Source: Prevotellaceae bacterium
GTDB taxonomy: Bacteria; Bacteroidota; Bacteroidia; Bacteroidales; Bacteroidaceae
Assembly (NCBI GenBank): GCA_030531085.1
Contig: JAUNOM010000003.1
Span: 82,790-146,789, forward strand
Reading direction: 5' to 3'
Length of the DNA: 64,000 nt
The notes under the pieces were generated by a model, which was not told where the DNA came from, ran no database searches, and saw only the letters and a list, made by a program, of their open reading frames with translations. A program made the translations under genes and the position numbers. Shown here in pieces: positions 1 to 64,000 of the stretch. Every line of letters begins with the position of its first letter. The first letter of the stretch is position 1.

Positions 1-1
1 C

Positions 2-1297
2 TTGAATGGACTGCGCAGTCAGGTGCGCCTGCAGACAGACGGCCAGCTCAAGACCGCCCGTGATGTGATTCTTATGGCAATGCTTGGTGCCGATGAATTC
101 TCGTTCGGCTCTCTGCCACTGATAGTTCTTGGATGTCTGATGATGCGTAAGTGTAATACCAACACCTGTCCTGTGGGTGTGGCTACTCAGGATGAGCGGC
201 TCCGGGCCAAGTTCCGTGGCAGGGCAGAGTATGTGGTGAACTTCTTCACATTCCTTGCAGAGCAGACGCGTGAGTATCTTGCAGAGATAGGAGTTAGAAA
301 CCTCAAGGAAATCATTGGCCGCACAGATTTGATAGAGGTGCATCCTGCTGATCCTAACACCAAGCAGGGTACCATAGACTTCTCCAGACTTCTTCATCGT
401 CCTGCTACAGACAAGCCTCTGTGCTGGGATCGTGAGGCATATACCAAGGTGGAGGGTGTCAAGGATATGGATATCATCAAGGCGGCACAGGCGGCCATTG
501 ACAATCAGGAAGAGGTTAGTCTTGACTATGCCATTAAGAATACAGACCGTGCTGTCGGTACAATGCTGTCAGGCGTCATAGCCAGAAAATACGGTGAGAC
601 AGGTTTGCCTGATAATACTTTGAATATTAAGTTTAAAGGTTCTGCAGGCCAGTCGTTTGGTGCCTTTGCCGTTAGTGGCATGAATTTGAAACTGGAAGGA
701 GAGGCTAACGACTACTTTGGCAAGGGACTTTCTGGAGGACGTATTTCCATTCTGCCGCCTGCACGTGTCAATGCAGACTTTGTCGCAGAGGATAATATCA
801 TTGCTGGCAATACAGGTCTCTATGGAGCTACTGCAGGTGAACTCTATGTCAACGGCCGTGTTGGAGAGCGTTTTGCCGTACGTAACTCCGGTGCTGTGGC
901 AGTTGTGGAGGGAGCTGGTGACCACTGCTGTGAGTATATGACCGGTGGTCGTGTTGTAGTGCTTGGCGAGACAGGACGTAACTTCGCTGCCGGTATGTCA
1001 GGCGGTGTGGCATACGTGTGGGACAAGAACCATAACTTTGACTACTTCTGTAACATGGACCAGGTGGAGATAAACCTTGTTGAGGAAGCGGCCTATCGTA
1101 AGGAGTTGAAGGAGCTGGTGCGCAAGCATTACCTTTACACAGGTTCTGCGCTGGCGGGACGTATGCTCGATGACTGGAACCGCTACGTAGAGGACTTCAT
1201 ACAGGTCGTTCCGATAGAGTACAAGCGCGTGATGCAGGAGGAGCAGATGCGCAAGTTACAGGAGAAGATAGCCAGTATGCAGCTGATAAATAACTAA
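2..1297 (+). CDS. gltB: Glutamate synthase large subunit, C-terminal part (5' end outside window)
   Basis: This is the C-terminal ~431 residues of ferredoxin/NADPH glutamate synthase alpha chain, which makes glutamate from glutamine and 2-oxoglutarate. The reading frame is open to the window edge, so the first codon shown is not the start. Visible parts are the end of the FMN-binding synthase domain with the 3Fe-4S cysteine cluster (MRKCNTNTCPVGVATQ, residues about 48-63), then the C-terminal GXGXG beta-helix domain rich in glycine repeats (KGSAGQSFGAFAVSGMN, GKGLSGGRISILPP). The amidotransferase domain lies upstream. gltD follows 86 bp later on the same strand, the usual gltBD order. Family assignment is firm; only the truncation by the window is unusual. 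Confidence 0.96.
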   Translation: MNGLRSQVRLQTDGQLKTARDVILMAMLGADEFSFGSLPLIVLGCLMMRKCNTNTCPVGVATQDERLRAKFRGRAEYVVNFFTFLAEQTREYLAEIGVRNLKEIIGRTDLIEVHPADPNTKQGTIDFSRLLHRPATDKPLCWDREAYTKVEGVKDMDIIKAAQAAIDNQEEVSLDYAIKNTDRAVGTMLSGVIARKYGETGLPDNTLNIKFKGSAGQSFGAFAVSGMNLKLEGEANDYFGKGLSGGRISILPPARVNADFVAEDNIIAGNTGLYGATAGELYVNGRVGERFAVRNSGAVAVVEGAGDHCCEYMTGGRVVVLGETGRNFAAGMSGGVAYVWDKNHNFDYFCNMDQVEINLVEEAAYRKELKELVRKHYLYTGSALAGRMLDDWNRYVEDFIQVVPIEYKRVMQEEQMRKLQEKIASMQLINN

Positions 1298-1383
1298 TCA
1301 GTGGTTTGGTTGATTGGTTGCTTGATGATTTATTAACCGTCAAACAGCTAATCAGTCAGACAACAATAACGAAACAACTAATC
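1298..1383. repeat. G/T-then-A/C skewed low-complexity gap between gltB and gltD
   Basis: The whole 86-bp spacer is built of GGTTTGGTTGATTGGTTG-like words followed by AACAAC/TAATCAG-like words, so the two halves are roughly complementary and could fold back. It runs from the gltB stop to the gltD ATG, leaving no recognisable ribosome binding site. It resembles the longer skewed gaps at 6873-7024, 7768-8010 and 9735-9868. An in-frame reading from 1306 into gltD exists but would translate this repeat and is not the likely start. Confidence 0.5.
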
Positions 1384-2751
1384 ATGGGAAATCCAAAAGC
1401 ATTTTTGACCATAAATAGAAAGGAGGCGGGATACCGTGATCTCCATGACCGTGTTCAAGATTTCGGCGAGGTGGAACAGACGCTAAACTCGCACGACCGT
1501 AAACTGCAGGCAAGCCGTTGTATGGATTGTGGTGTGCCGTTCTGTCATTGGGCTTGTCCGTTAGGAAACAAACCGCCAGAGTGGAATGATGCCCTGTATA
1601 AAGGAGATTGGGCATTGGCCTATCGTCTGCTTAATGCTACCAATGACTTTCCTGAGTTCACTGGACGTATATGTCCGGCGTTATGTGAGAAGTCGTGTGT
1701 GCTGAACCTGACAGATCATGAGCCGTCTACCAATCGTGAGAACGAGTGTGCCATAACAGAGGGAGCATGGCGTGAGAAACTTATACAGCCAAAACATTAT
1801 GAGCGCAACGGTATGACGGTGGCTGTTATTGGCGCTGGACCTGCCGGACTTGTGGCGGCTAACCGTCTTAACAGAATGGGATATGACGTTACAGTGTTCG
1901 ATAAGAACGAGGCTGCTGGTGGACTGCTACGATATGGCATACCTAATTTCAAGCTGAATAAGACGGTTATAGACCGGCGTATGGCTATATTGGAACAGGA
2001 AGGAATAAAGTTCGTGTTTGATACAGACATAGATCTGCAGCTCCTGGCTACTGACGGCCGTCTGCCACAAGGTGAATTTGACGCATACGTAGTGAGCACT
2101 GGTACCCCGACTGCACGCGATCTGAATATTCCGGGACGTGAACTGAAGGGTGTGCATCTGGCTTTGGAACTGCTGTCACAGCAAAACCACGTGTTGGCAG
2201 GAAAGGAGTTCAGCAATGATGAGCGTATTACAGCAAAAGGTAAGGACGTGCTTGTAATAGGAGGTGGTGATACTGGTTCTGACTGTATAGGTACTTCTCA
2301 CCGTCAGGGCTGTCTAAGTGTTACACAGATAGAGATTATGCCAAAACCTGTTGAAGGTCCGGAGGATCCTGCTAACCCATGGCCGGCATGGCCGCGCACT
2401 TTGAAGACAACCTCGTCTCATGAAGAGGGGTGCGTACGCCGTTGGAATATCAACTCGTTGGAGTTCATAGGTGAGGATGGTAGACTGACAGGTGTGCGTG
2501 TGCAGCCAATAGACTGGGAACCGAACTCGGAAGGTGGCAGACCCAAAATGGTTGTGGCTGGAGAGCCAGAGATAATAAAGTGCGAGATATGCTTCCTCGC
2601 TATGGGTTTCATAAAGCCGGAACAGCCACAGTTTGCGGATAATGTCTTCGTCTGTGGTGATGCTGCCACAGGTGCGTCGCTTGTAGTGCGCGCCATGGCC
2701 AGTGGACGTGATGCAGCAAGGAGGGTGGATGCTTTCCTGCATAAGAAATAG
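1384..2751 (+). CDS. gltD: Glutamate synthase small (beta) subunit
   Basis: 455 aa. The beta subunit feeds electrons from NAD(P)H through FAD and two 4Fe-4S clusters to the large subunit GltB encoded just upstream. N-terminal cysteine motifs CMDCGVPFCHWACP and CPALCEKSC bind the Fe-S clusters; a Rossmann FAD motif GAGPAGLVAANR lies near residue 150 and an NAD(P)H motif VIGGGDTGSDCIG near residue 290. The ATG at 1384 (MGNPKAFLTI) was chosen because the 26 extra residues of the longer frame would be encoded by the skewed repeat and match no GltD N-terminus. Length fits the family. A hairpin follows the gene. Confidence 0.96.
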   Translation: MGNPKAFLTINRKEAGYRDLHDRVQDFGEVEQTLNSHDRKLQASRCMDCGVPFCHWACPLGNKPPEWNDALYKGDWALAYRLLNATNDFPEFTGRICPALCEKSCVLNLTDHEPSTNRENECAITEGAWREKLIQPKHYERNGMTVAVIGAGPAGLVAANRLNRMGYDVTVFDKNEAAGGLLRYGIPNFKLNKTVIDRRMAILEQEGIKFVFDTDIDLQLLATDGRLPQGEFDAYVVSTGTPTARDLNIPGRELKGVHLALELLSQQNHVLAGKEFSNDERITAKGKDVLVIGGGDTGSDCIGTSHRQGCLSVTQIEIMPKPVEGPEDPANPWPAWPRTLKTTSSHEEGCVRRWNINSLEFIGEDGRLTGVRVQPIDWEPNSEGGRPKMVVAGEPEIIKCEICFLAMGFIKPEQPQFADNVFVCGDAATGASLVVRAMASGRDAARRVDAFLHKK

Positions 2752-2795
2752 AGGTGCGGATTCATCCATTCTCTCATAATTATCATTTTCTTTAA

Positions 2796-2828
2796 GACGG
2801 CTGTTCTCCTTGGTGGAGGGCAGCCGTC
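2796..2828. terminator. Hairpin after gltBD
   Basis: GACGGCTG (2796-2803) pairs with CAGCCGTC (2821-2828), and inner CTCC pairs with GGAG. It lies in the convergent gap between gltD and the minus-strand glycosyltransferase. There is no long T-run, so it is a moderate terminator candidate for gltBD. Confidence 0.5.
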
Positions 2829-2856
2829 GTTCGTATTCATATTATATATAGTTATG

Positions 2857-3843
2857 TTATTCAAAAGGGAAGTCTTTCCGTTCTCTGCTTTCATTTGGCT
2901 GTGGATGTGGTTGAATATTGTTAAGGTAATTACCGTTCATTACCATTTCATACTTTGTTATGTACCTTTCCGCCATCAGTCTTGAATTGAACATCTCCTT
3001 CGCATATTCGTGACAACGTTTAGGACTATAATCATATTCGTTGACAATATGTTCAATCATAGCCTTTTTGCTATTTGTTAGAAATCCGACTTCGGAAGGT
3101 ATTAGTTCTGGCAAAGAGCCGTAAGTCGTACCAAATACAGGAGCTCCACAGTATAGGCTTTCAGTAATGGCAAGTCCGAATGGTTCATGCCATCTTACAG
3201 GAAATATCAAACCACGGCTGTGTTGTAACAGTGTTATTTTTTCTTTACCACCAACCATTCCCTGAAACTTAATCCTTGGTGACAAGGTGAACCGGAATCC
3301 CATCTTGAAATTCAACCTTGAACCTCCAAGCACATATAACTTTTCTTTGGGCAATGCCTTCACTATGTCTATGGCTCCTTTCAGATTTTTCACTCTCCAC
3401 GCTGCTTTACCAAGGAAATGGAAGTATCCTCGCGTATCAGACAGATTCAATGGCCCGTAATCGTCCCAATCAAGTCCATTGTGAACATAGCTTTCCGAAT
3501 TGTTCCGCTTTGCATGATTCTTGGAAACGAACACAGCATTACGGTCTATGTCATGTAAGAAATTACCATGATAGGTTACAATGTATGGCTTTTTCCCGTT
3601 ATATCCTAATGTGCTGTTCTGGAAATGCACTACGTCAATGTATTCTGGTATTTGTCGATCTATAGGCTCATTGTCAAGGTATGGCAGACATTCAGCGAAT
3701 GGGCATACGGAGCCAGCAGCCGCAAGGAACGTAACCTTGTGACCTTTCTTTTGCAGTTCATGTGCCAGATACCATACCACACGCTCTGTTCCACCGTATG
3801 TTACTACTGGTAGATGTGTGTTTAGAACAATAAGAACATTCAT
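2857..3843 (-). CDS. Glycosyltransferase, GT4-like (GT-B fold)
   Basis: 328 aa from the ATG at 3843 (MNVLIVLNTHLPVVTYGGTE); a longer frame to 3960 would overlap the upstream gene and lacks the GT-B beginning. The N-terminal GGTERVVWYLAHELQKKGH is the usual acceptor-side helix of GT4 enzymes such as those acting on cell-surface glycans. The C-terminal half has EPFGLAITESLYCGAPV, the E-x7-E nucleotide-sugar binding motif. It transfers a sugar from an activated donor, probably at the cytoplasmic membrane; donor and acceptor cannot be read. It is last in the minus-strand run surE-lpxB-LtaS-like-this gene, 25 bp after the previous stop. The base composition looks more AT-rich than its neighbours, which hints at transfer. 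Confidence 0.85.
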   Translation of the reverse strand: MNVLIVLNTHLPVVTYGGTERVVWYLAHELQKKGHKVTFLAAAGSVCPFAECLPYLDNEPIDRQIPEYIDVVHFQNSTLGYNGKKPYIVTYHGNFLHDIDRNAVFVSKNHAKRNNSESYVHNGLDWDDYGPLNLSDTRGYFHFLGKAAWRVKNLKGAIDIVKALPKEKLYVLGGSRLNFKMGFRFTLSPRIKFQGMVGGKEKITLLQHSRGLIFPVRWHEPFGLAITESLYCGAPVFGTTYGSLPELIPSEVGFLTNSKKAMIEHIVNEYDYSPKRCHEYAKEMFNSRLMAERYITKYEMVMNGNYLNNIQPHPQPNESRERKDFPFE

Positions 3844-3868
3844 TATATGAGTATTAATAGGTATTTTG

Positions 3869-5683
3869 TTATCTGCTTCCCAGGTCGTCATATAGCTTTT
3901 GCAGCAGTGCCTTGGCCTGTGTTGCCAGCGTCTCTGCGCCATCTCCTGTATGGGTAGCAATCTTTCCGGATGTGTTGTCGTATATAGCGTAACCGTCCTT
4001 GTCCACCATTCCTATAGCGTCAGGGAACGAGAAGAAAGCGTAGTGCGGCGCTTCCGGGTCAAACAGGTCTTTGGAGTAGGTGAATTCCTCGTGCTCAAGT
4101 CCAAGAAGGGCGAGAACCGTTGCACTGATGTCAGTCTGTGAACCTATGGTGTCCACCTTCCGTGGCTCTGTTATCATGCCGCCAAGCATTATCATCGGTA
4201 TCTCATAGCGCCACAGCTGATAGTTGTCCGCGTGTTGTGGATATGCTCCGAGATGGTCTGGAACAATGATAACGAGAGTGTTCTTCCAGCATGGCAGCGT
4301 CTTCAGTGCCTCGATGAATACTCCGAGATAGTGGTCAGTGTATGCAAAGGCGTTCAATTCCGGCTCTGGCAGCCTGTGGAAGTCAGGCACGTCAAACGGC
4401 TCATGGCTGCTGCTTGTCATGAATGTCTTGAAGAACGGCTTGCCGCCATTGGCACCCTCATGTTTTATGTCATTAAGAATACGGTCGAATACAGGCCCGT
4501 CAGCCACTCCCCATTTCCCTGTATTGAGTGCGGAACTGAACTCATACTGTGAGGTTATCTCCCCGTATCCCGTTCCCATCAGGTATGAACGCATATTACT
4601 GTAGTTTGTATCGCCTCCATAGTAGAAATGGGTGCGGTATCCATTGGCTGCAAGTGTGCGTGCCATTGATGGCAGTGATGTGCTGATGCGTGGAATGTCC
4701 ATCACACTCATGGTGGGTTGTGCCGGCAGTCCGCTTAACATTGCCACCAGACCTCTGTCCGTTCTGAAGCTGCTGGCATAGAAATTGGTGAAGTATATCC
4801 CCTCATTTGAATATCTGTCCAGATTCGGTGTCACCCCTTTTACGTGTCCCGCCTCGGTCATGATGTATTTTGAGAAGCTCTCAAGCCCAATTATTATCAC
4901 GTTATAGTCATGCTGTTGCGTGGCGTCCTTACGCAGGTGTGTGTATGTCAGTTTGTCGAATATTCGCGTGGCCTCCTTGGCTTCCATAAAGCGGTAACGT
5001 GTGGCTATCTCCTCACGGTGCGTCGCCGACTCCACGAAACTGAACAGTGGGTTCACAGCAGCGTGGTTCATTCTGATGTCAGAGGAGAAGTATACGCTGC
5101 CCGTATGGTTCGTGCCAGTGTCCAAACCGCCACGTATTGGTATTATCAGTGATGTGGTGAGCAGTACTATTACTATAGGAACGACGCGTGACTGTGCCGC
5201 TGACAGCCTCCGTCCCAGTCTTGCGAAGGTGACGTATATCCCCATTGCCACCACTATTATGATGGCGGCGAACAGCAGTGACTGCCATACGGGGATGCTT
5301 GCAAGTGCCGCTGACGGTGAAGTGCTGATGTAAAGCAGCGGTGTGCTGTCAAGTGGGAAGCCCCAGTATTTGTACAGTTCGAGGTTGCTGACGTAGGCAA
5401 GGGAGCACAGAAAGGCCGTAATGGCGAAGTAAACGTTCCATGCCATGCGTAGAAAACCTGCACTGCGCCATGCTGTCAGTGCCAGTATCACCCCGGGAAT
5501 GACGGTGAGGTAGCCGCCTACAGCTATGTCAAGGCGCAGCCCGTGCCATAATATGCCGAGACAGTCTGCCATGCCCGGTGCGGGTAATAGCGAGTAGTAT
5601 GCCGTGATGAAGAATACCTTGCTTAGCATACCGATAACCGTCCACAGGGCTAACACCGTGAAAAAAATCCTTATCTGCTTCAT
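3869..5683 (-). CDS. LtaS-like membrane sulfatase-fold phosphotransferase
   Basis: 604 aa. The first ~190 residues are hydrophobic membrane segments (MKQIRIFFTVLALWTVIGML onward); the rest is an extracytoplasmic alkaline-phosphatase/sulfatase fold domain. The motif VIIIGLESFSKYIM supplies the metal-binding acidic residue and SSFRTDRGLVAMLSGLP the nucleophile-bearing loop (threonine in FRTDRG). FYYGGDTNY and TSSSHEPFDVP are also typical of lipoteichoic acid synthase relatives. In Gram-negative Bacteroidota such proteins are presumed phosphoglycerol or phosphoethanolamine transferases acting on lipids or glycans. It follows lpxB by 13 bp, so a role in the envelope is a reasonable inference, but the substrate is unknown. 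Confidence 0.86.
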   Translation of the reverse strand: MKQIRIFFTVLALWTVIGMLSKVFFITAYYSLLPAPGMADCLGILWHGLRLDIAVGGYLTVIPGVILALTAWRSAGFLRMAWNVYFAITAFLCSLAYVSNLELYKYWGFPLDSTPLLYISTSPSAALASIPVWQSLLFAAIIIVVAMGIYVTFARLGRRLSAAQSRVVPIVIVLLTTSLIIPIRGGLDTGTNHTGSVYFSSDIRMNHAAVNPLFSFVESATHREEIATRYRFMEAKEATRIFDKLTYTHLRKDATQQHDYNVIIIGLESFSKYIMTEAGHVKGVTPNLDRYSNEGIYFTNFYASSFRTDRGLVAMLSGLPAQPTMSVMDIPRISTSLPSMARTLAANGYRTHFYYGGDTNYSNMRSYLMGTGYGEITSQYEFSSALNTGKWGVADGPVFDRILNDIKHEGANGGKPFFKTFMTSSSHEPFDVPDFHRLPEPELNAFAYTDHYLGVFIEALKTLPCWKNTLVIIVPDHLGAYPQHADNYQLWRYEIPMIMLGGMITEPRKVDTIGSQTDISATVLALLGLEHEEFTYSKDLFDPEAPHYAFFSFPDAIGMVDKDGYAIYDNTSGKIATHTGDGAETLATQAKALLQKLYDDLGSR

Positions 5684-5696
5684 TTTCTCTATATCA

Positions 5697-6872
5697 TTAT
5701 CCTTCCTTGATGGCCTCCAGCATCATTCTTGCCGCATTCTCCGGTGCGTTGCTGTCTCCCAGTCTGCGCATTATCTCGCGGTAATCGTTCTCCATCTGCC
5801 GTCTATGGTCAGTGCCCGGCATTATTGCGAGCAGCTCTTTCCGTATTGCGGCAATGCTGAAACGGTCCGCGAAGAGTTCCCTTACCACTTCCTTGTCGGC
5901 TATGAGGTTCACCAGAGAGATATACTTCACTTTCAGTATATGGTCGAAGCCCCACCGTGCCAGCCTTGGAGTGGACATCTTGTAGCATACCACCTGCGGC
6001 ACATTCAATAGGGCCGTCTCCAGAGTCGCTGTGCCACTTGTGACAAGTGCCGCCGTGGAATGTGAGAGTAGGGGGTATGTCTCGCCGTATACCACACGGC
6101 ATCCCGTCTCATTAACGAACCGGTCGTAGAAGGAATGTTCCATCCCCGGAGCACCGGCCACTACAGCCTGATAGCCGTCCAGACTCCTCTCGCCCTTCAC
6201 GCTCTCTATCATCTCTGGCAGGTTGAGGCTTATCTCCTGCTTGCGGCTGCCTGCCAGCAGTGCTATCATGGGCTTGTCGGGGTCGAGTCCGTTGCGCATA
6301 CAGAAGTCCGTGTAGCCCTCGGAGTATGTGCTCCTGAACAGACGCACCTCGTCCGCTGTAGGGTTCCCTACATAATGTATTGGGTAATGGTGCTTTTTCT
6401 CAAAGAAATCCACCTCGAACGGCAGTATGGAGAACAGCTCATCCACATCCCTCTTTATGTTCTTTATGCGGTATTCCTTCCATGCCCACAGCTTTGGCGC
6501 TATGTAATAGAACACCTTTGGACCGCCACCTGTTTTCCTTTTCCTCTGTCTCAGGTACTTTGCTATGGACAGATTGAAGCCTGCGTAGTCTACGAGTATC
6601 ACCGCATCGGGGGTCCATGCCGCTATGTCACGTTTGCATAGTCTCATGTTCCGCAGTATGGTAGGCAGGTGTGTCAGCACAGGTATGAAGCCCATATATG
6701 CCAGTTCGCGGTAGTGTCTTACCCTTATGCCTCGCTTTCCTGCCGCTTCTGTCATGCTGTCTCCTCCAAAGAAGCGGTATTCCGCCTGTGGATCAGCGTC
6801 TGTCAGCGCCTTTATCAGGTGTGAGGCGTGCAGGTCTCCTGATGCCTCGCCGGCTATGAGGTAGTATTTCAT
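5697..6872 (-). CDS. lpxB: Lipid-A-disaccharide synthase
   Basis: 391 aa. It joins UDP-2,3-diacylglucosamine and lipid X to form the disaccharide precursor of lipid A, at the inner membrane. MKYYLIAGEASGDLHASHLI is the family N-terminus; YPIHYVGNPTADEV, ALLAGSRKQEI and TSGTATLETALLNVPQVVCYK are conserved GT19 motifs. The ATG at 6872 is immediately preceded by a skewed repeat with no ribosome site. It is flanked by surE upstream and an LtaS-like gene 13 bp downstream. Length is normal. Confidence 0.97.
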   Translation of the reverse strand: MKYYLIAGEASGDLHASHLIKALTDADPQAEYRFFGGDSMTEAAGKRGIRVRHYRELAYMGFIPVLTHLPTILRNMRLCKRDIAAWTPDAVILVDYAGFNLSIAKYLRQRKRKTGGGPKVFYYIAPKLWAWKEYRIKNIKRDVDELFSILPFEVDFFEKKHHYPIHYVGNPTADEVRLFRSTYSEGYTDFCMRNGLDPDKPMIALLAGSRKQEISLNLPEMIESVKGERSLDGYQAVVAGAPGMEHSFYDRFVNETGCRVVYGETYPLLSHSTAALVTSGTATLETALLNVPQVVCYKMSTPRLARWGFDHILKVKYISLVNLIADKEVVRELFADRFSIAAIRKELLAIMPGTDHRRQMENDYREIMRRLGDSNAPENAARMMLEAIKEG

Positions 6873-7024
6873 GATTGGTTTTTGGTTTATGATTGTGGGT
6901 TTTAGGTTGTGGGTCGGATTGTTGGTTGATGGGTTGTAGGTTTTAGGTTGTGGGTTATAGGGCTTGCGGAGTGGACAAACTTAAAACCAATAACCCACAA
7001 CCTAAAACCTACAACCCATCAACC
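6873..7024. repeat. G/T-rich / A/C-rich repeat with perfect 35-bp inverted repeat
   Basis: Plus strand 6876-6958 is almost only G and T (GGGTTTTAGGTTGTGGG words); 6981-7024 is almost only A and C. Positions 6924-6958 are the exact reverse complement of 6990-7024 (35 bp) with a 31-nt loop. It fills the entire surE-lpxB gap: its A/C arm encodes the surE stop codon and last few codons, and its G/T side abuts the lpxB ATG. The RNA from the surE-lpxB operon should form a very stable stem just upstream of lpxB. Confidence 0.9.
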
Positions 7025-7767
7025 CAAAACTCCACCCCTGCCGTCATGTCTGCCGTTAGCGGTGTTATGGCGCAGTATCCGTTGGCTATTGCCCATGCGT
7101 CTGTATCCTCTGCGTTCGGCTCGTCGTTCTGGTAGTATCCCGTCATCCAGTAGTATGGCTTCCGTGTTGCAGGATGTCTGCGCTCGTCCACTTCGTTACG
7201 CCAGTGTCCATAAGCCATCCTACAGTTGCGTATCTCGCCGTTCCACTCTTTCGGCACGTTGATGTTGAGGCATACATAGTGTGGCAGCCCCTCCTCAAGA
7301 ACCTTCCTTACCACCCGTTGCACTAATGGCCGCATAGGTTCGAAGTCCGCATCATCGTCATAGTCGCATAAAGAGAAAGCTACAGACGGTATGCCTTTCA
7401 GGGCTCCCTCCACCACTATGCCCACCGTACCGCTGTAATGTGCATTGGTACTGGCATTGTCCCCGTGGTTTATTCCACCAATGAGGATGTCGGCCTTGCG
7501 TGGACATATCTTGGCGTACGCCATCTTCACGCAGTCTACCGGTGTGCCGGAGCAGCTCCATACGTCTATGCTGGTGCCTGCATAACTCTCATGCCGTCTG
7601 TGTTTCAGACTGAGTGTGGTGGTGCTGAATGCGCGTGAGTATCCGGAACGCGCACTCTCCGGTGCGCAGACGATGATGTCTCCCATGCCTTTCAGCATCT
7701 GTATCAGCTGGTTGATGCCCTTGGCGTGGTAACCGTCGTCATTAGCTATGAGTATTAGGGGAGTCAT
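7009..7767 (-). CDS. surE: 5'/3'-nucleotidase SurE
   Basis: 252 aa. A metal-dependent nucleoside monophosphate phosphatase of the stationary-phase survival family. The N-terminal ILIANDDGYHAKGINQL carries the acidic metal-binding NDDG motif; VVCAPESARSGYSRAF corresponds to the AP-x-x-x-x-SG motif, and SGTPVDCV and GGINHGDN are conserved. The last residues (FWVDGL) are encoded by the A/C arm of the 35-bp inverted repeat, so the natural C-terminus may have been overwritten. The ATG at 7767 also abuts a skewed repeat. It is probably the first gene of the surE-lpxB operon, as is common in Bacteroidota. Confidence 0.95.
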   Translation of the reverse strand: MTPLILIANDDGYHAKGINQLIQMLKGMGDIIVCAPESARSGYSRAFSTTTLSLKHRRHESYAGTSIDVWSCSGTPVDCVKMAYAKICPRKADILIGGINHGDNASTNAHYSGTVGIVVEGALKGIPSVAFSLCDYDDDADFEPMRPLVQRVVRKVLEEGLPHYVCLNINVPKEWNGEIRNCRMAYGHWRNEVDERRHPATRKPYYWMTGYYQNDEPNAEDTDAWAIANGYCAITPLTADMTAGVEFWVDGL

Positions 7768-8010
7768 TTTTGTGGTTGTTGGTTTTGGGTTGTTGGTTTT
7801 TGGTCTTGCTCCTTTTGCGATTGTTGGTTTTGGGTTGTAGGTTGTTGACTTTCGGTTTTGGGTTGTTGGTCTTGGTTTTTGTGGCCTTTTTTTGTGACTT
7901 TATAGGGATAGCCCCATAACCCACAACCTCTAACCCATAACCACAAAAAACAAATCAATAACCTTTAACCTAAAGACCTACAACCTACAACCCAAAACCT
8001 ACAACCATTT
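7768..8010. repeat. Second G/T-rich / A/C-rich repeat, surE-rluA divergent gap
   Basis: Plus strand 7768-7882 is G/T-rich (TGGTTTTGGGTTGT words); 7911-8006 is A/C-rich (ACAACCTACAACCC words). GGTTTTGGGTTGTAGGTTGT at 7826-7845 is the exact reverse complement of 7980-7999 (20 bp); several shorter arms also match. The surE start codon lies directly at its edge. The remaining 8011-8118 holds only the rluA promoter. Open frames inside this block are repeat translations, not genes. Confidence 0.85.
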
Positions 8011-8068
8011 TTTCCGTCTGCAAATTTACTATAAATTCTCTGATTTCACAAACTTGTCTTTCAAAAAG

Positions 8069-8100
8069 TTTGTGGTTTCGGGATAATAGACGTAACTTTG
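8069..8100 (+). promoter_or_regulatory. Promoter of the RluA-type gene
   Basis: TTTG at 8069-8072, 20 bp, TAACTTTG at 8093-8100: an exact match to the Bacteroidota -33/-7 pattern. Transcription should begin near 8105, which puts the upstream in-frame ATG at 8098 inside the promoter and settles the start at 8119, with a leader of only about 14 nt. Confidence 0.8.
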
Positions 8101-8118
8101 CATATAAAATCTATCCCA

Positions 8119-9732
8119 ATGAACAAGGATACTACCATCAGTCAGGCACTGCTTGAGTGTCTGCGTGACAACGTTTTCTGTGATATCGCCTCGCGTCAGG
8201 AATGGAGCGAGGAGGTGGGACGTGGCAAGATGTTCGGAGTGCTGGTGGTCCGTGTGCCCGATGACATATCTTCCATTCCGGCCAATATGCTGCATGATGT
8301 GCCCTGTAATGCTCAATGCGGTCTGAAGGCTCTCTATGCCTATTCCGGACAGATATTGGGACGCAGTGACTGGGACGGCTATGTGCCGGCCATATTCGAC
8401 TATCTGCAGGAGGATGGATATTTCAAGAGCCGTGAGGCGGATATTAGCTCTATCAACGTCAGGGTGCGTCTCATGGAGAACTCCGCCGAGCTTGCCGCGG
8501 CGCGAGCCGCCCTGCATGATGCTATGGCGCAGGTGGAGCGTGATGTCTCGGCCTATCGCCTATATATAAAGGAGAGGAAAGCCACGCGTACTACTGCCGA
8601 GGCGCAGTTCCAGAATGCGGAGCTGCGGCGCCTGAAGCAGCGTGGCGCAGCGCTTGTTGCGGAGCGCCGCAAGGCAGTGGATGATATAGAGCGCCGCATA
8701 ACGCAGTGTAAGGCGGAGCGTCGGGAGCGCAGTGACGCCCTTCAGCGCTGGCTCTTCACGCAGCATCGTCTGGTGTCTCCCTACGGAACAGTGCGTCCGC
8801 TGTTGCAGGTGTTCAGTGATTACGCCCGTACCACGGGCAGCCGTCAGGCCGTACCGCCGTCGGGCACGGGCGAGTGCTGTGCTCCGCGCCTGTTTAACTA
8901 TGCCAATGCGCACGGTCTGAAGCCCGTTGCTCTGTCGGAATTCTGGTATGGTGAGTCGCCGAAAGGGGAGATACGCCATCACGGACAGTTCTATGAACCA
9001 TGCCAGTCCAAGTGTGTTCCTATCCTGTGGTGGCTCAAGGGACAGGACAGTGGCGGCCTCTGTTCGGATGGAGCGGGGCTTGATGATGTGGCGGACAAAT
9101 TAGGTGCTCCATTGTATGAGGATGACTATCTGATAGCAGTGGACAAGCCTGCCGGCGTACTTTCTGTGCCCGGCCGTGGAGGACAGCCCAATGTGGAGGA
9201 TGCGCTAAGGGCTATGCGCCCCGAATGCAGGGCGCTGAAGGCTGTGCACCGTCTGGATATGCACACCAGCGGCGTGCTGTTAGTGGCGAAGGATGCCGTT
9301 ACCTATACCGCAATGCAGGCCCTCTTTGCCGGCCATAATGGCGTGCGCAAGGAGTATGTCGCACGGCTTAGCCCGTCACGGGACAGAGTTTCCGGCGCTG
9401 TGCCGCGCAGTGGCACTATCAGTCTGCCGCTGTCGCCGGACTTTATCAACAGACCGCGGCAGCGTGTGGACACTGTTCATGGCAAACGGGCCGTTACACT
9501 ATATGAGTTTCTCTCTGACAACGTTGTACGATTAAGCCCCCTTACGGGCCGCACCCATCAGCTGCGTGTGCACTGTGCGCATACAGACGGCCTCGGAATG
9601 CCTATCCTTGGTGATCCGCTTTATGGCTGTGAGCCTGCACCACGTATGTATCTCCATGCCTGTCTGCTGGAATTTCGGCATCCTGTGACAGGAAAAGTGG
9701 TGACGGTAGAGAGCCCTTGCCCTTTCCTTTGA
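8119..9732 (+). CDS. RluA-family pseudouridine synthase with long N-terminal extension
   Basis: 537 aa. The C-terminal ~220 residues are the RluA catalytic domain: DDYLIAVDKPAGVLSVPGRG, then AVHRLDMHTSGVLLVAKD with the catalytic aspartate in RLD, and SPLTGRTHQLRVH. It converts uridine to pseudouridine in rRNA or tRNA; the site cannot be read. The first ~330 residues form an extension with a charged, probably coiled-coil region (AAARAALHDAMAQVERDVSA to RRSDALQRWL) of the kind seen in Bacteroidales homologues. The start at 8119 (MNKDTTISQA) is fixed by the promoter position. It is convergent with the 96-aa ORF downstream. Confidence 0.9.
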   Translation: MNKDTTISQALLECLRDNVFCDIASRQEWSEEVGRGKMFGVLVVRVPDDISSIPANMLHDVPCNAQCGLKALYAYSGQILGRSDWDGYVPAIFDYLQEDGYFKSREADISSINVRVRLMENSAELAAARAALHDAMAQVERDVSAYRLYIKERKATRTTAEAQFQNAELRRLKQRGAALVAERRKAVDDIERRITQCKAERRERSDALQRWLFTQHRLVSPYGTVRPLLQVFSDYARTTGSRQAVPPSGTGECCAPRLFNYANAHGLKPVALSEFWYGESPKGEIRHHGQFYEPCQSKCVPILWWLKGQDSGGLCSDGAGLDDVADKLGAPLYEDDYLIAVDKPAGVLSVPGRGGQPNVEDALRAMRPECRALKAVHRLDMHTSGVLLVAKDAVTYTAMQALFAGHNGVRKEYVARLSPSRDRVSGAVPRSGTISLPLSPDFINRPRQRVDTVHGKRAVTLYEFLSDNVVRLSPLTGRTHQLRVHCAHTDGLGMPILGDPLYGCEPAPRMYLHACLLEFRHPVTGKVVTVESPCPFL

Positions 9733-9734
9733 AC

Positions 9735-9868
9735 CCTTTTTTAGTTGTGAGTGATGAGTTATGAATGGTGAGTGCTTCAACAAGCAACCAAACAACAAAT
9801 CCACCAAACAACCAAACAACTCAGCTGTCAACCAAACAACTAATCCACCAAACAACCAAACAACCACC
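9735..9868. repeat. A/C-rich degenerate tandem repeat between rluA-type gene and 96-aa ORF
   Basis: Plus strand 9778-9868 consists of CCAAACAAC words; a 20-bp unit at 9801-9820 recurs exactly at 9845-9864. A short G/T/A-rich stretch (9742-9770) precedes it. On the minus strand the repeat starts right after the TAG of the 96-aa ORF, so it forms that gene's 3' untranslated region. It belongs to the same class as the repeats at 1298, 6873 and 7768. Confidence 0.8.
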
Positions 9869-10159
9869 CTACTGCTCCTTTTCCTTAGCAAACATCCTGT
9901 CAAGGCTATCCTGTGGATAGGGACATGGCTCCTGTCGCACCCTTGCAAGTTGGAATTGGCGGCAGGCATTGATGACAGACTGCTCCTCAAAGCACTTGAA
10001 TAGTGTGTCTTTCAGCTCGTCCAGTCGTCCGGCATCCTCATCTGTGAACTTGTTATATGTGCTGTAGCTGCGTTCCTTCTCGGGAATAATCCCGTGGTAG
10101 TAATATGACCAGACGAGAAACTGCATACATACATCAGGTGTCATGAATATCTCTTGCAT
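9869..10159 (-). CDS. Small hypothetical protein, 96 aa
   Basis: Not assigned to a family. MQEIFMTPDVCMQFLVWSYY begins a soluble, charged protein without signal peptide or membrane segment; residues 30-70 (KERSYSTYNKFTDEDAGRLD and beyond) look helical, and the tail is DRMFAKEKEQ. It lies 22 bp downstream of the hydrolase gene on the same strand and probably shares the yicC transcript. The ATG at 10144 (MTPDVC) is an alternative start. The stop codon directly abuts the A/C repeat. The amino-acid composition looks natural, so I regard it as real. Confidence 0.65.
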   Translation of the reverse strand: MQEIFMTPDVCMQFLVWSYYYHGIIPEKERSYSTYNKFTDEDAGRLDELKDTLFKCFEEQSVINACRQFQLARVRQEPCPYPQDSLDRMFAKEKEQ

Positions 10160-10181
10160 GGTGAGAAGCTGTTATATATTT

Positions 10182-11060
10182 TTATTTTCCTTTCCTTTGC
10201 TTCAGGAACCTCTCGATTTGTATTGCCGCCTCCTGTTGCTCTGCCGGTCTGAAGCCGTGCCCTGCTCCGGGGATAACGTGCAGCCGCGCGTCCTTATACA
10301 CCTCGTTCACGGCTTTTTTAGAGTCCTCCATTGATACAACCTTGTCGGCATCACCCTGTATGATGAGTACTGGCCGCCTGTATTTCCCTATCATCTCCAG
10401 TGGCTTCATGTCGTGTATCTCCTCAAAGTAGCGCCGGCCTATCTGGACACCCCACAGCTTTGTGGTGTCCGGTATGTCGGAAATGCTGGGGTATCTGTCG
10501 CGCCAGTTGTCGGGAATGCAGAGGGCCGGGAATACAAGTATCAGCTTGTCTATGTCCTTGGACATATCGGCGGCGGTGAGGGCCGATACCAGTCCGCCCT
10601 GACTCTCGCCTATAAGCACAATGTGTCTCGGGTCAATGTCCGGCTGTTTCTTGAAGTGTCGCACTATGGTCTTTAACTCCCTGACCTCGTCAAGCAGTGA
10701 CATATTCATGGTGTTGTTGTCGCTGCGGCTGTTTACGGAACCGCAATTAAAGTCGAAGGCGTACACCTGATAGCCCATACTTGTCAGCGACTGGCAGTAG
10801 TTCCGACCTACATTGTGCGTGCCGTTGAAGCCATGTGACACTATTACAAGCGGTGTCTTTCCTGCTGACTGTGCCGGCCGGCTTAGCATACCGTATGTCC
10901 TGCGTCCGTCATGCTCTATGGTCAGGGGCTCGGTACGGGCTGTCTGGTTGTTGACTGTCTGGCTGTATGCCGTGTGAAATAGCTCGCGGCCTTTAGTGCT
11001 GCATATCACTGTCAGCAGCAATAGGAGTATGCTGCCGGCCTTAGTTGCTTTTGTTCTCAT
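10182..11060 (-). CDS. Alpha/beta hydrolase (S9/S33-like), exported
   Basis: 292 aa. An N-terminal signal segment (MRTKATKAGSILLLLLTVIC) suggests export or a membrane anchor. The core is an alpha/beta hydrolase: VIVSHGFNGTHNVG is the oxyanion-hole region, LIGESQGGLVSALTA the nucleophile elbow with serine in GESQGG, GDADKVVS the acid region and GAGHGF the catalytic histidine. It may be an esterase or peptidase acting in the envelope; the substrate is unknown. It lies 38 bp after yicC and 22 bp before the 96-aa ORF on the same strand. Confidence 0.87.
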   Translation of the reverse strand: MRTKATKAGSILLLLLTVICSTKGRELFHTAYSQTVNNQTARTEPLTIEHDGRRTYGMLSRPAQSAGKTPLVIVSHGFNGTHNVGRNYCQSLTSMGYQVYAFDFNCGSVNSRSDNNTMNMSLLDEVRELKTIVRHFKKQPDIDPRHIVLIGESQGGLVSALTAADMSKDIDKLILVFPALCIPDNWRDRYPSISDIPDTTKLWGVQIGRRYFEEIHDMKPLEMIGKYRRPVLIIQGDADKVVSMEDSKKAVNEVYKDARLHVIPGAGHGFRPAEQQEAAIQIERFLKQRKGK

Positions 11061-11098
11061 ATTGTCCGGGGTGTTTGTTGATTAGGGAGATAATATGA

Positions 11099-12004
11099 TT
11101 ACAGTGCGTTGAGGACCTGTTCCTTTATCTGTTCCAGCTCGTCCTTCATCTGCACCACGATGTTCTGCATATCGGCCTGGTTGGACTTGGAGCCCGTAGT
11201 GTTTATCTCGCGTCCCATCTCCTGTGCTATGAAGCCCAGCTTCTTGCCCTGTGACTGCGGCTCGTCCATCGTCTCGCGGAAGTATTTCAGGTGATTTGCC
11301 AGCCGTTGCTTCTCCTCCGAGATGTCCAACTTCTCTATATAGTATATCATTTCCTGTTCCAGACGGTTGTTGTCATATTCCACTTCCGGCAGGTTCTTCA
11401 GGTTTTCTGTCAGGCGTTGGCGTATCTTGTCAACCCTTGTCTGCTCGTATGGCTCTATCTCCTTCATGAGTTTGGCGATGTTGTCCAGCTTCTCTTCAAA
11501 CTTCAGGCGTAGTGCCGCCCCCTCTTGTTGACGGAACTCTGTCAGTGATTCCAGTGCCTTGTCTATTGCCTGGCGTGCTATTGCCCATTCCTCATCGGTT
11601 AGTTCCTCCATCTCTGTGCGGCTCATTATGTCCGGCATACGCATTATTAGCGGCAGCGCCACATCCGCAGACAGGGACTTTATGTCTCCTTCCGGCTGCT
11701 GTGTTGATGCGATGTGCCTGTGCAGCGTGTTGAGCTGCTGGTAGTAACTGTCAGCTAATTGCGTGTTTATGGTGGCAGAATCAGCGGCAATGTCCTTCTC
11801 TGTCCATATCGAGAAGTCCACCTTGCCTCTGACAACGCTTTCCTGTATGGCCTTGCGTATCTCTATTTCCTTCTCACGGTACAGAGGTGCGATGCGTGTG
11901 GAACAGTCCAATGCTTTGGAATTAAGTGTCTTGACCTCCACGTGTATGGTCTTGTCAAGGTGTGTTGCTACGGCTTTGCCATAGCCAGTCATGGATAATA
12001 GCAT
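11099..12004 (-). CDS. yicC: YicC-family endoribonuclease-like protein
   Basis: 301 aa from the ATG at 12004 (MLLSMTGYGKA, the invariant YicC N-terminus); the upstream ATG at 12031 falls in the promoter. C-terminal DELEQIKEQVLNAL and IAQEMGREINTTGSKSN are highly conserved in the family. E. coli YicC has been linked to RNA turnover. It is divergent from tsaB across an 88-bp promoter gap and leads the yicC-hydrolase-96-aa ORF run. Confidence 0.93.
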   Translation of the reverse strand: MLLSMTGYGKAVATHLDKTIHVEVKTLNSKALDCSTRIAPLYREKEIEIRKAIQESVVRGKVDFSIWTEKDIAADSATINTQLADSYYQQLNTLHRHIASTQQPEGDIKSLSADVALPLIMRMPDIMSRTEMEELTDEEWAIARQAIDKALESLTEFRQQEGAALRLKFEEKLDNIAKLMKEIEPYEQTRVDKIRQRLTENLKNLPEVEYDNNRLEQEMIYYIEKLDISEEKQRLANHLKYFRETMDEPQSQGKKLGFIAQEMGREINTTGSKSNQADMQNIVVQMKDELEQIKEQVLNAL

Positions 12005-12092
12005 AAATCTTTTGATGTTAAATTTTTGCAAAAGTACAAAAAATTGGGGAAAAAGTTGTATTTTTGCAAAATATTTTTACGAAAAAGTTTAT
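12005..12092. promoter_or_regulatory. Divergent promoters yicC / tsaB
   Basis: Minus-strand -7 box TACTTTTG (complement of 12029-12036) points to yicC; plus-strand -7 box TATTTTTG at 12059-12066 points to tsaB. Neither has a clear TTTG at -33. Both place the downstream ATGs at 12004 and 12093 at usual leader distances and support those starts over the longer frames. Confidence 0.6.
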
Positions 12093-12845
12093 ATGGCTTG
12101 TATATTACATATAGAGACAAGTACTGATGTTTGCAGTGTGGCTGCAAGTAAAGACGGTTTCCTTATTTATGATAAGACCGATCACAATGGCCCAAATCAT
12201 GCCGAGAAACTCGGCACTTACGTCGATGAGGCGTTGACAAAACTGGCTGATAAGCAGCTGAAGCCGGAGGCGGTTGCCGTCAGCAGCGGTCCCGGTTCAT
12301 ACACCGGCCTGCGCATTGGCGTGTCGATGGCTAAGGGAGTGTGTTACGGTGGTGACGCAAAGCTTATCAGCGTGCCCACGCTGCAGCTATTGTGTGTGCC
12401 CGTTCTGTTGTCAGACAGGGTGCGGTGCGTCAGCTGGACGGACGGAAAGGAAGAGAAGATAGAGGCCGAGATGGAGGATGACGCACTACTATGCCCTATG
12501 ATTGACGCACGGCGCATGGAGGTATATGCCGCTGTTTATGACCGTGCGCTGCGGCAGGTGCGCAACACCCAGGCGGATATAGTGGACAATGACACCTACA
12601 GGGAGCTGCTTGACGGGCATAAGGTGTACTTCTTTGGCAATGGAGCGGAGAAGTGCATGGAGGTCATAAACCATCCGAATGCGCGCTACATCAAGGGCAT
12701 AGAGCCGCTGGCGAAGTATATGCTGCCGCTGGCCGATAAGAGGTGGAACAGTGAAGAGACAGAGGATGTGGCGTATTTTGTGCCGGAGTACTTCAAGGAC
12801 TATGTGGCAAAGAAGAGCGTTTCGCCTTTGTTGAAAGGAAAATAA
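12093..12845 (+). CDS. tsaB: tRNA threonylcarbamoyladenosine biosynthesis protein TsaB
   Basis: 250 aa. TsaB is the inactive ASKHA-fold partner that activates TsaD in making t6A37 on ANN-decoding tRNAs. MACILHIETSTDVCSVAA and VSSGPGSYTGLRIGVSMAKG are the diagnostic motifs. The start at 12093 was chosen because the longer frame from 11991 runs through the promoter. It opens a plus-strand housekeeping run to gmk at 18570. Confidence 0.95.
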   Translation: MACILHIETSTDVCSVAASKDGFLIYDKTDHNGPNHAEKLGTYVDEALTKLADKQLKPEAVAVSSGPGSYTGLRIGVSMAKGVCYGGDAKLISVPTLQLLCVPVLLSDRVRCVSWTDGKEEKIEAEMEDDALLCPMIDARRMEVYAAVYDRALRQVRNTQADIVDNDTYRELLDGHKVYFFGNGAEKCMEVINHPNARYIKGIEPLAKYMLPLADKRWNSEETEDVAYFVPEYFKDYVAKKSVSPLLKGK

Positions 12846-12882
12846 CGGGCCTTTGTGCTGTGAATAAAACTGATTGAGGAAT

Positions 12883-13512
12883 ATGGATATAGATGGACTG
12901 GACTATAACACCCAGCGCAATAAGCTGAGACTTATGGCGTATGGACGGGATATACAGCAGATGGTGGAGCACTGTGTGGCGCTTCCTACAAAGGAGGAGC
13001 GCCAGAGATGTGCGGAAACAATAATCAATGTGATGCGGAGAGTGGTGCCAAGCCCTCTGGAGAACAAGGAACGCACGGCGGCATTGTGGTATCATCTGGC
13101 GCTGATCAGTGACTTCAAGCTCGATATAGACTATCCCGTGGATATAGTCCACGAGGACAAGATGGCTACAAAGCCGGACAAGATAGAGTATGCCAGCAAG
13201 CGTCCTATTAATATAAAGCACTATGGCCGTCTGCTGTTCGGATTGTTTGAGAAGCTGAAGACCATGCCGCCGGGAGAGGAGAGGGACGCCCTTGCGGAGA
13301 AGACCGCGAACCAGATGTACCGCAGTCTGGTGGCGTGGGGGATGGGAACTGCTGACAAGGAGAAGGTGGCCTCGGACCTGGCGCGCTTCACTGACGGTGT
13401 CATTCAGCTGGATGTGCAGACAATGCACCTTGACAGGGTTATGGGTGGAAGCACCATATACGGCAGTATGATGCTGAACAGTCAGAAGAAAAAGAAAAGG
13501 AAAAAGAAATAA
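12883..13512 (+). CDS. DUF4290 family protein
   Basis: 209 aa from the ATG at 12883, with a GAGGA box just upstream (a TTG at 12874 is in frame but weaker). It matches my memory of DUF4290, a Bacteroidota-only family of unknown function (GLDYNTQRNKLRLMAYGRDI at the start). Soluble, helical, with a strongly basic tail KKKKRKKK that may contact nucleic acid. It sits between tsaB and murA, 14 bp before murA, probably co-transcribed. Confidence 0.85.
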   Translation: MDIDGLDYNTQRNKLRLMAYGRDIQQMVEHCVALPTKEERQRCAETIINVMRRVVPSPLENKERTAALWYHLALISDFKLDIDYPVDIVHEDKMATKPDKIEYASKRPINIKHYGRLLFGLFEKLKTMPPGEERDALAEKTANQMYRSLVAWGMGTADKEKVASDLARFTDGVIQLDVQTMHLDRVMGGSTIYGSMMLNSQKKKKRKKK

Positions 13513-13526
13513 CAGGGAGAGAAAGG

Positions 13527-14834
13527 ATGGAAAAATTCATCATAGAGGGCGGTCACGCCCTGAAGGGAGAGATAACTCCACAGGGGGCGAAGAATGAGGC
13601 TCTGGAGGTAATCTCCGCGTCATTGCTCACTGAAGAGCCGGTTACAATAAGCAATATCCCTGACATCCTCGATGTGAACAACCTCATCAGACTGCTGAAG
13701 GAGATGGGAGTGAAGGTGGAACGGAACGGTAAGGGGACGTATACATTCGTTGCTGACAACCTGAACCTGGACTATCTGTCGTCCGATGAGTTTGTAAGGA
13801 AGTGCGCGCAGCTGCGTGGCTCCGTGCTTATGATAGGCCCGTTGCTGGGCCGTTTCGGCCGGGCCACGGTGGCAAAGCCGGGCGGTGACAAGATAGGACG
13901 CCGCAGACTGGACACCCATTTCCTTGGATTCAGGAACCTCGGTGCCGTATATGACCGCGTGGAGGGACGTGATGTGTATGAGGTGAAGGCCGAACACGGG
14001 CTGAAAGGCTGCTATATGCTGCTGGATGAGGCGTCTGTTACGGGTACTGCCAATATCATTATGGCCGCCGTTACGGCCAAGGGTACGACGACAATATATA
14101 ACGCCGCGTGTGAGCCTTACATACAACAGCTATGCAGAATGCTTAACGGTATGGGCGCGAGGATAACGGGTATAGGCTCCAATCTCATTACTATCGAGGG
14201 CGTGGAGAGCCTGCATGGCATACAGCACAGGCTCTTGCCGGACATGATAGAGGTCGGTTCGTTCATCGCCATGGCGGCTATGGTGGGCGATGGCATTCTT
14301 ATCAAGGATGTGTCCATACGCAATCTCGGCATAATACCGGATGCCTTCCACCGCCTTGGCGTCAGGATAGAGGAGCGTGGAGACAGCCTTTACGTTCCGC
14401 GTCAGGACCATTATCAGATTGATTCCTTCATTGACGGAACGATAATGACGCTGAGTGACGCTCCATGGCCGGGTCTTACGCCGGACCTTCTGTCTGTGTT
14501 GCTTGTCGTGGCGACGCAGGCCAGGGGCAGTGTCCTGCTGCATCAGAAGATGTTTGAGAGCCGTCTCTTCTTCGTGGATAAGCTGATTGACATGGGCGCG
14601 CAAATCATATTGTGCGACCCGCACCGCGCTGTTGTGGTGGGACATGACCGCTGCAAGAGGCTGAGAGCGGCGCGGCTGTCCAGCCCGGACATACGTGCAG
14701 GAATAGCACTGCTTATCGCCGCCATGTCTGCCGACGGTGTTTCGACCATCAGTAATATCGAGCAGATAGACAGAGGCTATGAGAATATAGAGGAACGTCT
14801 AAATGCGCTTGGCGCAAAGATTTCACGCCAATGA
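13527..14834 (+). CDS. murA: UDP-N-acetylglucosamine 1-carboxyvinyltransferase
   Basis: 435 aa. Commits UDP-GlcNAc to peptidoglycan by adding enolpyruvate from PEP. MEKFIIEGGHALKGEITPQG with the GAKNEAL-type motif begins the EPSP-synthase fold. The segment PGGDKIGRRRLDTHFLGF is where the usual active-site cysteine loop would lie; this protein has R/D-type residues there (KPGGDKIGRRRLD), as in some fosfomycin-resistant homologues, so the cysteine-to-aspartate status deserves checking. It overlaps rimM by 4 bp (ATGA). Confidence 0.95.
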   Translation: MEKFIIEGGHALKGEITPQGAKNEALEVISASLLTEEPVTISNIPDILDVNNLIRLLKEMGVKVERNGKGTYTFVADNLNLDYLSSDEFVRKCAQLRGSVLMIGPLLGRFGRATVAKPGGDKIGRRRLDTHFLGFRNLGAVYDRVEGRDVYEVKAEHGLKGCYMLLDEASVTGTANIIMAAVTAKGTTTIYNAACEPYIQQLCRMLNGMGARITGIGSNLITIEGVESLHGIQHRLLPDMIEVGSFIAMAAMVGDGILIKDVSIRNLGIIPDAFHRLGVRIEERGDSLYVPRQDHYQIDSFIDGTIMTLSDAPWPGLTPDLLSVLLVVATQARGSVLLHQKMFESRLFFVDKLIDMGAQIILCDPHRAVVVGHDRCKRLRAARLSSPDIRAGIALLIAAMSADGVSTISNIEQIDRGYENIEERLNALGAKISRQ

Positions 14835-15343
14835 TACGCAGGGAGGATGTTTACAGAATAGGCTGTATAGGAAAGGCGCATGGTATCAAGGGAGAAGTGT
14901 CGGTACAGGTGTCCGATGACGTCTTTGACCGTGTGGATGCCGAATACCTTGTGCTTGAACTTGACGGCATAATGGTGCCGTTCTTCATGGAGGAATACCG
15001 TTTCAAGACCGACGAGACGGTGCTTGTGAAGTTCGAGGGGGTGGACACCCAGGAGAGGGCAAGGGAGCTTACGGGAACCGAAGTGTACTTTCCCAGAGAG
15101 CTGGCCGATGAGGCTGACGACGGAGAACTGAGCTACGCGCAGCTGGTGGGCTATACTTTGAAGGACAATGCGGACGGCATTGCGGTGGGAGTGATAGCCG
15201 CTGTCGACGAGCAGACGATGAATATAATGTTCGAACTGGCTGACGGACGTCTCCTTCCGGCGTCCGAGGAGCTTATTGTCAGTATCGATACCGAAGAGAA
15301 AGTGATTACGATGATTATTCCAGAAGGAATACTTGACTTATGA
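14831..15343 (+). CDS. rimM: 16S rRNA processing protein RimM
   Basis: 170 aa. A 30S assembly factor that binds S19 and the 16S head domain. Visible are IGCIGKAHGIKGEVSV at the N-terminus (RimM domain) and the PRC-barrel region with LVGYTLKDNADG and the typical tail. Its start overlaps the murA stop by 4 bp and its stop overlaps the dxr start by 4 bp, so murA-rimM-dxr are translationally coupled. Confidence 0.95.
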   Translation: MIRREDVYRIGCIGKAHGIKGEVSVQVSDDVFDRVDAEYLVLELDGIMVPFFMEEYRFKTDETVLVKFEGVDTQERARELTGTEVYFPRELADEADDGELSYAQLVGYTLKDNADGIAVGVIAAVDEQTMNIMFELADGRLLPASEELIVSIDTEEKVITMIIPEGILDL

Positions 15344-16500
15344 GAAAACAACAGATTTGCATCCTTGGCAGCACTGGCAGTATAGGAACACAGGCTCTTG
15401 ACGTGATTGCCGAGCACAGTGACCGCTTTGAGGCATATTGCCTTACGGCTAATAATCAGGTGGAACTGCTGGCGGAACAGGCGCGCCGCTTCCGTCCTGC
15501 CGCAGTGGTGATAGCCAATGAGGATAGATATCCGCAGCTTGTAGGGCTGCTTTCAGACTGCCCGGACATAAAGGTCTATGCCGGAGCGCAGGCCCTTTGC
15601 GACGTGGTTCAGGCCGGTCCTGTGGACATGGTGCTTACTGCCATGGTGGGATTTGCAGGCCTTGCCCCGACCATCCATGCCATAAAGGCAGGCAAGAAGA
15701 TATGCCTTGCCAACAAGGAGACGCTTGTCGTGGCCGGAGAACTGATATGCAGTCTGGCGCAACAGTACCGTGCTCCGATACTGCCCGTGGACTCTGAGCA
15801 CTCCGCAATATTCCAAAGTATAGTGGGAGAGGGTGACAATGAGGTCGAGAAGATACTGCTAACGGCCTCCGGAGGCCCGTTCCGCCTGAAGTCAATGGAC
15901 GAGATGCGCACCATGAAGGCGGCCGATGCACTGCGACATCCCACATGGGACATGGGCGCAAAGATAACAATCGACTCCGCATCCATGATGAACAAGGGCT
16001 TTGAGGTCATAGAGGCCAAGTGGCTGTTTGGTGTCGAGGCGGAGCGGATACAGGTGCTGGTGCATCCTCAGAGCATAGTGCACAGCGCCGTGCAGTTCCG
16101 TGACGGGGCGGTGAAGGCACAGCTTGGAGTGCCCGACATGAGGCTTCCAATACAGTACGCCTTCACATATCCTGACAGAATGCCTATGAGTGGAGAGCGC
16201 CTTAACCTGTTCGCACAGCCGCTGGAGTTCTTTGAGCCGGACATGAACAAGTTCAAGTGTCTGGCCCTGGCCTTTGAGGCTCTGCGCCGCAAGGGTAATG
16301 CCGCCTGCGTGGTTAATGCCGCCAACGAGGTGGTCAACCTTGCCTTCAGGCAGGGACAGATAGGTTTCCTTGACATGGGAGACATCATTGAGCGCACACT
16401 TGACAAGGCCTCCTTCATTGCAACGCCCACATACGAGGACTATATCGCGAGTGACGCGGAGGCAAGGAGGATTGCCGGGGAGATGATACATAATATATAA
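15340..16500 (+). CDS. dxr: 1-deoxy-D-xylulose 5-phosphate reductoisomerase
   Basis: 386 aa. Makes 2-C-methylerythritol 4-phosphate in the non-mevalonate isoprenoid pathway, using NADPH and a divalent metal. CILGSTGSIGTQALDVI is the NADPH motif; LANKETLVVAGE, PVDSEHSAIFQS and ITIDSASMMNKGFEVIEA hold metal and substrate residues. Normal length. Coupled to rimM by a 4-bp overlap; rseP follows 22 bp later, the usual dxr-rseP neighbourhood. Confidence 0.97.
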   Translation: MRKQQICILGSTGSIGTQALDVIAEHSDRFEAYCLTANNQVELLAEQARRFRPAAVVIANEDRYPQLVGLLSDCPDIKVYAGAQALCDVVQAGPVDMVLTAMVGFAGLAPTIHAIKAGKKICLANKETLVVAGELICSLAQQYRAPILPVDSEHSAIFQSIVGEGDNEVEKILLTASGGPFRLKSMDEMRTMKAADALRHPTWDMGAKITIDSASMMNKGFEVIEAKWLFGVEAERIQVLVHPQSIVHSAVQFRDGAVKAQLGVPDMRLPIQYAFTYPDRMPMSGERLNLFAQPLEFFEPDMNKFKCLALAFEALRRKGNAACVVNAANEVVNLAFRQGQIGFLDMGDIIERTLDKASFIATPTYEDYIASDAEARRIAGEMIHNI

Positions 16501-16522
16501 TATAACTAATACAATTCTTTAG

Positions 16523-17962
16523 ATGGATCCTATAATAATCCGTACATTACAATTCATTCTTGCCATAACAATCCTTGTGGCACTGCATGAGGGTGGACAC
16601 TTCTTTTTCGCCAAACTGTTTGGTGTCAGGGTAAACAAGTTCTATATCTTTTTCGACTACAAGTTCTCCATATTCAGCACCAAGTTCAACTGGTGGAGGA
16701 AGCTGCGCGGCAAGAAACCGGCGAAGAAGCTGCCTGACGGCACCTACGAGTATGAGGGAACGGAGTATGGCGTTGGCTGGATTCCGCTTGGAGGATACTG
16801 CCAGATAGAGGGAATGATAGACGAGACGCAGCATGATGTGGAGAAGCTCAAGGAGCCGGCAAAGCCCTGGGAGTTCAGAGGCAAGCCATGCTGGCAGCGT
16901 CTTCTGATAATGATTGGCGGTGTGCTGGTGAACTTCGTCCTTGCACTTGTCATATACTGTGCCGTGTTCCTGACGTGGGGTCACGACTATTATGCGGTGA
17001 AGGATATGCCAATGGGCATGAAGTTCAACGAGCAGGCCAAGGTCTTCGGCTTCAAGGACGGAGATGTCCTGCTGCGTTCAGATAATGGTGACTTCAAGGC
17101 CTTTGACGCTAACCTGCTGCGTAATATCTCAACCGCCACTGAGGTCATAGTGAGGAGGCAGGGAAAAGAGGTGGCCGTCTCTCTGCCCGGTGACCTTTCG
17201 CTTATCAGTATGCTGAAGAGTGACCCCGTATTCTGCCGTCCTTTCGTGCCGGCAGAGATAGACAGCGTGCTGCAGGGCACAGCTGCCGCCAAGGCAGGCA
17301 TGGCAAAGGGGGATGTCATCATGGCTCTCGGCGGACGGCCTGTTGACTCTTGGAACACGTTCATGTACGAGGCAGGGCGCATGGAGGATATGCTCAGCGA
17401 CTGTACCACACGCGCTGACTCGCTGAAGGTGCTCACCACCTCCGTGGTCTTTAGGTCTGCCGCCACAGGAAAGGTTGACACCGCGCAGGTGGTCTTTGAC
17501 AATGACGTGCATCTTGGTGTGGGTATGACAACGATAGCCAAGTACGCCAAGCCAACTCATGAGTCATACAACCTCATTACCTGCATCCCCGCGGGCACGG
17601 GCTATGCCATTGATATGCTTGGAGGGTACGTCAGCGACCTGAAGTATGTCTTTACCTCTGAGGGAGCAAAGCAGCTCGGCGGCTTCGGGGCCATCGGCTC
17701 GATGTTTCCGCCTGTATGGGACTGGCAGATGTTCTGGATGATGACCGCATTCCTTTCCATAATCCTCGCCTTTATGAACATACTGCCGATACCGGCCCTT
17801 GACGGTGGACACGTGATGTTCCTGCTTTACGAGATGATATTCCGCCGCAAGCCGGGCGACAAGTTCATGGTGCGCGCGGAGTTTGTGGGCATGGCAATTC
17901 TGTTCGCGCTGATGTTCGTGGCGAACCTTAATGACATCCTGCGCTTCATAGGAGTGTTCTAA
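16523..17962 (+). CDS. rseP: Site-2 protease RseP / RIP metalloprotease
   Basis: 479 aa. An intramembrane zinc protease that cuts anti-sigma factors or signal-peptide remnants. VALHEGGHFFFAKLFGV carries the HExxH-type zinc site (HEGGH) in the first membrane segment; a PDZ region is seen at PAEIDSVLQGTAAAKAGMAKGD; NILPIPALDGGHVMF is the third metal-ligand motif. Between residues 30 and 80 a charged insert is typical of Bacteroidota homologues. It lies between dxr and gmk. Confidence 0.96.
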   Translation: MDPIIIRTLQFILAITILVALHEGGHFFFAKLFGVRVNKFYIFFDYKFSIFSTKFNWWRKLRGKKPAKKLPDGTYEYEGTEYGVGWIPLGGYCQIEGMIDETQHDVEKLKEPAKPWEFRGKPCWQRLLIMIGGVLVNFVLALVIYCAVFLTWGHDYYAVKDMPMGMKFNEQAKVFGFKDGDVLLRSDNGDFKAFDANLLRNISTATEVIVRRQGKEVAVSLPGDLSLISMLKSDPVFCRPFVPAEIDSVLQGTAAAKAGMAKGDVIMALGGRPVDSWNTFMYEAGRMEDMLSDCTTRADSLKVLTTSVVFRSAATGKVDTAQVVFDNDVHLGVGMTTIAKYAKPTHESYNLITCIPAGTGYAIDMLGGYVSDLKYVFTSEGAKQLGGFGAIGSMFPPVWDWQMFWMMTAFLSIILAFMNILPIPALDGGHVMFLLYEMIFRRKPGDKFMVRAEFVGMAILFALMFVANLNDILRFIGVF

Positions 17963-17997
17963 ACTCCATTCACATTACAATTTCATATCGAAACAAT

Positions 17998-18570
17998 ATG
18001 ACAGGCAAACTGATAATATTCTCCGCACCCAGCGGATGCGGCAAGTCAACGATAATAAACTGGCTGATGCAGGAGCATCCGGAGTTGAATATGCACTTCT
18101 CCATCAGCTGTACGTCACGCCAGCCACGTGGAACGGAGCAGCACGGAGTGGAGTATTTCTTCCTTACTCCAGCGGATTTCCGCGCAAAGATAGCGGCCGG
18201 AGAGTTCGTAGAGTATGAGGAGGTGTACAAGGACCGTTACTATGGCACTCTGAAGTCGCAGGTACAGAAGCAGCTGGAGGCCGGAGAGAACGTGGTGTTT
18301 GACGTGGATGTCAACGGTGCCATGAACATAAAGAAGGCGTATGGTGACGCTGCCATGAGCCTTTTCATAATGCCTCCGTCGGTGAATGAGCTGCGCCGCC
18401 GCCTGGAACACCGTAACACTGACGCGCCGGAGGTGATAGACCAGCGCATAGCACGTGCGGAATACGAGATATCATGTGCCGTGAAGTTCGACACAACCGT
18501 TGTCAATGATGACCTTGACAAGGCCAAGCAGGATACTTTCGCGGTGATATCAGATTTTATAAAAGGATAG
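17998..18570 (+). CDS. gmk: Guanylate kinase
   Basis: 190 aa. Phosphorylates GMP to GDP with ATP. IIFSAPSGCGKSTIINWL is the P-loop; SISCTSRQPRGTEQHGVEYF is the GMP-binding region with YF. Full length. Last gene of the tsaB-gmk run, followed by a terminator hairpin at 18605. Confidence 0.97.
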   Translation: MTGKLIIFSAPSGCGKSTIINWLMQEHPELNMHFSISCTSRQPRGTEQHGVEYFFLTPADFRAKIAAGEFVEYEEVYKDRYYGTLKSQVQKQLEAGENVVFDVDVNGAMNIKKAYGDAAMSLFIMPPSVNELRRRLEHRNTDAPEVIDQRIARAEYEISCAVKFDTTVVNDDLDKAKQDTFAVISDFIKG

Positions 18571-18604
18571 AACAGCCATCACAGGCATTCTCATCACGAC
18601 ATAT

Positions 18605-18651
18605 CAGGAGCCATATCCTACACTGCCTTGCCAGTATGGATATGGCTCCTG
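18605..18651 (+). terminator. Terminator after gmk
   Basis: A 14-bp perfect stem (CAGGAGCCATATCC at 18605-18618 with its complement at 18638-18651) with a 19-nt loop, followed by a T-rich run TTCTTTTCC. It lies 35 bp after the gmk stop. Confidence 0.75.
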
Positions 18652-18859
18652 TTCTTTTCCACATATTTATCCTGCCGCACACACGTCCTGATGCCTCATG
18701 AACAGAAAACTCATTCTAACGTGTTAAAACGCATCGGGTGTGGAAATGTGCCGGAAAGACGCAGACGCTCTCACAGCGCCTGTAAACGGCCAAAAACGGA
18801 ATGCGCATTTTTTGAGAAAATGAAAGATATGCTTTTAGGTGACAACTCATAGCGTTTGC

Positions 18860-18945
18860 GCTGCTATCTGATACATATTGCCGGGTAATCAGATAGAGAT
18901 TACAATGCAATCAGTATCTGATTACCCGGCAATATGTGCCTGTTT
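18860..18945. repeat. Interspersed palindromic repeat, copy A (GATAGAGATTACA family)
   Basis: ACATATTGCCGGGTAATC... at 18873-18895 is the exact reverse complement of 18915-18937 (23 bp, 19-nt loop). The loop side carries GATAGAGATTACA (18892-18904), a 13-mer also found at 31543 and 48372. The surrounding 18652-19067 holds no gene I can support: the open frame at 18628-18852 has no recognisable protein character. The gap is convergent, between gmk and the acyl-CoA ligase. Confidence 0.85.
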
Positions 18946-19067
18946 ACAGCATGAGGTGTGCCATAATTACGGTTCTATGGGCTTAAATATGTAGGATTAA
19001 GGAAACTTTAACATTTGCCTGTCGTGTGTTTTAACACTTCCCCACGCATGAAAAAGTGCCCTGTGGA

Positions 19068-20696
19068 CTATACTCTGTACAACAGTCCGTTCTTATGGTC
19101 CTTGCCGGCGGTCTCCTTTATCCTCACGTGCAGCTTCTTTCCCGTTGCGCTGAATGGTATCTGCGCCACGAAACGGTACAGGCGCGGACGCTTGAAGTTG
19201 GCGATGTTCGGGCTTTTCTTGCAGAAGTCGTCCAGCTCTTCCGGTGTCAGACTGTCGTCATTGCGCACTACGTAGGCCGTCACCAGCTGTCCGCGCACCT
19301 TGTCAGGGACAGATGTCACGATGCAGTCTTTCACTTTCGGGTGCAGATTGAGCACGGCCTCCACCTCGGTAGGATATATGTTCTCTCCGGATGATATTAT
19401 CATGTCGTCCTTTCTGCCCACTATCGTGATGAAATGGTCCTTGTCCCATGTGGCAAGGTCGTTGGTGTAGATGAAGTCCTTGTAGTATTTGTTGTTTGTC
19501 TCCACCTCGTTGTTGTGGTACATATACGGTGACTTGGCCGGTGAGCATATTATGACCTCGCCCACCTCTATGCCGTTGTTCAGCGCAAGGTCATCGGGTT
19601 CAGCCTTCCGGTCCTCATAAACCTTCACCACCCTTACGTCATCGTCCACGCAGGAGGAGCCTGCCGTGCCGGCATTCTCTGGCAGGTCGAAGGGCCGCAG
19701 GAATGTGTTCCAGAACGTCTCGGTAGTGCCGTAGCCGTTAAAGATGTTTGGTGTCAGCACCTTCTGGTAGCGTATGCAGGCGGAACGTTCCAGAGGGCTG
19801 CCCATTGTGACAATTCCCTTGAGGGTGCCGATGTCGTATGCCTTGCGTTCCTGCTCGTCAGCCAGCTCCTCCAGCACCGTGGGCACGCCGATTACGAATG
19901 TGATGCCGTACTCCGCAACATACTTTAGCGTGGTTGGAGCGGAGAACTTACCCATTATCACGAGTGTGGCCCCGGCGTAGAATATGGTGCATGGACCGGC
20001 GCAGTGTATGCCTCCGCGGTGGAACCACGGTGTGGTGTTCATGGTGACGTCCTTGTAGCTCATCGGGAAGTGTATCATGACATCGTGCGCGGACAGCACC
20101 TCGTTGATGGAAGTCAGCGACACTCCCTTGGGACGGCCTGTGGTTCCGGAGGTGTAGAGACGTGTGGTCTCGTCGTAAATGTTGTATTCACCGTTATAAG
20201 GAGGCTCACAAGTGTCGGCGTCCTTAACGTAGTCAGAGTATGATATTGTGTCGCTGTCGCCGTTGCCGTCCACTATAACCAGCCGTCTTGGCTTGTGACT
20301 GGACAGTGATACGGCCTCCATCACTCCGTCCTTGAAGGCCGCGTCGAATATCAGCACCATGGGTTTGGAGTCGTCGATGTTAAAGGCCAGCTCGCCGGGG
20401 CTTAGACGGTAGCTGACAGGACAGCACACTCCGTGCGCCTTCTGTGCGGCAATGTACGCGAATGCGAACTCCGGACAGTTGAGAAGCTGTATCATTACCA
20501 CGTCCTGCTGCTTGAAACCGTCCGTAAGGAGGGCGTTTGCCAGTCGGTTGACATCGGCATTAAGCTCGCTGTAGTTCCATGTCTGCCTCTTGGCAGGATG
20601 TATCATGGCCGTCTTCTCGGGATAACGGCGCACATTGCGCATGAATCCCTCCAGCCAAGTATAACGTGTCTCAAAGATTTTCTTGAAATAATTCAT
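19068..20696 (-). CDS. AMP-binding acyl-CoA ligase (long-chain fatty acid-CoA ligase-like)
   Basis: 542 aa. Adenylate-forming enzyme that activates a carboxylic acid, probably a fatty acid, with ATP and CoA. RLYTSGTTGRPKGVSLT is the AMP-binding P-loop; FNGYGTTETFW, IYTNDLATWDKDHFITIVGR (hinge D/GR), DDMIISSGENIYPTEVEAVL and the catalytic lysine in SATGKKLHVRIK follow. Complete. It stands alone on the minus strand behind a promoter with a 20-bp perfect palindrome, suggesting control by a ligand-binding repressor. Confidence 0.92.
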   Translation of the reverse strand: MNYFKKIFETRYTWLEGFMRNVRRYPEKTAMIHPAKRQTWNYSELNADVNRLANALLTDGFKQQDVVMIQLLNCPEFAFAYIAAQKAHGVCCPVSYRLSPGELAFNIDDSKPMVLIFDAAFKDGVMEAVSLSSHKPRRLVIVDGNGDSDTISYSDYVKDADTCEPPYNGEYNIYDETTRLYTSGTTGRPKGVSLTSINEVLSAHDVMIHFPMSYKDVTMNTTPWFHRGGIHCAGPCTIFYAGATLVIMGKFSAPTTLKYVAEYGITFVIGVPTVLEELADEQERKAYDIGTLKGIVTMGSPLERSACIRYQKVLTPNIFNGYGTTETFWNTFLRPFDLPENAGTAGSSCVDDDVRVVKVYEDRKAEPDDLALNNGIEVGEVIICSPAKSPYMYHNNEVETNNKYYKDFIYTNDLATWDKDHFITIVGRKDDMIISSGENIYPTEVEAVLNLHPKVKDCIVTSVPDKVRGQLVTAYVVRNDDSLTPEELDDFCKKSPNIANFKRPRLYRFVAQIPFSATGKKLHVRIKETAGKDHKNGLLYRV

Positions 20697-20734
20697 CCTT
20701 ATTAATATATGTGTGTGTGATTTCTTTGGTGGAA

Positions 20735-20761
20735 CAAAGTTACAAAATATGCATATTTTGT
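20735..20761 (-). promoter_or_regulatory. Promoter and palindromic operator of the acyl-CoA ligase gene
   Basis: The -7 box TAACTTTG reads on the minus strand (complement of 20735-20742). Directly upstream lies a perfect 20-bp palindrome, ACAAAATATGCATATTTTGT, at 20742-20761, filling the spacer where -33 should be approached. A dyad there should block RNA polymerase when bound. No TTTG is visible at -33. Confidence 0.65.
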
Positions 20762-20853
20762 GTTCTATAAAAGTTCTTTTAAATACCGAAATGTCGTTTT
20801 GAGGGGATGTAACGCCTTGTTGCGGTTATGGTTTTGCTCAAAAGAAAAAGAAA

Positions 20854-20892
20854 GATGCAATGGAGTTTACCGTGGGAAAACTCCATTGCATC
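20854..20892 (-). terminator. Terminator after the histidine kinase gene
   Basis: A 15-bp perfect stem (20854-20868 with 20878-20892, GATGCAATGGAGTTT and complement). On the minus strand it is followed by TTTCTTTTTCTTTT. It ends the response regulator/kinase transcript. Confidence 0.8.
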
Positions 20893-20948
20893 CTTCTTTT
20901 AGGCCAGTGTCAGCATACTGGGCAGTCGTGTTGTCGCTGCGGGGTGTC

Positions 20949-22412
20949 TTATCTTCTTGCTAATGTGAATACTATAGTCAGTCCGCCACCCGGTGTCAGT
21001 TCCGCTTTCGCGGTGCCATGGTGTGTGGCTACAGCGTTTTTCACTATCGCGAGGCCCAGTCCTGTGCCGCCAAGTTTGCGTGAACGCCCCTTGTCCACCC
21101 TGTAGAAACGCTCGAATATGCGGTCCAGATGTGTGGGAGCCACTCCCGGTCCGTTGTCACTGACGGTGAACTCATAGCACGGTATGTTGTCGATGTTCTT
21201 CTCATGACAGGTTATCCGTATCATGGTGGCTCCGGTGGCGTAGGCTATAGTGTTGTCCACAAGGTTGCGGAAGATGCTGTATATGATGGTAGGGTCGCCG
21301 GGTACGAGTATCATTCCCGGCAGTTCGGTCTGTGGTGTTATGCCTTTCTCGGCCAGTTGCAGCGCAGTGTCCTCCAGAACATTCTCTATCAGCGGCCTTA
21401 CATCCGTCATCTCCTCGTCGGGCCGCCATGGTTTTCCGTCGTCCTTCTCGTCGAGTTTTGTCAGGGTTGCCATATCCAGGAGCAGCTTTGACATACGCTC
21501 GCTCTGCGCGTAGCACCGTTCCAGGAAGTGCTGCCGCTTCTCTGGCGGCATATTCGGATTGGAGAGGATGCTCTCAAGGTATCCGTGTATGCTGGCGGTA
21601 GGGGTCTTCAGCTCGTGCGCCGCATTCTGTGTCAGCTGCCGCTTGATGCGTGTCTTCTCCTCCTCGGAGCGCCTCTGCTTCAGGTACAGGTTGATGATGG
21701 TGTGCGATATGTCGCCAAGCTCATCGTCAGGCAGCTGCCTGTCCAGTTCATTGTCGAACGCCTCGCCTCCCTCGGCCTTTGCCGCGAACTCGCGAAGGTA
21801 GCGTATATGGCGGCTGATGCGTGACGTGTTGTAGTACAGCGCGATGCCAAGCAGTAGTGTAAGCGCCACGGTGAAGTAGATGTATGTGTTGTTAACCTGC
21901 AGGAATTCCGTTATCTCTGCGGAGTAGGGTATGGCGGAGCGTATTATGATGTCTCTTGTGCGGCCACCCTTTGCAGGCAGATAGGTGGCGGAGTAGAAGT
22001 ATGTCTCGTTGGTATAGGCGGAGGTTCGCTTGATATCGTATCCGTTTCCGTATGCCATGGCCTTCCTTATCTCCTCGCGGTACTTGTGGTTTCCCATCTT
22101 CCCCGTGTCGCGTTGCTGGCTGTCAAGTATCACATGGCCGTCTTTCCCTATGATGGTGGCGCGTACTCCATTGATATTGTGCTGGCGCATATACTCTCTG
22201 AAGGCGTGGGGACTTGTAATGGAGTCTCCAAGTGAGTGCATAAGCTCGTAGTTGAACATCTGTAGTCTGGAGTGGAGCAGGTCTGTCTTGTATTTCTTCT
22301 CACGCTGGAACTGGTACATTCCGAAGCAGATTGCGAAGATGGCGAATATTCCTCCTATGCTGATGAGCATATTGCTCTGGAAGGAGGACTTACTTTTCAA
22401 ACGTATAGCCAT
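20949..22412 (-). CDS. Sensor histidine kinase (PhoR-like)
   Basis: 487 aa from the ATG at 22412 (MAIRLKSKSSFQSNML). A first membrane segment (MLISIGGIFAIFAICFG), a periplasmic sensor of about 130 residues, and a second segment (YFTVALTLLLGIALYY) precede a HAMP-like linker, the dimerisation helix with AAHELKTPTASIHGYLES (phospho-accepting His) and an ATPase domain with NLVDNTIAYA (N box), FTVSDNGPGV and GGTGLGLAIV. It overlaps the response regulator gene by 23 bp; the longer frame to 22511 lies wholly inside that gene. The pair resembles RprX/RprY of Bacteroides, but the identity is not proven. Confidence 0.92.
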   Translation of the reverse strand: MAIRLKSKSSFQSNMLISIGGIFAIFAICFGMYQFQREKKYKTDLLHSRLQMFNYELMHSLGDSITSPHAFREYMRQHNINGVRATIIGKDGHVILDSQQRDTGKMGNHKYREEIRKAMAYGNGYDIKRTSAYTNETYFYSATYLPAKGGRTRDIIIRSAIPYSAEITEFLQVNNTYIYFTVALTLLLGIALYYNTSRISRHIRYLREFAAKAEGGEAFDNELDRQLPDDELGDISHTIINLYLKQRRSEEEKTRIKRQLTQNAAHELKTPTASIHGYLESILSNPNMPPEKRQHFLERCYAQSERMSKLLLDMATLTKLDEKDDGKPWRPDEEMTDVRPLIENVLEDTALQLAEKGITPQTELPGMILVPGDPTIIYSIFRNLVDNTIAYATGATMIRITCHEKNIDNIPCYEFTVSDNGPGVAPTHLDRIFERFYRVDKGRSRKLGGTGLGLAIVKNAVATHHGTAKAELTPGGGLTIVFTLARR

Positions 22413-23079
22413 ATCCGAAACGGGTCTTGATTTGTTTGCCGTAGCGGCCGATCTTCTTGCGAAGCCGGGTGATGTTGACGTCAACGGTGCGGTCAAGGAC
22501 GTAAGTGTCACTGGGCCAGCATCTCTTCAGCAGCTCCTCGCGTGCGAAAACCATGTTGGGTTTGCGCAAGAACAGGTGCAGCAGTTCAAACTCCAGCTTT
22601 GTAAGGCTTATCTTCTCACCGTCCATTGTCACTGTCTTTGACGCGGTGTCTATGAGCAGTGTCTGGTAGGATATGGTCTCTCTCCCGTCCTCATTGTTAT
22701 CTTTTGCGGTGGTGTTGTGCGTCCGCCGCAGCACGGCTCCTACCCTTGCCTTCATCTCGCGGATGCTTATCGGCTTGGCAATGTAGTCATCGGCGCCTAT
22801 GTTCAGGCCCTTTACGGTGCTGTCCTCGTTGTCAAGGGCGGTGATGAAGATGATTGGTATGGATGCGGTTTCAGGGTTTTCCTTTAGCTTGCGGGCCATT
22901 TGGAAGCCGGACATCTCGCCCATCATCACGTCAAGCAGCAGTAACTGGTAGTCTTTAATGGGCAGTTGCAAGGCCTCCTCGGCAGAGTTTGCCGTGTCAA
23001 CATCATACCCTTCCGTCTCAAGGTTGTATTGCAGGATTTCGCATAGGTCCTGCTCATCGTCCACTACAAGTATTTTCAT
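22390..23079 (-). CDS. Response regulator, OmpR/PhoB family
   Basis: 229 aa. Receiver domain with MKILVVDDEQDLCEIL, phospho-acceptor Asp50 in QLLLLDVMMGEMSGF, and conserved T/K residues (FITALDNEDS, YIAKPISIREM). The C-terminal winged helix ends in DVNITRLRKKIGRYGKQIKT. It binds DNA as the partner of the kinase encoded by the overlapping downstream gene. The signal is unknown; an RprY-like role is possible. Confidence 0.93.
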   Translation of the reverse strand: MKILVVDDEQDLCEILQYNLETEGYDVDTANSAEEALQLPIKDYQLLLLDVMMGEMSGFQMARKLKENPETASIPIIFITALDNEDSTVKGLNIGADDYIAKPISIREMKARVGAVLRRTHNTTAKDNNEDGRETISYQTLLIDTASKTVTMDGEKISLTKLEFELLHLFLRKPNMVFAREELLKRCWPSDTYVLDRTVDVNITRLRKKIGRYGKQIKTRFGYGYTFEK

Positions 23080-23182
23080 AAGTAAGAAATGTTTGGTTTA
23101 TGGTGGCAAAGGTATGCAAAAGTATCGTCATGGACAAATAATAGTGGTTAAAATAATATTACAGAAATAAAAAAGGCATTGT

Positions 23183-23214
23183 TTTGGCGGTGAAATAAAA
23201 ATGTAGTATCTTTG
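23183..23214 (+). promoter_or_regulatory. Promoter of gtrA
   Basis: TTTG at 23183-23186, 20 bp, TATCTTTG at 23207-23214. Exact Bacteroidota pattern, 45 bp before the gtrA ATG. Confidence 0.8.
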
Positions 23215-23259
23215 CAGAAGGATAGTTAATGACGCCGCATTACTGGCGGATTGTGCATT

Positions 23260-23709
23260 ATGGACATAAAGGAAAGACTGACAAGTATAAGGGACGGGGA
23301 GACCCGCAGGGCGCAGTTTGCCCGTTTTATCATTAATGGCTGCCTGGCGGCAGGCGTGCATTACGGCGTGTATCTGCTGCTGCTCGTCTCGTATGACAAT
23401 GACGTGTGTGGAGTAAAGGGGGCGGTTGGAGAGTCCCTGGCTACGGGTATGGCCTATGTTGTGGGCTATCTTGTCAGCTTCGCCCTTAACTTTTACGTCA
23501 CGTGTGTGTTCACTTTCCGCACAGAACCCACGTGGCGGCGCTTTGTAGGGTTCTCCGGCAGCCATGTGGTTAACTTCATTCTGCATAACATTCTGTTCCC
23601 TTTGTGCCTGTATGTGGGGCTGCATCGTCTGGTGGCACCGTTTGTGGTGATGGGTATCGCAATGCTTGTGCAGTTCACTATACTGCGGTTCGTGTTCGGA
23701 AAGAGATGA
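23260..23709 (+). CDS. GtrA-family membrane protein
   Basis: 149 aa from ATG 23260 (MDIKERLTSI). Four predicted membrane helices, with family motifs FIINGCLAAGVHYGVYLLLL near the N-terminus and YVVGYLVSFALNFYVTCVFTFR in the middle. GtrA proteins are thought to flip or support lipid-linked sugars across the inner membrane for surface glycan synthesis. It stands alone between a clear promoter and the next promoter region. Confidence 0.88.
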   Translation: MDIKERLTSIRDGETRRAQFARFIINGCLAAGVHYGVYLLLLVSYDNDVCGVKGAVGESLATGMAYVVGYLVSFALNFYVTCVFTFRTEPTWRRFVGFSGSHVVNFILHNILFPLCLYVGLHRLVAPFVVMGIAMLVQFTILRFVFGKR

Positions 23710-23725
23710 GGTGACGTCCGGAACA

Positions 23726-23809
23726 TTACCATAATTAAAGGAATTGTTACCATAATTGTGTATTTGACGGAACGTGAGTGCGGTGTTATGGAATAATTTA
23801 TTATCTTTG
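23726..23809 (+). promoter_or_regulatory. Upstream region of the Tat operon: direct repeat and -7 box
   Basis: The 11-mer TTACCATAATT occurs at 23726-23736 and again at 23747-23757, 21 bp apart (two helical turns). A -7 box TATCTTTG lies at 23802-23809, with no TTTG at -33. A weak -33 with a phased direct repeat upstream suggests activator control. Confidence 0.55.
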
Positions 23810-23858
23810 CAAAGAGATTGTTATTCTTTATTTTTCATTTAAAACCTGTTAATATAAT

Positions 23859-25337
23859 ATGTTACGCAAAGTACGACGACTGCTTGCCGCCATTGCCTTT
23901 GTGCTGATAACGCTCCTCTTTCTTGACTTTACAGGGACGCTGCACGCATGGTTTGGCTGGCTTGCTAGAATACAGTTTCTTCCTGCTCTGCTTGCTTTGA
24001 ATGTGGGCGTGGTGGTGATGTTGGTGGCTATAACCCTTCTTTTCGGGCGTGTGTACTGCTCGGTCATCTGCCCTCTTGGCGTTATGCAGGATGTGGTGTC
24101 ACACGTAAGCGGCAGCAGAAAGGGCAAGAAGCGCCGTTTCAGCTATTCTCCTGCACTGTCATGGCTGCGCTATGGAGTGCTGATAGTGTTCGTTGTGGCC
24201 TTGGTTGCGGGCGTTGGCTCGCTGGCAATGCTGCTTGCTCCCTACAGTTCTTATGGCCGTATGGCGCAGAATCTGTTGCAGCCAGTCTATATCTTGGGCA
24301 ATAATCTGCTGGCGATGATAGCCGAACGCATGGACAGCTATGCCTTTTATGAGCGTGAGGTGTGGCTGCGCAGTATGCCAGTGTTCATTATCGCCGCCGT
24401 TACCTTTGTGATAATAGCGGTGTTGGCGTGGCGTGGAGGCAGGACATATTGTAATACTGTATGCCCCGTTGGTACGGTATTGGGCTTCCTTTCACGCTAT
24501 TCTTGGCTGCGGATGCGCATAGACAGCGACAAGTGTAACCATTGCGGACTGTGCGCAAGGAGCTGTAAGGCGGCGTGCATTGATGCTAAGAACTCGGTGA
24601 TTGACTACTCACGCTGTGTGGCCTGCGGCAACTGTCAGACTGTTTGCAATAAGAATGCGATAAGATATATCCCCGGCGGAATGGCAAAGACAGGTGGCGG
24701 CAGTGCTGATACGGCCCGCCGCTCATTCCTGATAGGTGCCGCCGCCGTCACATCCACGGCCATGCTGGCGCAGGAGAAGAAGAAGGTGGACGGCGGATTG
24801 GCCGCTATCGAGGACAAGACAGTGCCGCATCGTGATACTCCCATTACGCCTCCGGGCTCGTTGTCGGCACAGAATATGGCCCAGCACTGCACTGCCTGTC
24901 AGCTGTGTGTGGCTGTCTGTCCTAATGACGTGCTGCGTCCGTCGGGAGACTTGACAAAGCTGATGCAGCCAACGATGTCCTATGAGCGTGGATACTGCCG
25001 TCCCGAGTGCGTGAAATGCTCTGAGGTGTGTCCGGCAGGAGCTATAAAGCCGATAACGGTTGCGGACAAGTCAAGCACGCAGATAGGCCATGCTGTGTGG
25101 GTGAAGAAGAACTGTATCCCTATAACAGACGGTGTGGAGTGCGGTAATTGCGCACGGCATTGTCCGGCAGGAGCCATCACTATGATCAGTTCTGACCCCA
25201 AAGACGGGAACGCTCCCAAAATTCCTGCTGTGAATACTGCAAGATGTATAGGCTGTGGAGCGTGTGAAAACCTCTGTCCAGCACGTCCTTTGAGTGCCAT
25301 ATATGTAGAGGGGCATGAGGTGCATAAAGAGATTTAA
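23859..25337 (+). CDS. Polyferredoxin: NapH-like membrane part fused to NapG-like ferredoxin part with internal Tat motif
   Basis: 492 aa. The N-terminal half has about four or five membrane segments, with CxxxCP motifs (YCSVICPLGVMQD, YCNTVCPVGT) and two 4Fe-4S sites (CNHCGLCARSC 226-236, CVACGNCQTVC 253-263), as in NapH/NosR proteins. Residues 287-303 (RRSFLIGAAAVTSTAML) look like a twin-arginine signal-anchor inside the chain; beyond it lie more 4Fe-4S motifs (CTACQLCVAVC, CVKCSEVC, CGNCARHC, CIGCGACENLC), as in NapG. It probably carries electrons across or along the membrane. The next gene encodes a Tat lipoprotein and tatA/tatC close the operon. Confidence 0.88.
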   Translation: MLRKVRRLLAAIAFVLITLLFLDFTGTLHAWFGWLARIQFLPALLALNVGVVVMLVAITLLFGRVYCSVICPLGVMQDVVSHVSGSRKGKKRRFSYSPALSWLRYGVLIVFVVALVAGVGSLAMLLAPYSSYGRMAQNLLQPVYILGNNLLAMIAERMDSYAFYEREVWLRSMPVFIIAAVTFVIIAVLAWRGGRTYCNTVCPVGTVLGFLSRYSWLRMRIDSDKCNHCGLCARSCKAACIDAKNSVIDYSRCVACGNCQTVCNKNAIRYIPGGMAKTGGGSADTARRSFLIGAAAVTSTAMLAQEKKKVDGGLAAIEDKTVPHRDTPITPPGSLSAQNMAQHCTACQLCVAVCPNDVLRPSGDLTKLMQPTMSYERGYCRPECVKCSEVCPAGAIKPITVADKSSTQIGHAVWVKKNCIPITDGVECGNCARHCPAGAITMISSDPKDGNAPKIPAVNTARCIGCGACENLCPARPLSAIYVEGHEVHKEI

Positions 25338-25349
25338 CAGACTAATGTT

Positions 25350-26756
25350 ATGAAGAAAAGTATCAATAGACGTGACTTCCTTAAGATGATAGGAGGCGGT
25401 GCGGTGGCGTCATCGGCACTGCTTACAGCCTGTAAGGGAAAGAATGAGAGTGCCGCCAGTGGCTCATCGCAGGAGCCGCAGGTAGGGAAAATGGCCTATA
25501 GGGTGAACGAAGCCACTAAGGACAGGGTCTCCTTACTGGGCTATGGCATGATGCGCCTGCCCGTAACAGGTGGCGGTACGGCTCGTGAGAACCCCGATTC
25601 ACCGATAGATCAGGACATGGTTAACCGACAGGTGGACTATGCCATGGAGCATGGAGTGAACTATTTCGACACGTCACCGGCATATTGTCAGGGACTGTCA
25701 GAGCGCTCTACGGGCATAGCCCTTAGCAGACATCCGCGCAACAGCTACTATATTGCCACCAAATTGTCTAACTTTGCCCCCGAGACATGGCCGGCAAAGG
25801 CGTCGAAAGAGATGTTTGAGAACTCGCTGAAAGAGTTGCAGACGGACTATGTAGACTATCTGTTGCTTCACGCAATTGGCATGGGTCAGGATGGAATGAA
25901 GGACTTCTACGGCCGCTATATGGACAATGGCATCCTCGACTGGCTTGTTGAACAGAAGGAGAAAGGGCGCATACGCAACCTTGGCTTCTCGTATCACGGG
26001 GACGTGAAAGTGTTTGATCTGGCGCTGAAATGGCATGATGAGGGACGTTATCACTGGGACTTCGTGCAGATAGAACTGAACTATCTGGACTGGAACTATG
26101 CGGACGAGATAAACGAACGCAATACAGATGCAAGGTATCTGTATGCGGAACTGGAGAAACGCGGTATTCCTGCCGTCATAATGGAGCCGCTCTTAGGCGG
26201 CCGTCTGGCCAATGTGCCGGACTATGTGGTAGCGAAGATGAAGGAGCGTGAGCCGGAAAAGAGCGTCGCCTCATGGGCTTTCCGCTTTGCCGGCACACCG
26301 TCCGGAGTGCTGACAGTGCTTAGTGGCATGAGCTATATGGAGCATCTGAAGGATAATCTGTGCACGTATGCGCCGTTCAAACCACTGACAAAGGAAGAGG
26401 ACGAATTCCTTATGGAGGTGGCTACGGACATTTACAACCTGAAGACCATACCGTGTAATGAGTGCAACTACTGTATGCCGTGTCCTTATGGAATAAACAT
26501 ACCGGCCATATTCTCACATTATAACAAGTGTATCAATGAGGGAAATATGCCTAATCACGGCAGCGGACATCCCGATTACCGGCGTGCACGCAGGGCATAC
26601 CTTGTGGGATATGACCGCAGTGTGCCACGTCTGCGCCAGGCAGACCACTGCATTGGCTGCCAGCAGTGTGTGGAGCACTGTCCGCAGCGCATCGCCATTC
26701 CGGAGGAGTTGCAGCGCATTGACACGTTCACAGAACAGCTAAAGCAGAACTTATGA
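25350..26756 (+). CDS. Tat-targeted lipoprotein aldo/keto reductase with 4Fe-4S tail
   Basis: 468 aa. The N-terminus NRRDFLKMIGGGAVASSALLTAC combines a twin-arginine motif with a lipobox (LLTAC). The body is an aldo/keto reductase: YFDTSPAYCQGLSER, YIATKL and LGFSYHGD. The C-terminus adds two Fe-S motifs, CNECNYCMPCPYG and CIGCQQCVEHCP. It likely folds in the cytoplasm with its cofactors and is exported by Tat. The polyferredoxin upstream (12 bp gap) is the obvious electron partner. It overlaps the DUF1893 gene by 4 bp. Its substrate is unknown. Confidence 0.92.
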   Translation: MKKSINRRDFLKMIGGGAVASSALLTACKGKNESAASGSSQEPQVGKMAYRVNEATKDRVSLLGYGMMRLPVTGGGTARENPDSPIDQDMVNRQVDYAMEHGVNYFDTSPAYCQGLSERSTGIALSRHPRNSYYIATKLSNFAPETWPAKASKEMFENSLKELQTDYVDYLLLHAIGMGQDGMKDFYGRYMDNGILDWLVEQKEKGRIRNLGFSYHGDVKVFDLALKWHDEGRYHWDFVQIELNYLDWNYADEINERNTDARYLYAELEKRGIPAVIMEPLLGGRLANVPDYVVAKMKEREPEKSVASWAFRFAGTPSGVLTVLSGMSYMEHLKDNLCTYAPFKPLTKEEDEFLMEVATDIYNLKTIPCNECNYCMPCPYGINIPAIFSHYNKCINEGNMPNHGSGHPDYRRARRAYLVGYDRSVPRLRQADHCIGCQQCVEHCPQRIAIPEELQRIDTFTEQLKQNL

Positions 26757-27157
26757 CGAGTGAGCTTGTGAGAATCTTGACCGATGGCGGCCATACCCTG
26801 GTAGTGTCCGGCACTTCATTGAGAACCTTTGACGGTCGGGGAGTGCGTGACCTGTACCGCCTTCTCACCACAGAGCCGGAGGTATTGGACGGTGCTGCCG
26901 TAGCGGACAAGGTGGTTGGCAAGGCCGCCGCGGCACTGATGATACTCGGAGGTGTGCGGGAACTGTATGCCTGTGTGTTGAGTGAGCAGGCGCAGACACT
27001 GCTGTCCGCATCGTCAATACGTGTGGATTACGGCCGGACTGTTCCGCATATCATCAACCGTGACAATACTGGATGGTGTCCGTTGGAACGCCTTTGCCGT
27101 GACTGTGACACCGCCGGGGAGTGCAAAAAGCAGATAGACGAATTCTTTAATCAATAA
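26753..27157 (+). CDS. DUF1893 family protein
   Basis: 134 aa. N-terminal GHTLVVSGTSLRTFDGRGVRD and DKVVGKAAAALMILGGVRELYA match DUF1893, a family related to small cytidine-deaminase-fold proteins and often found near redox genes. A C-terminal cysteine group (GWCPLERLCRDCDTAGECKK) may bind metal. Function unknown. The start overlaps the reductase stop by 4 bp; 6 bp to the next gene. Confidence 0.82.
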   Translation: MTSELVRILTDGGHTLVVSGTSLRTFDGRGVRDLYRLLTTEPEVLDGAAVADKVVGKAAAALMILGGVRELYACVLSEQAQTLLSASSIRVDYGRTVPHIINRDNTGWCPLERLCRDCDTAGECKKQIDEFFNQ

Positions 27158-27163
27158 AATGTT

Positions 27164-27667
27164 ATGACAACAGTAAACCTATACTCTTATAATTGCCGCG
27201 AGGTCAGGGCGTATATGGCCGCCTTCCTGTTCGCGGTGGGTAACATTATCCTGCCACAGTTGTTTCACCTGATGCCGCAGGGTGGTATGATATGGCTGCC
27301 GATATACTTCTTCACCCTTATCGGCGCATACAAGTACGGCTGGCAGGTGGGACTGATGACGGCTCTGGCGTCCCCATTGCTGAACTCATTCCTGTTCTCA
27401 ATGCCTGCTCCCGAGGTGCTTCCCGCCATCATTACCAAGTCTGTACTGCTGGCGTTAGGTGCCGGTTATGCCGCGCATAGGTTCCGTAAGGTCAGCGTTC
27501 TGCTGCTGTTGGCCGTGGTATTGTTCTATCAGACGGCCGGAACATTGGCGGAATGGCTTTACACTGGCAGCCTGTCCGCAGCGCTACAGGACTTCCGCAT
27601 CGGCGTTCCCGGTATGCTTATGCAGGTTACTGGAGGTTATATATTCGTTAAACACATATTAAACTGA
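27164..27667 (+). CDS. Membrane protein, ECF-transporter S-component-like
   Basis: 167 aa, about five hydrophobic segments ([55 protein letters not shown]). Size and helix pattern resemble substrate-binding S components of energy-coupling factor transporters, and [15 protein letters not shown] is typical. No EcfA/EcfT gene is nearby. It sits in the Tat operon between DUF1893 and tatA, so it may import a cofactor precursor for the redox proteins; that is inference. Confidence 0.65.
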
Positions 27668-27674
27668 TAGCATT

Positions 27675-27848
27675 ATGTTTGGATTAGGAACACAGGAAAT
27701 ACTTTTCATCGCGCTCATAGTACTTCTTTTCTTTGGCGGCAAGCGCATTCCCGAACTGATGAAGGGACTTGGCAAGGGTGTGCGCTCGTTCAAGGATGGC
27801 ATGAATGGCAAGGAGGACGAGGAGAAAAAGGACGATGAGCACAAGTGA
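27675..27848 (+). CDS. tatA: Twin-arginine translocase subunit TatA
   Basis: 57 aa. Pore-forming Tat subunit. [20 protein letters not shown] is the short membrane helix, then [20 protein letters not shown] the hinge and amphipathic helix, and a charged tail [11 protein letters not shown]. It begins 7 bp after the S-component-like gene and overlaps tatC by 14 bp. No separate tatB is seen, as in minimal TatAC systems. Confidence 0.95.
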
Positions 27849-28629
27849 GCCTGCCACTTTCTGGGAGCATCTTGACGTTCTGCGGGGCTGCCTTATCAAG
27901 GTGGTCGCCGCGGTAATGGTGTGTGCCGTTGTGGCGTTCTTCTTCAAGGACGCTCTGTTTGAGGTGATACTCGCGCCCAAGGATAGTGATTTCATAGCCT
28001 ACAGACTGTTCAGTACGGTGGGACAATGGCTTACTGGCACGGGCGTTGATGACTTTTCCGTCAGTCTTGTCAATACAGGGCTGGCCAACCAGTTCGCCAT
28101 ACACGTCAAGACTTCATTGTGTGTAGGTATGATAGCGGCCTCCCCGTATGTGGTCTATGTCCTTCTGGGCTTCATTGCGCCTGCACTCTATGCCAGTGAG
28201 CGCAGCGTTGTCTATGGAATAGTGGGCAGTGGATACCTTATGTTCTTCGTTGGCATGGCGGTAAACTACCTGCTTATCTTTCCGCTTACATTCCGTTTCC
28301 TTGGAACATATCAGGTCAGTGGGGATGTAATGAACATGATAACGCTTGATTCCTATATGGACACTCTGCTGATGATGAGCCTTATGCTTGGCGTTCTCTT
28401 TGAGTTGCCAGTGGCCTGCTGGCTTCTTGGACGCATGGGGATGCTCTCCTCCTCCTTCATGCGGCATTACCGCCGCCACGCTATCGTTGCCATACTGATG
28501 GCGTCGGCCGTCATCACCCCGACATCCGATGTGTTCACCCTGCTGCTTGTGTCCATGCCGATATGGGCTTTGTATGAGGTCAGCATACTGCTTGTGCCCC
28601 GCAGCACTGCAACGGCACAGGAAAGCTGA
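27835..28629 (+). CDS. tatC: Twin-arginine translocase subunit TatC
   Basis: 264 aa from the ATG at 27835 ([20 protein letters not shown]). Signal-peptide receptor of the Tat pathway with six membrane helices. [15 protein letters not shown] is the conserved N-terminal motif; [21 protein letters not shown]-like and [19 protein letters not shown] segments match the family. It lies within tatA's end, so the two are coupled. Its likely clients are the two proteins encoded upstream. Confidence 0.95.
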
Positions 28630-28667
28630 TGCGTACTGGCACATCACACATTATTATATATATAAGG

Positions 28668-28706
28668 AAGGCGCCGCAACAGAATATGTTTCTGTTGCGG
28701 CGCCTT
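28668..28706. terminator. Bidirectional terminator tatC / tig
   Basis: A 17-bp stem: AAGGCGCCGCAACAGAA (28668-28684) with its complement at 28690-28706, 5-nt loop, flanked by T-rich and A-rich sides. It lies between convergent tatC and tig. Confidence 0.88.
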
Positions 28707-28733
28707 TATATTTGGCCCGGCCTTTGTTAAGCC

Positions 28734-30080
28734 TTATGCCTCAAGCTTAGAGAAATCCTCGAATGAAATTTCCTTTGTCTCAAGAGTGACAACATCCTTA
28801 AGTGCCACCATGAGCTTGCGGTCAGCAGCCTGATTGACAAACTGGTCCACCTGCTCTGGCTTCTTCAGCATCTCGTTGACATAGTTCTCGATGTACTCCT
28901 CCGGTATGTTTGTCATGCCATACTGTGCAAACTGTAGGCTAACCATATCCTGTGCCACGCTCTTCACGTCGTTATCGTCTATCTTCACCTCGCACTGCTC
29001 CAGCAGTTTGTTCTTGGCCAGATGCCATGTCAGCTCCTTTATGCTTGCCTCGTAGTTCTTGTCCACATTCTCCTTGTCCTTTGTGTTGGCCAGCATGATG
29101 CGCTTCATGATGTCGTCGGCATACTTTACCTCGCCGAGTTTATTCTCCACGTACTTGCGCACATCGGCAATGAAGCGGTAGTCGGCGCTCATGTTGAGCT
29201 GTTCCTGCAGTCCCTCGGCCACCTTTGCACGGAATGCGGCCTCATCAGCCACTGTTCCCTCGCCGAATACCTGGTCAAAGAGCTCCTGGTTTATCTCATG
29301 CTTCTTGTAACGGGTTATCTCTGTAACCTGATATGAGAAGTCTGCCTCCACGTTCTCGGCCTCCTCTTTAGTTATCTTCAGCAGTGTTGAAATCTCAACA
29401 GGGCTTTCCGGATACGCCTTCTTTGGGTTAAAGGTGATGATGTCGCCCACCTTCGCGCCGTTGAATATGGCCTTCTGCTCGTCAACCTTCATGTATGCAG
29501 GCATCATTACGGCGTCAGAGACGGTGATACCACCCTCCTTTGTGCTGCCGTCAGCGTTCAACTCGCGCAGGTCACCCTTCAGCATATCGTTGTCCTCGTA
29601 AGCCTCTACTTTCTCGTATGAGCCTCCGCGGCTTGCGTATGCGTCGATCTGCTGGTCTATCATCTTGTCCTCAGCCTTGATATTGTAATATACGATGCTG
29701 TCATCCTTGCCCAGCTTCACGTCCATTTCCGGTGCTATGGCGATGTCAAACTTCAGGGTGTAAGGTGCAGGCGCGTCCAGATCCACGGGCTCCTCGCCGA
29801 GGTGTGGCATAGGATCGCCAAGCATATTAATCTTATTCTCCTTGATGTACTCGTACAGTTTCTCGCCCACGAGCTTGTTAATAGTGTCCACCTTCACCTG
29901 TGCACCTGCCTGACGCTTGATGAGTGACAATGGTGCCTGGCCAGGACGGAAGCCCGGTATGTTTGCCTTCTTGCGATACTCGTTGAGGGTCTTGCGCACG
30001 TTATCCTGGTAATCTGCCTCCTCTACGGTGATAGTCAACAGTCCGCTAACCTTCTCTGGGTTTTCAAATGTAATGTTCAT
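28734..30080 (-). CDS. tig: Trigger factor (ribosome-associated chaperone / peptidyl-prolyl isomerase)
   Basis: 448 aa. Holds nascent chains at the ribosome exit tunnel. The ribosome-binding signature is seen in KKANIPGFRPGQAPLSLIKR near residue 40; the middle is the FKBP-like region (GDLRELNADGSTKEGGITV to VGDIITFNPKKAYP) and the C-terminal arm domain follows. Length fits Bacteroidota forms. It has its own promoter (30154-30185). Confidence 0.94.
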   Translation of the reverse strand: MNITFENPEKVSGLLTITVEEADYQDNVRKTLNEYRKKANIPGFRPGQAPLSLIKRQAGAQVKVDTINKLVGEKLYEYIKENKINMLGDPMPHLGEEPVDLDAPAPYTLKFDIAIAPEMDVKLGKDDSIVYYNIKAEDKMIDQQIDAYASRGGSYEKVEAYEDNDMLKGDLRELNADGSTKEGGITVSDAVMMPAYMKVDEQKAIFNGAKVGDIITFNPKKAYPESPVEISTLLKITKEEAENVEADFSYQVTEITRYKKHEINQELFDQVFGEGTVADEAAFRAKVAEGLQEQLNMSADYRFIADVRKYVENKLGEVKYADDIMKRIMLANTKDKENVDKNYEASIKELTWHLAKNKLLEQCEVKIDDNDVKSVAQDMVSLQFAQYGMTNIPEEYIENYVNEMLKKPEQVDQFVNQAADRKLMVALKDVVTLETKEISFEDFSKLEA

Positions 30081-30153
30081 TTCTTCTTTTTATAATATTA
30101 TAATATACCTTATTTATATATATGTCATTGGCCTCATGGCCCTTTTTAGTGTG

Positions 30154-30185
30154 CAAAGTTAGCAATATTATCTAAAATATGCAAA
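30154..30185 (-). promoter_or_regulatory. Promoter of tig
   Basis: On the minus strand: TTTG (complement of 30182-30185), 20 bp, TAACTTTG (complement of 30154-30161). Exact pattern; leader of about 70 nt to the tig ATG. Confidence 0.8.
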
Positions 30186-30274
30186 CAGTTAAATGTTTTT
30201 AACATCGCCTTCGGCCTTTCTGCGCTATTCTTTACGCATTTTATTAATATCTAATGATTTTTATGATGCAATAG

Positions 30275-30306
30275 TTTGGCAGTGTCAAAGATTTATCTTA
30301 ACTTTG
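30275..30306 (+). promoter_or_regulatory. Promoter of the OmpA-type gene
   Basis: TTTG at 30275-30278, 20 bp, TAACTTTG at 30299-30306. Leader about 75 nt. The remaining 30081-30385 divergent gap shows nothing else. Confidence 0.82.
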
Positions 30307-30385
30307 CACCAAAGTATGTGAAGCGGTTTTCTGAGTGCCGCCGTCACCTTTTACACGACAACATAACCCAAAACAATAAACAATT

Positions 30386-31222
30386 ATGAAGAAAGTACTA
30401 TTATTCGCTGCCGTGGTAGCCATGACACTTGCCAACAGCAGCTGTGCGTTAAAGAAAGATTTGGATAACTGTAAGAATGAGAACGCGGAGCTGAACTCAC
30501 AGTATCAGGGCGTGCGTGAGCAGCTTGCCGCAGCCAATGCGCGCATCACCAGCCTTATGGACCAGCTTGCGTCATGCAAGGGTAACAATGATGCGCTGCA
30601 GAAGAGTCTGGAGCAGAGCCTTAACAATGCCAATACAGGCAATGTGAACATTGCAAAGCTGGTGGATCAGATAGACGCGTCAAACCAGTACATACGCCAT
30701 CTCGTGGAGGTGAAGACAAAGAGCGACTCTCTTAACCTGGTGCTTACAAACAACCTCACACGCTCTCTCTCCAAGGAGGACCTGAAGGATGTTGACGTAC
30801 AGGTGCAGAAGGGCGTGGTTTACATCTCACTCTCTGACAATATGCTCTATAAGAGCGGCTCATACGAGATCAGTGACGCGGCAGGTGCCACACTTGCCAA
30901 GATTGCCAAGATCATAAAGGACTACAAGGACTATGACGTGCTCATTGAGGGTAACACAGATAATGTGCCTATCAACAAGCAGAACATCCGTAATAACTGG
31001 GATCTCTCATGTCTGCGCGCATCAAGTGTTGTACAGGCTCTGCAGAATAAGTATGGTGTAGACCCTAAACGCCTTACCGCAGGCGGCCGTGGCGAGTACA
31101 ATCCAATAGCTGATAACGTCTCTGCTGCAGGCAAGATGAAGAACCGTCGCACACAGATCATCATTACTCCTAAGCTGGATGAGTTCATGGAACTTATCGG
31201 TAAGGCTCCAGAGGAGAAGTAA
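30386..31222 (+). CDS. OmpA-family lipoprotein with coiled coil
   Basis: 278 aa. A lipoprotein-like signal (MKKVLLFAAVVAMTLANSSC) is followed by a predicted coiled coil (residues 25-110, ELNSQYQGVREQLAAANARI) and a C-terminal OmpA peptidoglycan-binding domain: VLIEGNTDNVPI, NWDLSCLRASSVVQAL, RLTAGGRGEYNPIADN, KNRRTQIIITP. It likely tethers the outer membrane to the cell wall. Strong promoter and terminator suggest a well-expressed single gene. Confidence 0.92.
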   Translation: MKKVLLFAAVVAMTLANSSCALKKDLDNCKNENAELNSQYQGVREQLAAANARITSLMDQLASCKGNNDALQKSLEQSLNNANTGNVNIAKLVDQIDASNQYIRHLVEVKTKSDSLNLVLTNNLTRSLSKEDLKDVDVQVQKGVVYISLSDNMLYKSGSYEISDAAGATLAKIAKIIKDYKDYDVLIEGNTDNVPINKQNIRNNWDLSCLRASSVVQALQNKYGVDPKRLTAGGRGEYNPIADNVSAAGKMKNRRTQIIITPKLDEFMELIGKAPEEK

Positions 31223-31247
31223 GTCACCCTGTTGACATAATGACAAT

Positions 31248-31293
31248 AAGCCGCTATATGGATGCCGCATCACTGCGGGCCATATAGCGGCTT
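31248..31293 (+). terminator. Terminator after the OmpA-type gene
   Basis: A 14-bp stem (AAGCCGCTATATGG at 31248-31261 with complement at 31280-31293) and a T-run TTTT. It ends the gene 25 bp after its stop. Confidence 0.85.
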
Positions 31294-31962
31294 TTCCGTT
31301 CCGTATGGTGTTGGAGTGGGGGAGCATGTGCCCACTTTTGGGATGACTTCCCAAAAGATGCGCTTTTTGACCGTTTTACACAGTGTGACACAAATATCCC
31401 ATTTTGACAAAACGTTACTTTTTCGCCCATTTTTGTGACGTTTTGCTTTTTCAGAACTTTCGGTTTCACTTTGCATTCTGGAGAGAAAATTCTCGTTTTT
31501 CACTCCTTTAAATGGCACTTTTTATGCGCTTGTGTGCAATATGATAGAGATTACAGTGCAAAAGCTATCATATTACACTGCTATTTGTATCTTATTGCAG
31601 TGTGAAAGCTATCAGATTGTGGCGCATTTTGGGTCTTTTTTGTATGCTTTTGCATGGTTTTTAAAACGCTGTTTTTGTTAAACGCAAGATTGTCAGACGG
31701 TTAAGCAAAACGCGGAGAATGCGCTGTACGCGCCCACAGGAAAATAATTTTGAAACGATGACATTCTCAGCGAGTTGGAAAAATCAAAGTGTCAGAAATA
31801 AAGGCGATTTTCTGACACTTTGTAAATTTTGACAAGAGGTTTTGTTATTATAAATATATGGCCGTTTTTTTCTAAATTTATGCTTAGATTAGTGTCATAT
31901 AGTATTCTTGCATTGATATTAATCAATAATTAGATTTACATATAAAAAAAATAAATGATTTG
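31294..31962. repeat. Gene-free stretch with interspersed palindromic repeat copy B
   Basis: No supported gene. GATAGAGATTACA lies at 31543-31555. Around it AATATGATAG (31538-31547) pairs with CTATCATATT (31565-31574), and ACACTGC (31575-31581) with GCAGTGT (31597-31603). GCTATCA words match copies A and C. A separate 14-bp hairpin, CAAAGTGTCAGAAA (31785-31798) with 31809-31822, lies further on. Open frames at 31254-31518 on the minus strand look like random reading through T-rich DNA. Confidence 0.75.
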
Positions 31963-31994
31963 TTTGCGTGCACAATGAAAACTTTGTATCTTTG
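31963..31994 (+). promoter_or_regulatory. Promoter of the small RNA candidate
   Basis: TTTG at 31963-31966, 20 bp, TATCTTTG at 31987-31994. Exact pattern with no downstream ORF before a terminator at 32231. Confidence 0.8.
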
Positions 31995-31998
31995 CATT

Positions 31999-32267
31999 GT
32001 CAAAAGGGAATAAGTCGGAAATTAAAGACGAAGCTTTTTTAAGGTAAAAGGATTGAATTCGGATAATGTTTCCTGAAACAAGTTACAAGATTGTTTAGGT
32101 TAGTAGATATATAAGATTTAGGTTTTAGTTATTAGGTAAATAAGACTTGTTTAACTTTTGGGTAATGTAATGAACGACCGTGAGGTTAATTCTTACTGAA
32201 TGACGAAAAATAGTTAAACATACAATTTGGACACCGTCGCTCGTGATGAGTAACGGTGTTTTTTTTA
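31999..32267 (+). ncRNA. Candidate small RNA of about 265 nt
   Basis: A consensus promoter (31963-31994) and an intrinsic terminator (stem ACACCGT 32231-32237 with ACGGTGT 32253-32259, then eight T) bound about 265 nt with no convincing reading frame. An internal pairing AAACAAGT (32076-32083) with ACTTGTTT (32145-32152) is visible. I see no RNase P, tmRNA or SRP RNA hallmark. The next gene has its own promoter after the terminator, so this is not simply its leader. It could be a 6S-like or regulatory RNA; the class is not known. Confidence 0.65.
32231..32266 (+). terminator. Terminator of the small RNA candidate
   Basis: A 7-bp G/C-rich stem (32231-32237 with 32253-32259), 15-nt loop, followed directly by eight T. 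Confidence 0.75.
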
Positions 32268-32276
32268 TTAAAAAGA

Positions 32277-32308
32277 CTTGCCTAAGTGAAATAATCGTTG
32301 TACTTTTG
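32277..32308 (+). promoter_or_regulatory. Promoter of the BadF-type kinase gene
   Basis: CTTG at 32277-32280 (one change from TTTG), 20 bp, TACTTTTG at 32301-32308. It places the start at ATG 32349 rather than 32298, which lies within the promoter. Confidence 0.65.
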
Positions 32309-32348
32309 CAGAAGAGTAAGTACAGCAAACATTAAAGACATCACAGAT

Positions 32349-33173
32349 ATGACATTGACAGCCGACAGTGGCAGCACCAAGACAACGTGGCTTTTGGACA
32401 GCGGTATGGACAGGAATGTGTTCCGTACCCAGGGGATAAACCCTTTCCTTCAGACGGAGGATGATATAAGGCGTGTCGTCACGCACGAGTTACTGCGGCA
32501 GGATGGCTTTCCTGCTGCAGGAGCGGTGGATGCGGTGCGCTTCTATGGTGCGGGATGTAACCGGGCCAAGGCACCGCTGTTGCGCCGCATACTGTGTGAT
32601 ATCTTCCCCAATGCGGCTGAGGTGGAGGTGGACAGCGATATGCTTGGCGCCGCCAGGGCCTTGTGCGGCTCGCGCGAGGGCATAGCCTGCATCCTTGGTA
32701 CCGGTGCCAATTCCTGTCTGTATGACGGTCAGCGGATAGTGTCTAACGTGTCTCCCATGGGGTATATACTTGGTGATGAGGGCAGCGGAGCGGTATTGGG
32801 GCGCACCTTTGTCAATATGCTTTACAAGGATGGCCATGAGGACACGCTCCAGGTGTTTGAGAAAGAGACGGGACTGACGCAGGCTGACATCATACAGCGT
32901 GTGTACAGGGAGGCTATGCCAAACAGGTTTCTGGCCTCTCTGGCACCGTTCATAAGGCGTTATGCGGATGACTGGGAGTGGATAGACGAGATGGTGGTGG
33001 ACTGTTTCCGCCTCTTCTTCAGGCGTAACATAAGGCATTATGCGCGTCCGGACCTGCCATGTTCCTTTGTTGGCAGCATAGCTTACCACTTTGAGCGGCA
33101 GTTGCGGCGTGCTGCAAACAGTGAGGGGTTCCTCATCGGTGTATTGATGAAGGAACCCCTCAGTATGGATTAG
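32349..33173 (+). CDS. BadF/BadG/BcrA-type ATPase, N-acetylglucosamine-kinase-like
   Basis: 274 aa. ASKHA-fold phosphotransferase: LTADSGSTKTTWLLDSG is the phosphate-1 motif, ACILGTGANSCLYDG phosphate-2, MGYILGDEGSGAVLGR is typical of GlcNAc kinase relatives, and SFVGSIAYHF is the adenosine region. It probably phosphorylates an amino sugar in recycling of cell-wall or host glycans. Single gene with its own promoter; convergent with the lipoprotein gene downstream. Confidence 0.87.
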   Translation: MTLTADSGSTKTTWLLDSGMDRNVFRTQGINPFLQTEDDIRRVVTHELLRQDGFPAAGAVDAVRFYGAGCNRAKAPLLRRILCDIFPNAAEVEVDSDMLGAARALCGSREGIACILGTGANSCLYDGQRIVSNVSPMGYILGDEGSGAVLGRTFVNMLYKDGHEDTLQVFEKETGLTQADIIQRVYREAMPNRFLASLAPFIRRYADDWEWIDEMVVDCFRLFFRRNIRHYARPDLPCSFVGSIAYHFERQLRRAANSEGFLIGVLMKEPLSMD

Positions 33174-33228
33174 ATGGAAGTCTTGTGGACTTTAGTATGT
33201 GTAAGTGTGGCGGTTGTCAGGATTTCTC

Positions 33229-33783
33229 CTATTCCGTCTCCGCCGTTTCCATTCCCTGCCACTTCTCGGCGCTTGTCGCTCCGTAGTTGTTCAGGTTCAT
33301 TACGGCGTATGTGAACTCCTCGTTGCTGTCGTCGGGAGAGCCGACACTCACTATGAAGCGCAGGTTGTTGCCCTCTGCCTTTTCAAAGTTCATGCCGAGA
33401 AGCACTCCGTGTTCCTTGAACTGTGATGGCAGTACGGGTGCAAAGTTGTCCTTTGTGAATGTCTTTTGGAAGAATACGGTGCCGTCGGAACGGTGCACGG
33501 TGAGGCGTATGCTGTTGTCATGATATGTCCTGCCGTGGTTCTCCACTTTGGGAAGGGAGTCGTTTGGCTGGCGTATGATGTTGAAGGTGTACTCCGCACC
33601 GCCTATCCATTTTGTGGAACCGTTGCGCTCGTCCCCTTCCATCCGTTCCGCCTTCTTGCTCTGAGGCTTCTCCACTATCCGCTCAACTATAATGTCCTCC
33701 TCTGCCTTTTTCTCGCTCTTGCACGATGTCAACGCTGTTGCGGCGAGTAATGTGAGGATTGTTATGTGGCAAAAGTACTTCAC
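33229..33783 (-). CDS. Lipoprotein, DUF4738-like
   Basis: 184 aa. MKYFCHITILTLLAATALTSC is a clear lipoprotein signal with the lipid-bearing cysteine at residue 21. The mature part begins with a charged, disordered stretch (KSEKKAEEDIIVERIVEKPQ) and then a beta-rich domain (GAEYTFNIIRQPNDSLPKVE, IRLTVHRSDGTVFFQKTFT). I recall this as DUF4738 of Prevotella-type genomes; the name is uncertain. Function unknown. It follows the TPR gene by 11 bp on the same strand. Confidence 0.75.
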   Translation of the reverse strand: MKYFCHITILTLLAATALTSCKSEKKAEEDIIVERIVEKPQSKKAERMEGDERNGSTKWIGGAEYTFNIIRQPNDSLPKVENHGRTYHDNSIRLTVHRSDGTVFFQKTFTKDNFAPVLPSQFKEHGVLLGMNFEKAEGNNLRFIVSVGSPDDSNEEFTYAVMNLNNYGATSAEKWQGMETAETE

Positions 33784-33794
33784 GTTAGGTAGGC

Positions 33795-34490
33795 TTACTT
33801 TGTTGCGCGCTCTATATACTTGTCAATATCGGCAGCAGCAGCGCTGTTTACGTATTTCTCCTTTATCTCCTTGTATATGGCGAGTGCCTCGTCCTGCTTG
33901 TTCTGGCTTTCCAACAGGCGTGCGGCCTGTATGAGGAATGTTGGTGACAGGCTGTTGTTCACACCCTCCTCAGCCTCGGAGTCAGCCATCTTTGCGGCCT
34001 TCTTCAGAGTGCTGATGGCCTTGTCTATGTCTCCCGTGTGTGCCAGTGCGTTGCCAAGTGCCGCTGTTGCCGCGGGGCTTATCATGGCATCGTCCTTTGT
34101 GGAGAAGTCATCAAGATACTTTACCGCCTCCTGCCACTTGCCGAGGTTGGCATAACACAGTCCGGCATACAGTCTTGCGAGGTTTGCGGCGTCAGTGCCT
34201 CCGAAGTCCTCTGATACAGCGAGGAATCCCTGTTGTGCCTTGTCGCCGTTGAGAGCCTTCTGGAAGTCGCCCTGGGCGAATGCCTCCTGAGCCTTGGCGA
34301 GGGCTGTTGACGCCTTCTCCTGACGTGGAGTGTCGAGGAATGTGGTGTAGCAGATGTAGCAGGCGATGGCTGCTACAACGACAGCCACGGCGATAATGAT
34401 TTGTTTGCGGAACTTCAGGAAGAAGGCTTCCTGGCCATTTAACTGCGGCTCCTGTGAGCTTGCAGAGTCATTGATTTTTGATATTGCCAT
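33795..34490 (-). CDS. Membrane-anchored tetratricopeptide repeat protein (YfgM-like)
   Basis: 231 aa. A short cytoplasmic N-terminus, one membrane helix (IIIAVAVVVAAIACYICYTT) and a periplasmic part with TPR units (ARLYAGLCYANLGKWQEAVK, AALGNALAHTGDIDKAISTL, ARLLESQNKQDEALAIYKEI). The layout resembles YfgM, which assists periplasmic chaperones; the role here is unproven. It starts a two-gene run with the lipoprotein downstream and is divergent from the porin gene. Confidence 0.85.
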   Translation of the reverse strand: MAISKINDSASSQEPQLNGQEAFFLKFRKQIIIAVAVVVAAIACYICYTTFLDTPRQEKASTALAKAQEAFAQGDFQKALNGDKAQQGFLAVSEDFGGTDAANLARLYAGLCYANLGKWQEAVKYLDDFSTKDDAMISPAATAALGNALAHTGDIDKAISTLKKAAKMADSEAEEGVNNSLSPTFLIQAARLLESQNKQDEALAIYKEIKEKYVNSAAAADIDKYIERATK

Positions 34491-34669
34491 TTATTTTTAT
34501 TTTTTTTGTTTCGGTTACTGTACATAATTGCGTTGCAAAGGTAGTATATTTTTTTGATAAAAAGAAACATTTTGAATGTTTTTTGTATATAACTGCGGCC
34601 GTTTCAAGCTTTTTTGAAAATAAATGTGTAATTTTGCGGACGTATTATTTAATGGATTACAATATAAAG

Positions 34670-35848
34670 ATGAGATTACTGTTAATGACAGCGGCCACGA
34701 TGCTGGCTTTATCCTGTTATGCTGACGATGCGGTTGAGGGCTTCTCATCCGACGAGCGGCTTGAGGAAGGGTTCCTTACTCATTATGTTAATAAGGCTGT
34801 AGCCTCGGGTATGGACAAGGTTGCACAGTCGGATAAGGTGGAATATGGACGTGATGTTACCGACTTCGTGTCTCCGCCGAGGTTCGGTGGCTATTTCATA
34901 GGCAAGTATGCCTATACTGATCAGGACGGGAAGCATTCCGGTGACGGCTTCAGTCAGAGGCTTATCAGACTGTATGTCGACGGAAGAGTGCTCAAGGACT
35001 TCGCATACCGCATACAGATACAGGCCAACAACTCCTCATTTCACATGAAGGACTTCTATGTGGAGTGGCAGAAATACAAGGCACTGCGTGTCAAGGTGGG
35101 TCAGTTCAAGCGTGCGTTCGGTCTTGAGAACCCTCTGAGTCCATGGGATGTCGGTACGGGTGACTACTCACAGCTGACGAAGAAGCTGACGGGTTTCGGT
35201 GACTTTATCGGTGTGGAGGCGGCCAGCAACGGCGGACGCGACCAGGGACTGCAGGTGCAGGGCGACTTCCTGCCAGTGGGAGATGATGCCCGCAGACTGC
35301 TGCACTATCAGGTTATGGTGGCGAATGGACAGGGCACTAACAGCTCGGATGCGGACTCTCGCAAGGATGTCCTTGCCACATTGCAGGTGCAACCCGTAAA
35401 GGGGCTCTGCTTGGGAGTGTTCGGATGGACCGGCAGTTACACGTATAATGACGTGACAGTGAACCGTAACCGCTATATGTTCTCTGCAAAATACGACAGG
35501 GATGACTGGACTTTCCGTGCCGAGTACGCACACTCCACGGGCCATAAGGTGAGTGACTGCAAGAGACAGGATGACGGAACGCTTGCCGTTACGGGTGCAG
35601 GCAGTGCGGACGCATGGTATGCCACACTTGGAGTGCCGTGCACACCATGGTTTAAAACCTATTTGAAGTATGACACATACCGTGATGATGCCACTTGGTC
35701 TACAGCTAAGTCGATATATTCCGTGTGCCCGAACTTTCAGCTGCACAAGAACCTTATGTTCCAGGTTCAGTACAATTATGTGCATGACAGAGCGTCCGCA
35801 GATAAAGGATACAGTGAGCTTTGGGCAGAGGCGTATGTGAGATTCTGA
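34670..35848 (+). CDS. OprP/OprO-like phosphate-selective porin
   Basis: 392 aa from ATG 34670, which gives a clean signal peptide (MRLLLMTAATMLALSCYADD); ATG 34652 is an alternative. The outer-membrane barrel ends in phenylalanine (SELWAEAYVRF). LRVKVGQFKRAFGLENPLSP is the OprP-family loop and RLYVDGRVLKDFAYRIQIQ the barrel start. It probably takes up phosphate or other anions. A -7 box TAATTTTG lies at 34629-34636 without a TTTG at -33. Ends at a terminator. Confidence 0.88.
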   Translation: MRLLLMTAATMLALSCYADDAVEGFSSDERLEEGFLTHYVNKAVASGMDKVAQSDKVEYGRDVTDFVSPPRFGGYFIGKYAYTDQDGKHSGDGFSQRLIRLYVDGRVLKDFAYRIQIQANNSSFHMKDFYVEWQKYKALRVKVGQFKRAFGLENPLSPWDVGTGDYSQLTKKLTGFGDFIGVEAASNGGRDQGLQVQGDFLPVGDDARRLLHYQVMVANGQGTNSSDADSRKDVLATLQVQPVKGLCLGVFGWTGSYTYNDVTVNRNRYMFSAKYDRDDWTFRAEYAHSTGHKVSDCKRQDDGTLAVTGAGSADAWYATLGVPCTPWFKTYLKYDTYRDDATWSTAKSIYSVCPNFQLHKNLMFQVQYNYVHDRASADKGYSELWAEAYVRF

Positions 35849-35876
35849 TACGGATATAGTGCATCTTGGGATGTAT

Positions 35877-35921
35877 AATAATGTGGTGATGGACAGATTT
35901 TTGCTTCATCGCCACATTATT
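35877..35921 (+). terminator. Terminator after the porin gene
   Basis: A 14-bp stem with one G-U pair (AATAATGTGGTGAT at 35877-35890 with 35908-35921), followed by T-rich TTATATATA. A weaker promoter, CTTG (35934) N20 TACCTTTA (35958), leads to the next gene. Confidence 0.75.
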
Positions 35922-36009
35922 TTATATATAATGCTTGCTGTTTACAATAAAAATATCTACCTTTACAGCCAGAAATAACTACAATCAAACTATTTAACCA
36001 ACTGTTTTA

Positions 36010-39000
36010 ATGAAAATCTTACCTGTAATCATTATCGCGGCACTGATGCCGTGCTCCCTTAGAGCGCAGCGTTTGCAGCAGCCTTTGGGGCGTTCTGTAG
36101 TGGCAGTGAGCGATGCTTCCGGTGTGACCGTCACCTGGCGCAGGCTGGCACAGGAGCCAGAGAACTGTACTTACAACCTGTATCGGCGTGGTAAGGGTGG
36201 CGGCAGCTATACAAAGGTGAACAGCAGCCCTGTAACCTCTACCTGTTACCGTGCCTCCAAGAGCGACATCACGGCCGGAATGGAGCTGGCGGTGACTATG
36301 GTCGTGGATGGAAAGGAGAGTGATATGTCCGCCCCCTACCTGCTGAAGGAGCAGGCATACGCCAATGCCTTCTTCGACTTTAACTTTGAAACCACCGTGC
36401 TTTCACCCAACGACTACCGCTGCAAGTACGTGTGGCCTATGGACCTTGACGGTAATGGCGAGGTGGATGCGCTGCTGGTGGACCGCCTTAATGCCACATC
36501 TGTTGACAATACCCACAAGCTCCAGGCGTACACTCTGGACGGAACGTGCCTGTGGACCATGGACATGGGACCCAATATAGAGATATGTGGCGGTCAGAAC
36601 GATAATGTTACGGTGTATGACATTAATTGTGACGGCAAGTGCGAGGTCATTGTCAAGACCAGTGACGGCACACGCTTCTGGAACCAGACGGCCGGCACAT
36701 GGGGGCAGTATGCCAATGGCAGCGCGGTGGCGGACACCGATGGGGACGGCATAGTGGACTACCGTCCCAGTAGGACAAAGAACCCGCCGTACTATGTGTC
36801 TGTGGTTGATGCGAGAACCGGTGCCGAGCTGGATTGCGCGGAGCTGAAATACTCCGAGATAACAGACGGAGTGGACAGCTACAGCCGTGATAACCGCGCC
36901 GATTATATGAATGATTCCGATGGAAAGGAGTACGCTTTCCTGACGGGCAAGTTCGTCATCGCGTATTTTGACGGCATTCATCCGTCGCTTGGAGTGGAGC
37001 TTTACAACCGCCGTACGGACAAGGTACACCATTATTATATGGCCTCTTGGACTTACGACTGGACGGGAGGCAAGGCCTCAAACTGGCATCATTCCGCCAC
37101 ATGGAGCCGTAATGGCAACACTCCTTGGCCGGCGGAGTTCCACCAGATGCGTGTGGCCGACACTGACGGCGATGGCATTGACGAGATGCTTGAGGGCGGT
37201 TTCGGCTGGAATCCCGTAAAGGGCATGGTCTATAGTGCCGGCATAGGACACGGAGACCGCTTTGATGTCAGCGACATAGACCCTGACAGGCCCGGTATGG
37301 AGGTGTTCGCCATACAGCAGTCGGAACTGATGGGACAGGTATTGTATGATGCCGCCACGGGAGAGCATATCAAAGAGTGGTACCTGTCATCAGTATATGA
37401 CGTGGGACGCGGACGCTGTATGGATGTGGACGCGGCGCATAAGGGATACGAAATCTTCTCCCTGCTGCCTAATCTGTATGACTGTAAGGGCAATGTGATA
37501 TCAGAGGGCGCCACCACTTACCCCAACGAGGCGATATGGTGGGATGGAGACCTGCAGCGAGAGCTTATAGGTTCGCCCGGTGGCAATGGCTATGGCACCA
37601 ATGTTATGGTGCAGAAATACAATGGCAACCGCCTTATTGAGTTCTCAAAAGCAAGCGGATGGGCTGTTCATAGCGGTTGGGCCAACCGCCCGGCATTTAT
37701 GGGTGACATCACAGGAGACTGGCGCGAGGAGATCATTCTCACCAAACAGAATGCCGATAGCAGTACTGGTCTGGTGGGATATACTACGGGAATGACCACA
37801 GGATACAGTATGTACACCCTGCAGGAGGATTCTCATTACCGCCTTGACATGACGGGACGCGGCTACTATCAGGCTCCATGTACCAGCTTCTATCTTGGTG
37901 GTGGTATGCCATATCCTCCACTTCCGCCCACGATGGTGACAGACCTCAGATGGAAGGAGGGCACTGTATGGTCTGCCGCATCACCGGGCTTCACCGATTT
38001 CGGCATGACATCGTCGGCTGAGTATGCCGATGGCAAGAGCGTTATCTTTGACAAAAGCGGCTCAAATGCCTCAACCATCACCGTTAGCGGTACGCTGAAG
38101 CCGAAGGGCGTGTACCTGATGAACCCCAAAGGACATGACTATACCTTTGGAGGCGGCGGTGTCCTGGCTGGCGACATGACACTGTGGAAGTCCATGCTTG
38201 GCACGGCTACCATTAACTGTAACCTCGAATACTCCGGACAGACCGTAGTCAGTGAGGGGACACTGGTGCTCAACGGCACAGTCGCCGGACCCATATACCT
38301 GCGTGCCAAGGGCACTCTTGGAGGCAGCGCCACACTGAATGGCAATGTTACCTTTGAGGGAGCGCTGAACTATGAGGGCTGCCGCCTGATGCCAACAGGT
38401 ACAGATGGCGTGATGACATTTGCCAAAAGCCTTGTAATCCCAGGCAATGTATACATCGAAGTGGCCGCAGCCAACGGCAAATGCGGACATATAATGGTGA
38501 AAGGAGACCTGACCTTTAACGGAGAGAATACCTTTACTGTCAATCATGACGGCATATCAGAGGGGACATATCTGCTGGCTGAATGCACTGGAGAGATGAC
38601 TGTGAATACCGATAAGATAAATGTGCGCGGACTGACAGGCGTGAATTATGACATAAGGCAGGACGGCAGGCAGCTGCTTCTTATCGTAAACGCCACCCGC
38701 AGGCCGCAGACTGGAGTGGTATGGACAGGAAATGAGAACGGACTGTGGGACTATAAGAGTGCGAACTTCAAGGTTAACGGCCAGCCAACGGCCTTTGTGC
38801 CGGGCGACGAGGTGGTGTTCAATGACGCAACAGACGTGCGCAGCCTTACCATTAATGACAAGATGGTGGCAGGTATGGTGGACTTCAATGTCAATAGCGG
38901 CACATACACCCTCACAGGTGATGGCGGAATAAGCGGCACGGGCAATGTTGTTAAGTCCGGAGATGGCGAAGTCCGCATGACATTACCTAACAATGACTAT

Positions 39001-40575
39001 ACTGGCCGTACACTGATTAACGGCGGTACGCTGACTGTCAACGTCCTTGCTGATGGCGGTGTGCCGAGCAGTCTTGGTGCCGCTGACGCCACAGAGGGCA
39101 ACTTGCAGATTAACGGCGGTACGCTTAGGATGCTTAAAGGCAACATGGCTACAGACCGTATCATCACACTGACCGACACTGCCACTATCAATGTGGAGGG
39201 CACAGGCGGCTCACTGTCGCTGAAGGGCAAGGTGACTGGCAAGGGACATCTTGTGAAGACGGGCAGCGGACAGCTCAATTTCACATACGGTGGCACAAAT
39301 AACTTTGCGGGACTTATTGTTAAGGCCGGTATTGTTGCACAGGGAACATGGAACTCCACATTCGGTTTTGCTGGCTCACCGATGCGTCTGGAGGGCGGCG
39401 AGGTGCAGCTGATACATAACAATAACTCATCGACACGTCCTATATTCAACTACGTCACTACAGTACCTGCCGGTGCCAAGGCCACGATACGCAACACATA
39501 CCGCGGTGCTGTCAACGGTTCCTTCAAGGGTGAGGGCACTCTGACACTGGTATCTGATGGCGTTCGCGGTGACATAGGGGCCGACTTCTCCGCATTTGAC
39601 GGCACCCTCATAGTCCAGGGAACCAACGTCCGACTGATGGACAATGTCACCGATATGTCAAGGACACACGTGCAGATGGCGGCAGGCGCCGTGATAGGCC
39701 ATTTCGCATCCAACAGTGGCAGCACTAAGGCGGTGACAACACGCATGGGCTCACTGGCATCAACGGCGACGGACTGCGTGCTTGGCGTGGGAGTGGACAC
39801 ATACAACATAGGATATAACAACGAGACAACGACATTTGCAGGCAAATTCAACGCCAGGGCCGTCAACAAGTATGGCACAGGACAGCTCACTTTGAAGACA
39901 GCAGGTAGCTCTACGCCTATCAATATCTATGGAGGTACGGTGAGTCTTACCAATATTGCCACAGGCAGCTCGCCCACACCGTACACCACAGGCAAGGTGA
40001 CTGTGTACAATGGAGGCACACTTAACGGCACTGGAGCGGCCGCAACAGTGGATGTTTACAAAGGCGGTACGCTGGCGGCCGGTACAGGTTTGTCCTGCCG
40101 CACATTCAAACTCACGGGCAATGTCACCATGAGGCAGGGCAGTACCATAAAGATTAAGATTAAAGGTACATCAAGTGTGTTGAACGACAAGCTATCTTGC
40201 AGCGGTGATATGGTTCATAACGGTGACACCATACTGATAGATGTGGCCGAGGGAACGCCGATAGAGGAGGGCAAGGAGTTCACAATCTTCCCAGGTACGG
40301 GCACGCAGCAGGGCGCATATATACTGAAAACCGTCAGTCCCGATTATGACATTGAGTGGGATGACAGTGAACTGCTGCTCAGTGGCAAACTGAAAGTCAA
40401 GTCATTGGCTACTGCCATAACATCGCCCAAGGCTGTATTGCCTGCTGCAGATGCTGAAGTTGATGTGTATTCTGTGGACGGTCAGCTGATACGCAGTGCG
40501 GTTCCGTTTGCCAAAGCGTTGGATGGTCTGCCAAAGGGAGTGTACATCGTGAATGGACTGACAATGAAAAAGTAG
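36010..40575 (+). CDS. Rhamnogalacturonan lyase (PL11) fused to beta-strand repeats and a T9SS sorting tail
   Basis: 1521 aa. Signal peptide (MKILPVIIIAALMPCSLRAQ), then a fibronectin-like N-terminal domain and a PL11 beta-propeller up to about residue 640, with repeated calcium-type loops (DLDGNGEVDALLVD, DINCDGKCEVIVKT, DTDGDGIVDYRPS, DTDGDGIDEMLEG). From about 660 to 1430 lie glycine-rich repeats such as YTGRTLINGGTLTVNV and VSEGTLVLNGTVAG, the autotransporter-associated beta-strand type. The last ~75 residues (EVDVYSVDGQLIRS, LPKGVYIVNG) match a type IX secretion sorting domain. It should cut the pectin backbone rhamnogalacturonan I outside the cell. PL11 enzymes are usually about 600 aa, so the long repeat region is unusual. 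Confidence 0.9.
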   Translation: MKILPVIIIAALMPCSLRAQRLQQPLGRSVVAVSDASGVTVTWRRLAQEPENCTYNLYRRGKGGGSYTKVNSSPVTSTCYRASKSDITAGMELAVTMVVDGKESDMSAPYLLKEQAYANAFFDFNFETTVLSPNDYRCKYVWPMDLDGNGEVDALLVDRLNATSVDNTHKLQAYTLDGTCLWTMDMGPNIEICGGQNDNVTVYDINCDGKCEVIVKTSDGTRFWNQTAGTWGQYANGSAVADTDGDGIVDYRPSRTKNPPYYVSVVDARTGAELDCAELKYSEITDGVDSYSRDNRADYMNDSDGKEYAFLTGKFVIAYFDGIHPSLGVELYNRRTDKVHHYYMASWTYDWTGGKASNWHHSATWSRNGNTPWPAEFHQMRVADTDGDGIDEMLEGGFGWNPVKGMVYSAGIGHGDRFDVSDIDPDRPGMEVFAIQQSELMGQVLYDAATGEHIKEWYLSSVYDVGRGRCMDVDAAHKGYEIFSLLPNLYDCKGNVISEGATTYPNEAIWWDGDLQRELIGSPGGNGYGTNVMVQKYNGNRLIEFSKASGWAVHSGWANRPAFMGDITGDWREEIILTKQNADSSTGLVGYTTGMTTGYSMYTLQEDSHYRLDMTGRGYYQAPCTSFYLGGGMPYPPLPPTMVTDLRWKEGTVWSAASPGFTDFGMTSSAEYADGKSVIFDKSGSNASTITVSGTLKPKGVYLMNPKGHDYTFGGGGVLAGDMTLWKSMLGTATINCNLEYSGQTVVSEGTLVLNGTVAGPIYLRAKGTLGGSATLNGNVTFEGALNYEGCRLMPTGTDGVMTFAKSLVIPGNVYIEVAAANGKCGHIMVKGDLTFNGENTFTVNHDGISEGTYLLAECTGEMTVNTDKINVRGLTGVNYDIRQDGRQLLLIVNATRRPQTGVVWTGNENGLWDYKSANFKVNGQPTAFVPGDEVVFNDATDVRSLTINDKMVAGMVDFNVNSGTYTLTGDGGISGTGNVVKSGDGEVRMTLPNNDYTGRTLINGGTLTVNVLADGGVPSSLGAADATEGNLQINGGTLRMLKGNMATDRIITLTDTATINVEGTGGSLSLKGKVTGKGHLVKTGSGQLNFTYGGTNNFAGLIVKAGIVAQGTWNSTFGFAGSPMRLEGGEVQLIHNNNSSTRPIFNYVTTVPAGAKATIRNTYRGAVNGSFKGEGTLTLVSDGVRGDIGADFSAFDGTLIVQGTNVRLMDNVTDMSRTHVQMAAGAVIGHFASNSGSTKAVTTRMGSLASTATDCVLGVGVDTYNIGYNNETTTFAGKFNARAVNKYGTGQLTLKTAGSSTPINIYGGTVSLTNIATGSSPTPYTTGKVTVYNGGTLNGTGAAATVDVYKGGTLAAGTGLSCRTFKLTGNVTMRQGSTIKIKIKGTSSVLNDKLSCSGDMVHNGDTILIDVAEGTPIEEGKEFTIFPGTGTQQGAYILKTVSPDYDIEWDDSELLLSGKLKVKSLATAITSPKAVLPAADAEVDVYSVDGQLIRSAVPFAKALDGLPKGVYIVNGLTMKK

Positions 40576-40624
40576 TGAAAACTGATATCTGTCTCAGTTG
40601 ACATTATATTCTTTCTTATTCTAT

Positions 40625-40668
40625 AATCGCCGGACTCACATCGTAAAAAGAATGTGAGTCCGGCGATT
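40625..40668 (+). terminator. Terminator after the PL11 gene
   Basis: A 17-bp perfect stem (AATCGCCGGACTCACAT at 40625-40641 with 40652-40668), 10-nt loop, then TGTTTG. It lies between convergent PL11 and LysR genes and may serve both. Confidence 0.88.
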
Positions 40669-40712
40669 GTTTGTAATGATGTCAGTGGTGGTTGTCTGTA
40701 AAGGACTTGGGG

Positions 40713-41612
40713 TTATATCCATGCGTTCTGCCTTTCACGCACGGCGAGCGATTCGCCGAGAAGCCTTATGAACTCCTGCATGGAGCGTTTACGGTAAGTA
40801 TCTTTCAATGTATGCACACATCCAGCCATCTCATTGTCCGGGATGTCAAGCGGTATTGCCTTCACACCGGACTCGTCATGAATAGTGGCCTCTGCGAGAA
40901 CAGACACCAGTTGGCTTTGTCTGATAAGTTTCAGAAGTATGTTTACCTCGTTCAGCTCTATCCGTATGCGGAAGTGGTTGTATGGTGTCGCTATGTGCTC
41001 AAAGGCGTTGCGTGCCTGCAAACCTTGTGACGGCAGGGCAAGGTCGTATTTCTCAAGTTCGGATATGGTTACACTCTCCCTTGAGGCAAGAGGGTGAAAC
41101 GTTCCTACTATTGCCGAAAGCCTGTTCTGGAACAGTATGTGTGACTCGATGCCACTAACAGGTTGCGTGGGTTTGAAGGCCAGTACGAAGTCCACTTCGC
41201 GTTTACGCAGCAGCTCCATCAGCTCTGCCATGGGCTTGTACAGTATGTTCAGCTTTATCTGCGGATACATTCTCATGAACAGTAGCAGTGTTTCTGTCAG
41301 TATAGGGCTGAAGGAATACGTCACACCAATGTTCAGAGTGCCGGCCGATAACTGGTTGAGGTCGTTGATTCTCACCATACATAGCTCCGCGTCATGCAAT
41401 GTTTTCTGTGCGTATGGAAGCAGTTCCTCTCCAGCCTCGGTAAGTGTTACACTGTGACTGCTCCTTATTAGCAGTTGTGTTCCTAATTCTCCTTCCAGTT
41501 GTTTTACCTGTTGTGACAGTGTACTCTGTGTAACGCAGAGCGCCTTTGCCGCTTCCGAGAAGTTAAGCGTATCTGCTACCTTTACGAAATATTTTAACTG
41601 ACGTAGTTCCAT
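40713..41612 (-). CDS. LysR-family transcriptional regulator
   Basis: 299 aa. N-terminal helix-turn-helix MELRQLKYFVKVADTLNFSE, ALCVTQSTLSQQVKQLEGEL; C-terminal effector domain with GTLNIGVTYSFSPIL and PFHPLAS-like residues. The disulfide-type CxxxxC of OxyR is not evident, so peroxide sensing is not supported. It lies 47 bp after the ThrE C-terminal half on the same strand and may be in that operon or regulate it. Confidence 0.92.
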   Translation of the reverse strand: MELRQLKYFVKVADTLNFSEAAKALCVTQSTLSQQVKQLEGELGTQLLIRSSHSVTLTEAGEELLPYAQKTLHDAELCMVRINDLNQLSAGTLNIGVTYSFSPILTETLLLFMRMYPQIKLNILYKPMAELMELLRKREVDFVLAFKPTQPVSGIESHILFQNRLSAIVGTFHPLASRESVTISELEKYDLALPSQGLQARNAFEHIATPYNHFRIRIELNEVNILLKLIRQSQLVSVLAEATIHDESGVKAIPLDIPDNEMAGCVHTLKDTYRKRSMQEFIRLLGESLAVRERQNAWI

Positions 41613-41659
41613 TAGTGTTTACATATTAATAATGTGCAGGGATTACAGTAACTGCCATA

Positions 41660-42151
41660 TCACCTTGTGGCCTGAAACGATATCTTACGCAGCAGAAAGA
41701 TGGGTACTGTGGCTCCGATTACCATTCCTAAAAGCACGGCAACGCAGGTTATGGCGTTGTGTCCGAACTGGAAAAAGTAGTATAGAAACGTGGCTTGCCC
41801 GTCGCTGAATGTGCACATTGCCAGTCCTCCAAAGGCCTTGTAGGCGTATATTCCAGGTATCATTGGCAGCAAGGCAGGAAACAGACAGGTCTCCGCAGGG
41901 GTCTTAGCCAAGGGTGATATGAATACGGCAAGGACACCGGTGATGAATGCCGCGAGCATGGTGGCGGTGATTATGTGTGCGTGTATGGCCTCCGCATTCA
42001 TGAGAATGAAGCGTAGCGAATGGCCTGTTGCGGCTATTACCGCGCAAGAAATGTATGCTCTTGAAGGCGGACGGCTTATGGCGGCGAAGCCAATTGCGGC
42101 GGTTGCGGCGAATAATGCGTCCTGAAGTATCTGGTTTAGCATAATGGTCAT
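41660..42151 (-). CDS. Threonine/serine exporter, C-terminal half (ThrE_2, DUF3815)
   Basis: 163 aa, five hydrophobic segments. ISRPPSRAYISCAVIAATGH and PALLPMIPGIYAYKAFGGL are typical of ThrE_2. In Corynebacterium ThrE both halves are one protein; here they are separate genes 16 bp apart, as is common in Bacteroidota. Probably exports threonine/serine or small metabolites with its partner. Confidence 0.87.
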   Translation of the reverse strand: MTIMLNQILQDALFAATAAIGFAAISRPPSRAYISCAVIAATGHSLRFILMNAEAIHAHIITATMLAAFITGVLAVFISPLAKTPAETCLFPALLPMIPGIYAYKAFGGLAMCTFSDGQATFLYYFFQFGHNAITCVAVLLGMVIGATVPIFLLRKISFQATR

Positions 42152-42167
42152 GGCTTATTTTGTTTTT

Positions 42168-42953
42168 TCAGAACATCCTGACATTCATAAGTGTCATTCC
42201 TCCGCATAGTCCGGCGGACAGGCATCCCGTCAGTATCGCCGCGTCGGCGAAGCGGCTGAAGGCACAGATGTAATGCCTGTACAGCATATCGCTGAATGAG
42301 TTCAGAAACGGAATGCCAGGAATAAGATAAAGAACACTTGTGGCAAGGGCGATGTCCGGGGTGTTTCCCAGGGAGAACAGTATGTCTGTAGCTCCGATTA
42401 CGGTTGACACGAAAGAGCAGGCAAGCACAACCATGCGTATATCTGCATCACGTTCCAGCATAATCTGTTTAAGATAGTACCCGGCCAGAGTCGCCATACA
42501 GACGATTATCATAGCGATACCGTCGCCACCAAACAGACGGCAGAAGGCAGCATTGGCGATAGAGACCAGAAACAGTACGGTCCATTTGTTCTGACTGTCA
42601 TTTCTTGTTATGGCATCCAGTCGTATTCTTGCTTCCTCGAAAGTCCTCTTCCCGTCGGCTACCTCCCAACTCAGGGTGCTAAGCATGGTGTTTAGATTGA
42701 AGCTGACAGCGGTGTGCCGCACTGAAGCGATGGAGGTGACATTCTCTGCACGTTCCCTGTCACATACGGATATATGTACATGACGTGGCATGATGGTTAT
42801 CTCCACCTCCATGTCGTAGGCCTCCGCCATTCGTCTCACGTTGTTTTCAAGCCTTATACAGGTAGCGCCACAGCCTAAAAGCCATGCGCTGTAGTCTGAC
42901 AGGAATGCGCATACCTGCTGTGTTGCAGGGCGCTGTGCATTACAGTTCCTCAT
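42168..42953 (-). CDS. Threonine/serine exporter, N-terminal half (ThrE_1, DUF1212)
   Basis: 261 aa from ATG 42953 (MRNCNAQRPATQQVCAFLSD), which overlaps the preceding small gene by 14 bp; ATGs at 42959 and 42971 are alternatives. YSAWLLGCGATCIRLENNVRR begins the cytoplasmic domain, followed by membrane helices (NAAFCRLFGGDGIAMIIVCM, TSVLYLIPGIPFLNSFSDML). With the next gene it makes the split ThrE exporter. Confidence 0.87.
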   Translation of the reverse strand: MRNCNAQRPATQQVCAFLSDYSAWLLGCGATCIRLENNVRRMAEAYDMEVEITIMPRHVHISVCDRERAENVTSIASVRHTAVSFNLNTMLSTLSWEVADGKRTFEEARIRLDAITRNDSQNKWTVLFLVSIANAAFCRLFGGDGIAMIIVCMATLAGYYLKQIMLERDADIRMVVLACSFVSTVIGATDILFSLGNTPDIALATSVLYLIPGIPFLNSFSDMLYRHYICAFSRFADAAILTGCLSAGLCGGMTLMNVRMF

Positions 42954-43134
42954 AGTCATAGTCTCTATCATGAAGGTAATCCCCGGGGATGAAGAACTCC
43001 TCACGTTCTGTTCCTATTTCTATTATGGAACCATGTCCTTTAACAAAGACATATACAGCACGCGTAAGGCGTATTAATGTGGTGATGACGAGGAGGCCAA
43101 CAATGACACTCCATGTAAGCAGTGGTGTACTCAT
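42940..43134 (-). CDS. Small single-helix membrane protein, 64 aa
   Basis: MSTPLLTWSVIVGLLVITTL gives one membrane helix; the rest is charged and ends in a very acidic tail (GDYLHDRDYDYEEL). No family recognised. It lies right behind a -7 box (43163-43170) and overlaps the ThrE_1 start by 14 bp, so it is probably translated as the first gene of the thrE transcript. It could be an accessory subunit. Confidence 0.55.
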   Translation of the reverse strand: MSTPLLTWSVIVGLLVITTLIRLTRAVYVFVKGHGSIIEIGTEREEFFIPGDYLHDRDYDYEEL

Positions 43135-43162
43135 AAGACTTGATGTGTTAGAAATTGCGCTG

Positions 43163-43170
43163 CAAAGGTA
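43163..43170 (-). promoter_or_regulatory. -7 box of the thrE operon
   Basis: TACCTTTG on the minus strand (complement of 43163-43170), about 29 bp before the small-gene ATG at 43134. No TTTG at -33. Confidence 0.55.
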
Positions 43171-43264
43171 CACAATCCTAAGACATCAAGCCTCATGTTG
43201 TTTAGTGAAAAAAACGATAGTCACTATTAGTGTTTATAAACGGCACTTCTATTTGTCGGTAGTG

Positions 43265-44053
43265 TCATTTGGCTTTCAACCAATACTGCCGTTCAGTCTC
43301 ATCCATCCGCTCAATGGAATAGCGCAGTGTGGTCCGCGCCATGTCCGCTGCGTGGCCTTCAAGATACTCACGTAGCACTTCGATGTCACGTTTTCCGACT
43401 TCGCGCAGCATCCATCCTACGGCCTTGTGTATAAGGTCATGCGGATGTTTCAGCAGTATATTGGCTATGCGCAGTGTGTCGCCGTACTGGTATTCCCTAA
43501 TTAACGCTATGGTGGATACTATTGCTATCCGCTGTTTCCACATACAATCACTGTGTGCCAGCCTGTCCAGAACATTGCGGTCAGGCATACTTCCGTTGGG
43601 AAGTGGGTGCAACAGCCATGTGCCCAGAATGTATCCGCATGACAGGTCTACCAGATCCCAGTTGTTGGCCTGTCCGGCGTGACAGAGAAAGAACGTTGTT
43701 ATCTCCTGTCTGCGTTCCGCCCCGTCCGTATCAGGCCGGTTCCGCCGTGGCAGTGCGGCCTTCATCTCCTCAACCAATAGCAGAAGGGCGCATAAACGCA
43801 CCTCATGCCACTGGCTGTAAAGCAGCTTTTCTATCTCCGGAAGGGGCACAGTGAGTCTTGCTTCCTTTACAACGGCCCTTGTCTGCGGCACTCTAAGGCC
43901 TATGAACCTGTCCCCTTCACCATATTCTCCCTTGCCAGTCTTGAAGAAACGGCACAGTATCTGTCTTTGTGCCTCATCCTCCATGGCAAGCATAGTGTCA
44001 ATGATGTCCTCCGCCTTGGTGTGTGTTCCTGTGGGCATCAGCCTATTTCTCAT
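43265..44053 (-). CDS. AlkD-like DNA alkylation repair protein
   Basis: 262 aa (257 if ATG 44038 is used). HEAT-like helical repeats with FIGLRVPQTRAVVKEARLTV, EVRLCALLLLVEEM, NWDLVDLSCGYILGTWLL and HDLIHKAVGWMLREVGKRD. The WDLVD aspartate and other residues match AlkD glycosylases that remove alkylated bases. It overlaps the bcp stop by 11 bp if the first ATG is used, so bcp-alkD form an operon. Confidence 0.9.
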   Translation of the reverse strand: MRNRLMPTGTHTKAEDIIDTMLAMEDEAQRQILCRFFKTGKGEYGEGDRFIGLRVPQTRAVVKEARLTVPLPEIEKLLYSQWHEVRLCALLLLVEEMKAALPRRNRPDTDGAERRQEITTFFLCHAGQANNWDLVDLSCGYILGTWLLHPLPNGSMPDRNVLDRLAHSDCMWKQRIAIVSTIALIREYQYGDTLRIANILLKHPHDLIHKAVGWMLREVGKRDIEVLREYLEGHAADMARTTLRYSIERMDETERQYWLKAK

Positions 44054-44507
44054 TTATATATTTGAGTATCTGCTCCGCATGAATCTTTGTCTTTATCTCC
44101 TTAGGCGTGAATACCTTCTCGATGATGCCGTTCTCATCAACCAGGTATGTGGTGCGCAGAGTGCCGACAGTACGTCGGCCGCAGGCCACTTTCTCACCCC
44201 AGCAGCCAAGTGTCTGCAACAGTGTGGTCTCTGTATCAGCTATAAGTGGGAACTCCAGTCCCTGCGCATCGGCAAACTTCTTCTGCAAAGTCTCCTTGTC
44301 CTTGCTTACTCCTATGATGGCATAGCCTGCCGCCTCAAGTTCCGCCTTGTGGGCCTGTAGCGAGCAAGCCTCGGCTGTGCATCCGCTGGTATTGGCCTTC
44401 GGATAACTGTAAAGCACAATTTTCCTGCCACGATAGTCACTGCTCTTGATTTCATTACCGTTCTGGTCCTTGCCCAGTATGTCCGGTATTCTGTCTCCTA
44501 CTGTCAT
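44043..44507 (-). CDS. bcp: Thioredoxin-dependent thiol peroxidase (Bcp/PrxQ)
   Basis: 154 aa. Reduces hydroperoxides. GDRIPDILGKDQNGNEI starts the peroxiredoxin fold and YSYPKANTSGCTAEACSLQA carries the peroxidatic and resolving cysteines (GCTAEAC). A -7 box TAACTTTG lies on the minus strand at 44536-44543. The pairing with AlkD suggests joint response to DNA and oxidative damage. Confidence 0.95.
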   Translation of the reverse strand: MTVGDRIPDILGKDQNGNEIKSSDYRGRKIVLYSYPKANTSGCTAEACSLQAHKAELEAAGYAIIGVSKDKETLQKKFADAQGLEFPLIADTETTLLQTLGCWGEKVACGRRTVGTLRTTYLVDENGIIEKVFTPKEIKTKIHAEQILKYINEK

Positions 44508-44616
44508 AATGTTCGTAATGTTTAGATGTCAATGGCAAAGTTACTGCTTTTTTCTTAATTAGAAATAATAACTGCTATGTTTTTATATGATAATATGAAA
44601 AAAACATAATCTGTTT

Positions 44617-44648
44617 CTTGTGTAATCAGACTTTTCATGATATATTTG
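44617..44648 (+). promoter_or_regulatory. Promoter of the 175-aa hypothetical gene
   Basis: CTTG (44617-44620), 20 bp, TATATTTG (44641-44648). Confidence 0.6.
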
Positions 44649-44688
44649 CATTCAGGAATGACAAATACTTAATTATAACAATATAATA

Positions 44689-45216
44689 ATGGAAATGGAA
44701 GATAAGATAAAGGCGGAGTTACGGCAGTATCTGACACGCAGGGGCTATCTGGACGAACGTATGCCTGTATGTCCTGACGTGGAGGACAGGTGGCAGAGCA
44801 TAGCCCAGGACTATCTGCCTGATGGGGTACGTGAGTTTAATGGATACCCAACAGTCTCGCTTGGATGGATGATGTTCATCGGTATGGCCGTCGCAAGGTT
44901 CTGGGATGAGGACTGGGAGAGGTACAGTGCCATGGAGTCTCTGTACGAGTCTCTCCGTGACAAGCGTGGCTTTGACAATATGGACGACTATATTCTGGAG
45001 GAGGTGCTGTCGCTTAATGAAGAGGAGAAGAGACAAGTCAGCGGCATGGTCAGTGAGTGTGCCGCACGCACATACAACATCCTGCGCCATGAGCCACTTG
45101 AACCGGGAACGCCAGAGGCCTTTAAGGCGTATGTGGTATGTCTGCGTCTGCTGTATAATACAGGTATGGCTGTACAGCTGAACAGGATGGATTACCACAT
45201 GACAAAGGTGGACTGA
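44689..45216 (+). CDS. Conserved-looking hypothetical protein, 175 aa
   Basis: Family not recognised. A soluble, acidic, helical protein: EMEDKIKAELRQYLTRRGYL, YPTVSLGWMMFIGMAVARFW, DDYILEEVLSLNEEEKRQVS. It has no signal peptide and only one mildly hydrophobic stretch. It has its own promoter and is separated by 117 bp from the DUF362 gene. Its natural codon use and promoter support it as real. Confidence 0.75.
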   Translation: MEMEDKIKAELRQYLTRRGYLDERMPVCPDVEDRWQSIAQDYLPDGVREFNGYPTVSLGWMMFIGMAVARFWDEDWERYSAMESLYESLRDKRGFDNMDDYILEEVLSLNEEEKRQVSGMVSECAARTYNILRHEPLEPGTPEAFKAYVVCLRLLYNTGMAVQLNRMDYHMTKVD

Positions 45217-45333
45217 TGGCAAACCTCTTGCCACTAACCGCAACTATGGTCAGTATTGCCACAATACTGGTAACGTTACAATGACGGAGAACCTATAACT
45301 TTGCAAATGGAAATACATATAATTACAACTAAT

Positions 45334-46314
45334 ATGAGAAGAGTTCTATTAACATTATCTATTATCGGACTTGCGTTTACATCATGTATGGCGCAGGAAC
45401 AGTCCGGGCAGAAGGCTGACATGACAGCTTCAACGGTGTTTTTCACAAAGGATATATCCGCCGCATCGCTTGTAAGGATATACAAGGCATTGGGTGTCAA
45501 GGCCAGGGGACGTGTGGCGGTGAAGATATCCACTGGCGAGTCAAGCCGCACCAACCATCTGCGCCCGGAGCTTATAAAGGACCTTGTGCAGTCTGTGGAT
45601 GGTACTCTGGTGGAATGTAACACCGCGTACGGTGGCAACCGCAACACTACGGAGGCTCACCGCAAGGCTATCAGGGAGCGCGGCTATGAGAATATAGCGC
45701 GTGTGGACATCATGGACGAGGAAGGCTCTATGGAACTGCCGGTGAAGGACAGCACCTGGATAAAGTGCAACCTTGTCGGCTCACACCTGAAGAACTACGA
45801 TTTCATGATTAATCTGGCGCATTTCAAGGGCCATCAGATGGGTGGTTTTGGCGGTGTCCTGAAGAATCAGAGCATAGGCGTAGCCTCATCAGAAGGCAAG
45901 GCGTACATACACTCCGCCGGCAAGAGCCGCACTAACCCGTGGGGCAATAATAATCAGGACAGTTTCCTTGAGTCAATGGCCGCAGCGGCACAGTCCGTGC
46001 ACAACTACTTCAAGGAGCCGGGACGCGACATCATATATATTAATGTGATGAACAACATGAGTATAGACTGTGACTGCAATGGCAATCCGGCCCAGCCTGC
46101 CATGAAGGACATTGGTATTCTTGCCAGTACCGACCCCGTTGCATTGGACAAGGCCTGTCTGGATCTTGTGTTCAACTACGATTCCAAGGATGGTGACACT
46201 GCGCAGCCGTTGCAGAAGCGCATCAATCAGATGCACGGAACACATACCGTGGACCATGCTGCGAGGATAGGACTGGGCTCCATGAAGTACAACATAGTGG
46301 ATATTGACAAATAG
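45334..46314 (+). CDS. DUF362 family exported protein
   Basis: 326 aa from ATG 45334; the TTG at 45301 lies inside the -7 box TAACTTTG (45296-45303). The N-terminus MRRVLLTLSIIGLAFTSC is a lipoprotein-like or secretory signal. DUF362 motifs are VAVKISTGESSRTNHLRPEL, VECNTAYGGNRNTTEAHR and INLAHFKGHQMGGFGGVLKN. No ferredoxin cysteine cluster is present, unlike many DUF362 proteins. Function unknown. A TonB receptor gene follows 17 bp downstream, suggesting a shared transport role. Confidence 0.85.
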   Translation: MRRVLLTLSIIGLAFTSCMAQEQSGQKADMTASTVFFTKDISAASLVRIYKALGVKARGRVAVKISTGESSRTNHLRPELIKDLVQSVDGTLVECNTAYGGNRNTTEAHRKAIRERGYENIARVDIMDEEGSMELPVKDSTWIKCNLVGSHLKNYDFMINLAHFKGHQMGGFGGVLKNQSIGVASSEGKAYIHSAGKSRTNPWGNNNQDSFLESMAAAAQSVHNYFKEPGRDIIYINVMNNMSIDCDCNGNPAQPAMKDIGILASTDPVALDKACLDLVFNYDSKDGDTAQPLQKRINQMHGTHTVDHAARIGLGSMKYNIVDIDK

Positions 46315-46331
46315 TTCTGACGGTAATAAAC

Positions 46332-48185
46332 ATGAAGAGGATAACAACACTGCTTGCAGTGATGTCATTCTGCGGTACTGTGTGCGCGCAGAATGACTCC
46401 CTGCAGCTTGGAGAGGTAGTCGTGACAGGTACACGCAGCACCACAGATGTGCGCCATCTGCCCATGACTGTGACAGTGATAGGGCGCGAACAGCTTGTGG
46501 CCCAGCATCAGCCATCCGTGCTGCCCACGGTGATGGAGCAGGTTCCGGGGCTCTTTGTCACATCGCGGGCTATGATGGGTTACGGTGTCTCGACCGGAGC
46601 GGCGGGCGGAATCAATATGCGCGGCATAACGGGAGGCAGCGGACAGATGCTGGTTCTGATAGACGGGCATCCACAATATAACGGCATATACGGTCACCCT
46701 ATCTCTGACAGCTATCAGACCATGATAGCGGAGAGGGTGGAAGTGCTGCGTGGTCCTGCGTCTGTGCTGTATGGCAGCAACGCCATGGGAGGTGTTATCA
46801 ATATAGTGACACGGCAGATGAATGCGGATGGAGTGAGAACACACGCCACTGTCGGCGCAGGCAGTTACGGTTCCGTGCAGACTGAAGTCTCCAACCAGAT
46901 ACGCAGCGGCCGTTTCAGCAGCACAGTGGCCGGACAATATATGCGAAGTGATAACCATCGCCCTGGAATGGGGTTCGAGCAGTATGGAGGCTACCTGAAA
47001 TTAGGGTATGATATCGCCACTAACTGGCACGCGTACATAGACGCCGACCTGACACATTTCAACTCCGCCTATCCCGGTAGCGTCACTTCCCCCGTCTATG
47101 GGGCGTACCAGTGGATAACACGAGGCATGGCGACGGCTGCGGTTGAGAACCATTACGAGCGCACCAATGGCGCTTTAAGTGTGTATACCGATTTCGGCAG
47201 GCACAAGATAGACGACGGTTCATCAAACATCTCGCAACCCACGACAAGGCTGTTCCGCTCAAAGGATGCGCTCATAGGAGTGTCATGGTATCAGAGTGCC
47301 AGACTGTTTCAGGGAAACCGCATAACCGTTGGCGCTGACTATCAGCATATATACGGGCGTGCATACTACACGTCCAAGTCCACAGGAGAGGTGCTTGACA
47401 CACCGAACAAGCAGAGCGGACAGTCATACCGTAATGAGATTGCCGCATACGCAGATTTCCGTCAGGACATATTGCAATGGCTCACCGCCGATGTCGGAAT
47501 ACGTATGGACCACCATTCGGTTACAGGTACGGAGTGGGTGCCGCAGGCGGGCATCGTGGTGCGCCCCATGTCGACGGCGGAGGTGAAGCTCATGGCAAGC
47601 AAGGGCTTCCGTAATCCAACCATGAGGGAGATGTATCTCTATCCACCGTCAAATGAGGAGCTGGAGGCGGAGCGTATATGGAACTATGAGTTGTCATGGC
47701 GTCACCGTATTGGAGGACTGAACTACGGGGCCAATGTCTTCTATATCAAGGGAGACAACATGATACAGACCATAAACCGTAAGAATGTTAACACCGGCAG
47801 GATAGAGAACTACGGTCTTGAGGCCGATGCTTCATACACCATAAACGGCCACTGGAGTGTCAGCACCAACCACTCGCTGCTGCACATGAAGAATAAGATA
47901 GTGGCGGCGCCAGAGTATAAGGGCTTCCTCGGTGCGGATTATCGTCACTCACGTTTCACCGCGAATCTGTCGCTGCAGTATATCAGTAACCTGTACACAG
48001 CTACGGGTCAGGATGAGGAAAAGGAGAATTTCTGCCTGCTTGGTGTCACATTAGGCTACAAGGTTACAAAGTATGCCGGCGTATGGCTGCGAGGTGACAA
48101 TCTGCTGGCGCAGAAGTATGAGATAAATCGTGGTTATCCTATGCCGCGCGCCACATTCATGGGTGGTGTTGACATACATTTCTAA
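46332..48185 (+). CDS. TonB-dependent outer-membrane receptor
   Basis: 617 aa. Signal peptide MKRITTLLAVMSFCGTVCAQ, a TonB-box-like start (LGEVVVTGTRST), a plug domain with GINMRGITGGSGQMLVLIDG and ERVEVLRGPASVLYGSNAMGG, and a beta barrel ending in GGVDIHF. No CarboxypepD_reg N-terminal domain, so it is not of the SusC type but resembles siderophore/vitamin B12/copper receptors. The ligand is not readable. Co-transcribed with the DUF362 gene. Confidence 0.92.
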   Translation: MKRITTLLAVMSFCGTVCAQNDSLQLGEVVVTGTRSTTDVRHLPMTVTVIGREQLVAQHQPSVLPTVMEQVPGLFVTSRAMMGYGVSTGAAGGINMRGITGGSGQMLVLIDGHPQYNGIYGHPISDSYQTMIAERVEVLRGPASVLYGSNAMGGVINIVTRQMNADGVRTHATVGAGSYGSVQTEVSNQIRSGRFSSTVAGQYMRSDNHRPGMGFEQYGGYLKLGYDIATNWHAYIDADLTHFNSAYPGSVTSPVYGAYQWITRGMATAAVENHYERTNGALSVYTDFGRHKIDDGSSNISQPTTRLFRSKDALIGVSWYQSARLFQGNRITVGADYQHIYGRAYYTSKSTGEVLDTPNKQSGQSYRNEIAAYADFRQDILQWLTADVGIRMDHHSVTGTEWVPQAGIVVRPMSTAEVKLMASKGFRNPTMREMYLYPPSNEELEAERIWNYELSWRHRIGGLNYGANVFYIKGDNMIQTINRKNVNTGRIENYGLEADASYTINGHWSVSTNHSLLHMKNKIVAAPEYKGFLGADYRHSRFTANLSLQYISNLYTATGQDEEKENFCLLGVTLGYKVTKYAGVWLRGDNLLAQKYEINRGYPMPRATFMGGVDIHF

Positions 48186-48205
48186 CTGTTATACATACCA
48201 CATAA

Positions 48206-48245
48206 AATGACGGCCACCGCATGATATTGCACGGTGGCCGTCATT
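48206..48245 (+). terminator. Terminator after the TonB receptor gene
   Basis: A 14-bp stem (AATGACGGCCACCG at 48206-48219 with 48232-48245), followed by GTTTTTCC. Confidence 0.85.
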
Positions 48246-48309
48246 GTTTTTCCAGAACGCGGTGATGCTCTCGGGACGCTTTTGTAACTAATTGAAAATC
48301 AATAGTAAA

Positions 48310-48440
48310 GCAGGGGTGCTGTAAAAGCTATCAAATTACACTGTAAAAGCATAGAGATTACCGTGTAATTTGATAGAGATTACAAGGTAATTTGATAGCT
48401 TTTACAGGGCGATCTGATAGCACTGTAATTACAGTGTGTT
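48310..48440. repeat. Interspersed palindromic repeat, copy C
   Basis: GTAAAAGCTATCAAATTAC at 48321-48339 is the exact reverse complement of 48387-48405 (19 bp). GATAGAGATTACA lies at 48372-48384, and a shortened ATAGAGATTAC at 48351-48361. The inner GTGTAATTTGATA also pairs with the left arm, so two alternative hairpins are possible. It sits in the convergent gap 48186-48486, which otherwise holds only the terminator. Confidence 0.85.
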
Positions 48441-48486
48441 TGCGTTACTGTTTTTATGCGTTTTTTGTGCCTTGCAGACGCAGTGA

Positions 48487-48783
48487 TTATTTCTTCTTTT
48501 TACGTTTGAACAGCCTTAGTGTTCCGCCCAGACGGCAATACAGTTTCCAGCCGAGTATGGCGCCGTCAATGAGCGCTGACGCTGATGACACTTTTGCCAT
48601 CAGACGCTTTGTTGGTGAGCTCATGTCCTCGGCCGTTGGCTGTCGGAACATGGACTCCCACAGGTCTCCAAGCCTTTCCTCTGAACTGTACAGCTCGTTG
48701 CGTAGCTGCTCCTTGTATAAGTGCAGAGTCTCGAGTGAGTCTATAACGGCATGGTCGGGCAGTTTTCTCGTGCTTCTTTGCAT
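48487..48783 (-). CDS. Small hypothetical protein of the holin-like operon, 98 aa
   Basis: No family recognised. Soluble helical N-terminus (DSLETLHLYKEQLRNELYSS), then a weakly hydrophobic segment (SASALIDGAILGWKLYCRLG) and a very basic end (RLFKRKKKK). It is 14 bp after the holin-like gene, same strand, and probably in one transcript with it and with the ytxH gene. An envelope-associated role is possible. Confidence 0.7.
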   Translation of the reverse strand: MQRSTRKLPDHAVIDSLETLHLYKEQLRNELYSSEERLGDLWESMFRQPTAEDMSSPTKRLMAKVSSASALIDGAILGWKLYCRLGGTLRLFKRKKKK

Positions 48784-48797
48784 ATCTGCGGTCTTGG

Positions 48798-49163
48798 TTA
48801 TTTGTTAGTGGACTCTTCCTTGAAGATGCTGATGAGGAATCTTACAATGGGGCGCTCTATCCATGTGTGGCGTTTGGCCATCATCAGCAGCAGAAGCAAT
48901 ATGTATGCTATGCCGACGGTGAGGAATGCCAGTGGTGTTGAATGGAACACGTCCGCCAGAAAATATGCTGCCGAGAAGGAGATGTATATAAGGGCCATGA
49001 GGGTTAGCAGGGCAATGATGAACGCTATCGTTAAAGTTGATAGTATGCGTACCACCTTTTCTATTACATCAAGTTTGGCATACTCCTTCTTTATGATTAT
49101 CCATTGCTTGGCTTCTTCTACAATGTCTGCAATCTTCTCTATGTTCTCATCATTTGACAGCAT
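48798..49163 (-). CDS. Holin-superfamily-III-like membrane protein
   Basis: 121 aa. Two membrane segments (IAFIIALLTLMALIYISFSA, PLAFLTVGIAYILLLLLMMA) after an acidic helical start (NIEKIADIVEEAKQWI) match the family annotated as phage holin (PF07332-like) in many bacteria. No lysin or other phage gene is near, so it is more likely a stress/envelope protein than a phage remnant. It sits between the ytxH gene and the 98-aa gene. Confidence 0.8.
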   Translation of the reverse strand: MLSNDENIEKIADIVEEAKQWIIIKKEYAKLDVIEKVVRILSTLTIAFIIALLTLMALIYISFSAAYFLADVFHSTPLAFLTVGIAYILLLLLMMAKRHTWIERPIVRFLISIFKEESTNK

Positions 49164-49207
49164 GGGCGGATAGAGTTTTTGTGGTGGTTAATGGGGAAAT
49201 AATAAAT

Positions 49208-49241
49208 AAGGTAGGTTCCGTATTGTGGCAGAACCTACCTT
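49208..49241 (-). terminator. Hairpin between ytxH and the holin-like gene
   Basis: An 11-bp stem, AAGGTAGGTTC (49208-49218) with 49231-49241. On the minus strand it follows ytxH and is followed by TTATTTATTATTT. It may reduce readthrough from ytxH into the two downstream genes. Confidence 0.6.
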
Positions 49242-49250
49242 GATGTTATG

Positions 49251-49445
49251 TTATTCAATGTCGTCAGCAATATCCTTAATCTGCTTGCGTGACAGCTTGA
49301 TGTTGTGCTCATCACAGAAGTTCTCCACTGCTTCCTGAATCTTTGAGCGTGTGTCAGAGCCTTTCTCAGGTGCGAAAAGAAGTGCTGCTGTTGCGCCAGC
49401 TACGGCTCCGCCGATGATTGCGCCGATGTAACCTAATGCTTTCAT
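49251..49445 (-). CDS. YtxH-domain small membrane protein
   Basis: 64 aa. MKALGYIGAIIGGAVAGATA followed by ALLFAPEKGSDTRSKIQEAV is the YtxH pattern: a glycine-rich membrane helix, the LFAPKSG-like motif and a helical tail. Members are linked to general stress. A -7 box TACATTTG lies at 49497-49504 on the minus strand. First gene of the three-gene operon. Confidence 0.88.
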   Translation of the reverse strand: MKALGYIGAIIGGAVAGATAALLFAPEKGSDTRSKIQEAVENFCDEHNIKLSRKQIKDIADDIE

Positions 49446-49578
49446 AATGATAAAGTTTTTAAAAGTTAGAAATCTTGTTAACTGTTATTGTTTTTGCAAA
49501 TGTAGTAAAAAATCCTTGAAAAGGCGCAATAGTAGTGTTAAAAATAGCGAAAAGGGCGAAATACTAACGATTTTTTAG

Positions 49579-49586
49579 TACCTTTG
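49579..49586 (+). promoter_or_regulatory. -7 box of the SPOR lipoprotein gene
   Basis: TACCTTTG, 43 bp before the ATG at 49630; no TTTG at -33. Confidence 0.55.
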
Positions 49587-49629
49587 TGGCATATTTAAAT
49601 CTTAGTAATAATTTCAACACTTGTTTAGA

Positions 49630-50139
49630 ATGAGAAAATATGTAACGATGTGTGCGGCAGTGTGCGCTGCTTTGGTTTCAATATCATGTGGTTCTTCAAA
49701 GGAAAGCGCATACCGTAAGGCATACGAGAAGGCTAAGGCGCAGGAAATGGCGCAGCAGCAGGCTCCGGAACAGCAGGAGAAAGAGGCTCCGGTACAGCAG
49801 ACTCCTGTGGTGACACCCCTGGTGGAGGCTCCGGCACAGTCTACAGTGACAGACAATAATGATAATGTTCCTGTGCGCTCGGAGAATATTACCGTGGTTG
49901 ACGGCTCCGGACTGAAGGCTTATTCAGTGGTGGTGGGATCATTTGGAGTGCGTGCTAATGCTGACGGCGTGAAGAGTACGCTGGTCAATGCAGGATACAA
50001 CGCGCAGGTTGCTTACAATTCAGAGCGTAATATGTACCGTGTTGTGGCAAGTACATTTGATTCCAAGGCCAATGCGGTGGAGAGCCGCAACTCACTGCGT
50101 GCCAAGTATCCTGACGCGTGGCTCCTGATGAAGAAGTAA
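49630..50139 (+). CDS. SPOR-domain lipoprotein
   Basis: 169 aa from ATG 49630 (MRKYVTMCAAVCAALVSISC, lipoprotein signal). A glutamine/proline-rich linker (EMAQQQAPEQQEKEAPVQQT) leads to a C-terminal SPOR domain (LKAYSVVVGSFGVRANADGV, YRVVASTFDSKANAVESRNS). SPOR domains bind denuded glycan strands at division sites. It is 2 bp upstream of ruvX and likely heads the SPOR-ruvX-def operon. Confidence 0.9.
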   Translation: MRKYVTMCAAVCAALVSISCGSSKESAYRKAYEKAKAQEMAQQQAPEQQEKEAPVQQTPVVTPLVEAPAQSTVTDNNDNVPVRSENITVVDGSGLKAYSVVVGSFGVRANADGVKSTLVNAGYNAQVAYNSERNMYRVVASTFDSKANAVESRNSLRAKYPDAWLLMKK

Positions 50140-50141
50140 TC

Positions 50142-50555
50142 ATGGCGCGCATACTGGCTATTGACTATGGAAAGAAACGCACCGGGCTTGCTGTGACAGA
50201 TATGTTGCAGATAGTGCCCGGTGCGCTTGATACAGTTGACACCAAGCAGCTCATGTCCTTCTTGAATGATTACATAGGGCGTGAGGAGGTGGAGCGCATC
50301 ATTATTGGCGAACCTGTGCAGCCTAACGGTATGCCATCAGAGAATTTGCAGCGTGTCAGGCAGTTTGAGGCATTGTGGCGCAAGGCACATCCCGAGATTC
50401 CCATTGAGGGCTGGGATGAGAGGTTTACGTCAGTGATGGCGCACAGGACTATGCTTGACGCCGGACTGAGAAAGAAGGCGCGCCAGGACAAGGCGCTTGT
50501 AGACAGAATTTCAGCAACTATTATTCTTCAAGACTATCTTAGGTCTAAAATATGA
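50142..50555 (+). CDS. ruvX: Holliday junction resolvase-like RuvX/YqgF
   Basis: 137 aa from ATG 50142 ([20 protein letters not shown]), the family N-terminus with catalytic aspartate in [23 protein letters not shown] and [14 protein letters not shown] are conserved. Known roles include pre-16S rRNA 5' end maturation. Overlaps def by 4 bp. Confidence 0.94.
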
Positions 50556-51115
50556 TTTTACCAATTTATACATACGGACAGCCTGTGCTGAGAAAGATAG
50601 CGCAGGATATAGACAAGGATTATCCCGAGTTACAGACGCTTATCAGCAATATGTGGGAGACATTGGCCAGCAGTGAGGGTATAGGTCTGGCCGCACCGCA
50701 GATTGGACTGGATATAAGGCTCGTCGTGATTGACTTGGATGTGTTGAAAGAGGACCTTCCGGAATACGATGGATTTAGAAAGGTTTTTGTGAATGCGCAT
50801 ATAGAGGAGTATGACGACAGTGAGACTTCGTCCTCGGAGGAGGGATGTCTGTCGCTGCCGGCCATACACGAGAAGGTGGTAAGGCCGACAAGAATACGTG
50901 TGAGGTATATGGATGAGGACTTCAATGAGCATGATGAGTGGGTGGAAGGTTATCTTGCATGCGTTATGCAGCATGAGTTCGACCATCTTGACGGACGTAT
51001 GTTCATAGACAGACTTTCACCATTGCGCAAGCAGCTTATAAAGTCCAAGTTGCGCTCGTTGCTGCAGGGCCGCTTCCGTTGTGGATATAAGGTGAAGGTG
51101 CCGCATATAAGATAA
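50552..51115 (+). CDS. def: Peptide deformylase
   Basis: 187 aa. Removes the formyl group from nascent chains. All three motifs are present: [19 protein letters not shown] and [10 protein letters not shown] (zinc ligands Cys, His, His and catalytic Glu). Coupled to ruvX by a 4-bp overlap. Confidence 0.97.
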
Positions 51116-51201
51116 TGTGGCACCATATAATGATAATGACGGCTTTTTAGGTTTGGAGCATCCGTCTGAGTGAATATATTCAGGTTAACAGACTTCATAA
51201 T

Positions 51202-53211
51202 ATGTCATTCCTATCACGCATACTCCTTCTTAGGACTGGGGTAGGGCTGCTGCTCTGCCTTGTGTCTGTGTGTATTAATGCCCAGTATAAGGTGGACCGC
51301 CTTATATTGAGCGGCAGAGTGGCGTTGCATTATGAGGACTATGTCTTGTCTATACAGTATTTCAATCAGGCAATATCGCAGAAGCCTTATCTCTATGAGC
51401 CGTGGCAACTGAGAGCCATTGCCAAGTTCTATCTTGATGACTGGACTGGGGCGGAGGCTGATGCGACAAAGGCTATAGAGCTTAATCCGTATATAACATC
51501 ACTCTATGACCTGCGTGGCATTTCGCGTATACGGCTCGAGAAATATGATGGAGCGGTGGAGGATTACACCAAGGCCATAGCCATTGAGCCGGATAACCGT
51601 AACTATTGGTATAACCGCGCTGCCTGCATGATGGAGCAGAAGCGCTATGAGGAGGCCCTGTTGCAGCTTGACAGCATAATGGGGCGGTGGGAGAAGTATG
51701 CGCCGTCCTATCTGTTGAAGGCTGAAGTGTATCTTAATATGAAGGATACCGTGGAGGCGGAGAGGTGGATAGCGCAGAGTCTTGATGTGGACCCGTACAA
51801 TGCCAATGCTTGGAGGGTGCGGGCAAGTATTGCTCTGCACAATGAACAGTGGAAAAATGCGGACGATTACTTCTCTAAGGCGCTGCATTTGAAGCCTAAG
51901 GATGCGGGAAGCCTTGTGAACAGGGCGCTTGCACGGTTGAGGTTGAACAACCTGCGCGGTGCGATGAGTGACTATGACGAGGCTTTGGAGGTGGAGCCTA
52001 ACAGTTTCCTTGCGCATTATAACCGCGGACTGCTTAGGCAGCAGGTTGGTGATGACAATAGAGCAATAGAGGATTTCGATTATGTTCTTGCCCTGGAGCC
52101 GGACAATGTCATGGCTCTGTTTAACCGTGCGACTCTGCTTGACCGTACAGGTGACCTCCGTGCGGCTATAAGGGATTACACTAAGGTGATAGACCGCTTC
52201 CCGAATTTCTGGACAGGATTGCGTTATCGTGCGGAATGCTATCGCAAACTCGGGATGTATGCTAATGCGGAGCGTGATGAGTTCCGCGTGTTGAAGGCAC
52301 AGATGGATAAGCATCTTGGCATTCAGCAGCGTTGGTCAAAGAACAAGCTGGCTGCTGTACGAAAGATGAGTGACATAGATCCGGAGAAGTACAGCCAGAT
52401 AGTGGTGGACGATGAGACGGAGAGCAGACAGGAGTATCAGAGTGAATACCGTGGCCGCATACAGAACCGGCAGGTTAAGGAACAGTATCAGCCTTTCCTC
52501 GCAATGACAGTTGGGAGGCGTAGTGCAGGCCTTGTGGTGACTCCCTTCGATGAGTCTGTAGAGGATTTTAGAATGAAGGTGGCGGCATTGCCAAAGAAGT
52601 ATGGGTGTGTGGTGCCTGTGCTTGGTGGAGTAGGTGAGGGCATGGGCGTACCCACTAATGATATGGTGGATAATCTTAATGACGCTATACGTGCGACACG
52701 TGATACCACTGAGGCCGCCACTATGCTGCTTGTAAGGGCTGTGGCATACTCTTCTGCGCAGAATTACCAGGAGGCTCTGAAGGATATCAATGACTACCTG
52801 CAGATGAAGCCTGCTTCTATGGTCGCATTATGGCAGAGGGCCGTGTGCGGAGCTATGGCAGCGGAATATGAAAGGAACTCCAAACCGGAGGATGAGTCCT
52901 TGCGGCGTGCAGGAGTGAAGAGTGATTTCGAGGCACTTGTAGCCAAAGACAGTGACAATGCAAATATATTGTATAGCTATGGAACATTCTGTGCCCGTAT
53001 AGGAGAGTACGACAAGGCCGCTAATCTGTTGTCAAGGGCTTTGACTATCGATGACCGTCTGGCATACGCGTATTATAATCGTGGGCTTGTGTATATGGCA
53101 CAGGGGATGGTTACTAAGGCTATGGCTGATTTTAGCAAGGCTGGTGAACTCGGATTGTATAGTGCTTACAGCCTGATGAAGAACAGGACGCCTGAGCGGC
53201 GTTCGCATTAG
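51202..53211 (+). CDS. Exported tetratricopeptide repeat protein
   Basis: 669 aa. Signal peptide (LLLRTGVGLLLCLVSVCINA), then about eight or more TPR units in the first 330 residues (AEADATKAIELNPYITSLYD, GAVEDYTKAIAIEPDNRNYW, NLRGAMSDYDEALEVEPNSF), a linker with KAAVRKMSDIDPEKY-like sequence, and further TPRs near the C-terminus (EALKDINDYLQMKPASMVAL, KAANLLSRALTIDDRLAYAY). Likely a periplasmic scaffold. It is 19 bp before the DUF3256 gene. Confidence 0.9.
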   Translation: MSFLSRILLLRTGVGLLLCLVSVCINAQYKVDRLILSGRVALHYEDYVLSIQYFNQAISQKPYLYEPWQLRAIAKFYLDDWTGAEADATKAIELNPYITSLYDLRGISRIRLEKYDGAVEDYTKAIAIEPDNRNYWYNRAACMMEQKRYEEALLQLDSIMGRWEKYAPSYLLKAEVYLNMKDTVEAERWIAQSLDVDPYNANAWRVRASIALHNEQWKNADDYFSKALHLKPKDAGSLVNRALARLRLNNLRGAMSDYDEALEVEPNSFLAHYNRGLLRQQVGDDNRAIEDFDYVLALEPDNVMALFNRATLLDRTGDLRAAIRDYTKVIDRFPNFWTGLRYRAECYRKLGMYANAERDEFRVLKAQMDKHLGIQQRWSKNKLAAVRKMSDIDPEKYSQIVVDDETESRQEYQSEYRGRIQNRQVKEQYQPFLAMTVGRRSAGLVVTPFDESVEDFRMKVAALPKKYGCVVPVLGGVGEGMGVPTNDMVDNLNDAIRATRDTTEAATMLLVRAVAYSSAQNYQEALKDINDYLQMKPASMVALWQRAVCGAMAAEYERNSKPEDESLRRAGVKSDFEALVAKDSDNANILYSYGTFCARIGEYDKAANLLSRALTIDDRLAYAYYNRGLVYMAQGMVTKAMADFSKAGELGLYSAYSLMKNRTPERRSH

Positions 53212-53230
53212 CATAATAAAAAGTAATAAT

Positions 53231-53851
53231 ATGCGCAAGAAGATACTTACTTTTGTAATGTCCGCCTTCATGGCGGCGGCTCATGCACAAAGTGTGAGCG
53301 ATATGTTTGTTACCATGCCGGATAGTATGTTTCCCTATCTTGCTAAGGAACAGCGTGGGGAACTGGTCAATCTGAAGAAGGTTGATCCGTCTGTTCCTGC
53401 TGAATTACGCTCTATATTTGATGGAACGGTGGCTCTGACTTCGTCGGATGATGACCTTATGACGCTGATGGTGGACTCTGCTGTCGTAATGGAACTCGCC
53501 CGGCTTGGCTCTGTTACGGGTGACAGTGTATATTGTCTGTTACGTACTGTGCGCACACCAGAGTGGGATACATCTGCCTCTATATATAATAAGGAGTGGA
53601 TAAAGGTTGAGGACATTAGCTTTGATGATGTGGAGCTGGTGCACCGGCCTGATACTATGACGGAGAATAAGTTTCAGGAATTGCAGAATCTCATAGAGTT
53701 CCGTATGGTTGAGGCGCATTTTGAGGGTAAGGATGTTGTGGCATTGAGACAGTCTCTGCCTTTGACAACAAAGGAAGAAAGAAAGAGACTTAATGACATT
53801 CTAATGCAAAGAAAGTTGAAATGGGACGGGAAAAGGTTTAATATATACTAA
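53231..53851 (+). CDS. DUF3256 family exported protein
   Basis: 206 aa. A signal peptide (MRKKILTFVMSAFMAAAHAQ) precedes the DUF3256 start SVSDMFVTMPDSMFPYLAKE. Bacteroidota-specific family of unknown function, beta-rich. It is downstream of the TPR gene on the same strand. Confidence 0.87.
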   Translation: MRKKILTFVMSAFMAAAHAQSVSDMFVTMPDSMFPYLAKEQRGELVNLKKVDPSVPAELRSIFDGTVALTSSDDDLMTLMVDSAVVMELARLGSVTGDSVYCLLRTVRTPEWDTSASIYNKEWIKVEDISFDDVELVHRPDTMTENKFQELQNLIEFRMVEAHFEGKDVVALRQSLPLTTKEERKRLNDILMQRKLKWDGKRFNIY

Positions 53852-53876
53852 AATATAGATAAAAAGATAGTAAAAA

Positions 53877-53908
53877 TTTGCAGTTTACAAATATAATACG
53901 TAAATTTG
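53877..53908 (+). promoter_or_regulatory. Promoter of the second small RNA candidate
   Basis: TTTG at 53877-53880, 20 bp, TAAATTTG at 53901-53908. Exact pattern, with a terminator only ~45 bp downstream and no ORF between. Confidence 0.75.
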
Positions 53909-53913
53909 CATCA

Positions 53914-53983
53914 TGTTTTTCATGGTATTAGATTATTAAGGTTAATAAGGATTGGTTGTCGTGAGACAATCAATTTCTTTTTT
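53914..53983 (+). ncRNA. Candidate small RNA of about 70 nt
   Basis: Bounded by a consensus promoter and an intrinsic terminator: ATTGGTTGTC (53951-53960) pairs with GACAATCAAT (53965-53974, one G-U), GTGA tetraloop, followed by TTCTTTTTT. The 5' part (CATGTTTTTCATGGTATTAG) contains a short ATG-TTTTT-CAT fold. It lies in the convergent gap between the DUF3256 and PBP4-like genes; the hairpin could also terminate the DUF3256 transcript. It has no coding capacity worth calling. Confidence 0.6.
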
Positions 53984-53986
53984 ATA

Positions 53987-55285
53987 TCATCTTGCTGCCT
54001 TTTTATATTCTTGCCTTGCTTGGCGGTTTGATGTGTTATCATTAGGCAAGAAGGCTTTCTCACAGATTTTATCCTGCCACCATCGCCCGTCCATCACAGG
54101 GCATTCGTTGTTCATTATGGCAAAGGCTATGAGGTGTCCGTCTGCTCCTGTGAAGTATCCTGCCAGAGTGCTGATGCCACCCTCACGTGTAAGGGTGCCT
54201 GTCTTGGCCTTTATTCTTCCTTGCAGGTAAGGTTTTGTCATGCGGTCATGCAGTGTTCCGTCCGTGCCGGATGATGGCAGACACTGCATCATCTCGCTGT
54301 ATATGCTCTTATGTTTATGAGCATACTTCAGCAGTTCTATAAGTAACAGTGGTGTCATGCGGTTATCGGGGCACAGTCCGCATCCATCGTCAATGTGGCT
54401 GACCTTGTCCGGGTTCATCTTCAGCTCTTCCCTGATGAAGCGTCTTAATGCCATTACTCCATTATGCCTGAAGTTGCCGCCTGTGTCGGCGGTGTAGCCT
54501 AACAGGTATAGCAATGTCTCAGCGTTTATGTTTGATGAGTTCTTTAGCGCTTTCTCTACCGCATAGTGCAGAGGAGTTGAGATCTCTGCAATCTTTATGG
54601 CCCTTCTCGGTACAAGTCTTCCAAAGCGTATGCTGTCAATGTTTACGTTAATATGCGCTGCCGACATCAGACCGTACAGAGTCTCTATGCGCATCTTCCT
54701 GTATCCATGGTATATCAGTCCCATGCGGCTTGTTTTCAGATCTCCGGCAATCCAGTGTTGCTCATGGTTCATGGGTTCTATGAATGCCATGTCAAGAAGG
54801 ACTCTTCCTTTGACAGCCTTGATATTGCGTTGCTTTAACGCGCCAAGTAAAATGGAAAGACTGTCACGGTTGAAGGCAGGATCAAATTGTGTCTTCAGTA
54901 TTACGTCTCCCCTTAAAGTGTCGTTGATAATGTTTCCATCAAGATAAAGACGTGTCCGGTACCTATAACCTGTCCCCACAGTCCGCATTGCAGCTATGCA
55001 CGAGAGCAGTTTCAAGCAAGAGGCAGGCCGCATGGGCACGTTGGCGTTATATTCGTATACCGGTTGCCCGGCAGTGATATCATATAGCATTATGCCAAGT
55101 GAGCCTACAGACTTCTGTGCAGCGATAAAGGAGTCTGTACGCAGGCGGAGAGCATTGTCAATTGGTATAGGCTGTTCCGTCTTTGCATTGTTTACAGAAA
55201 CATCATCGTCTCCACTCCAGCACGTGCGCAGAGCAGAGACGATGAATATAGATGTGATAATAATTGCAGGTATTATCTTTCTCAC
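53987..55285 (-). CDS. dacB: D-alanyl-D-alanine carboxypeptidase/endopeptidase, PBP4-like
   Basis: 432 aa. Signal segment MRKIIPAIIITSIFIVSALR. Three penicillin-binding motifs are visible: SCLK in MRPASCLKLLSCIAAMR (SxxK), SSNINAETLLYLLG (SxN) and KAKTGTLTREGG (KTG). It trims or cuts peptidoglycan peptides in the periplasm. The rubrerythrin gene lies 29 bp upstream on the same strand, so readthrough is possible. Confidence 0.92.
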   Translation of the reverse strand: MRKIIPAIIITSIFIVSALRTCWSGDDDVSVNNAKTEQPIPIDNALRLRTDSFIAAQKSVGSLGIMLYDITAGQPVYEYNANVPMRPASCLKLLSCIAAMRTVGTGYRYRTRLYLDGNIINDTLRGDVILKTQFDPAFNRDSLSILLGALKQRNIKAVKGRVLLDMAFIEPMNHEQHWIAGDLKTSRMGLIYHGYRKMRIETLYGLMSAAHINVNIDSIRFGRLVPRRAIKIAEISTPLHYAVEKALKNSSNINAETLLYLLGYTADTGGNFRHNGVMALRRFIREELKMNPDKVSHIDDGCGLCPDNRMTPLLLIELLKYAHKHKSIYSEMMQCLPSSGTDGTLHDRMTKPYLQGRIKAKTGTLTREGGISTLAGYFTGADGHLIAFAIMNNECPVMDGRWWQDKICEKAFLPNDNTSNRQARQEYKKAAR

Positions 55286-55314
55286 GGATCTCTTTATTCC
55301 CTTGTCAGGACAAT

Positions 55315-55872
55315 TTACTTGAAGTAACGGTTGTAGAGACCCTCGAAGCCTTTACCATGACGTGCCTCGTCCTTGGCCATTTCATGTACAGTGTCATGGA
55401 TGGCATCCCAGTTCTTGGCCTTAGCGTTAGTGGCGATACGGTATTTGTCCTCACAAGCTCCGGCCTCTGCCTGCATACGCTTCTCAAGGTTGGTCTTTGT
55501 GTCCCATACACAGTCACCGAGCAGCTCAGCAAACTTAGATGCGTGCTCTGCCTCTTCCCACGCATAGCGCTTGAAAGCCTCTGCTATCTCTGGGTAACCC
55601 TCACGGTCTGCCTGGCGGCTCATGGCGAGATACATTCCCACCTCGCTGCACTCACCGTTGAAATGTGCGTTGAGGTCCTTGATCATCTCCTCGTCAACGC
55701 CATACTCCTTGGCGATACCTATAACGTGCTCCTGTGAGAACACAAGGCCGTTAGGATTCTCTTCGAGCTCCTTGAACTTTGAGCTTGGAGCTTTACACTG
55801 TGGACACTGCTCTGGAGGTGTAGGACCTTCGTGAATGAAACCGCATACAGTACAGATGAATTTCTTGTTCAT
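55315..55872 (-). CDS. Rubrerythrin with N-terminal rubredoxin (reverse rubrerythrin)
   Basis: 185 aa. An N-terminal rubredoxin-like centre ([20 protein letters not shown]) precedes the ferritin-like diiron domain ([52 protein letters not shown]). It reduces hydrogen peroxide using NADH-derived electrons, a key defence in anaerobes. Rubredoxin-first order marks the reverse type. Promoter -7 box TAACTTTG at 55946-55953 on the minus strand. Confidence 0.94.
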
Positions 55873-55945
55873 GATGTTTTTGTTTTGGATTTAAAGTTTA
55901 TGTTCTAATAATAAAATATGGACGGCTTAATGTCGTTTCATGATG

Positions 55946-55976
55946 CAAAGTTAATAAAAAAAAATTACTCTGCAAG
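55946..55976 (-). promoter_or_regulatory. Promoter of the rubrerythrin gene
   Basis: Minus strand: CTTG (complement of 55973-55976), 19 bp, TAACTTTG (complement of 55946-55953). Confidence 0.6.
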
Positions 55977-56065
55977 CATTGTGAGTAATATTTTGCTAAA
56001 ATTAGTATTAAAGTTTAAGATAATATAAATAATGAGTGAATATAGTCCACGTGTCTGTAAACGAA

Positions 56066-56095
56066 AAGGAGTAGGCTGATTTCAGTCTACTCCTT
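56066..56095 (-). terminator. Terminator of the tRNA-Asp transcript
   Basis: A 14-bp stem with one G-U (AAGGAGTAGGCTGA at 56066-56079 with 56082-56095), very short loop, T-rich on the minus-strand exit side (CCTTTTCGTTT). Confidence 0.75.
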
Positions 56096-56117
56096 CTGCT
56101 TTCATTGTGATGTTCAG

Positions 56118-56191
56118 CGGTGCGTACGGGACTCGGACCCGTGACCTCCAGCGTGACAGGCTGGCATTCTAACCAACTGAACTAACGCACC
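56118..56191 (-). tRNA. tRNA-Asp (GTC), copy 1
   Basis: Read on the minus strand. Acceptor GGTGCGT/ACGCACC with discriminator G73; D arm TTCAGTTGGTTAGAA; anticodon stem-loop CCAGC-CTGTCAC-GCTGG, anticodon GUC; T stem ACGGG/CCCGT. The T loop reads TCCGAGT, so position 55 is C instead of the near-universal U. CCA is not encoded. It is identical to copy 2, 96 bp away. Confidence 0.95.
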
Positions 56192-56213
56192 TCGCATTAT
56201 TGAGAAATGTTGG

Positions 56214-56287
56214 CGGTGCGTACGGGACTCGGACCCGTGACCTCCAGCGTGACAGGCTGGCATTCTAACCAACTGAACTAACGCACC
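56214..56287 (-). tRNA. tRNA-Asp (GTC), copy 2 (promoter-proximal)
   Basis: Same 74-nt sequence as the other copy, including the TCCGAGT T loop. It is the first of the pair transcribed from the promoter at 56317-56348; the spacer to copy 1 is 22 nt. The open reading frame across both copies is a by-product of the tRNA sequence. Confidence 0.95.
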
Positions 56288-56316
56288 TCGTTGAGTGTTA
56301 TTTCTCAATTGCGGTG

Positions 56317-56348
56317 CAAAGGTAGGCTTTTTTTTTTATACTACCAAA
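56317..56348 (-). promoter_or_regulatory. Promoter of the tRNA-Asp pair
   Basis: Minus strand: TTTG (complement of 56345-56348), 20 bp, TACCTTTG (complement of 56317-56324). It lies just after the PIN-domain gene, with no clear terminator between. Confidence 0.82.
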
Positions 56349-56384
56349 TGTTTTGCAAACTTTTTTATGAAAACAACGTGCATT

Positions 56385-57971
56385 TTATGCGTTTTCTGTG
56401 TTTTCCGTTGTTTGCGCTGTTGTTTCAGTGTTGGTCTTACGTGCTCTTGAACTCTTACGCCTTGTGCGCGGCTTGTTCTTGTTCTCGTCCTTCTTCTCCA
56501 CTTTCACGCTGTCCTCAGACGCAGGCTTCTCTTGCTGTTGTGGTTGGGATTCCGTTGCAGTCTGTCCCTCCTGCCTGTTCTTCTGCTGTGCAGGCTGGTT
56601 GGATGTTGCAGGTTCCGCTTTCTGTTGAGGCTGCTGTTTCGGCTTCTGTTGTTTCTGCTGTTGCTTCTGTTGGGGCTGCTGCTGTTTCTGTTTCTGCTTC
56701 TCCTGTTCAGTAAACAGGTTGTCCCCTCTGTGCCTGTCGCCGGGTCTGAAGGCGTCATCCCATAGCGTCAGCCTCTCCGGTCTGTTGCGGTGCATGGCTT
56801 TTTCTATTCCTGTCATCCATCCGGAGCCTGCCGCCATCTGTATGTAATGGTACTGCCGTGTGTAGAAGTCAAGCAGCTTCAGGTCGTCAAAGGTGAACAC
56901 CATAGGTCTGAGTGGGGCGTATTGGTCGTCCCACACATTATCGTCGATGTTGTTATGCTGTTGCAAATCATCGCAGATACCCATTGCGCGGATTGCTACT
57001 GACGCGTCATTCGTCAACAGCAGCACCTTCTTGCCACTGGCGAACAGTTCCACTACCTTTCTTATTATAGCGGGGTCCGCGAACGACGCATGGTGCGACT
57101 CCGCGCCAATACCGTCAATGCGAAGCCTGTTCTCACGCTGCTGTGTCAGTATCAGGCGCTTTGCCAGACGTGCGGCAGTGTTAAGGCATACCATATTGTC
57201 TGTAAAATCCGCCTCCCTTGGATTGGCCGGGTCCTGCATTGTGGCAAAGCGGTCTATCTCCTCGTACGTCTCTCCCATCATTATGAAGCGTCCCCTGCGG
57301 TGGTATGTCAGCCTGGATATGAACTCCAGCTGCCTTTCAAACTGCAGTCTTGCGTTGTATCTGGGGTCAGAATGACTTGAAGTGTGTCCCACAAGCAGCT
57401 CAAGCCATATATTGGTGTCGCTCACCACCACGTCATAGTCCAGTACCCTTGCCAGAGTTTCTTCCAGGAAATGGAGCCGTTTCTCTATCTCCTCCATTGT
57501 CAGTTGCTGTATCTGCTGGTCTGTGAGCACAATGCTGCGCATGGGGGCCTGCGTAAGCTCCACAATGTCATTTATCATTATTGATGGCAGTGATGGCACT
57601 TTCAGCTCGCGTTTCTCCTGTCGCGCTTTCTCCTCCCTGCCCTCGGCCATGTCCTTGCCCGTGTCTTCAGTGGTGGCCTCGGTCCTGTCGGTCGCGTCAC
57701 TGGTCTCCGTTACTGTCGGTACAGTTTCCGTTTCCAGCTCCTGCTTCTCCGTTACAGTGTCTGTCGTTACCGGCATTTCTTCCTTCGGAGTCTCCTCCTG
57801 TGGTGTCTGTTTCTTTGCCGTTCTTGTTTTCCTTGCAGTCTTTACCGTCGTGTTCTTTGTCCCTGCTGTCTTCTTCTGTGCAGGTCTCCTTGGCTTTCTG
57901 ACTGTCTGTGACTCTTGTTGCGGAGTCCCTGCCTGTTGCATTGTCTCCGCTGTTGTTTCGTTGTTGTTCAT
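56385..57971 (-). CDS. PIN-like domain protein with long disordered tails
   Basis: 528 aa. Residues 1-125 are low-complexity (T, K, E, A-rich, with KPRRP and KTARKTRTAKK), residues 420-528 are Q/K-rich and end in a basic RRKSSRARK. The folded middle (about 135-415) has PIN-type nuclease residues: VVVSDTNIWLELLVG (Asp185), MMGETYEEIDR (Glu234/237) and VLLLTNDASVAIRA (Asp322). It should bind and perhaps cut RNA. It follows the alcohol dehydrogenase by 17 bp on the same strand, last gene of the four-gene operon starting at 60980. The PIN call rests on motifs only. Confidence 0.75.
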   Translation of the reverse strand: MNNNETTAETMQQAGTPQQESQTVRKPRRPAQKKTAGTKNTTVKTARKTRTAKKQTPQEETPKEEMPVTTDTVTEKQELETETVPTVTETSDATDRTEATTEDTGKDMAEGREEKARQEKRELKVPSLPSIMINDIVELTQAPMRSIVLTDQQIQQLTMEEIEKRLHFLEETLARVLDYDVVVSDTNIWLELLVGHTSSHSDPRYNARLQFERQLEFISRLTYHRRGRFIMMGETYEEIDRFATMQDPANPREADFTDNMVCLNTAARLAKRLILTQQRENRLRIDGIGAESHHASFADPAIIRKVVELFASGKKVLLLTNDASVAIRAMGICDDLQQHNNIDDNVWDDQYAPLRPMVFTFDDLKLLDFYTRQYHYIQMAAGSGWMTGIEKAMHRNRPERLTLWDDAFRPGDRHRGDNLFTEQEKQKQKQQQPQQKQQQKQQKPKQQPQQKAEPATSNQPAQQKNRQEGQTATESQPQQQEKPASEDSVKVEKKDENKNKPRTRRKSSRARKTNTETTAQTTENTENA

Positions 57972-57988
57972 TTAAGGATTGTTGTTGT

Positions 57989-59167
57989 TTACATTCCAAG
58001 TCTGTACACCTCCTCGCTTACAGCGGGTGTGATAGGATAGAATGTTCCGAACTGCTCGCCCTTGTTCTGGTGCAGGCGCTTTACGAGTTCGGGAATGTTT
58101 GGGTTGTCTATACCCAGACCACTGAATGTGACAGGCAGCTTGAGGTCATCGTGCAGGAAACTCTTCAGGCGTCTCACGCCTTCCATGGCAGTCTCCTCAA
58201 TGTTTCCGTTCTCATTGCGCACTCCCATTACGCGTTCAGCAAACTGCGCAATGCGTTTAGGGTTGTGTTTGGCCATAAACGTCATGTAGGCAGGAGTGAT
58301 TACAGCCAGTCCGGCTCCGTGAGTAACGTCATACATGGCGCTTACCTCATGCTCCAGCTGATGTCCGCTCCAGTCCTCCACGCATCCTACGCCGCACGTG
58401 CCATTGTGTGCCACCATACCGCTCCACATTATGTTGGCCCTTGCATTGTAGTCGTTCGGGTTTTCCATGACCTTCCGTCCCTCATTGATGATAGCCATCA
58501 GTACGCCCTCGCACATACGGTCGCCAATCTCCGTCCCTTCCGTGTTGGTGAAGTAGCGTTCCAGTATGTGTACCATCATGTCGCATATTCCCGATGCTGT
58601 CTGCCATGCCGGCAGTGTCATAGTCAGCTCCGGGTTCATGATGGCGAATTTGGGTCTGAGTGTCATGGGCTGCTTTATGCCCAGCTTCTGCTGTGTGGAC
58701 TCTTTCGTTATGACAGCATTGCCGGAGCCTTCCGATCCCGCTGCGGGAATAGTCAGTACCACTCCCACAGGCAGCGCTTCCTGCACCTGCGCCTTGCCTG
58801 CGAAGAAGTCCCAGAAGTCCCCTTCATACTTCACTCCGCACGCTATGGCCTTTGCGGTGTCTATCACTGAGCCTCCGCCCACGGCTATTATGAAGTCCAC
58901 ACCCTCCTTCCTTACAAGGTCTATGCCCTCATATACCTTTCCGTCCGTAGGGTTTGGACGCACTCCGCCCATCTTGACTGTCTCCACTCCCGCAGCCTTC
59001 AGTGCTGCGGTGACGCGTGCCAGCAGTCCGCTCTTTACGGCACTGCCGCCGCCGTAGATTACGAGTGCCCTGCCTGCTCCATAATGTAGCGCCAGCTGTC
59101 CGGCCTTCTCTTCAGTGTTCTTTCCGAATATAAACTCTGTTGGTGAATAAAAAGTAAAATCAATCAT
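57989..59167 (-). CDS. Iron-containing alcohol dehydrogenase (YqhD/BdhA-like)
   Basis: 392 aa. NADPH-dependent reduction of aldehydes to alcohols. FIFGKNTEEKAGQLA, VYGGGS-like IYGGGSAVKSG and IIAVGGGSVIDTAKAIACG form the nucleotide site; SGICDMMVHILERYF and GHQLEHEVSAMYDVTHGAG hold the iron-binding Asp and His residues. Complete. Its start overlaps the DUF4435 stop by 4 bp (ATGA), so it is coupled to that gene, which is a surprising partner for a metabolic enzyme. Confidence 0.93.
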   Translation of the reverse strand: MIDFTFYSPTEFIFGKNTEEKAGQLALHYGAGRALVIYGGGSAVKSGLLARVTAALKAAGVETVKMGGVRPNPTDGKVYEGIDLVRKEGVDFIIAVGGGSVIDTAKAIACGVKYEGDFWDFFAGKAQVQEALPVGVVLTIPAAGSEGSGNAVITKESTQQKLGIKQPMTLRPKFAIMNPELTMTLPAWQTASGICDMMVHILERYFTNTEGTEIGDRMCEGVLMAIINEGRKVMENPNDYNARANIMWSGMVAHNGTCGVGCVEDWSGHQLEHEVSAMYDVTHGAGLAVITPAYMTFMAKHNPKRIAQFAERVMGVRNENGNIEETAMEGVRRLKSFLHDDLKLPVTFSGLGIDNPNIPELVKRLHQNKGEQFGTFYPITPAVSEEVYRLGM

Positions 59168-60168
59168 TGTTGTTCCTTCTCTTGTCTGTTAATGATTCTC
59201 TCCACATCCTTCAGTATTCTCTGGTAGAATGGTGAGCTTGTGTATCCCATGTTCTTCTTGAGCATGGCCGTAATGTCACTTTGTGACTTGGTGTAAGCCG
59301 ACAACTCGTTCTGCAACTGCATCACGTGCATGGCCTTTCCCCTTATCTCCCTTTCCCTCTCACGCCTTAGTTCGTCACATACCGTCTGCACTGTCGGTGC
59401 CACCACGTTCTCAAACAGGTGGTGCCCCTGTACAAACAGGTACGTGTTCTCCGGCATTACGCCGAAACGCACCAGTTCATCCTTCGTCTTCAGATATTCC
59501 GCCTTGCGTCCGGGATAAGCCTTTATCAGCTCGCTTATCCTCACCCGCACCTTGTGTCTGACCTTCTCGATGCTTGACATCATGTCTGGCAGGCGCGAGT
59601 GCCTTATGGTTACGACCTTGTTGAAGTCGGTAATGCTGAACCGCGTGTACTCCCTCTTCCTGTAGAGCATGATGCTCCATATAAATAAAGGATATATAGC
59701 CTTGCTGTATTCTTGCAGAAAGGTCTCGAAGTCGAATATGGAATGGTCGTTGAGTGTAGCCATCACACACACGTTGTGCAGTGACTGGGCATAGCATTGA
59801 TAGTTCTCTATGGCATAAACGTATGTGTGCACCACATACGGGTTGCCCAGCATGAAGTCGGACTGGAATGTCCTTCCGTTTATCAGATAGTCATAGTCCG
59901 CGTCCACACAGGCCATCATGCTGTTGCCCGCCCCGTTCTTCATCAGTGACATCAGTGCCTGCTTCTTCCCCTTGTTCAGTGAGTTTCTGCTTGGCAGCAT
60001 CACTTCAAAATACCGGGTGTCGTCCTCGAAGCGGCTCAGCACCATCCTCCAGAAGAACACATCGTCATAGCTCTCCACGTATGCCACTATCCTTCTCCGC
60101 GCCTTCTTGCCCTTCAGCTTGTTGGCGGCGTTGATATAGTCGCTTGATATGTAGTTCTTCAGTGCCAT
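59164..60168 (-). CDS. DUF4435 protein with TOPRIM-like nuclease motif
   Basis: 334 aa. After a basic start (KLKGKKARRRIVAYVESYDD) the acidic residues of a TOPRIM-like fold appear: Glu32 in YVESYDDVFFW and Asp89/Asp91 in MMACVDADYDYL. The C-terminal half is helical and basic (RRERERE, LQNELSAYTKSQSDI). DUF4435 is the family of AriB, the nuclease of the PARIS anti-phage system, and relates to OLD nucleases. It overlaps the ATPase stop by 1 nt and the dehydrogenase start by 4 bp. Confidence 0.85.
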   Translation of the reverse strand: MALKNYISSDYINAANKLKGKKARRRIVAYVESYDDVFFWRMVLSRFEDDTRYFEVMLPSRNSLNKGKKQALMSLMKNGAGNSMMACVDADYDYLINGRTFQSDFMLGNPYVVHTYVYAIENYQCYAQSLHNVCVMATLNDHSIFDFETFLQEYSKAIYPLFIWSIMLYRKREYTRFSITDFNKVVTIRHSRLPDMMSSIEKVRHKVRVRISELIKAYPGRKAEYLKTKDELVRFGVMPENTYLFVQGHHLFENVVAPTVQTVCDELRREREREIRGKAMHVMQLQNELSAYTKSQSDITAMLKKNMGYTSSPFYQRILKDVERIINRQEKEQQ

Positions 60169-60980
60169 CAGCCCACTTCTATCTCGCTTACCTCTGTTAC
60201 CCTGTCAGTCCATCCGTCCATTATCACCGCAGGCGAGTGCGTAGTCAGTATCACCTGCACATTGGGGTTTATCTCCATTATGATGTTCAGCAGCTGCTTC
60301 TGCCACTCTATGTGCAGGCTCACCTCCGGCTCATCCATGAACAGTACGTATGGCTGCTGGTCCTGTACCAGTACCGTCAGCAGTATCACCAGCATCTGCT
60401 TCTCTCCGCTCGACAGCTGGTATGGCATCAGGGTCTCTCCCATCTGCATGAAGCGTATCTCGTTCTCCGTGCGTATTATGGTCTTCTTGGTGTCGGCAAA
60501 GAGGCTGTCCACAATGTCATGGAAACGCTTCTTGTTCTCCGACAGCCGCTGTGCCATCACCGGCGCGTCGCTTCTGCCGCTCTGCAGCATCTCTATTATT
60601 CTGTTACCGAGGTTCACCTGATAGTCCAGATACCTCCTCTGCAGTTTGAAAAGCTGCAGGTCCAGCTCCGTGACAATCTTGAAGTCCAGTCTGGATGTTA
60701 TCTCCGAGCTTATCAGAGGCCTGTCAAATGAGCGTATAGTGTCAAAGCGCAGCGTGTCGGCATCATCCTCATGCAGCATCAGTCTCACGCCATTTCCATT
60801 CTCCACCATGCCGTCGGCCTGCACCAATGGTGTGAGGACCTTGCTTAATATGGTGCTCTTGCCCACACCGTTCACGCCACTGAGAATGTTGACGTGCCTG
60901 TCCAGCTGCCATTTAATGTGCTTTCTGCCGTTCCAAAGGGAGTCTATCTCAATCTGCTTTATGTATTCTGCGTATTTCAT
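60168..60980 (-). CDS. RecF/SMC-like AAA ATPase, partner of DUF4435
   Basis: 270 aa. ABC-type ATPase of the AAA_21/AAA_15 kind: Walker A GVNGVGKST (35-43), signature LSSGEKQ (189-195), Walker B YVLFMDEPEVSLHI (211-224) and the H-switch TTHSP (246-250). The middle helices (residues 100-175) are short, so it lacks the long coiled-coil arm of SMC proteins and is smaller than typical PARIS AriA. First gene of the operon, 1-nt overlap with the DUF4435 gene. Probably senses a signal and controls the TOPRIM partner. Confidence 0.88.
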   Translation of the reverse strand: MKYAEYIKQIEIDSLWNGRKHIKWQLDRHVNILSGVNGVGKSTILSKVLTPLVQADGMVENGNGVRLMLHEDDADTLRFDTIRSFDRPLISSEITSRLDFKIVTELDLQLFKLQRRYLDYQVNLGNRIIEMLQSGRSDAPVMAQRLSENKKRFHDIVDSLFADTKKTIIRTENEIRFMQMGETLMPYQLSSGEKQMLVILLTVLVQDQQPYVLFMDEPEVSLHIEWQKQLLNIIMEINPNVQVILTTHSPAVIMDGWTDRVTEVSEIEVG

Positions 60981-61072
60981 GTTGTTAAGGAGTAAGTAGA
61001 ATGGCGATGCGGTCTTGTCATCAAACGGTCATAATGTGACAGCGACAGTATCATGTATAAATATCATTTCTG

Positions 61073-61104
61073 CAAAGGTAAGCAAAAAAAATCAATGCCC
61101 CAAA
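61073..61104 (-). promoter_or_regulatory. Promoter of the ATPase-DUF4435-dehydrogenase-PIN operon
   Basis: Minus strand: TTTG (complement of 61101-61104), 20 bp, TACCTTTG (complement of 61073-61080). Leader about 85 nt to ATG 60980. The rest of the 320-bp gap to 61300 is AT-rich and holds the XRE promoter and its repeats. Confidence 0.82.
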
Positions 61105-61220
61105 TGTTTTTTATATTTTAACTTGATACACAACCTGTAAATAAATAGTGGAATATAGTATTTATAGTGGTGTATCATAGAAAACTTATATGTAATTACT
61201 TTTGTTAAGATAAATATTCA

Positions 61221-61262
61221 TTGTTATATTTAACAATTGTTTGGTTGTTATATTTGACAATT
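61221..61262 (+). promoter_or_regulatory. Tandem dyad operators overlapping the XRE promoter
   Basis: TTGTTATATTTAACAATT at 61221-61238 and TTGTTATATTTGACAATT at 61245-61262, 24 bp apart. Each is a dyad TTGTTA-TATT-TRACAA (perfect in the first copy). The second covers the -33 TTTG at 61253-61256. Most likely the binding sites of the XRE protein encoded downstream. Confidence 0.7.
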
Positions 61263-61284
61263 CGATTATTTGTTATTACCTTTG
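61253..61284 (+). promoter_or_regulatory. Promoter of the XRE-exported protein-CoiA-like operon
   Basis: TTTG at 61253-61256, 20 bp, TACCTTTG at 61277-61284. Leader about 12 nt to ATG 61301, so the earlier TTG at 61241 cannot be the start. Confidence 0.82.
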
Positions 61285-61300
61285 CAAAAAATATAGAATT

Positions 61301-61768
61301 ATGATAGAAAGTATTGAGTTTGAAGCAAAAGGACAGAATCAGTCAGAAATAAGATTGCAGCATTCGACAGGTGAAATAACTACATTGCTTTTTAGTAGTA
61401 TGTTTCCTATGCAGGCACAAGGGTATTATATTAAAGCAATTAACTTATTAATAGCCCAAAAACCGGATATATCTCCAAAAGATGATTTGTTTAATATATT
61501 TACAAATTGGTTTATTCGACATTCATTAGAGATGCCATTAGGTGTAGGTACTTCAAAGAATGAAGAACGTATAAGAATAGGCAACAGAATAAAGGAAATA
61601 CGAGAAGAAAAGCATTTGGAAGCAAAAGCACTTTCTTTGTTAACAGGTATAGATGCAGCTAACTTATGTCGAATAGAACAAGGAAAGCAATCAGCAGGTA
61701 TAGATGTATTGTCTAAAATAGCAAATGCTATGGGTTATAGGATAGATTTTGTTGAACTTAAAAAATAA
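61301..61768 (+). CDS. XRE-family helix-turn-helix regulator
   Basis: 155 aa. The C-terminal half is a Cro/CI-type helix-turn-helix: RIGNRIKEIREEKHLEAKAL, SLLTGIDAANLCRIEQGKQS, GIDVLSKIANAMGYRIDFVE. The N-terminal ~85 residues (IESIEFEAKGQNQSEIRLQH) are an unassigned domain. It likely represses its own promoter through the tandem dyads. AT-rich composition unlike the upstream 60 kb. First of three genes spaced by 5 and 3 bp. Confidence 0.9.
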   Translation: MIESIEFEAKGQNQSEIRLQHSTGEITTLLFSSMFPMQAQGYYIKAINLLIAQKPDISPKDDLFNIFTNWFIRHSLEMPLGVGTSKNEERIRIGNRIKEIREEKHLEAKALSLLTGIDAANLCRIEQGKQSAGIDVLSKIANAMGYRIDFVELKK

Positions 61769-61773
61769 TTGTT

Positions 61774-62172
61774 ATGAAAAAGTCATTTGTTTTAATGTTG
61801 TGTATGATTATGTTTGCTATCTCATTAAACGCACAAGATGCCTCTTCACAAATGAAAACAACGATAGCCTCACCTGATAGTAATGTTAATTTTCGCCTTT
61901 ACCGGACATTTAACAGGTGGACATTCTTAAAACTTGATACGCGAACTGGTAAAATAAATCACGTTCAGTACAGTATGGATGGTGATGCTATGCAGTATTC
62001 TTTGAATGATTATCCATTAGTGGATGAAGAGGGGGCAAAAACTGGAAGGTTCTTTTTATACCCTACAGAGAATATTTATACTTTTATCTTGTTAGATCAA
62101 GTAGATGGACGAGTGTGGCAAGTACAATGGAATATAGATAAAAGTAAAAGAGGGATTTGGAGAATTTATTAA
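61774..62172 (+). CDS. Small exported protein of unknown function
   Basis: 132 aa. Signal peptide MKKSFVLMLCMIMFAISLNA with cleavage near AQD. The mature part has repeated beta-strand pairs around W/Y residues (YRTFNRWTFLKLDTRTGKIN, TENIYTFILLDQVDGRVWQV), suggesting a small beta fold with an internal duplication. No family name recalled with confidence. It sits between the regulator and the CoiA-like gene, which is odd for an exported protein. Confidence 0.75.
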   Translation: MKKSFVLMLCMIMFAISLNAQDASSQMKTTIASPDSNVNFRLYRTFNRWTFLKLDTRTGKINHVQYSMDGDAMQYSLNDYPLVDEEGAKTGRFFLYPTENIYTFILLDQVDGRVWQVQWNIDKSKRGIWRIY

Positions 62173-62175
62173 ACT

Positions 62176-63846
62176 ATGTCAAAACAGAAACCATATTTGA
62201 CTTACGCAATTAATGCGGAAGGGTATTTGACGCACGTAGATGCAGTGTCAAAAGGATTATCGTGTGCTTGTATTTGCCCTCATTGTCATAATAAATTATG
62301 TGCAAAGAATGGTGGAAACAATAAGGTTCATCATTTTGCACATAAAGATGGAAGTGATTGTGTGGGAGCAGTGGAGTCGGCATTGCACATGATGGCAAAA
62401 GAAATTCTTCAGGAGAATAAGAAGGTTATGTTGCCTTCTGTTTATAATAAGAACCAGAATGGCGTAAAGACGGAATTCTCACAGGTGAAAGTTGAGCCTA
62501 ATGACAAAGAACTGAAGTTGCGTCCAGATTGTATTGGCTACACAAACGATGGTAAAGAGATATGGGTAGAATTTAAAAGAACTCATCAGGTGGATGCCAA
62601 AAAGGCTGGTAAAATAATTTCGGCAAAGAAAGATTGTATAGAGATTGATTTGAATAAGAGTGAGCTTGACCCTGTTTCTTTGCAGAAATTTATAGAGAAT
62701 GAGGTCGCTCATAGAAAATGGATATATAATAGTCAATGCCCACCCACACAGTACTCAGATAATGAAACGCATAGATGTGATGATTATAATAATGACAGTT
62801 CCTCACATATAAGAAGGCATTTAGCTATGGACGATACAGGAAATATAGTTAGCCTGTATAATTTATCTGAAATAAACACATTAGAACATACATATTATTG
62901 TATGGCGTGTGGTAAAGAGGTTTTTATTGATGTTGATGATTACGGACAATATTCTTTTGAACATTTAAGTGACAATGAACAATGTATGGATGACTATTAT
63001 TTATATGAGGCGGCCAAGAAAATTTTATATCAGAAATTCAATACGGCCAATAAGTTTGAGATTGAAGTTCCTAAAGTTATGAAATGTGAGGAACAATCGA
63101 ATTGTAAATTACCTTCGTCATATACTCAATACTGCTCAAAACCTGTTAGCAGACGTTATGATTTAAAACAATTAGGATATAATAACTGTTCTATCGACTA
63201 TATGTTTCCGAATGCAGACTATAGGTGTGACATTGTATTGTTTAGAGGAGAAGATATAGATACATCTATAATCATTTCTATTATGACGGAAGATTGTTAT
63301 GTTGATGTTACATCAATGCATAAACGCACCATAGAGGTTAGGGTAGATTATGAAAGTGATGTTTATAGATTGCAAAACCAATCATTGGATAAGATTAATG
63401 TGAAGATGTATAATTTTCATAAATCTTTGCCTGATGGAGCTCATAAAGAAGACATAAATAATCCTTTGCTGGCCTTTACTTTATTTGTTAGTGGTAAATA
63501 TTCTATTGGTACTATTAGTTGCCATACTCCAAAGGAGCGTAGTGCAGTTTATAAGATTATGTTTTTTTCTGGATTAGAAGACAGCTATAAACTGAAGCAA
63601 TTTGCAATATATAAGTGCTATAAAGCTCATAGAACTGTTTGTATATGTGAATTATGTAGCTTCCTTAAAATACCATCTTCTTATCTGTCACATAAAGTAT
63701 GTATAAGGTATAAAACTAAAGGTACTCAACATTATCCGTTGAAGACAAAGCCTATTAATTGTCCATGGTTTGAGTATAATGAGGGTATGGAGATGATATT
63801 TCAAGAGTTTGAAAATAAAATAGAATTCATAGAACACACATTTTAG
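62176..63846 (+). CDS. CoiA-like nuclease-domain protein with two related modules
   Basis: 556 aa. Module 1: zinc knuckle CPHCHNKLC with HHFAHKDGSDC (residues 34-62), a helix ESALHMMAKEILQ, then a PD-(D/E)xK nuclease signature, LRPDCIGY (Asp118) and IWVEFKRTH (Glu132, Lys134). This is the layout of competence protein CoiA. Module 2 repeats the pattern, CMACGKE (242-248), SFEHLSDNEQC, LYEAAKKILYQKF, YRCDIVLF (Asp352), but lacks the ExK pair, so it looks inactive. The C-terminal ~150 residues are unassigned. AT-rich, last gene of the XRE operon. It may be a DNA nuclease in defence or DNA uptake. Confidence 0.75.
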   Translation: MSKQKPYLTYAINAEGYLTHVDAVSKGLSCACICPHCHNKLCAKNGGNNKVHHFAHKDGSDCVGAVESALHMMAKEILQENKKVMLPSVYNKNQNGVKTEFSQVKVEPNDKELKLRPDCIGYTNDGKEIWVEFKRTHQVDAKKAGKIISAKKDCIEIDLNKSELDPVSLQKFIENEVAHRKWIYNSQCPPTQYSDNETHRCDDYNNDSSSHIRRHLAMDDTGNIVSLYNLSEINTLEHTYYCMACGKEVFIDVDDYGQYSFEHLSDNEQCMDDYYLYEAAKKILYQKFNTANKFEIEVPKVMKCEEQSNCKLPSSYTQYCSKPVSRRYDLKQLGYNNCSIDYMFPNADYRCDIVLFRGEDIDTSIIISIMTEDCYVDVTSMHKRTIEVRVDYESDVYRLQNQSLDKINVKMYNFHKSLPDGAHKEDINNPLLAFTLFVSGKYSIGTISCHTPKERSAVYKIMFFSGLEDSYKLKQFAIYKCYKAHRTVCICELCSFLKIPSSYLSHKVCIRYKTKGTQHYPLKTKPINCPWFEYNEGMEMIFQEFENKIEFIEHTF

Positions 63847-64000
63847 AGTATTCAAGTATTGTTTTCTTAAAATAAAATACTGGATATTGTAGGTGGTTTC
63901 AATGTCGTGGGAAATAATAATGCCAAAAATCAAAGTGTCAGGAAAATGGGCTCACCTGAAAAAGTGTGTGGATTAAGCATACAATCTTGTTAGTCTGAAG
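63847..64000. other. AT-rich tail without gene
   Basis: 154 bp to the window edge with no supported gene. AAATCAAAGTGTCAG at 63927-63941 also occurs at 31781-31795, inside the hairpin region of the 31 kb gap. Nothing else is recognised. Confidence 0.4.

Follow-up and report, generated by a model that had tools for sequence, protein, structure and literature searches.

Related ATPase–nuclease systems

The closest described counterpart of the locus is PARIS, the AriA–AriB system of E. coli B185, in which the gene for an ABC ATPase lies upstream of that for a DUF4435 TOPRIM nuclease. In PARIS, AriB is sequestered by a hexamer of AriA, and anti-restriction proteins trigger the defence against phage, in which tRNA is cleaved. 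According to the accessible text of PMC9122126, PARIS is located on satellites and occurs in 5.2% of genomes, and its published recognition thresholds are 32 and 27 bits for AAA_15 and AAA_21, respectively, and 27 bits for DUF4435. The AriB site is reported to be similar to that of RNase M5 (PMC12409363, accessible text). An ABC ATPase is also tied to a nuclease in OLD, Gabija GajA, PtuA and other defence ABC ATPases. In a search of mostly open-access literature, we found no paper linking DUF4435 with Bacteroides, or vertically inherited PARIS with Bacteroidales, nor one joining the PARIS system, Bacteroid taxa and DefenseFinder.

The window analysed here comprises 64,000 nucleotides of contig JAUNOM010000003.1 from Prevotellaceae bacterium. 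Four ORFs with short overlaps and a short gap, and two tRNA-Asp genes, had been predicted from the letters, and ORF coordinates and Rfam bear this out (Table 1).

Table 1. Features of the locus, with positions in the window
Feature	Position	Strand	Basis
Promoter TTTG-20-TACCTTTG upstream of ATPase	61073-61104	-	Read from sequence; motif recurrence
AriA-like short ABC/AAA_21 ATPase, 270 aa	60168-60980	-	ORF, PADLOC, Pfam, closest solved structure
AriB-like DUF4435 TOPRIM protein, 334 aa	59164-60168	-	ORF, PADLOC, Pfam, residue alignments
Iron-containing alcohol dehydrogenase, 392 aa	57989-59167	-	Fe-ADH 158.1 bits; neighbour outside conserved unit
PIN-like protein, 528 aa, low-complexity ends	56385-57971	-	Neighbour outside conserved unit
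Two tRNA-Asp(GTC) genes	56117-56191, 56211-56287	-	Rfam tRNA; neighbours

The gene pair resembles ariA and ariB

The ATPase and DUF4435 ORFs share 1 nt (TGATG) and stand in the order seen in PARIS. At another locus, L114, an apparent long DUF4435 frame overlaps the ATPase in a different frame. The predicted PARIS-like character of the pair is upheld by PADLOC, which assigns the ATPase to AriA (190 bits) and its partner to AriB (212 bits), although these are database labels rather than functions shown by test. In Pfam, the ATPase scores 70.7 bits with AAA_21 and 60.0 bits with AAA_15, and the second protein 181.7 bits with DUF4435, all exceeding the published PARIS thresholds. AriA is also the closest solved structure to the ATPase (76 bits, versus 49 for the next protein). 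AriB was not found among solved structures with the DUF4435 query, either by sequence or by subsequent profile search, and the link to AriB is therefore carried by the DUF4435 and PADLOC models; a profile match to another protein (E 0.22) was discarded as spurious.

Residues 6-51 and 365-439 of AriA align with the N- and C-terminal parts of the ATPase, but the latter is, as predicted, short (270 aa versus 464), with ~135 rather than 313 residues between the aligned parts; its alignment with the solved long-type AriA is confined to the ends. Near full-length matches are obtained with the PADLOC short form, PDLC04164 (AriA)/PDLC04165 (AriB). Against these two models, the pair from family f96 scores 326 and 302 bits, values so high that pairs of this kind may have served to build them. 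When the ATPase was compared with the PARIS, OLD and Gabija kinds, as the original prediction had proposed, AriA was best at 190 bits, against 75 for mad3 and 74 for PtuA; moreover, unlike members of the OLD/GajA/PtuA group, the ATPase and TOPRIM nuclease are encoded by separate genes in the window. The DUF4435 protein has the TOPRIM domain in common with RNase M5, and an RNase role is predicted for it, but it belongs to another family, and no RNase M5 match was found for it in Pfam or in solved-structure searches by sequence and profile.

The catalytic residues of both PARIS components are present. Across 18 family sequences of the ATPase, the Walker A (G35, N37, G38, G40, K41 and T43), signature (L189, S190, S191, G192 and E193) and Walker B (M215, D216, E217, P218 and E219) residues are invariant, and all three motif patterns are matched in 56 of 61 rows, including that of the window. 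In the DUF4435 protein, E32, D36, D89, D91, E121 and H249 are invariant; the TOPRIM residues whose retention the predicted nuclease assignment presupposed are thus preserved. Judged by their sequences, the ATPase and DUF4435 protein are homologues of PARIS AriA and AriB.

Promoter and local neighbours

Upstream of the ATPase gene, TTTG (61104-61101) is separated by a 20 nt spacer from TACCTTTG (61080-61073), in agreement with the consensus promoter that had been predicted; we take this arrangement to be the Bacteroidetes promoter consensus. Of 36 sequences tested (35 of the 80 related loci, plus the window), 34 have a TAnnTTTG motif no more than 150 bp upstream of the ATPase, compared with 3.1 on average and at most 8 over 200 plain letter shuffles.

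The DUF4435 and Fe-ADH ORFs have 4 bp in common, and a 17 bp gap separates the latter from the PIN-like ORF. Of the predicted PIN-motif protein, the ORF stands but the label is weak: PIN_4 reaches 15.2 bits (E 0.028) against a cut-off of 21.9, is below the cut-off in two of three orthologues and is absent from the third. No match was found among solved structures, and we have retained the term PIN-like. The tRNA-Asp genes lie behind a similar promoter of their own (TTTG 56348-56345, TACCTTTG 56324-56317), and tRNA-Asp occurs near the pair in 2 of 25 scanned loci (a subset of the 80) and in none of 31 others; on account of this separate promoter and unconserved proximity, it was rejected as a partner.

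Within fetched DNA of up to 6 kb on each side, the pair is present in all 80 related loci, an alcohol dehydrogenase is nearby in four and a PIN-like gene in two, all among the five nearest relatives; the predicted four-gene order is not kept. In two of these loci (L126 and L127), both genes come after the pair, as in the window. Thus, the ATPase–DUF4435 pair is the conserved unit, and its ADH, PIN-like and tRNA-Asp context does not extend beyond the nearest relatives. The absence of other defence genes adjoining the pair was correctly foreseen; the suggested two-nuclease defence system gained no supporting result.

Distribution and inheritance

Among 249 sampled genomes of Bacteroidaceae (in the GTDB sense), 241 carry DUF4435 and 242 the ATPase, with all 22 genera represented; both genes are absent from seven, from which it follows that the pair is not essential. 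The two lie on the same strand in all 68 different family loci, 63 of them with a gap of at most 100 bp, and the ATPase precedes DUF4435 in 80 of 80 named loci, mostly from Prevotella and with Prevotella ruminicola KHT3 among them. The genome of the window contains another PARIS-like pair, which provides an internal control and behaves as accessory: its DUF4435 is found in 4 of the 249 genomes, its own included, and falls in a clade that mixes families f1 and f96.

Across Bacteroidales, queries with the window proteins at E 1e-30 detected DUF4435 in 22 and the ATPase in 12 of 295 genomes, although such single-protein queries may overlook distant homologues. In f96, a query from that family gave matches in 24 of 56 genomes. 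The universality raised in the original prediction therefore holds nearly throughout the family, but not, with this query, across the order. In a second Bacteroidales family, f103, DUF4435 is present in 38 of 38 good genomes and the ATPase was detected in 10 at E 1e-15, a threshold that a diverged ATPase could have escaped. Six f103 genomes carry the ATPase without an adjoining DUF4435 gene. The 19 rows from this family in which no ATPase was detected group in a single clade (100/99) and keep E32, D36, D89, D91, E121 and H249 in every case. Elsewhere the pair has neighbours of the housekeeping kind: the ruvB gene in 7 of 11 f96 loci, SMC/RecN-type and enoyl-reductase genes in the f53 locus tested, and FtsH-type and phosphatidylserine-decarboxylase genes in that of f4.

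In the DUF4435 tree, each family forms one clade (f1, 100/99; f103, 100/100; f96, 95/98), and a quick ATPase tree likewise gives a single clade per family. Distances correlate with those of gyrB (Mantel r of 0.72 for the ATPase and 0.74 for DUF4435; 29 genomes), a level reached in none of 2000 permutations, with DUF4435 evolving faster than gyrB (mean p-distance 0.486 versus 0.213). Selection on the pair is purifying, with median dN/dS values of 0.045 (computable for 52 of 79 pairs) and 0.069 (for 41 of 44).

None of 50,697 phage records matched the pair, and a pattern-limited search of IMG/VR returned two remote loci (30% and 23% identity). Six plasmid records matched, four remote and two from Bacteroidaceae, none of them a convincing case of plasmid carriage. 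In the B. finegoldii record, the pair is surrounded by alpha-2-macroglobulin, DUF1573, meaB, DMT transporter and MscS genes, the same kinds of neighbour as on g2 chromosomes, so that this record appears to be a piece of chromosome; the Phocaeicola record carries no annotation. We conclude that, rather than behaving as a mobile cassette, the pair is passed on vertically as a core module of the Bacteroidaceae. In this it differs from PARIS, whose location on satellites and patchy, accessory occurrence in mobile elements or defence hotspots are not seen here; a trigger, moreover, is known for PARIS only.

Possible functions

Taken together, homology, active-site residues, adjacency, near-universality, vertical patterns and purifying selection lead us to a core module homologous to AriA–AriB. 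Most likely, the pair is a chromosomally fixed, PARIS-type ATPase-gated RNase, both the gating and the RNase activity being predicted. The ATPase would form a nucleotide-dependent assembly that keeps the DUF4435 TOPRIM RNase inactive, until a phage product or an internal stress signal altered the assembly state; the freed RNase might then cut structured RNA, most probably tRNA, and so stop or retune translation. Such gating is doubtful for genomes in which an ATPase was not detected, as in 28 of the 38 good ones from f103. That the module is a domesticated guard, rather than an acquired cassette, is a proposition on which we find the balance to be even.

The original prediction also offered a housekeeping relative of PARIS, which agrees with the distribution in the family. 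In its fullest form, this explanation has the DUF4435 TOPRIM protein trimming or turning over stable RNA in normal growth, like RNase M5, with the ATPase as a dispensable regulator and PARIS as a mobile offshoot or source. The f103 genomes speak for it, through their universal nuclease, the single clade of rows lacking a detected ATPase, with its residues intact, and the six genomes in which the genes are apart, as does the reported resemblance of the AriB site to RNase M5. However, genes have been lost in family f1, the phyletic range (22/295) is narrow for a basic RNA step, DUF4435 outpaces gyrB and a diverged f103 ATPase could have been missed; we regard the explanation as possible, while leaning against it. 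A related proposal, tentative and on present evidence rather unlikely, sees in the Bacteroidales core lineage an RNase that serves the cell in RNA processing or stress response and for which the ATPase is an optional switch; the nuclease would act alone in one family, PARIS defence would be a sister branch, and some gut 'PARIS' counts would not represent defence.

A typical PARIS defence system acquired horizontally would account for the PADLOC calls and for scores above the Pfam thresholds available from PMC9122126, but is improbable in view of the core distribution, the single clade per family, the gyrB-like distances, and the lack of phage matches and of convincing plasmid carriage. We give still less credence to a functional operon of four genes, with a redox enzyme and a PIN RNase acting alongside the pair: the 4-bp overlap, the 17-bp gap and the arrangement in L126 and L127 are as it would predict, but the 4/80 and 2/80 counts come wholly from the five nearest relatives, and 20 other family loci were without a PIN match and gave a single ADH match, which is weak and distant (27%, 47 bits). 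The partnership originally envisaged with ADH, the PIN protein and tRNA-Asp is not supported.

The vertical inheritance of the pair, and its presence in nearly all sampled members of this family of gut bacteria, suggest that a supposed mobile weapon became, or always was, standard cell equipment. Domain pairs are the basis of defence-survey annotation, and much of the survey count for PARIS may be this fixed core pair and not acquired immunity. The f103 nuclease without a detected ATPase makes the dependence of the RNase on the ATPase directly testable. If the pair defends, it would constitute a family-wide innate system; if it does not, it would reveal how a nuclease of the PARIS type serves the cell.

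Kinship with PARIS

The positions given in the original prediction are correct for all four genes of the unit and the overlaps between them, as well as for both tRNA-Asp genes. Its proposal that the ATPase and DUF4435 genes are related to AriA and AriB of the PARIS defence system is upheld by both PADLOC and Pfam: the ATPase matches AAA_21 (70.7 bits) and, over residues 2-267, the AriA model (190 bits), and its partner scores 181.7 bits against DUF4435 and 212 bits against the AriB model. With a profile built from 18 family ATPases, the top solved structure was AriA (8ux9_B; 76 bits), the next protein scoring 49 bits. The alignment is restricted to the two ends of AriA (residues 6-51 and 365-439) and, therefore, around 180 middle residues of Escherichia coli AriA are absent from the window ATPase. 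Neither sequence nor profile searches of solved structures with the DUF4435 protein gave a meaningful match.

Six residues of the DUF4435 protein (E32, D36, D89, D91, E121 and H249) are invariant in 20 family sequences, in a set of 20 that extends to other families and in 59 sequences from the window and Prevotella-type relatives; the acidic residues of the predicted TOPRIM motif are kept, with none lost in the alignments checked. Additionally, K66, K68 and K69 lie 34-37 residues past E32, a spacing near that of K60 and K64 from E26 in PARIS AriB, although this likeness is one of spacing only, the sequences being unaligned here. Of 61 ATPases, 56 fit the patterns used for Walker A, the signature and Walker B, the five exceptions being two accessory copies, two sequences from family f4 and one from family f103.

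Coordinates of the genes and matches discussed
Feature	Location	Strand
ATPase	window 60168-60980	-
DUF4435 gene	window 59164-60168	-
Iron alcohol dehydrogenase (ADH)	window 57989-59167	-
PIN-like gene	window 56385-57971	-
556-aa ORF	window 62176-63846	
Second AriA/AriB-like pair	L094:7737-9659 (G000:C4)	
Weak partial DUF4435 match	G514:C3:594299-594619	

Distribution, descent and loss

The pair is core in the sampled Bacteroidaceae, with which GTDB merges Prevotella: of 249 genomes, 241 gave a DUF4435 match at an E-value of 1e-3 or better and 242 an ATPase match at 1e-20 or better, with all 22 genera covered. More than one DUF4435 match is listed for 27 of the 249 genomes, some of which may be explained by split genes. 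Among 14 named control genomes, DUF4435 was found in Bacteroides ihuae and Synechococcus elongatus.

The pair shows the pattern of vertical inheritance. In a DUF4435 tree of 81 rows, single clades are formed by the Bacteroidaceae (100/99), f103 (100/100), f96 (95/98), f53, f4 and f71, the placement of some long rows, such as plasmid and viral ones, being unsure; a quick tree built from 61 ATPase rows gives the same picture. Distances correlate with those of gyrB across 29 genomes (r 0.72 for the ATPase and 0.74 for DUF4435; none of 2000 permutations as high), the window's own genome, which gave no gyrB, being outside this set. Median dN/dS is 0.045 for the ATPase (52 of 79 pairs computable) and 0.069 for DUF4435 (41 of 44), the remaining pairs being saturated. 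Beside the pair, ruvB is present in 7 of 11 f96 loci; nearby genes encode an SMC/RecN-type protein and an enoyl reductase in the f53 locus tested, and an FtsH-type protein and a phosphatidylserine decarboxylase in the f4 locus tested.

Both genes are absent from seven of the 249 family genomes, and G455 has the ATPase only. A Pfam search of these eight genomes for DUF4435 found none except in G514, which had lost the core pair and has a partial match of 26 bits away from the core-pair site. The site layout was read in six of the seven pair-less genomes (all except G431). In other members of genus g2 the pair is flanked by EamA and MscS genes; in five pair-less g2 genomes, an aconitase/isocitrate dehydrogenase/citrate synthase cluster lies between these two (L273-L277; domains tested in L273, the other loci assigned by likeness), whereas in G334 EamA directly adjoins MscS. 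Given these differing sites, the pair has been lost at least twice.

In f103, possibly the Muribaculaceae, DUF4435 occurs in 55 of 61 genomes (38/38 good ones) and the ATPase was detected in 22 (10/38 good ones; E up to 1e-15). At the 17 ATPase loci examined, which leave out five genomes with partial matches, DUF4435 adjoins the ATPase in 11; the other six, with no DUF4435 within the fetched 3.8 kb, carry ATPases of one clade. G564, G576 and G551 carry both genes on a single contig, separated by about 152, 153 and 50 kb, respectively, and G545 and G584 have them on separate contigs; in G592 (87% complete), which has the ATPase, DUF4435 was not found. No ATPase was detected for 19 of the DUF4435 rows; these group in a single clade (100/99), and none of them has lost a TOPRIM residue. 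In 9 of 23 f103 loci (L254, L255, L258, L259, L260, L262, L264, L265 and L267), the gene for a large protein (940-1078 aa) is close to DUF4435; the protein of L259, the one tested, has no Pfam match.

A local four-gene unit and an accessory second pair

The four-gene unit is local. A species-genome scan with the DUF4435 alignment gave 571 confirmed stretches, the best 80 of which are nearly all named Prevotella or Prevotellaceae. All 80 have the ATPase followed by DUF4435; in the DNA fetched around the pair (up to 6 kb either side, some contigs being shorter), ADH is present in four and the PIN-like gene in two, every occurrence falling within the five nearest relatives. The four-gene order is not conserved across these loci. 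Twenty further family loci gave no PIN match and a single, weak and distant ADH match. Nor is tRNA-Asp a constant neighbour, being nearby in 2 of 25 loci scanned from the 80 and in 0 of 31 others. The PIN-like protein, which scores below the Pfam cut-off, has Lys/Gln-rich low-complexity ends, and outside the window its gene was found beside the pair only in loci L126 and L127 (about 60% identity). The start of the 556-aa ORF is, we presume, a zinc-ribbon-like, CoiA-like stretch.

The same genome encodes a second AriA/AriB-like pair (PADLOC 122 and 118 bits), directly preceded by a gene with NqrF domains that we take to be part of an nqr operon. Its DUF4435 is found in four of the 249 family genomes, including its own (E 1e-45), and its clade unites Bacteroidaceae and f96 genomes (100/99). 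This is the accessory pattern expected of PARIS, in contrast to the core pair.

Implications

The component parts of the system are already known, and one survey gives the abundance, counted there as defence (PMC10924106). In the literature searched, we found no description of the family-wide core distribution, the core/accessory contrast or the ATPase-less nuclease lineage. In PARIS, as set out in a commentary and two further papers, AriB is held by an AriA hexamer until a phage trigger frees it, whereupon AriB dimers cleave tRNA (PMC11455837, PMC12409363, PMC9122126). Phage defence and RNA processing would look alike for the core pair at the level of sequence; by homology, it probably acts as AriA–AriB does, with a shorter ATPase.
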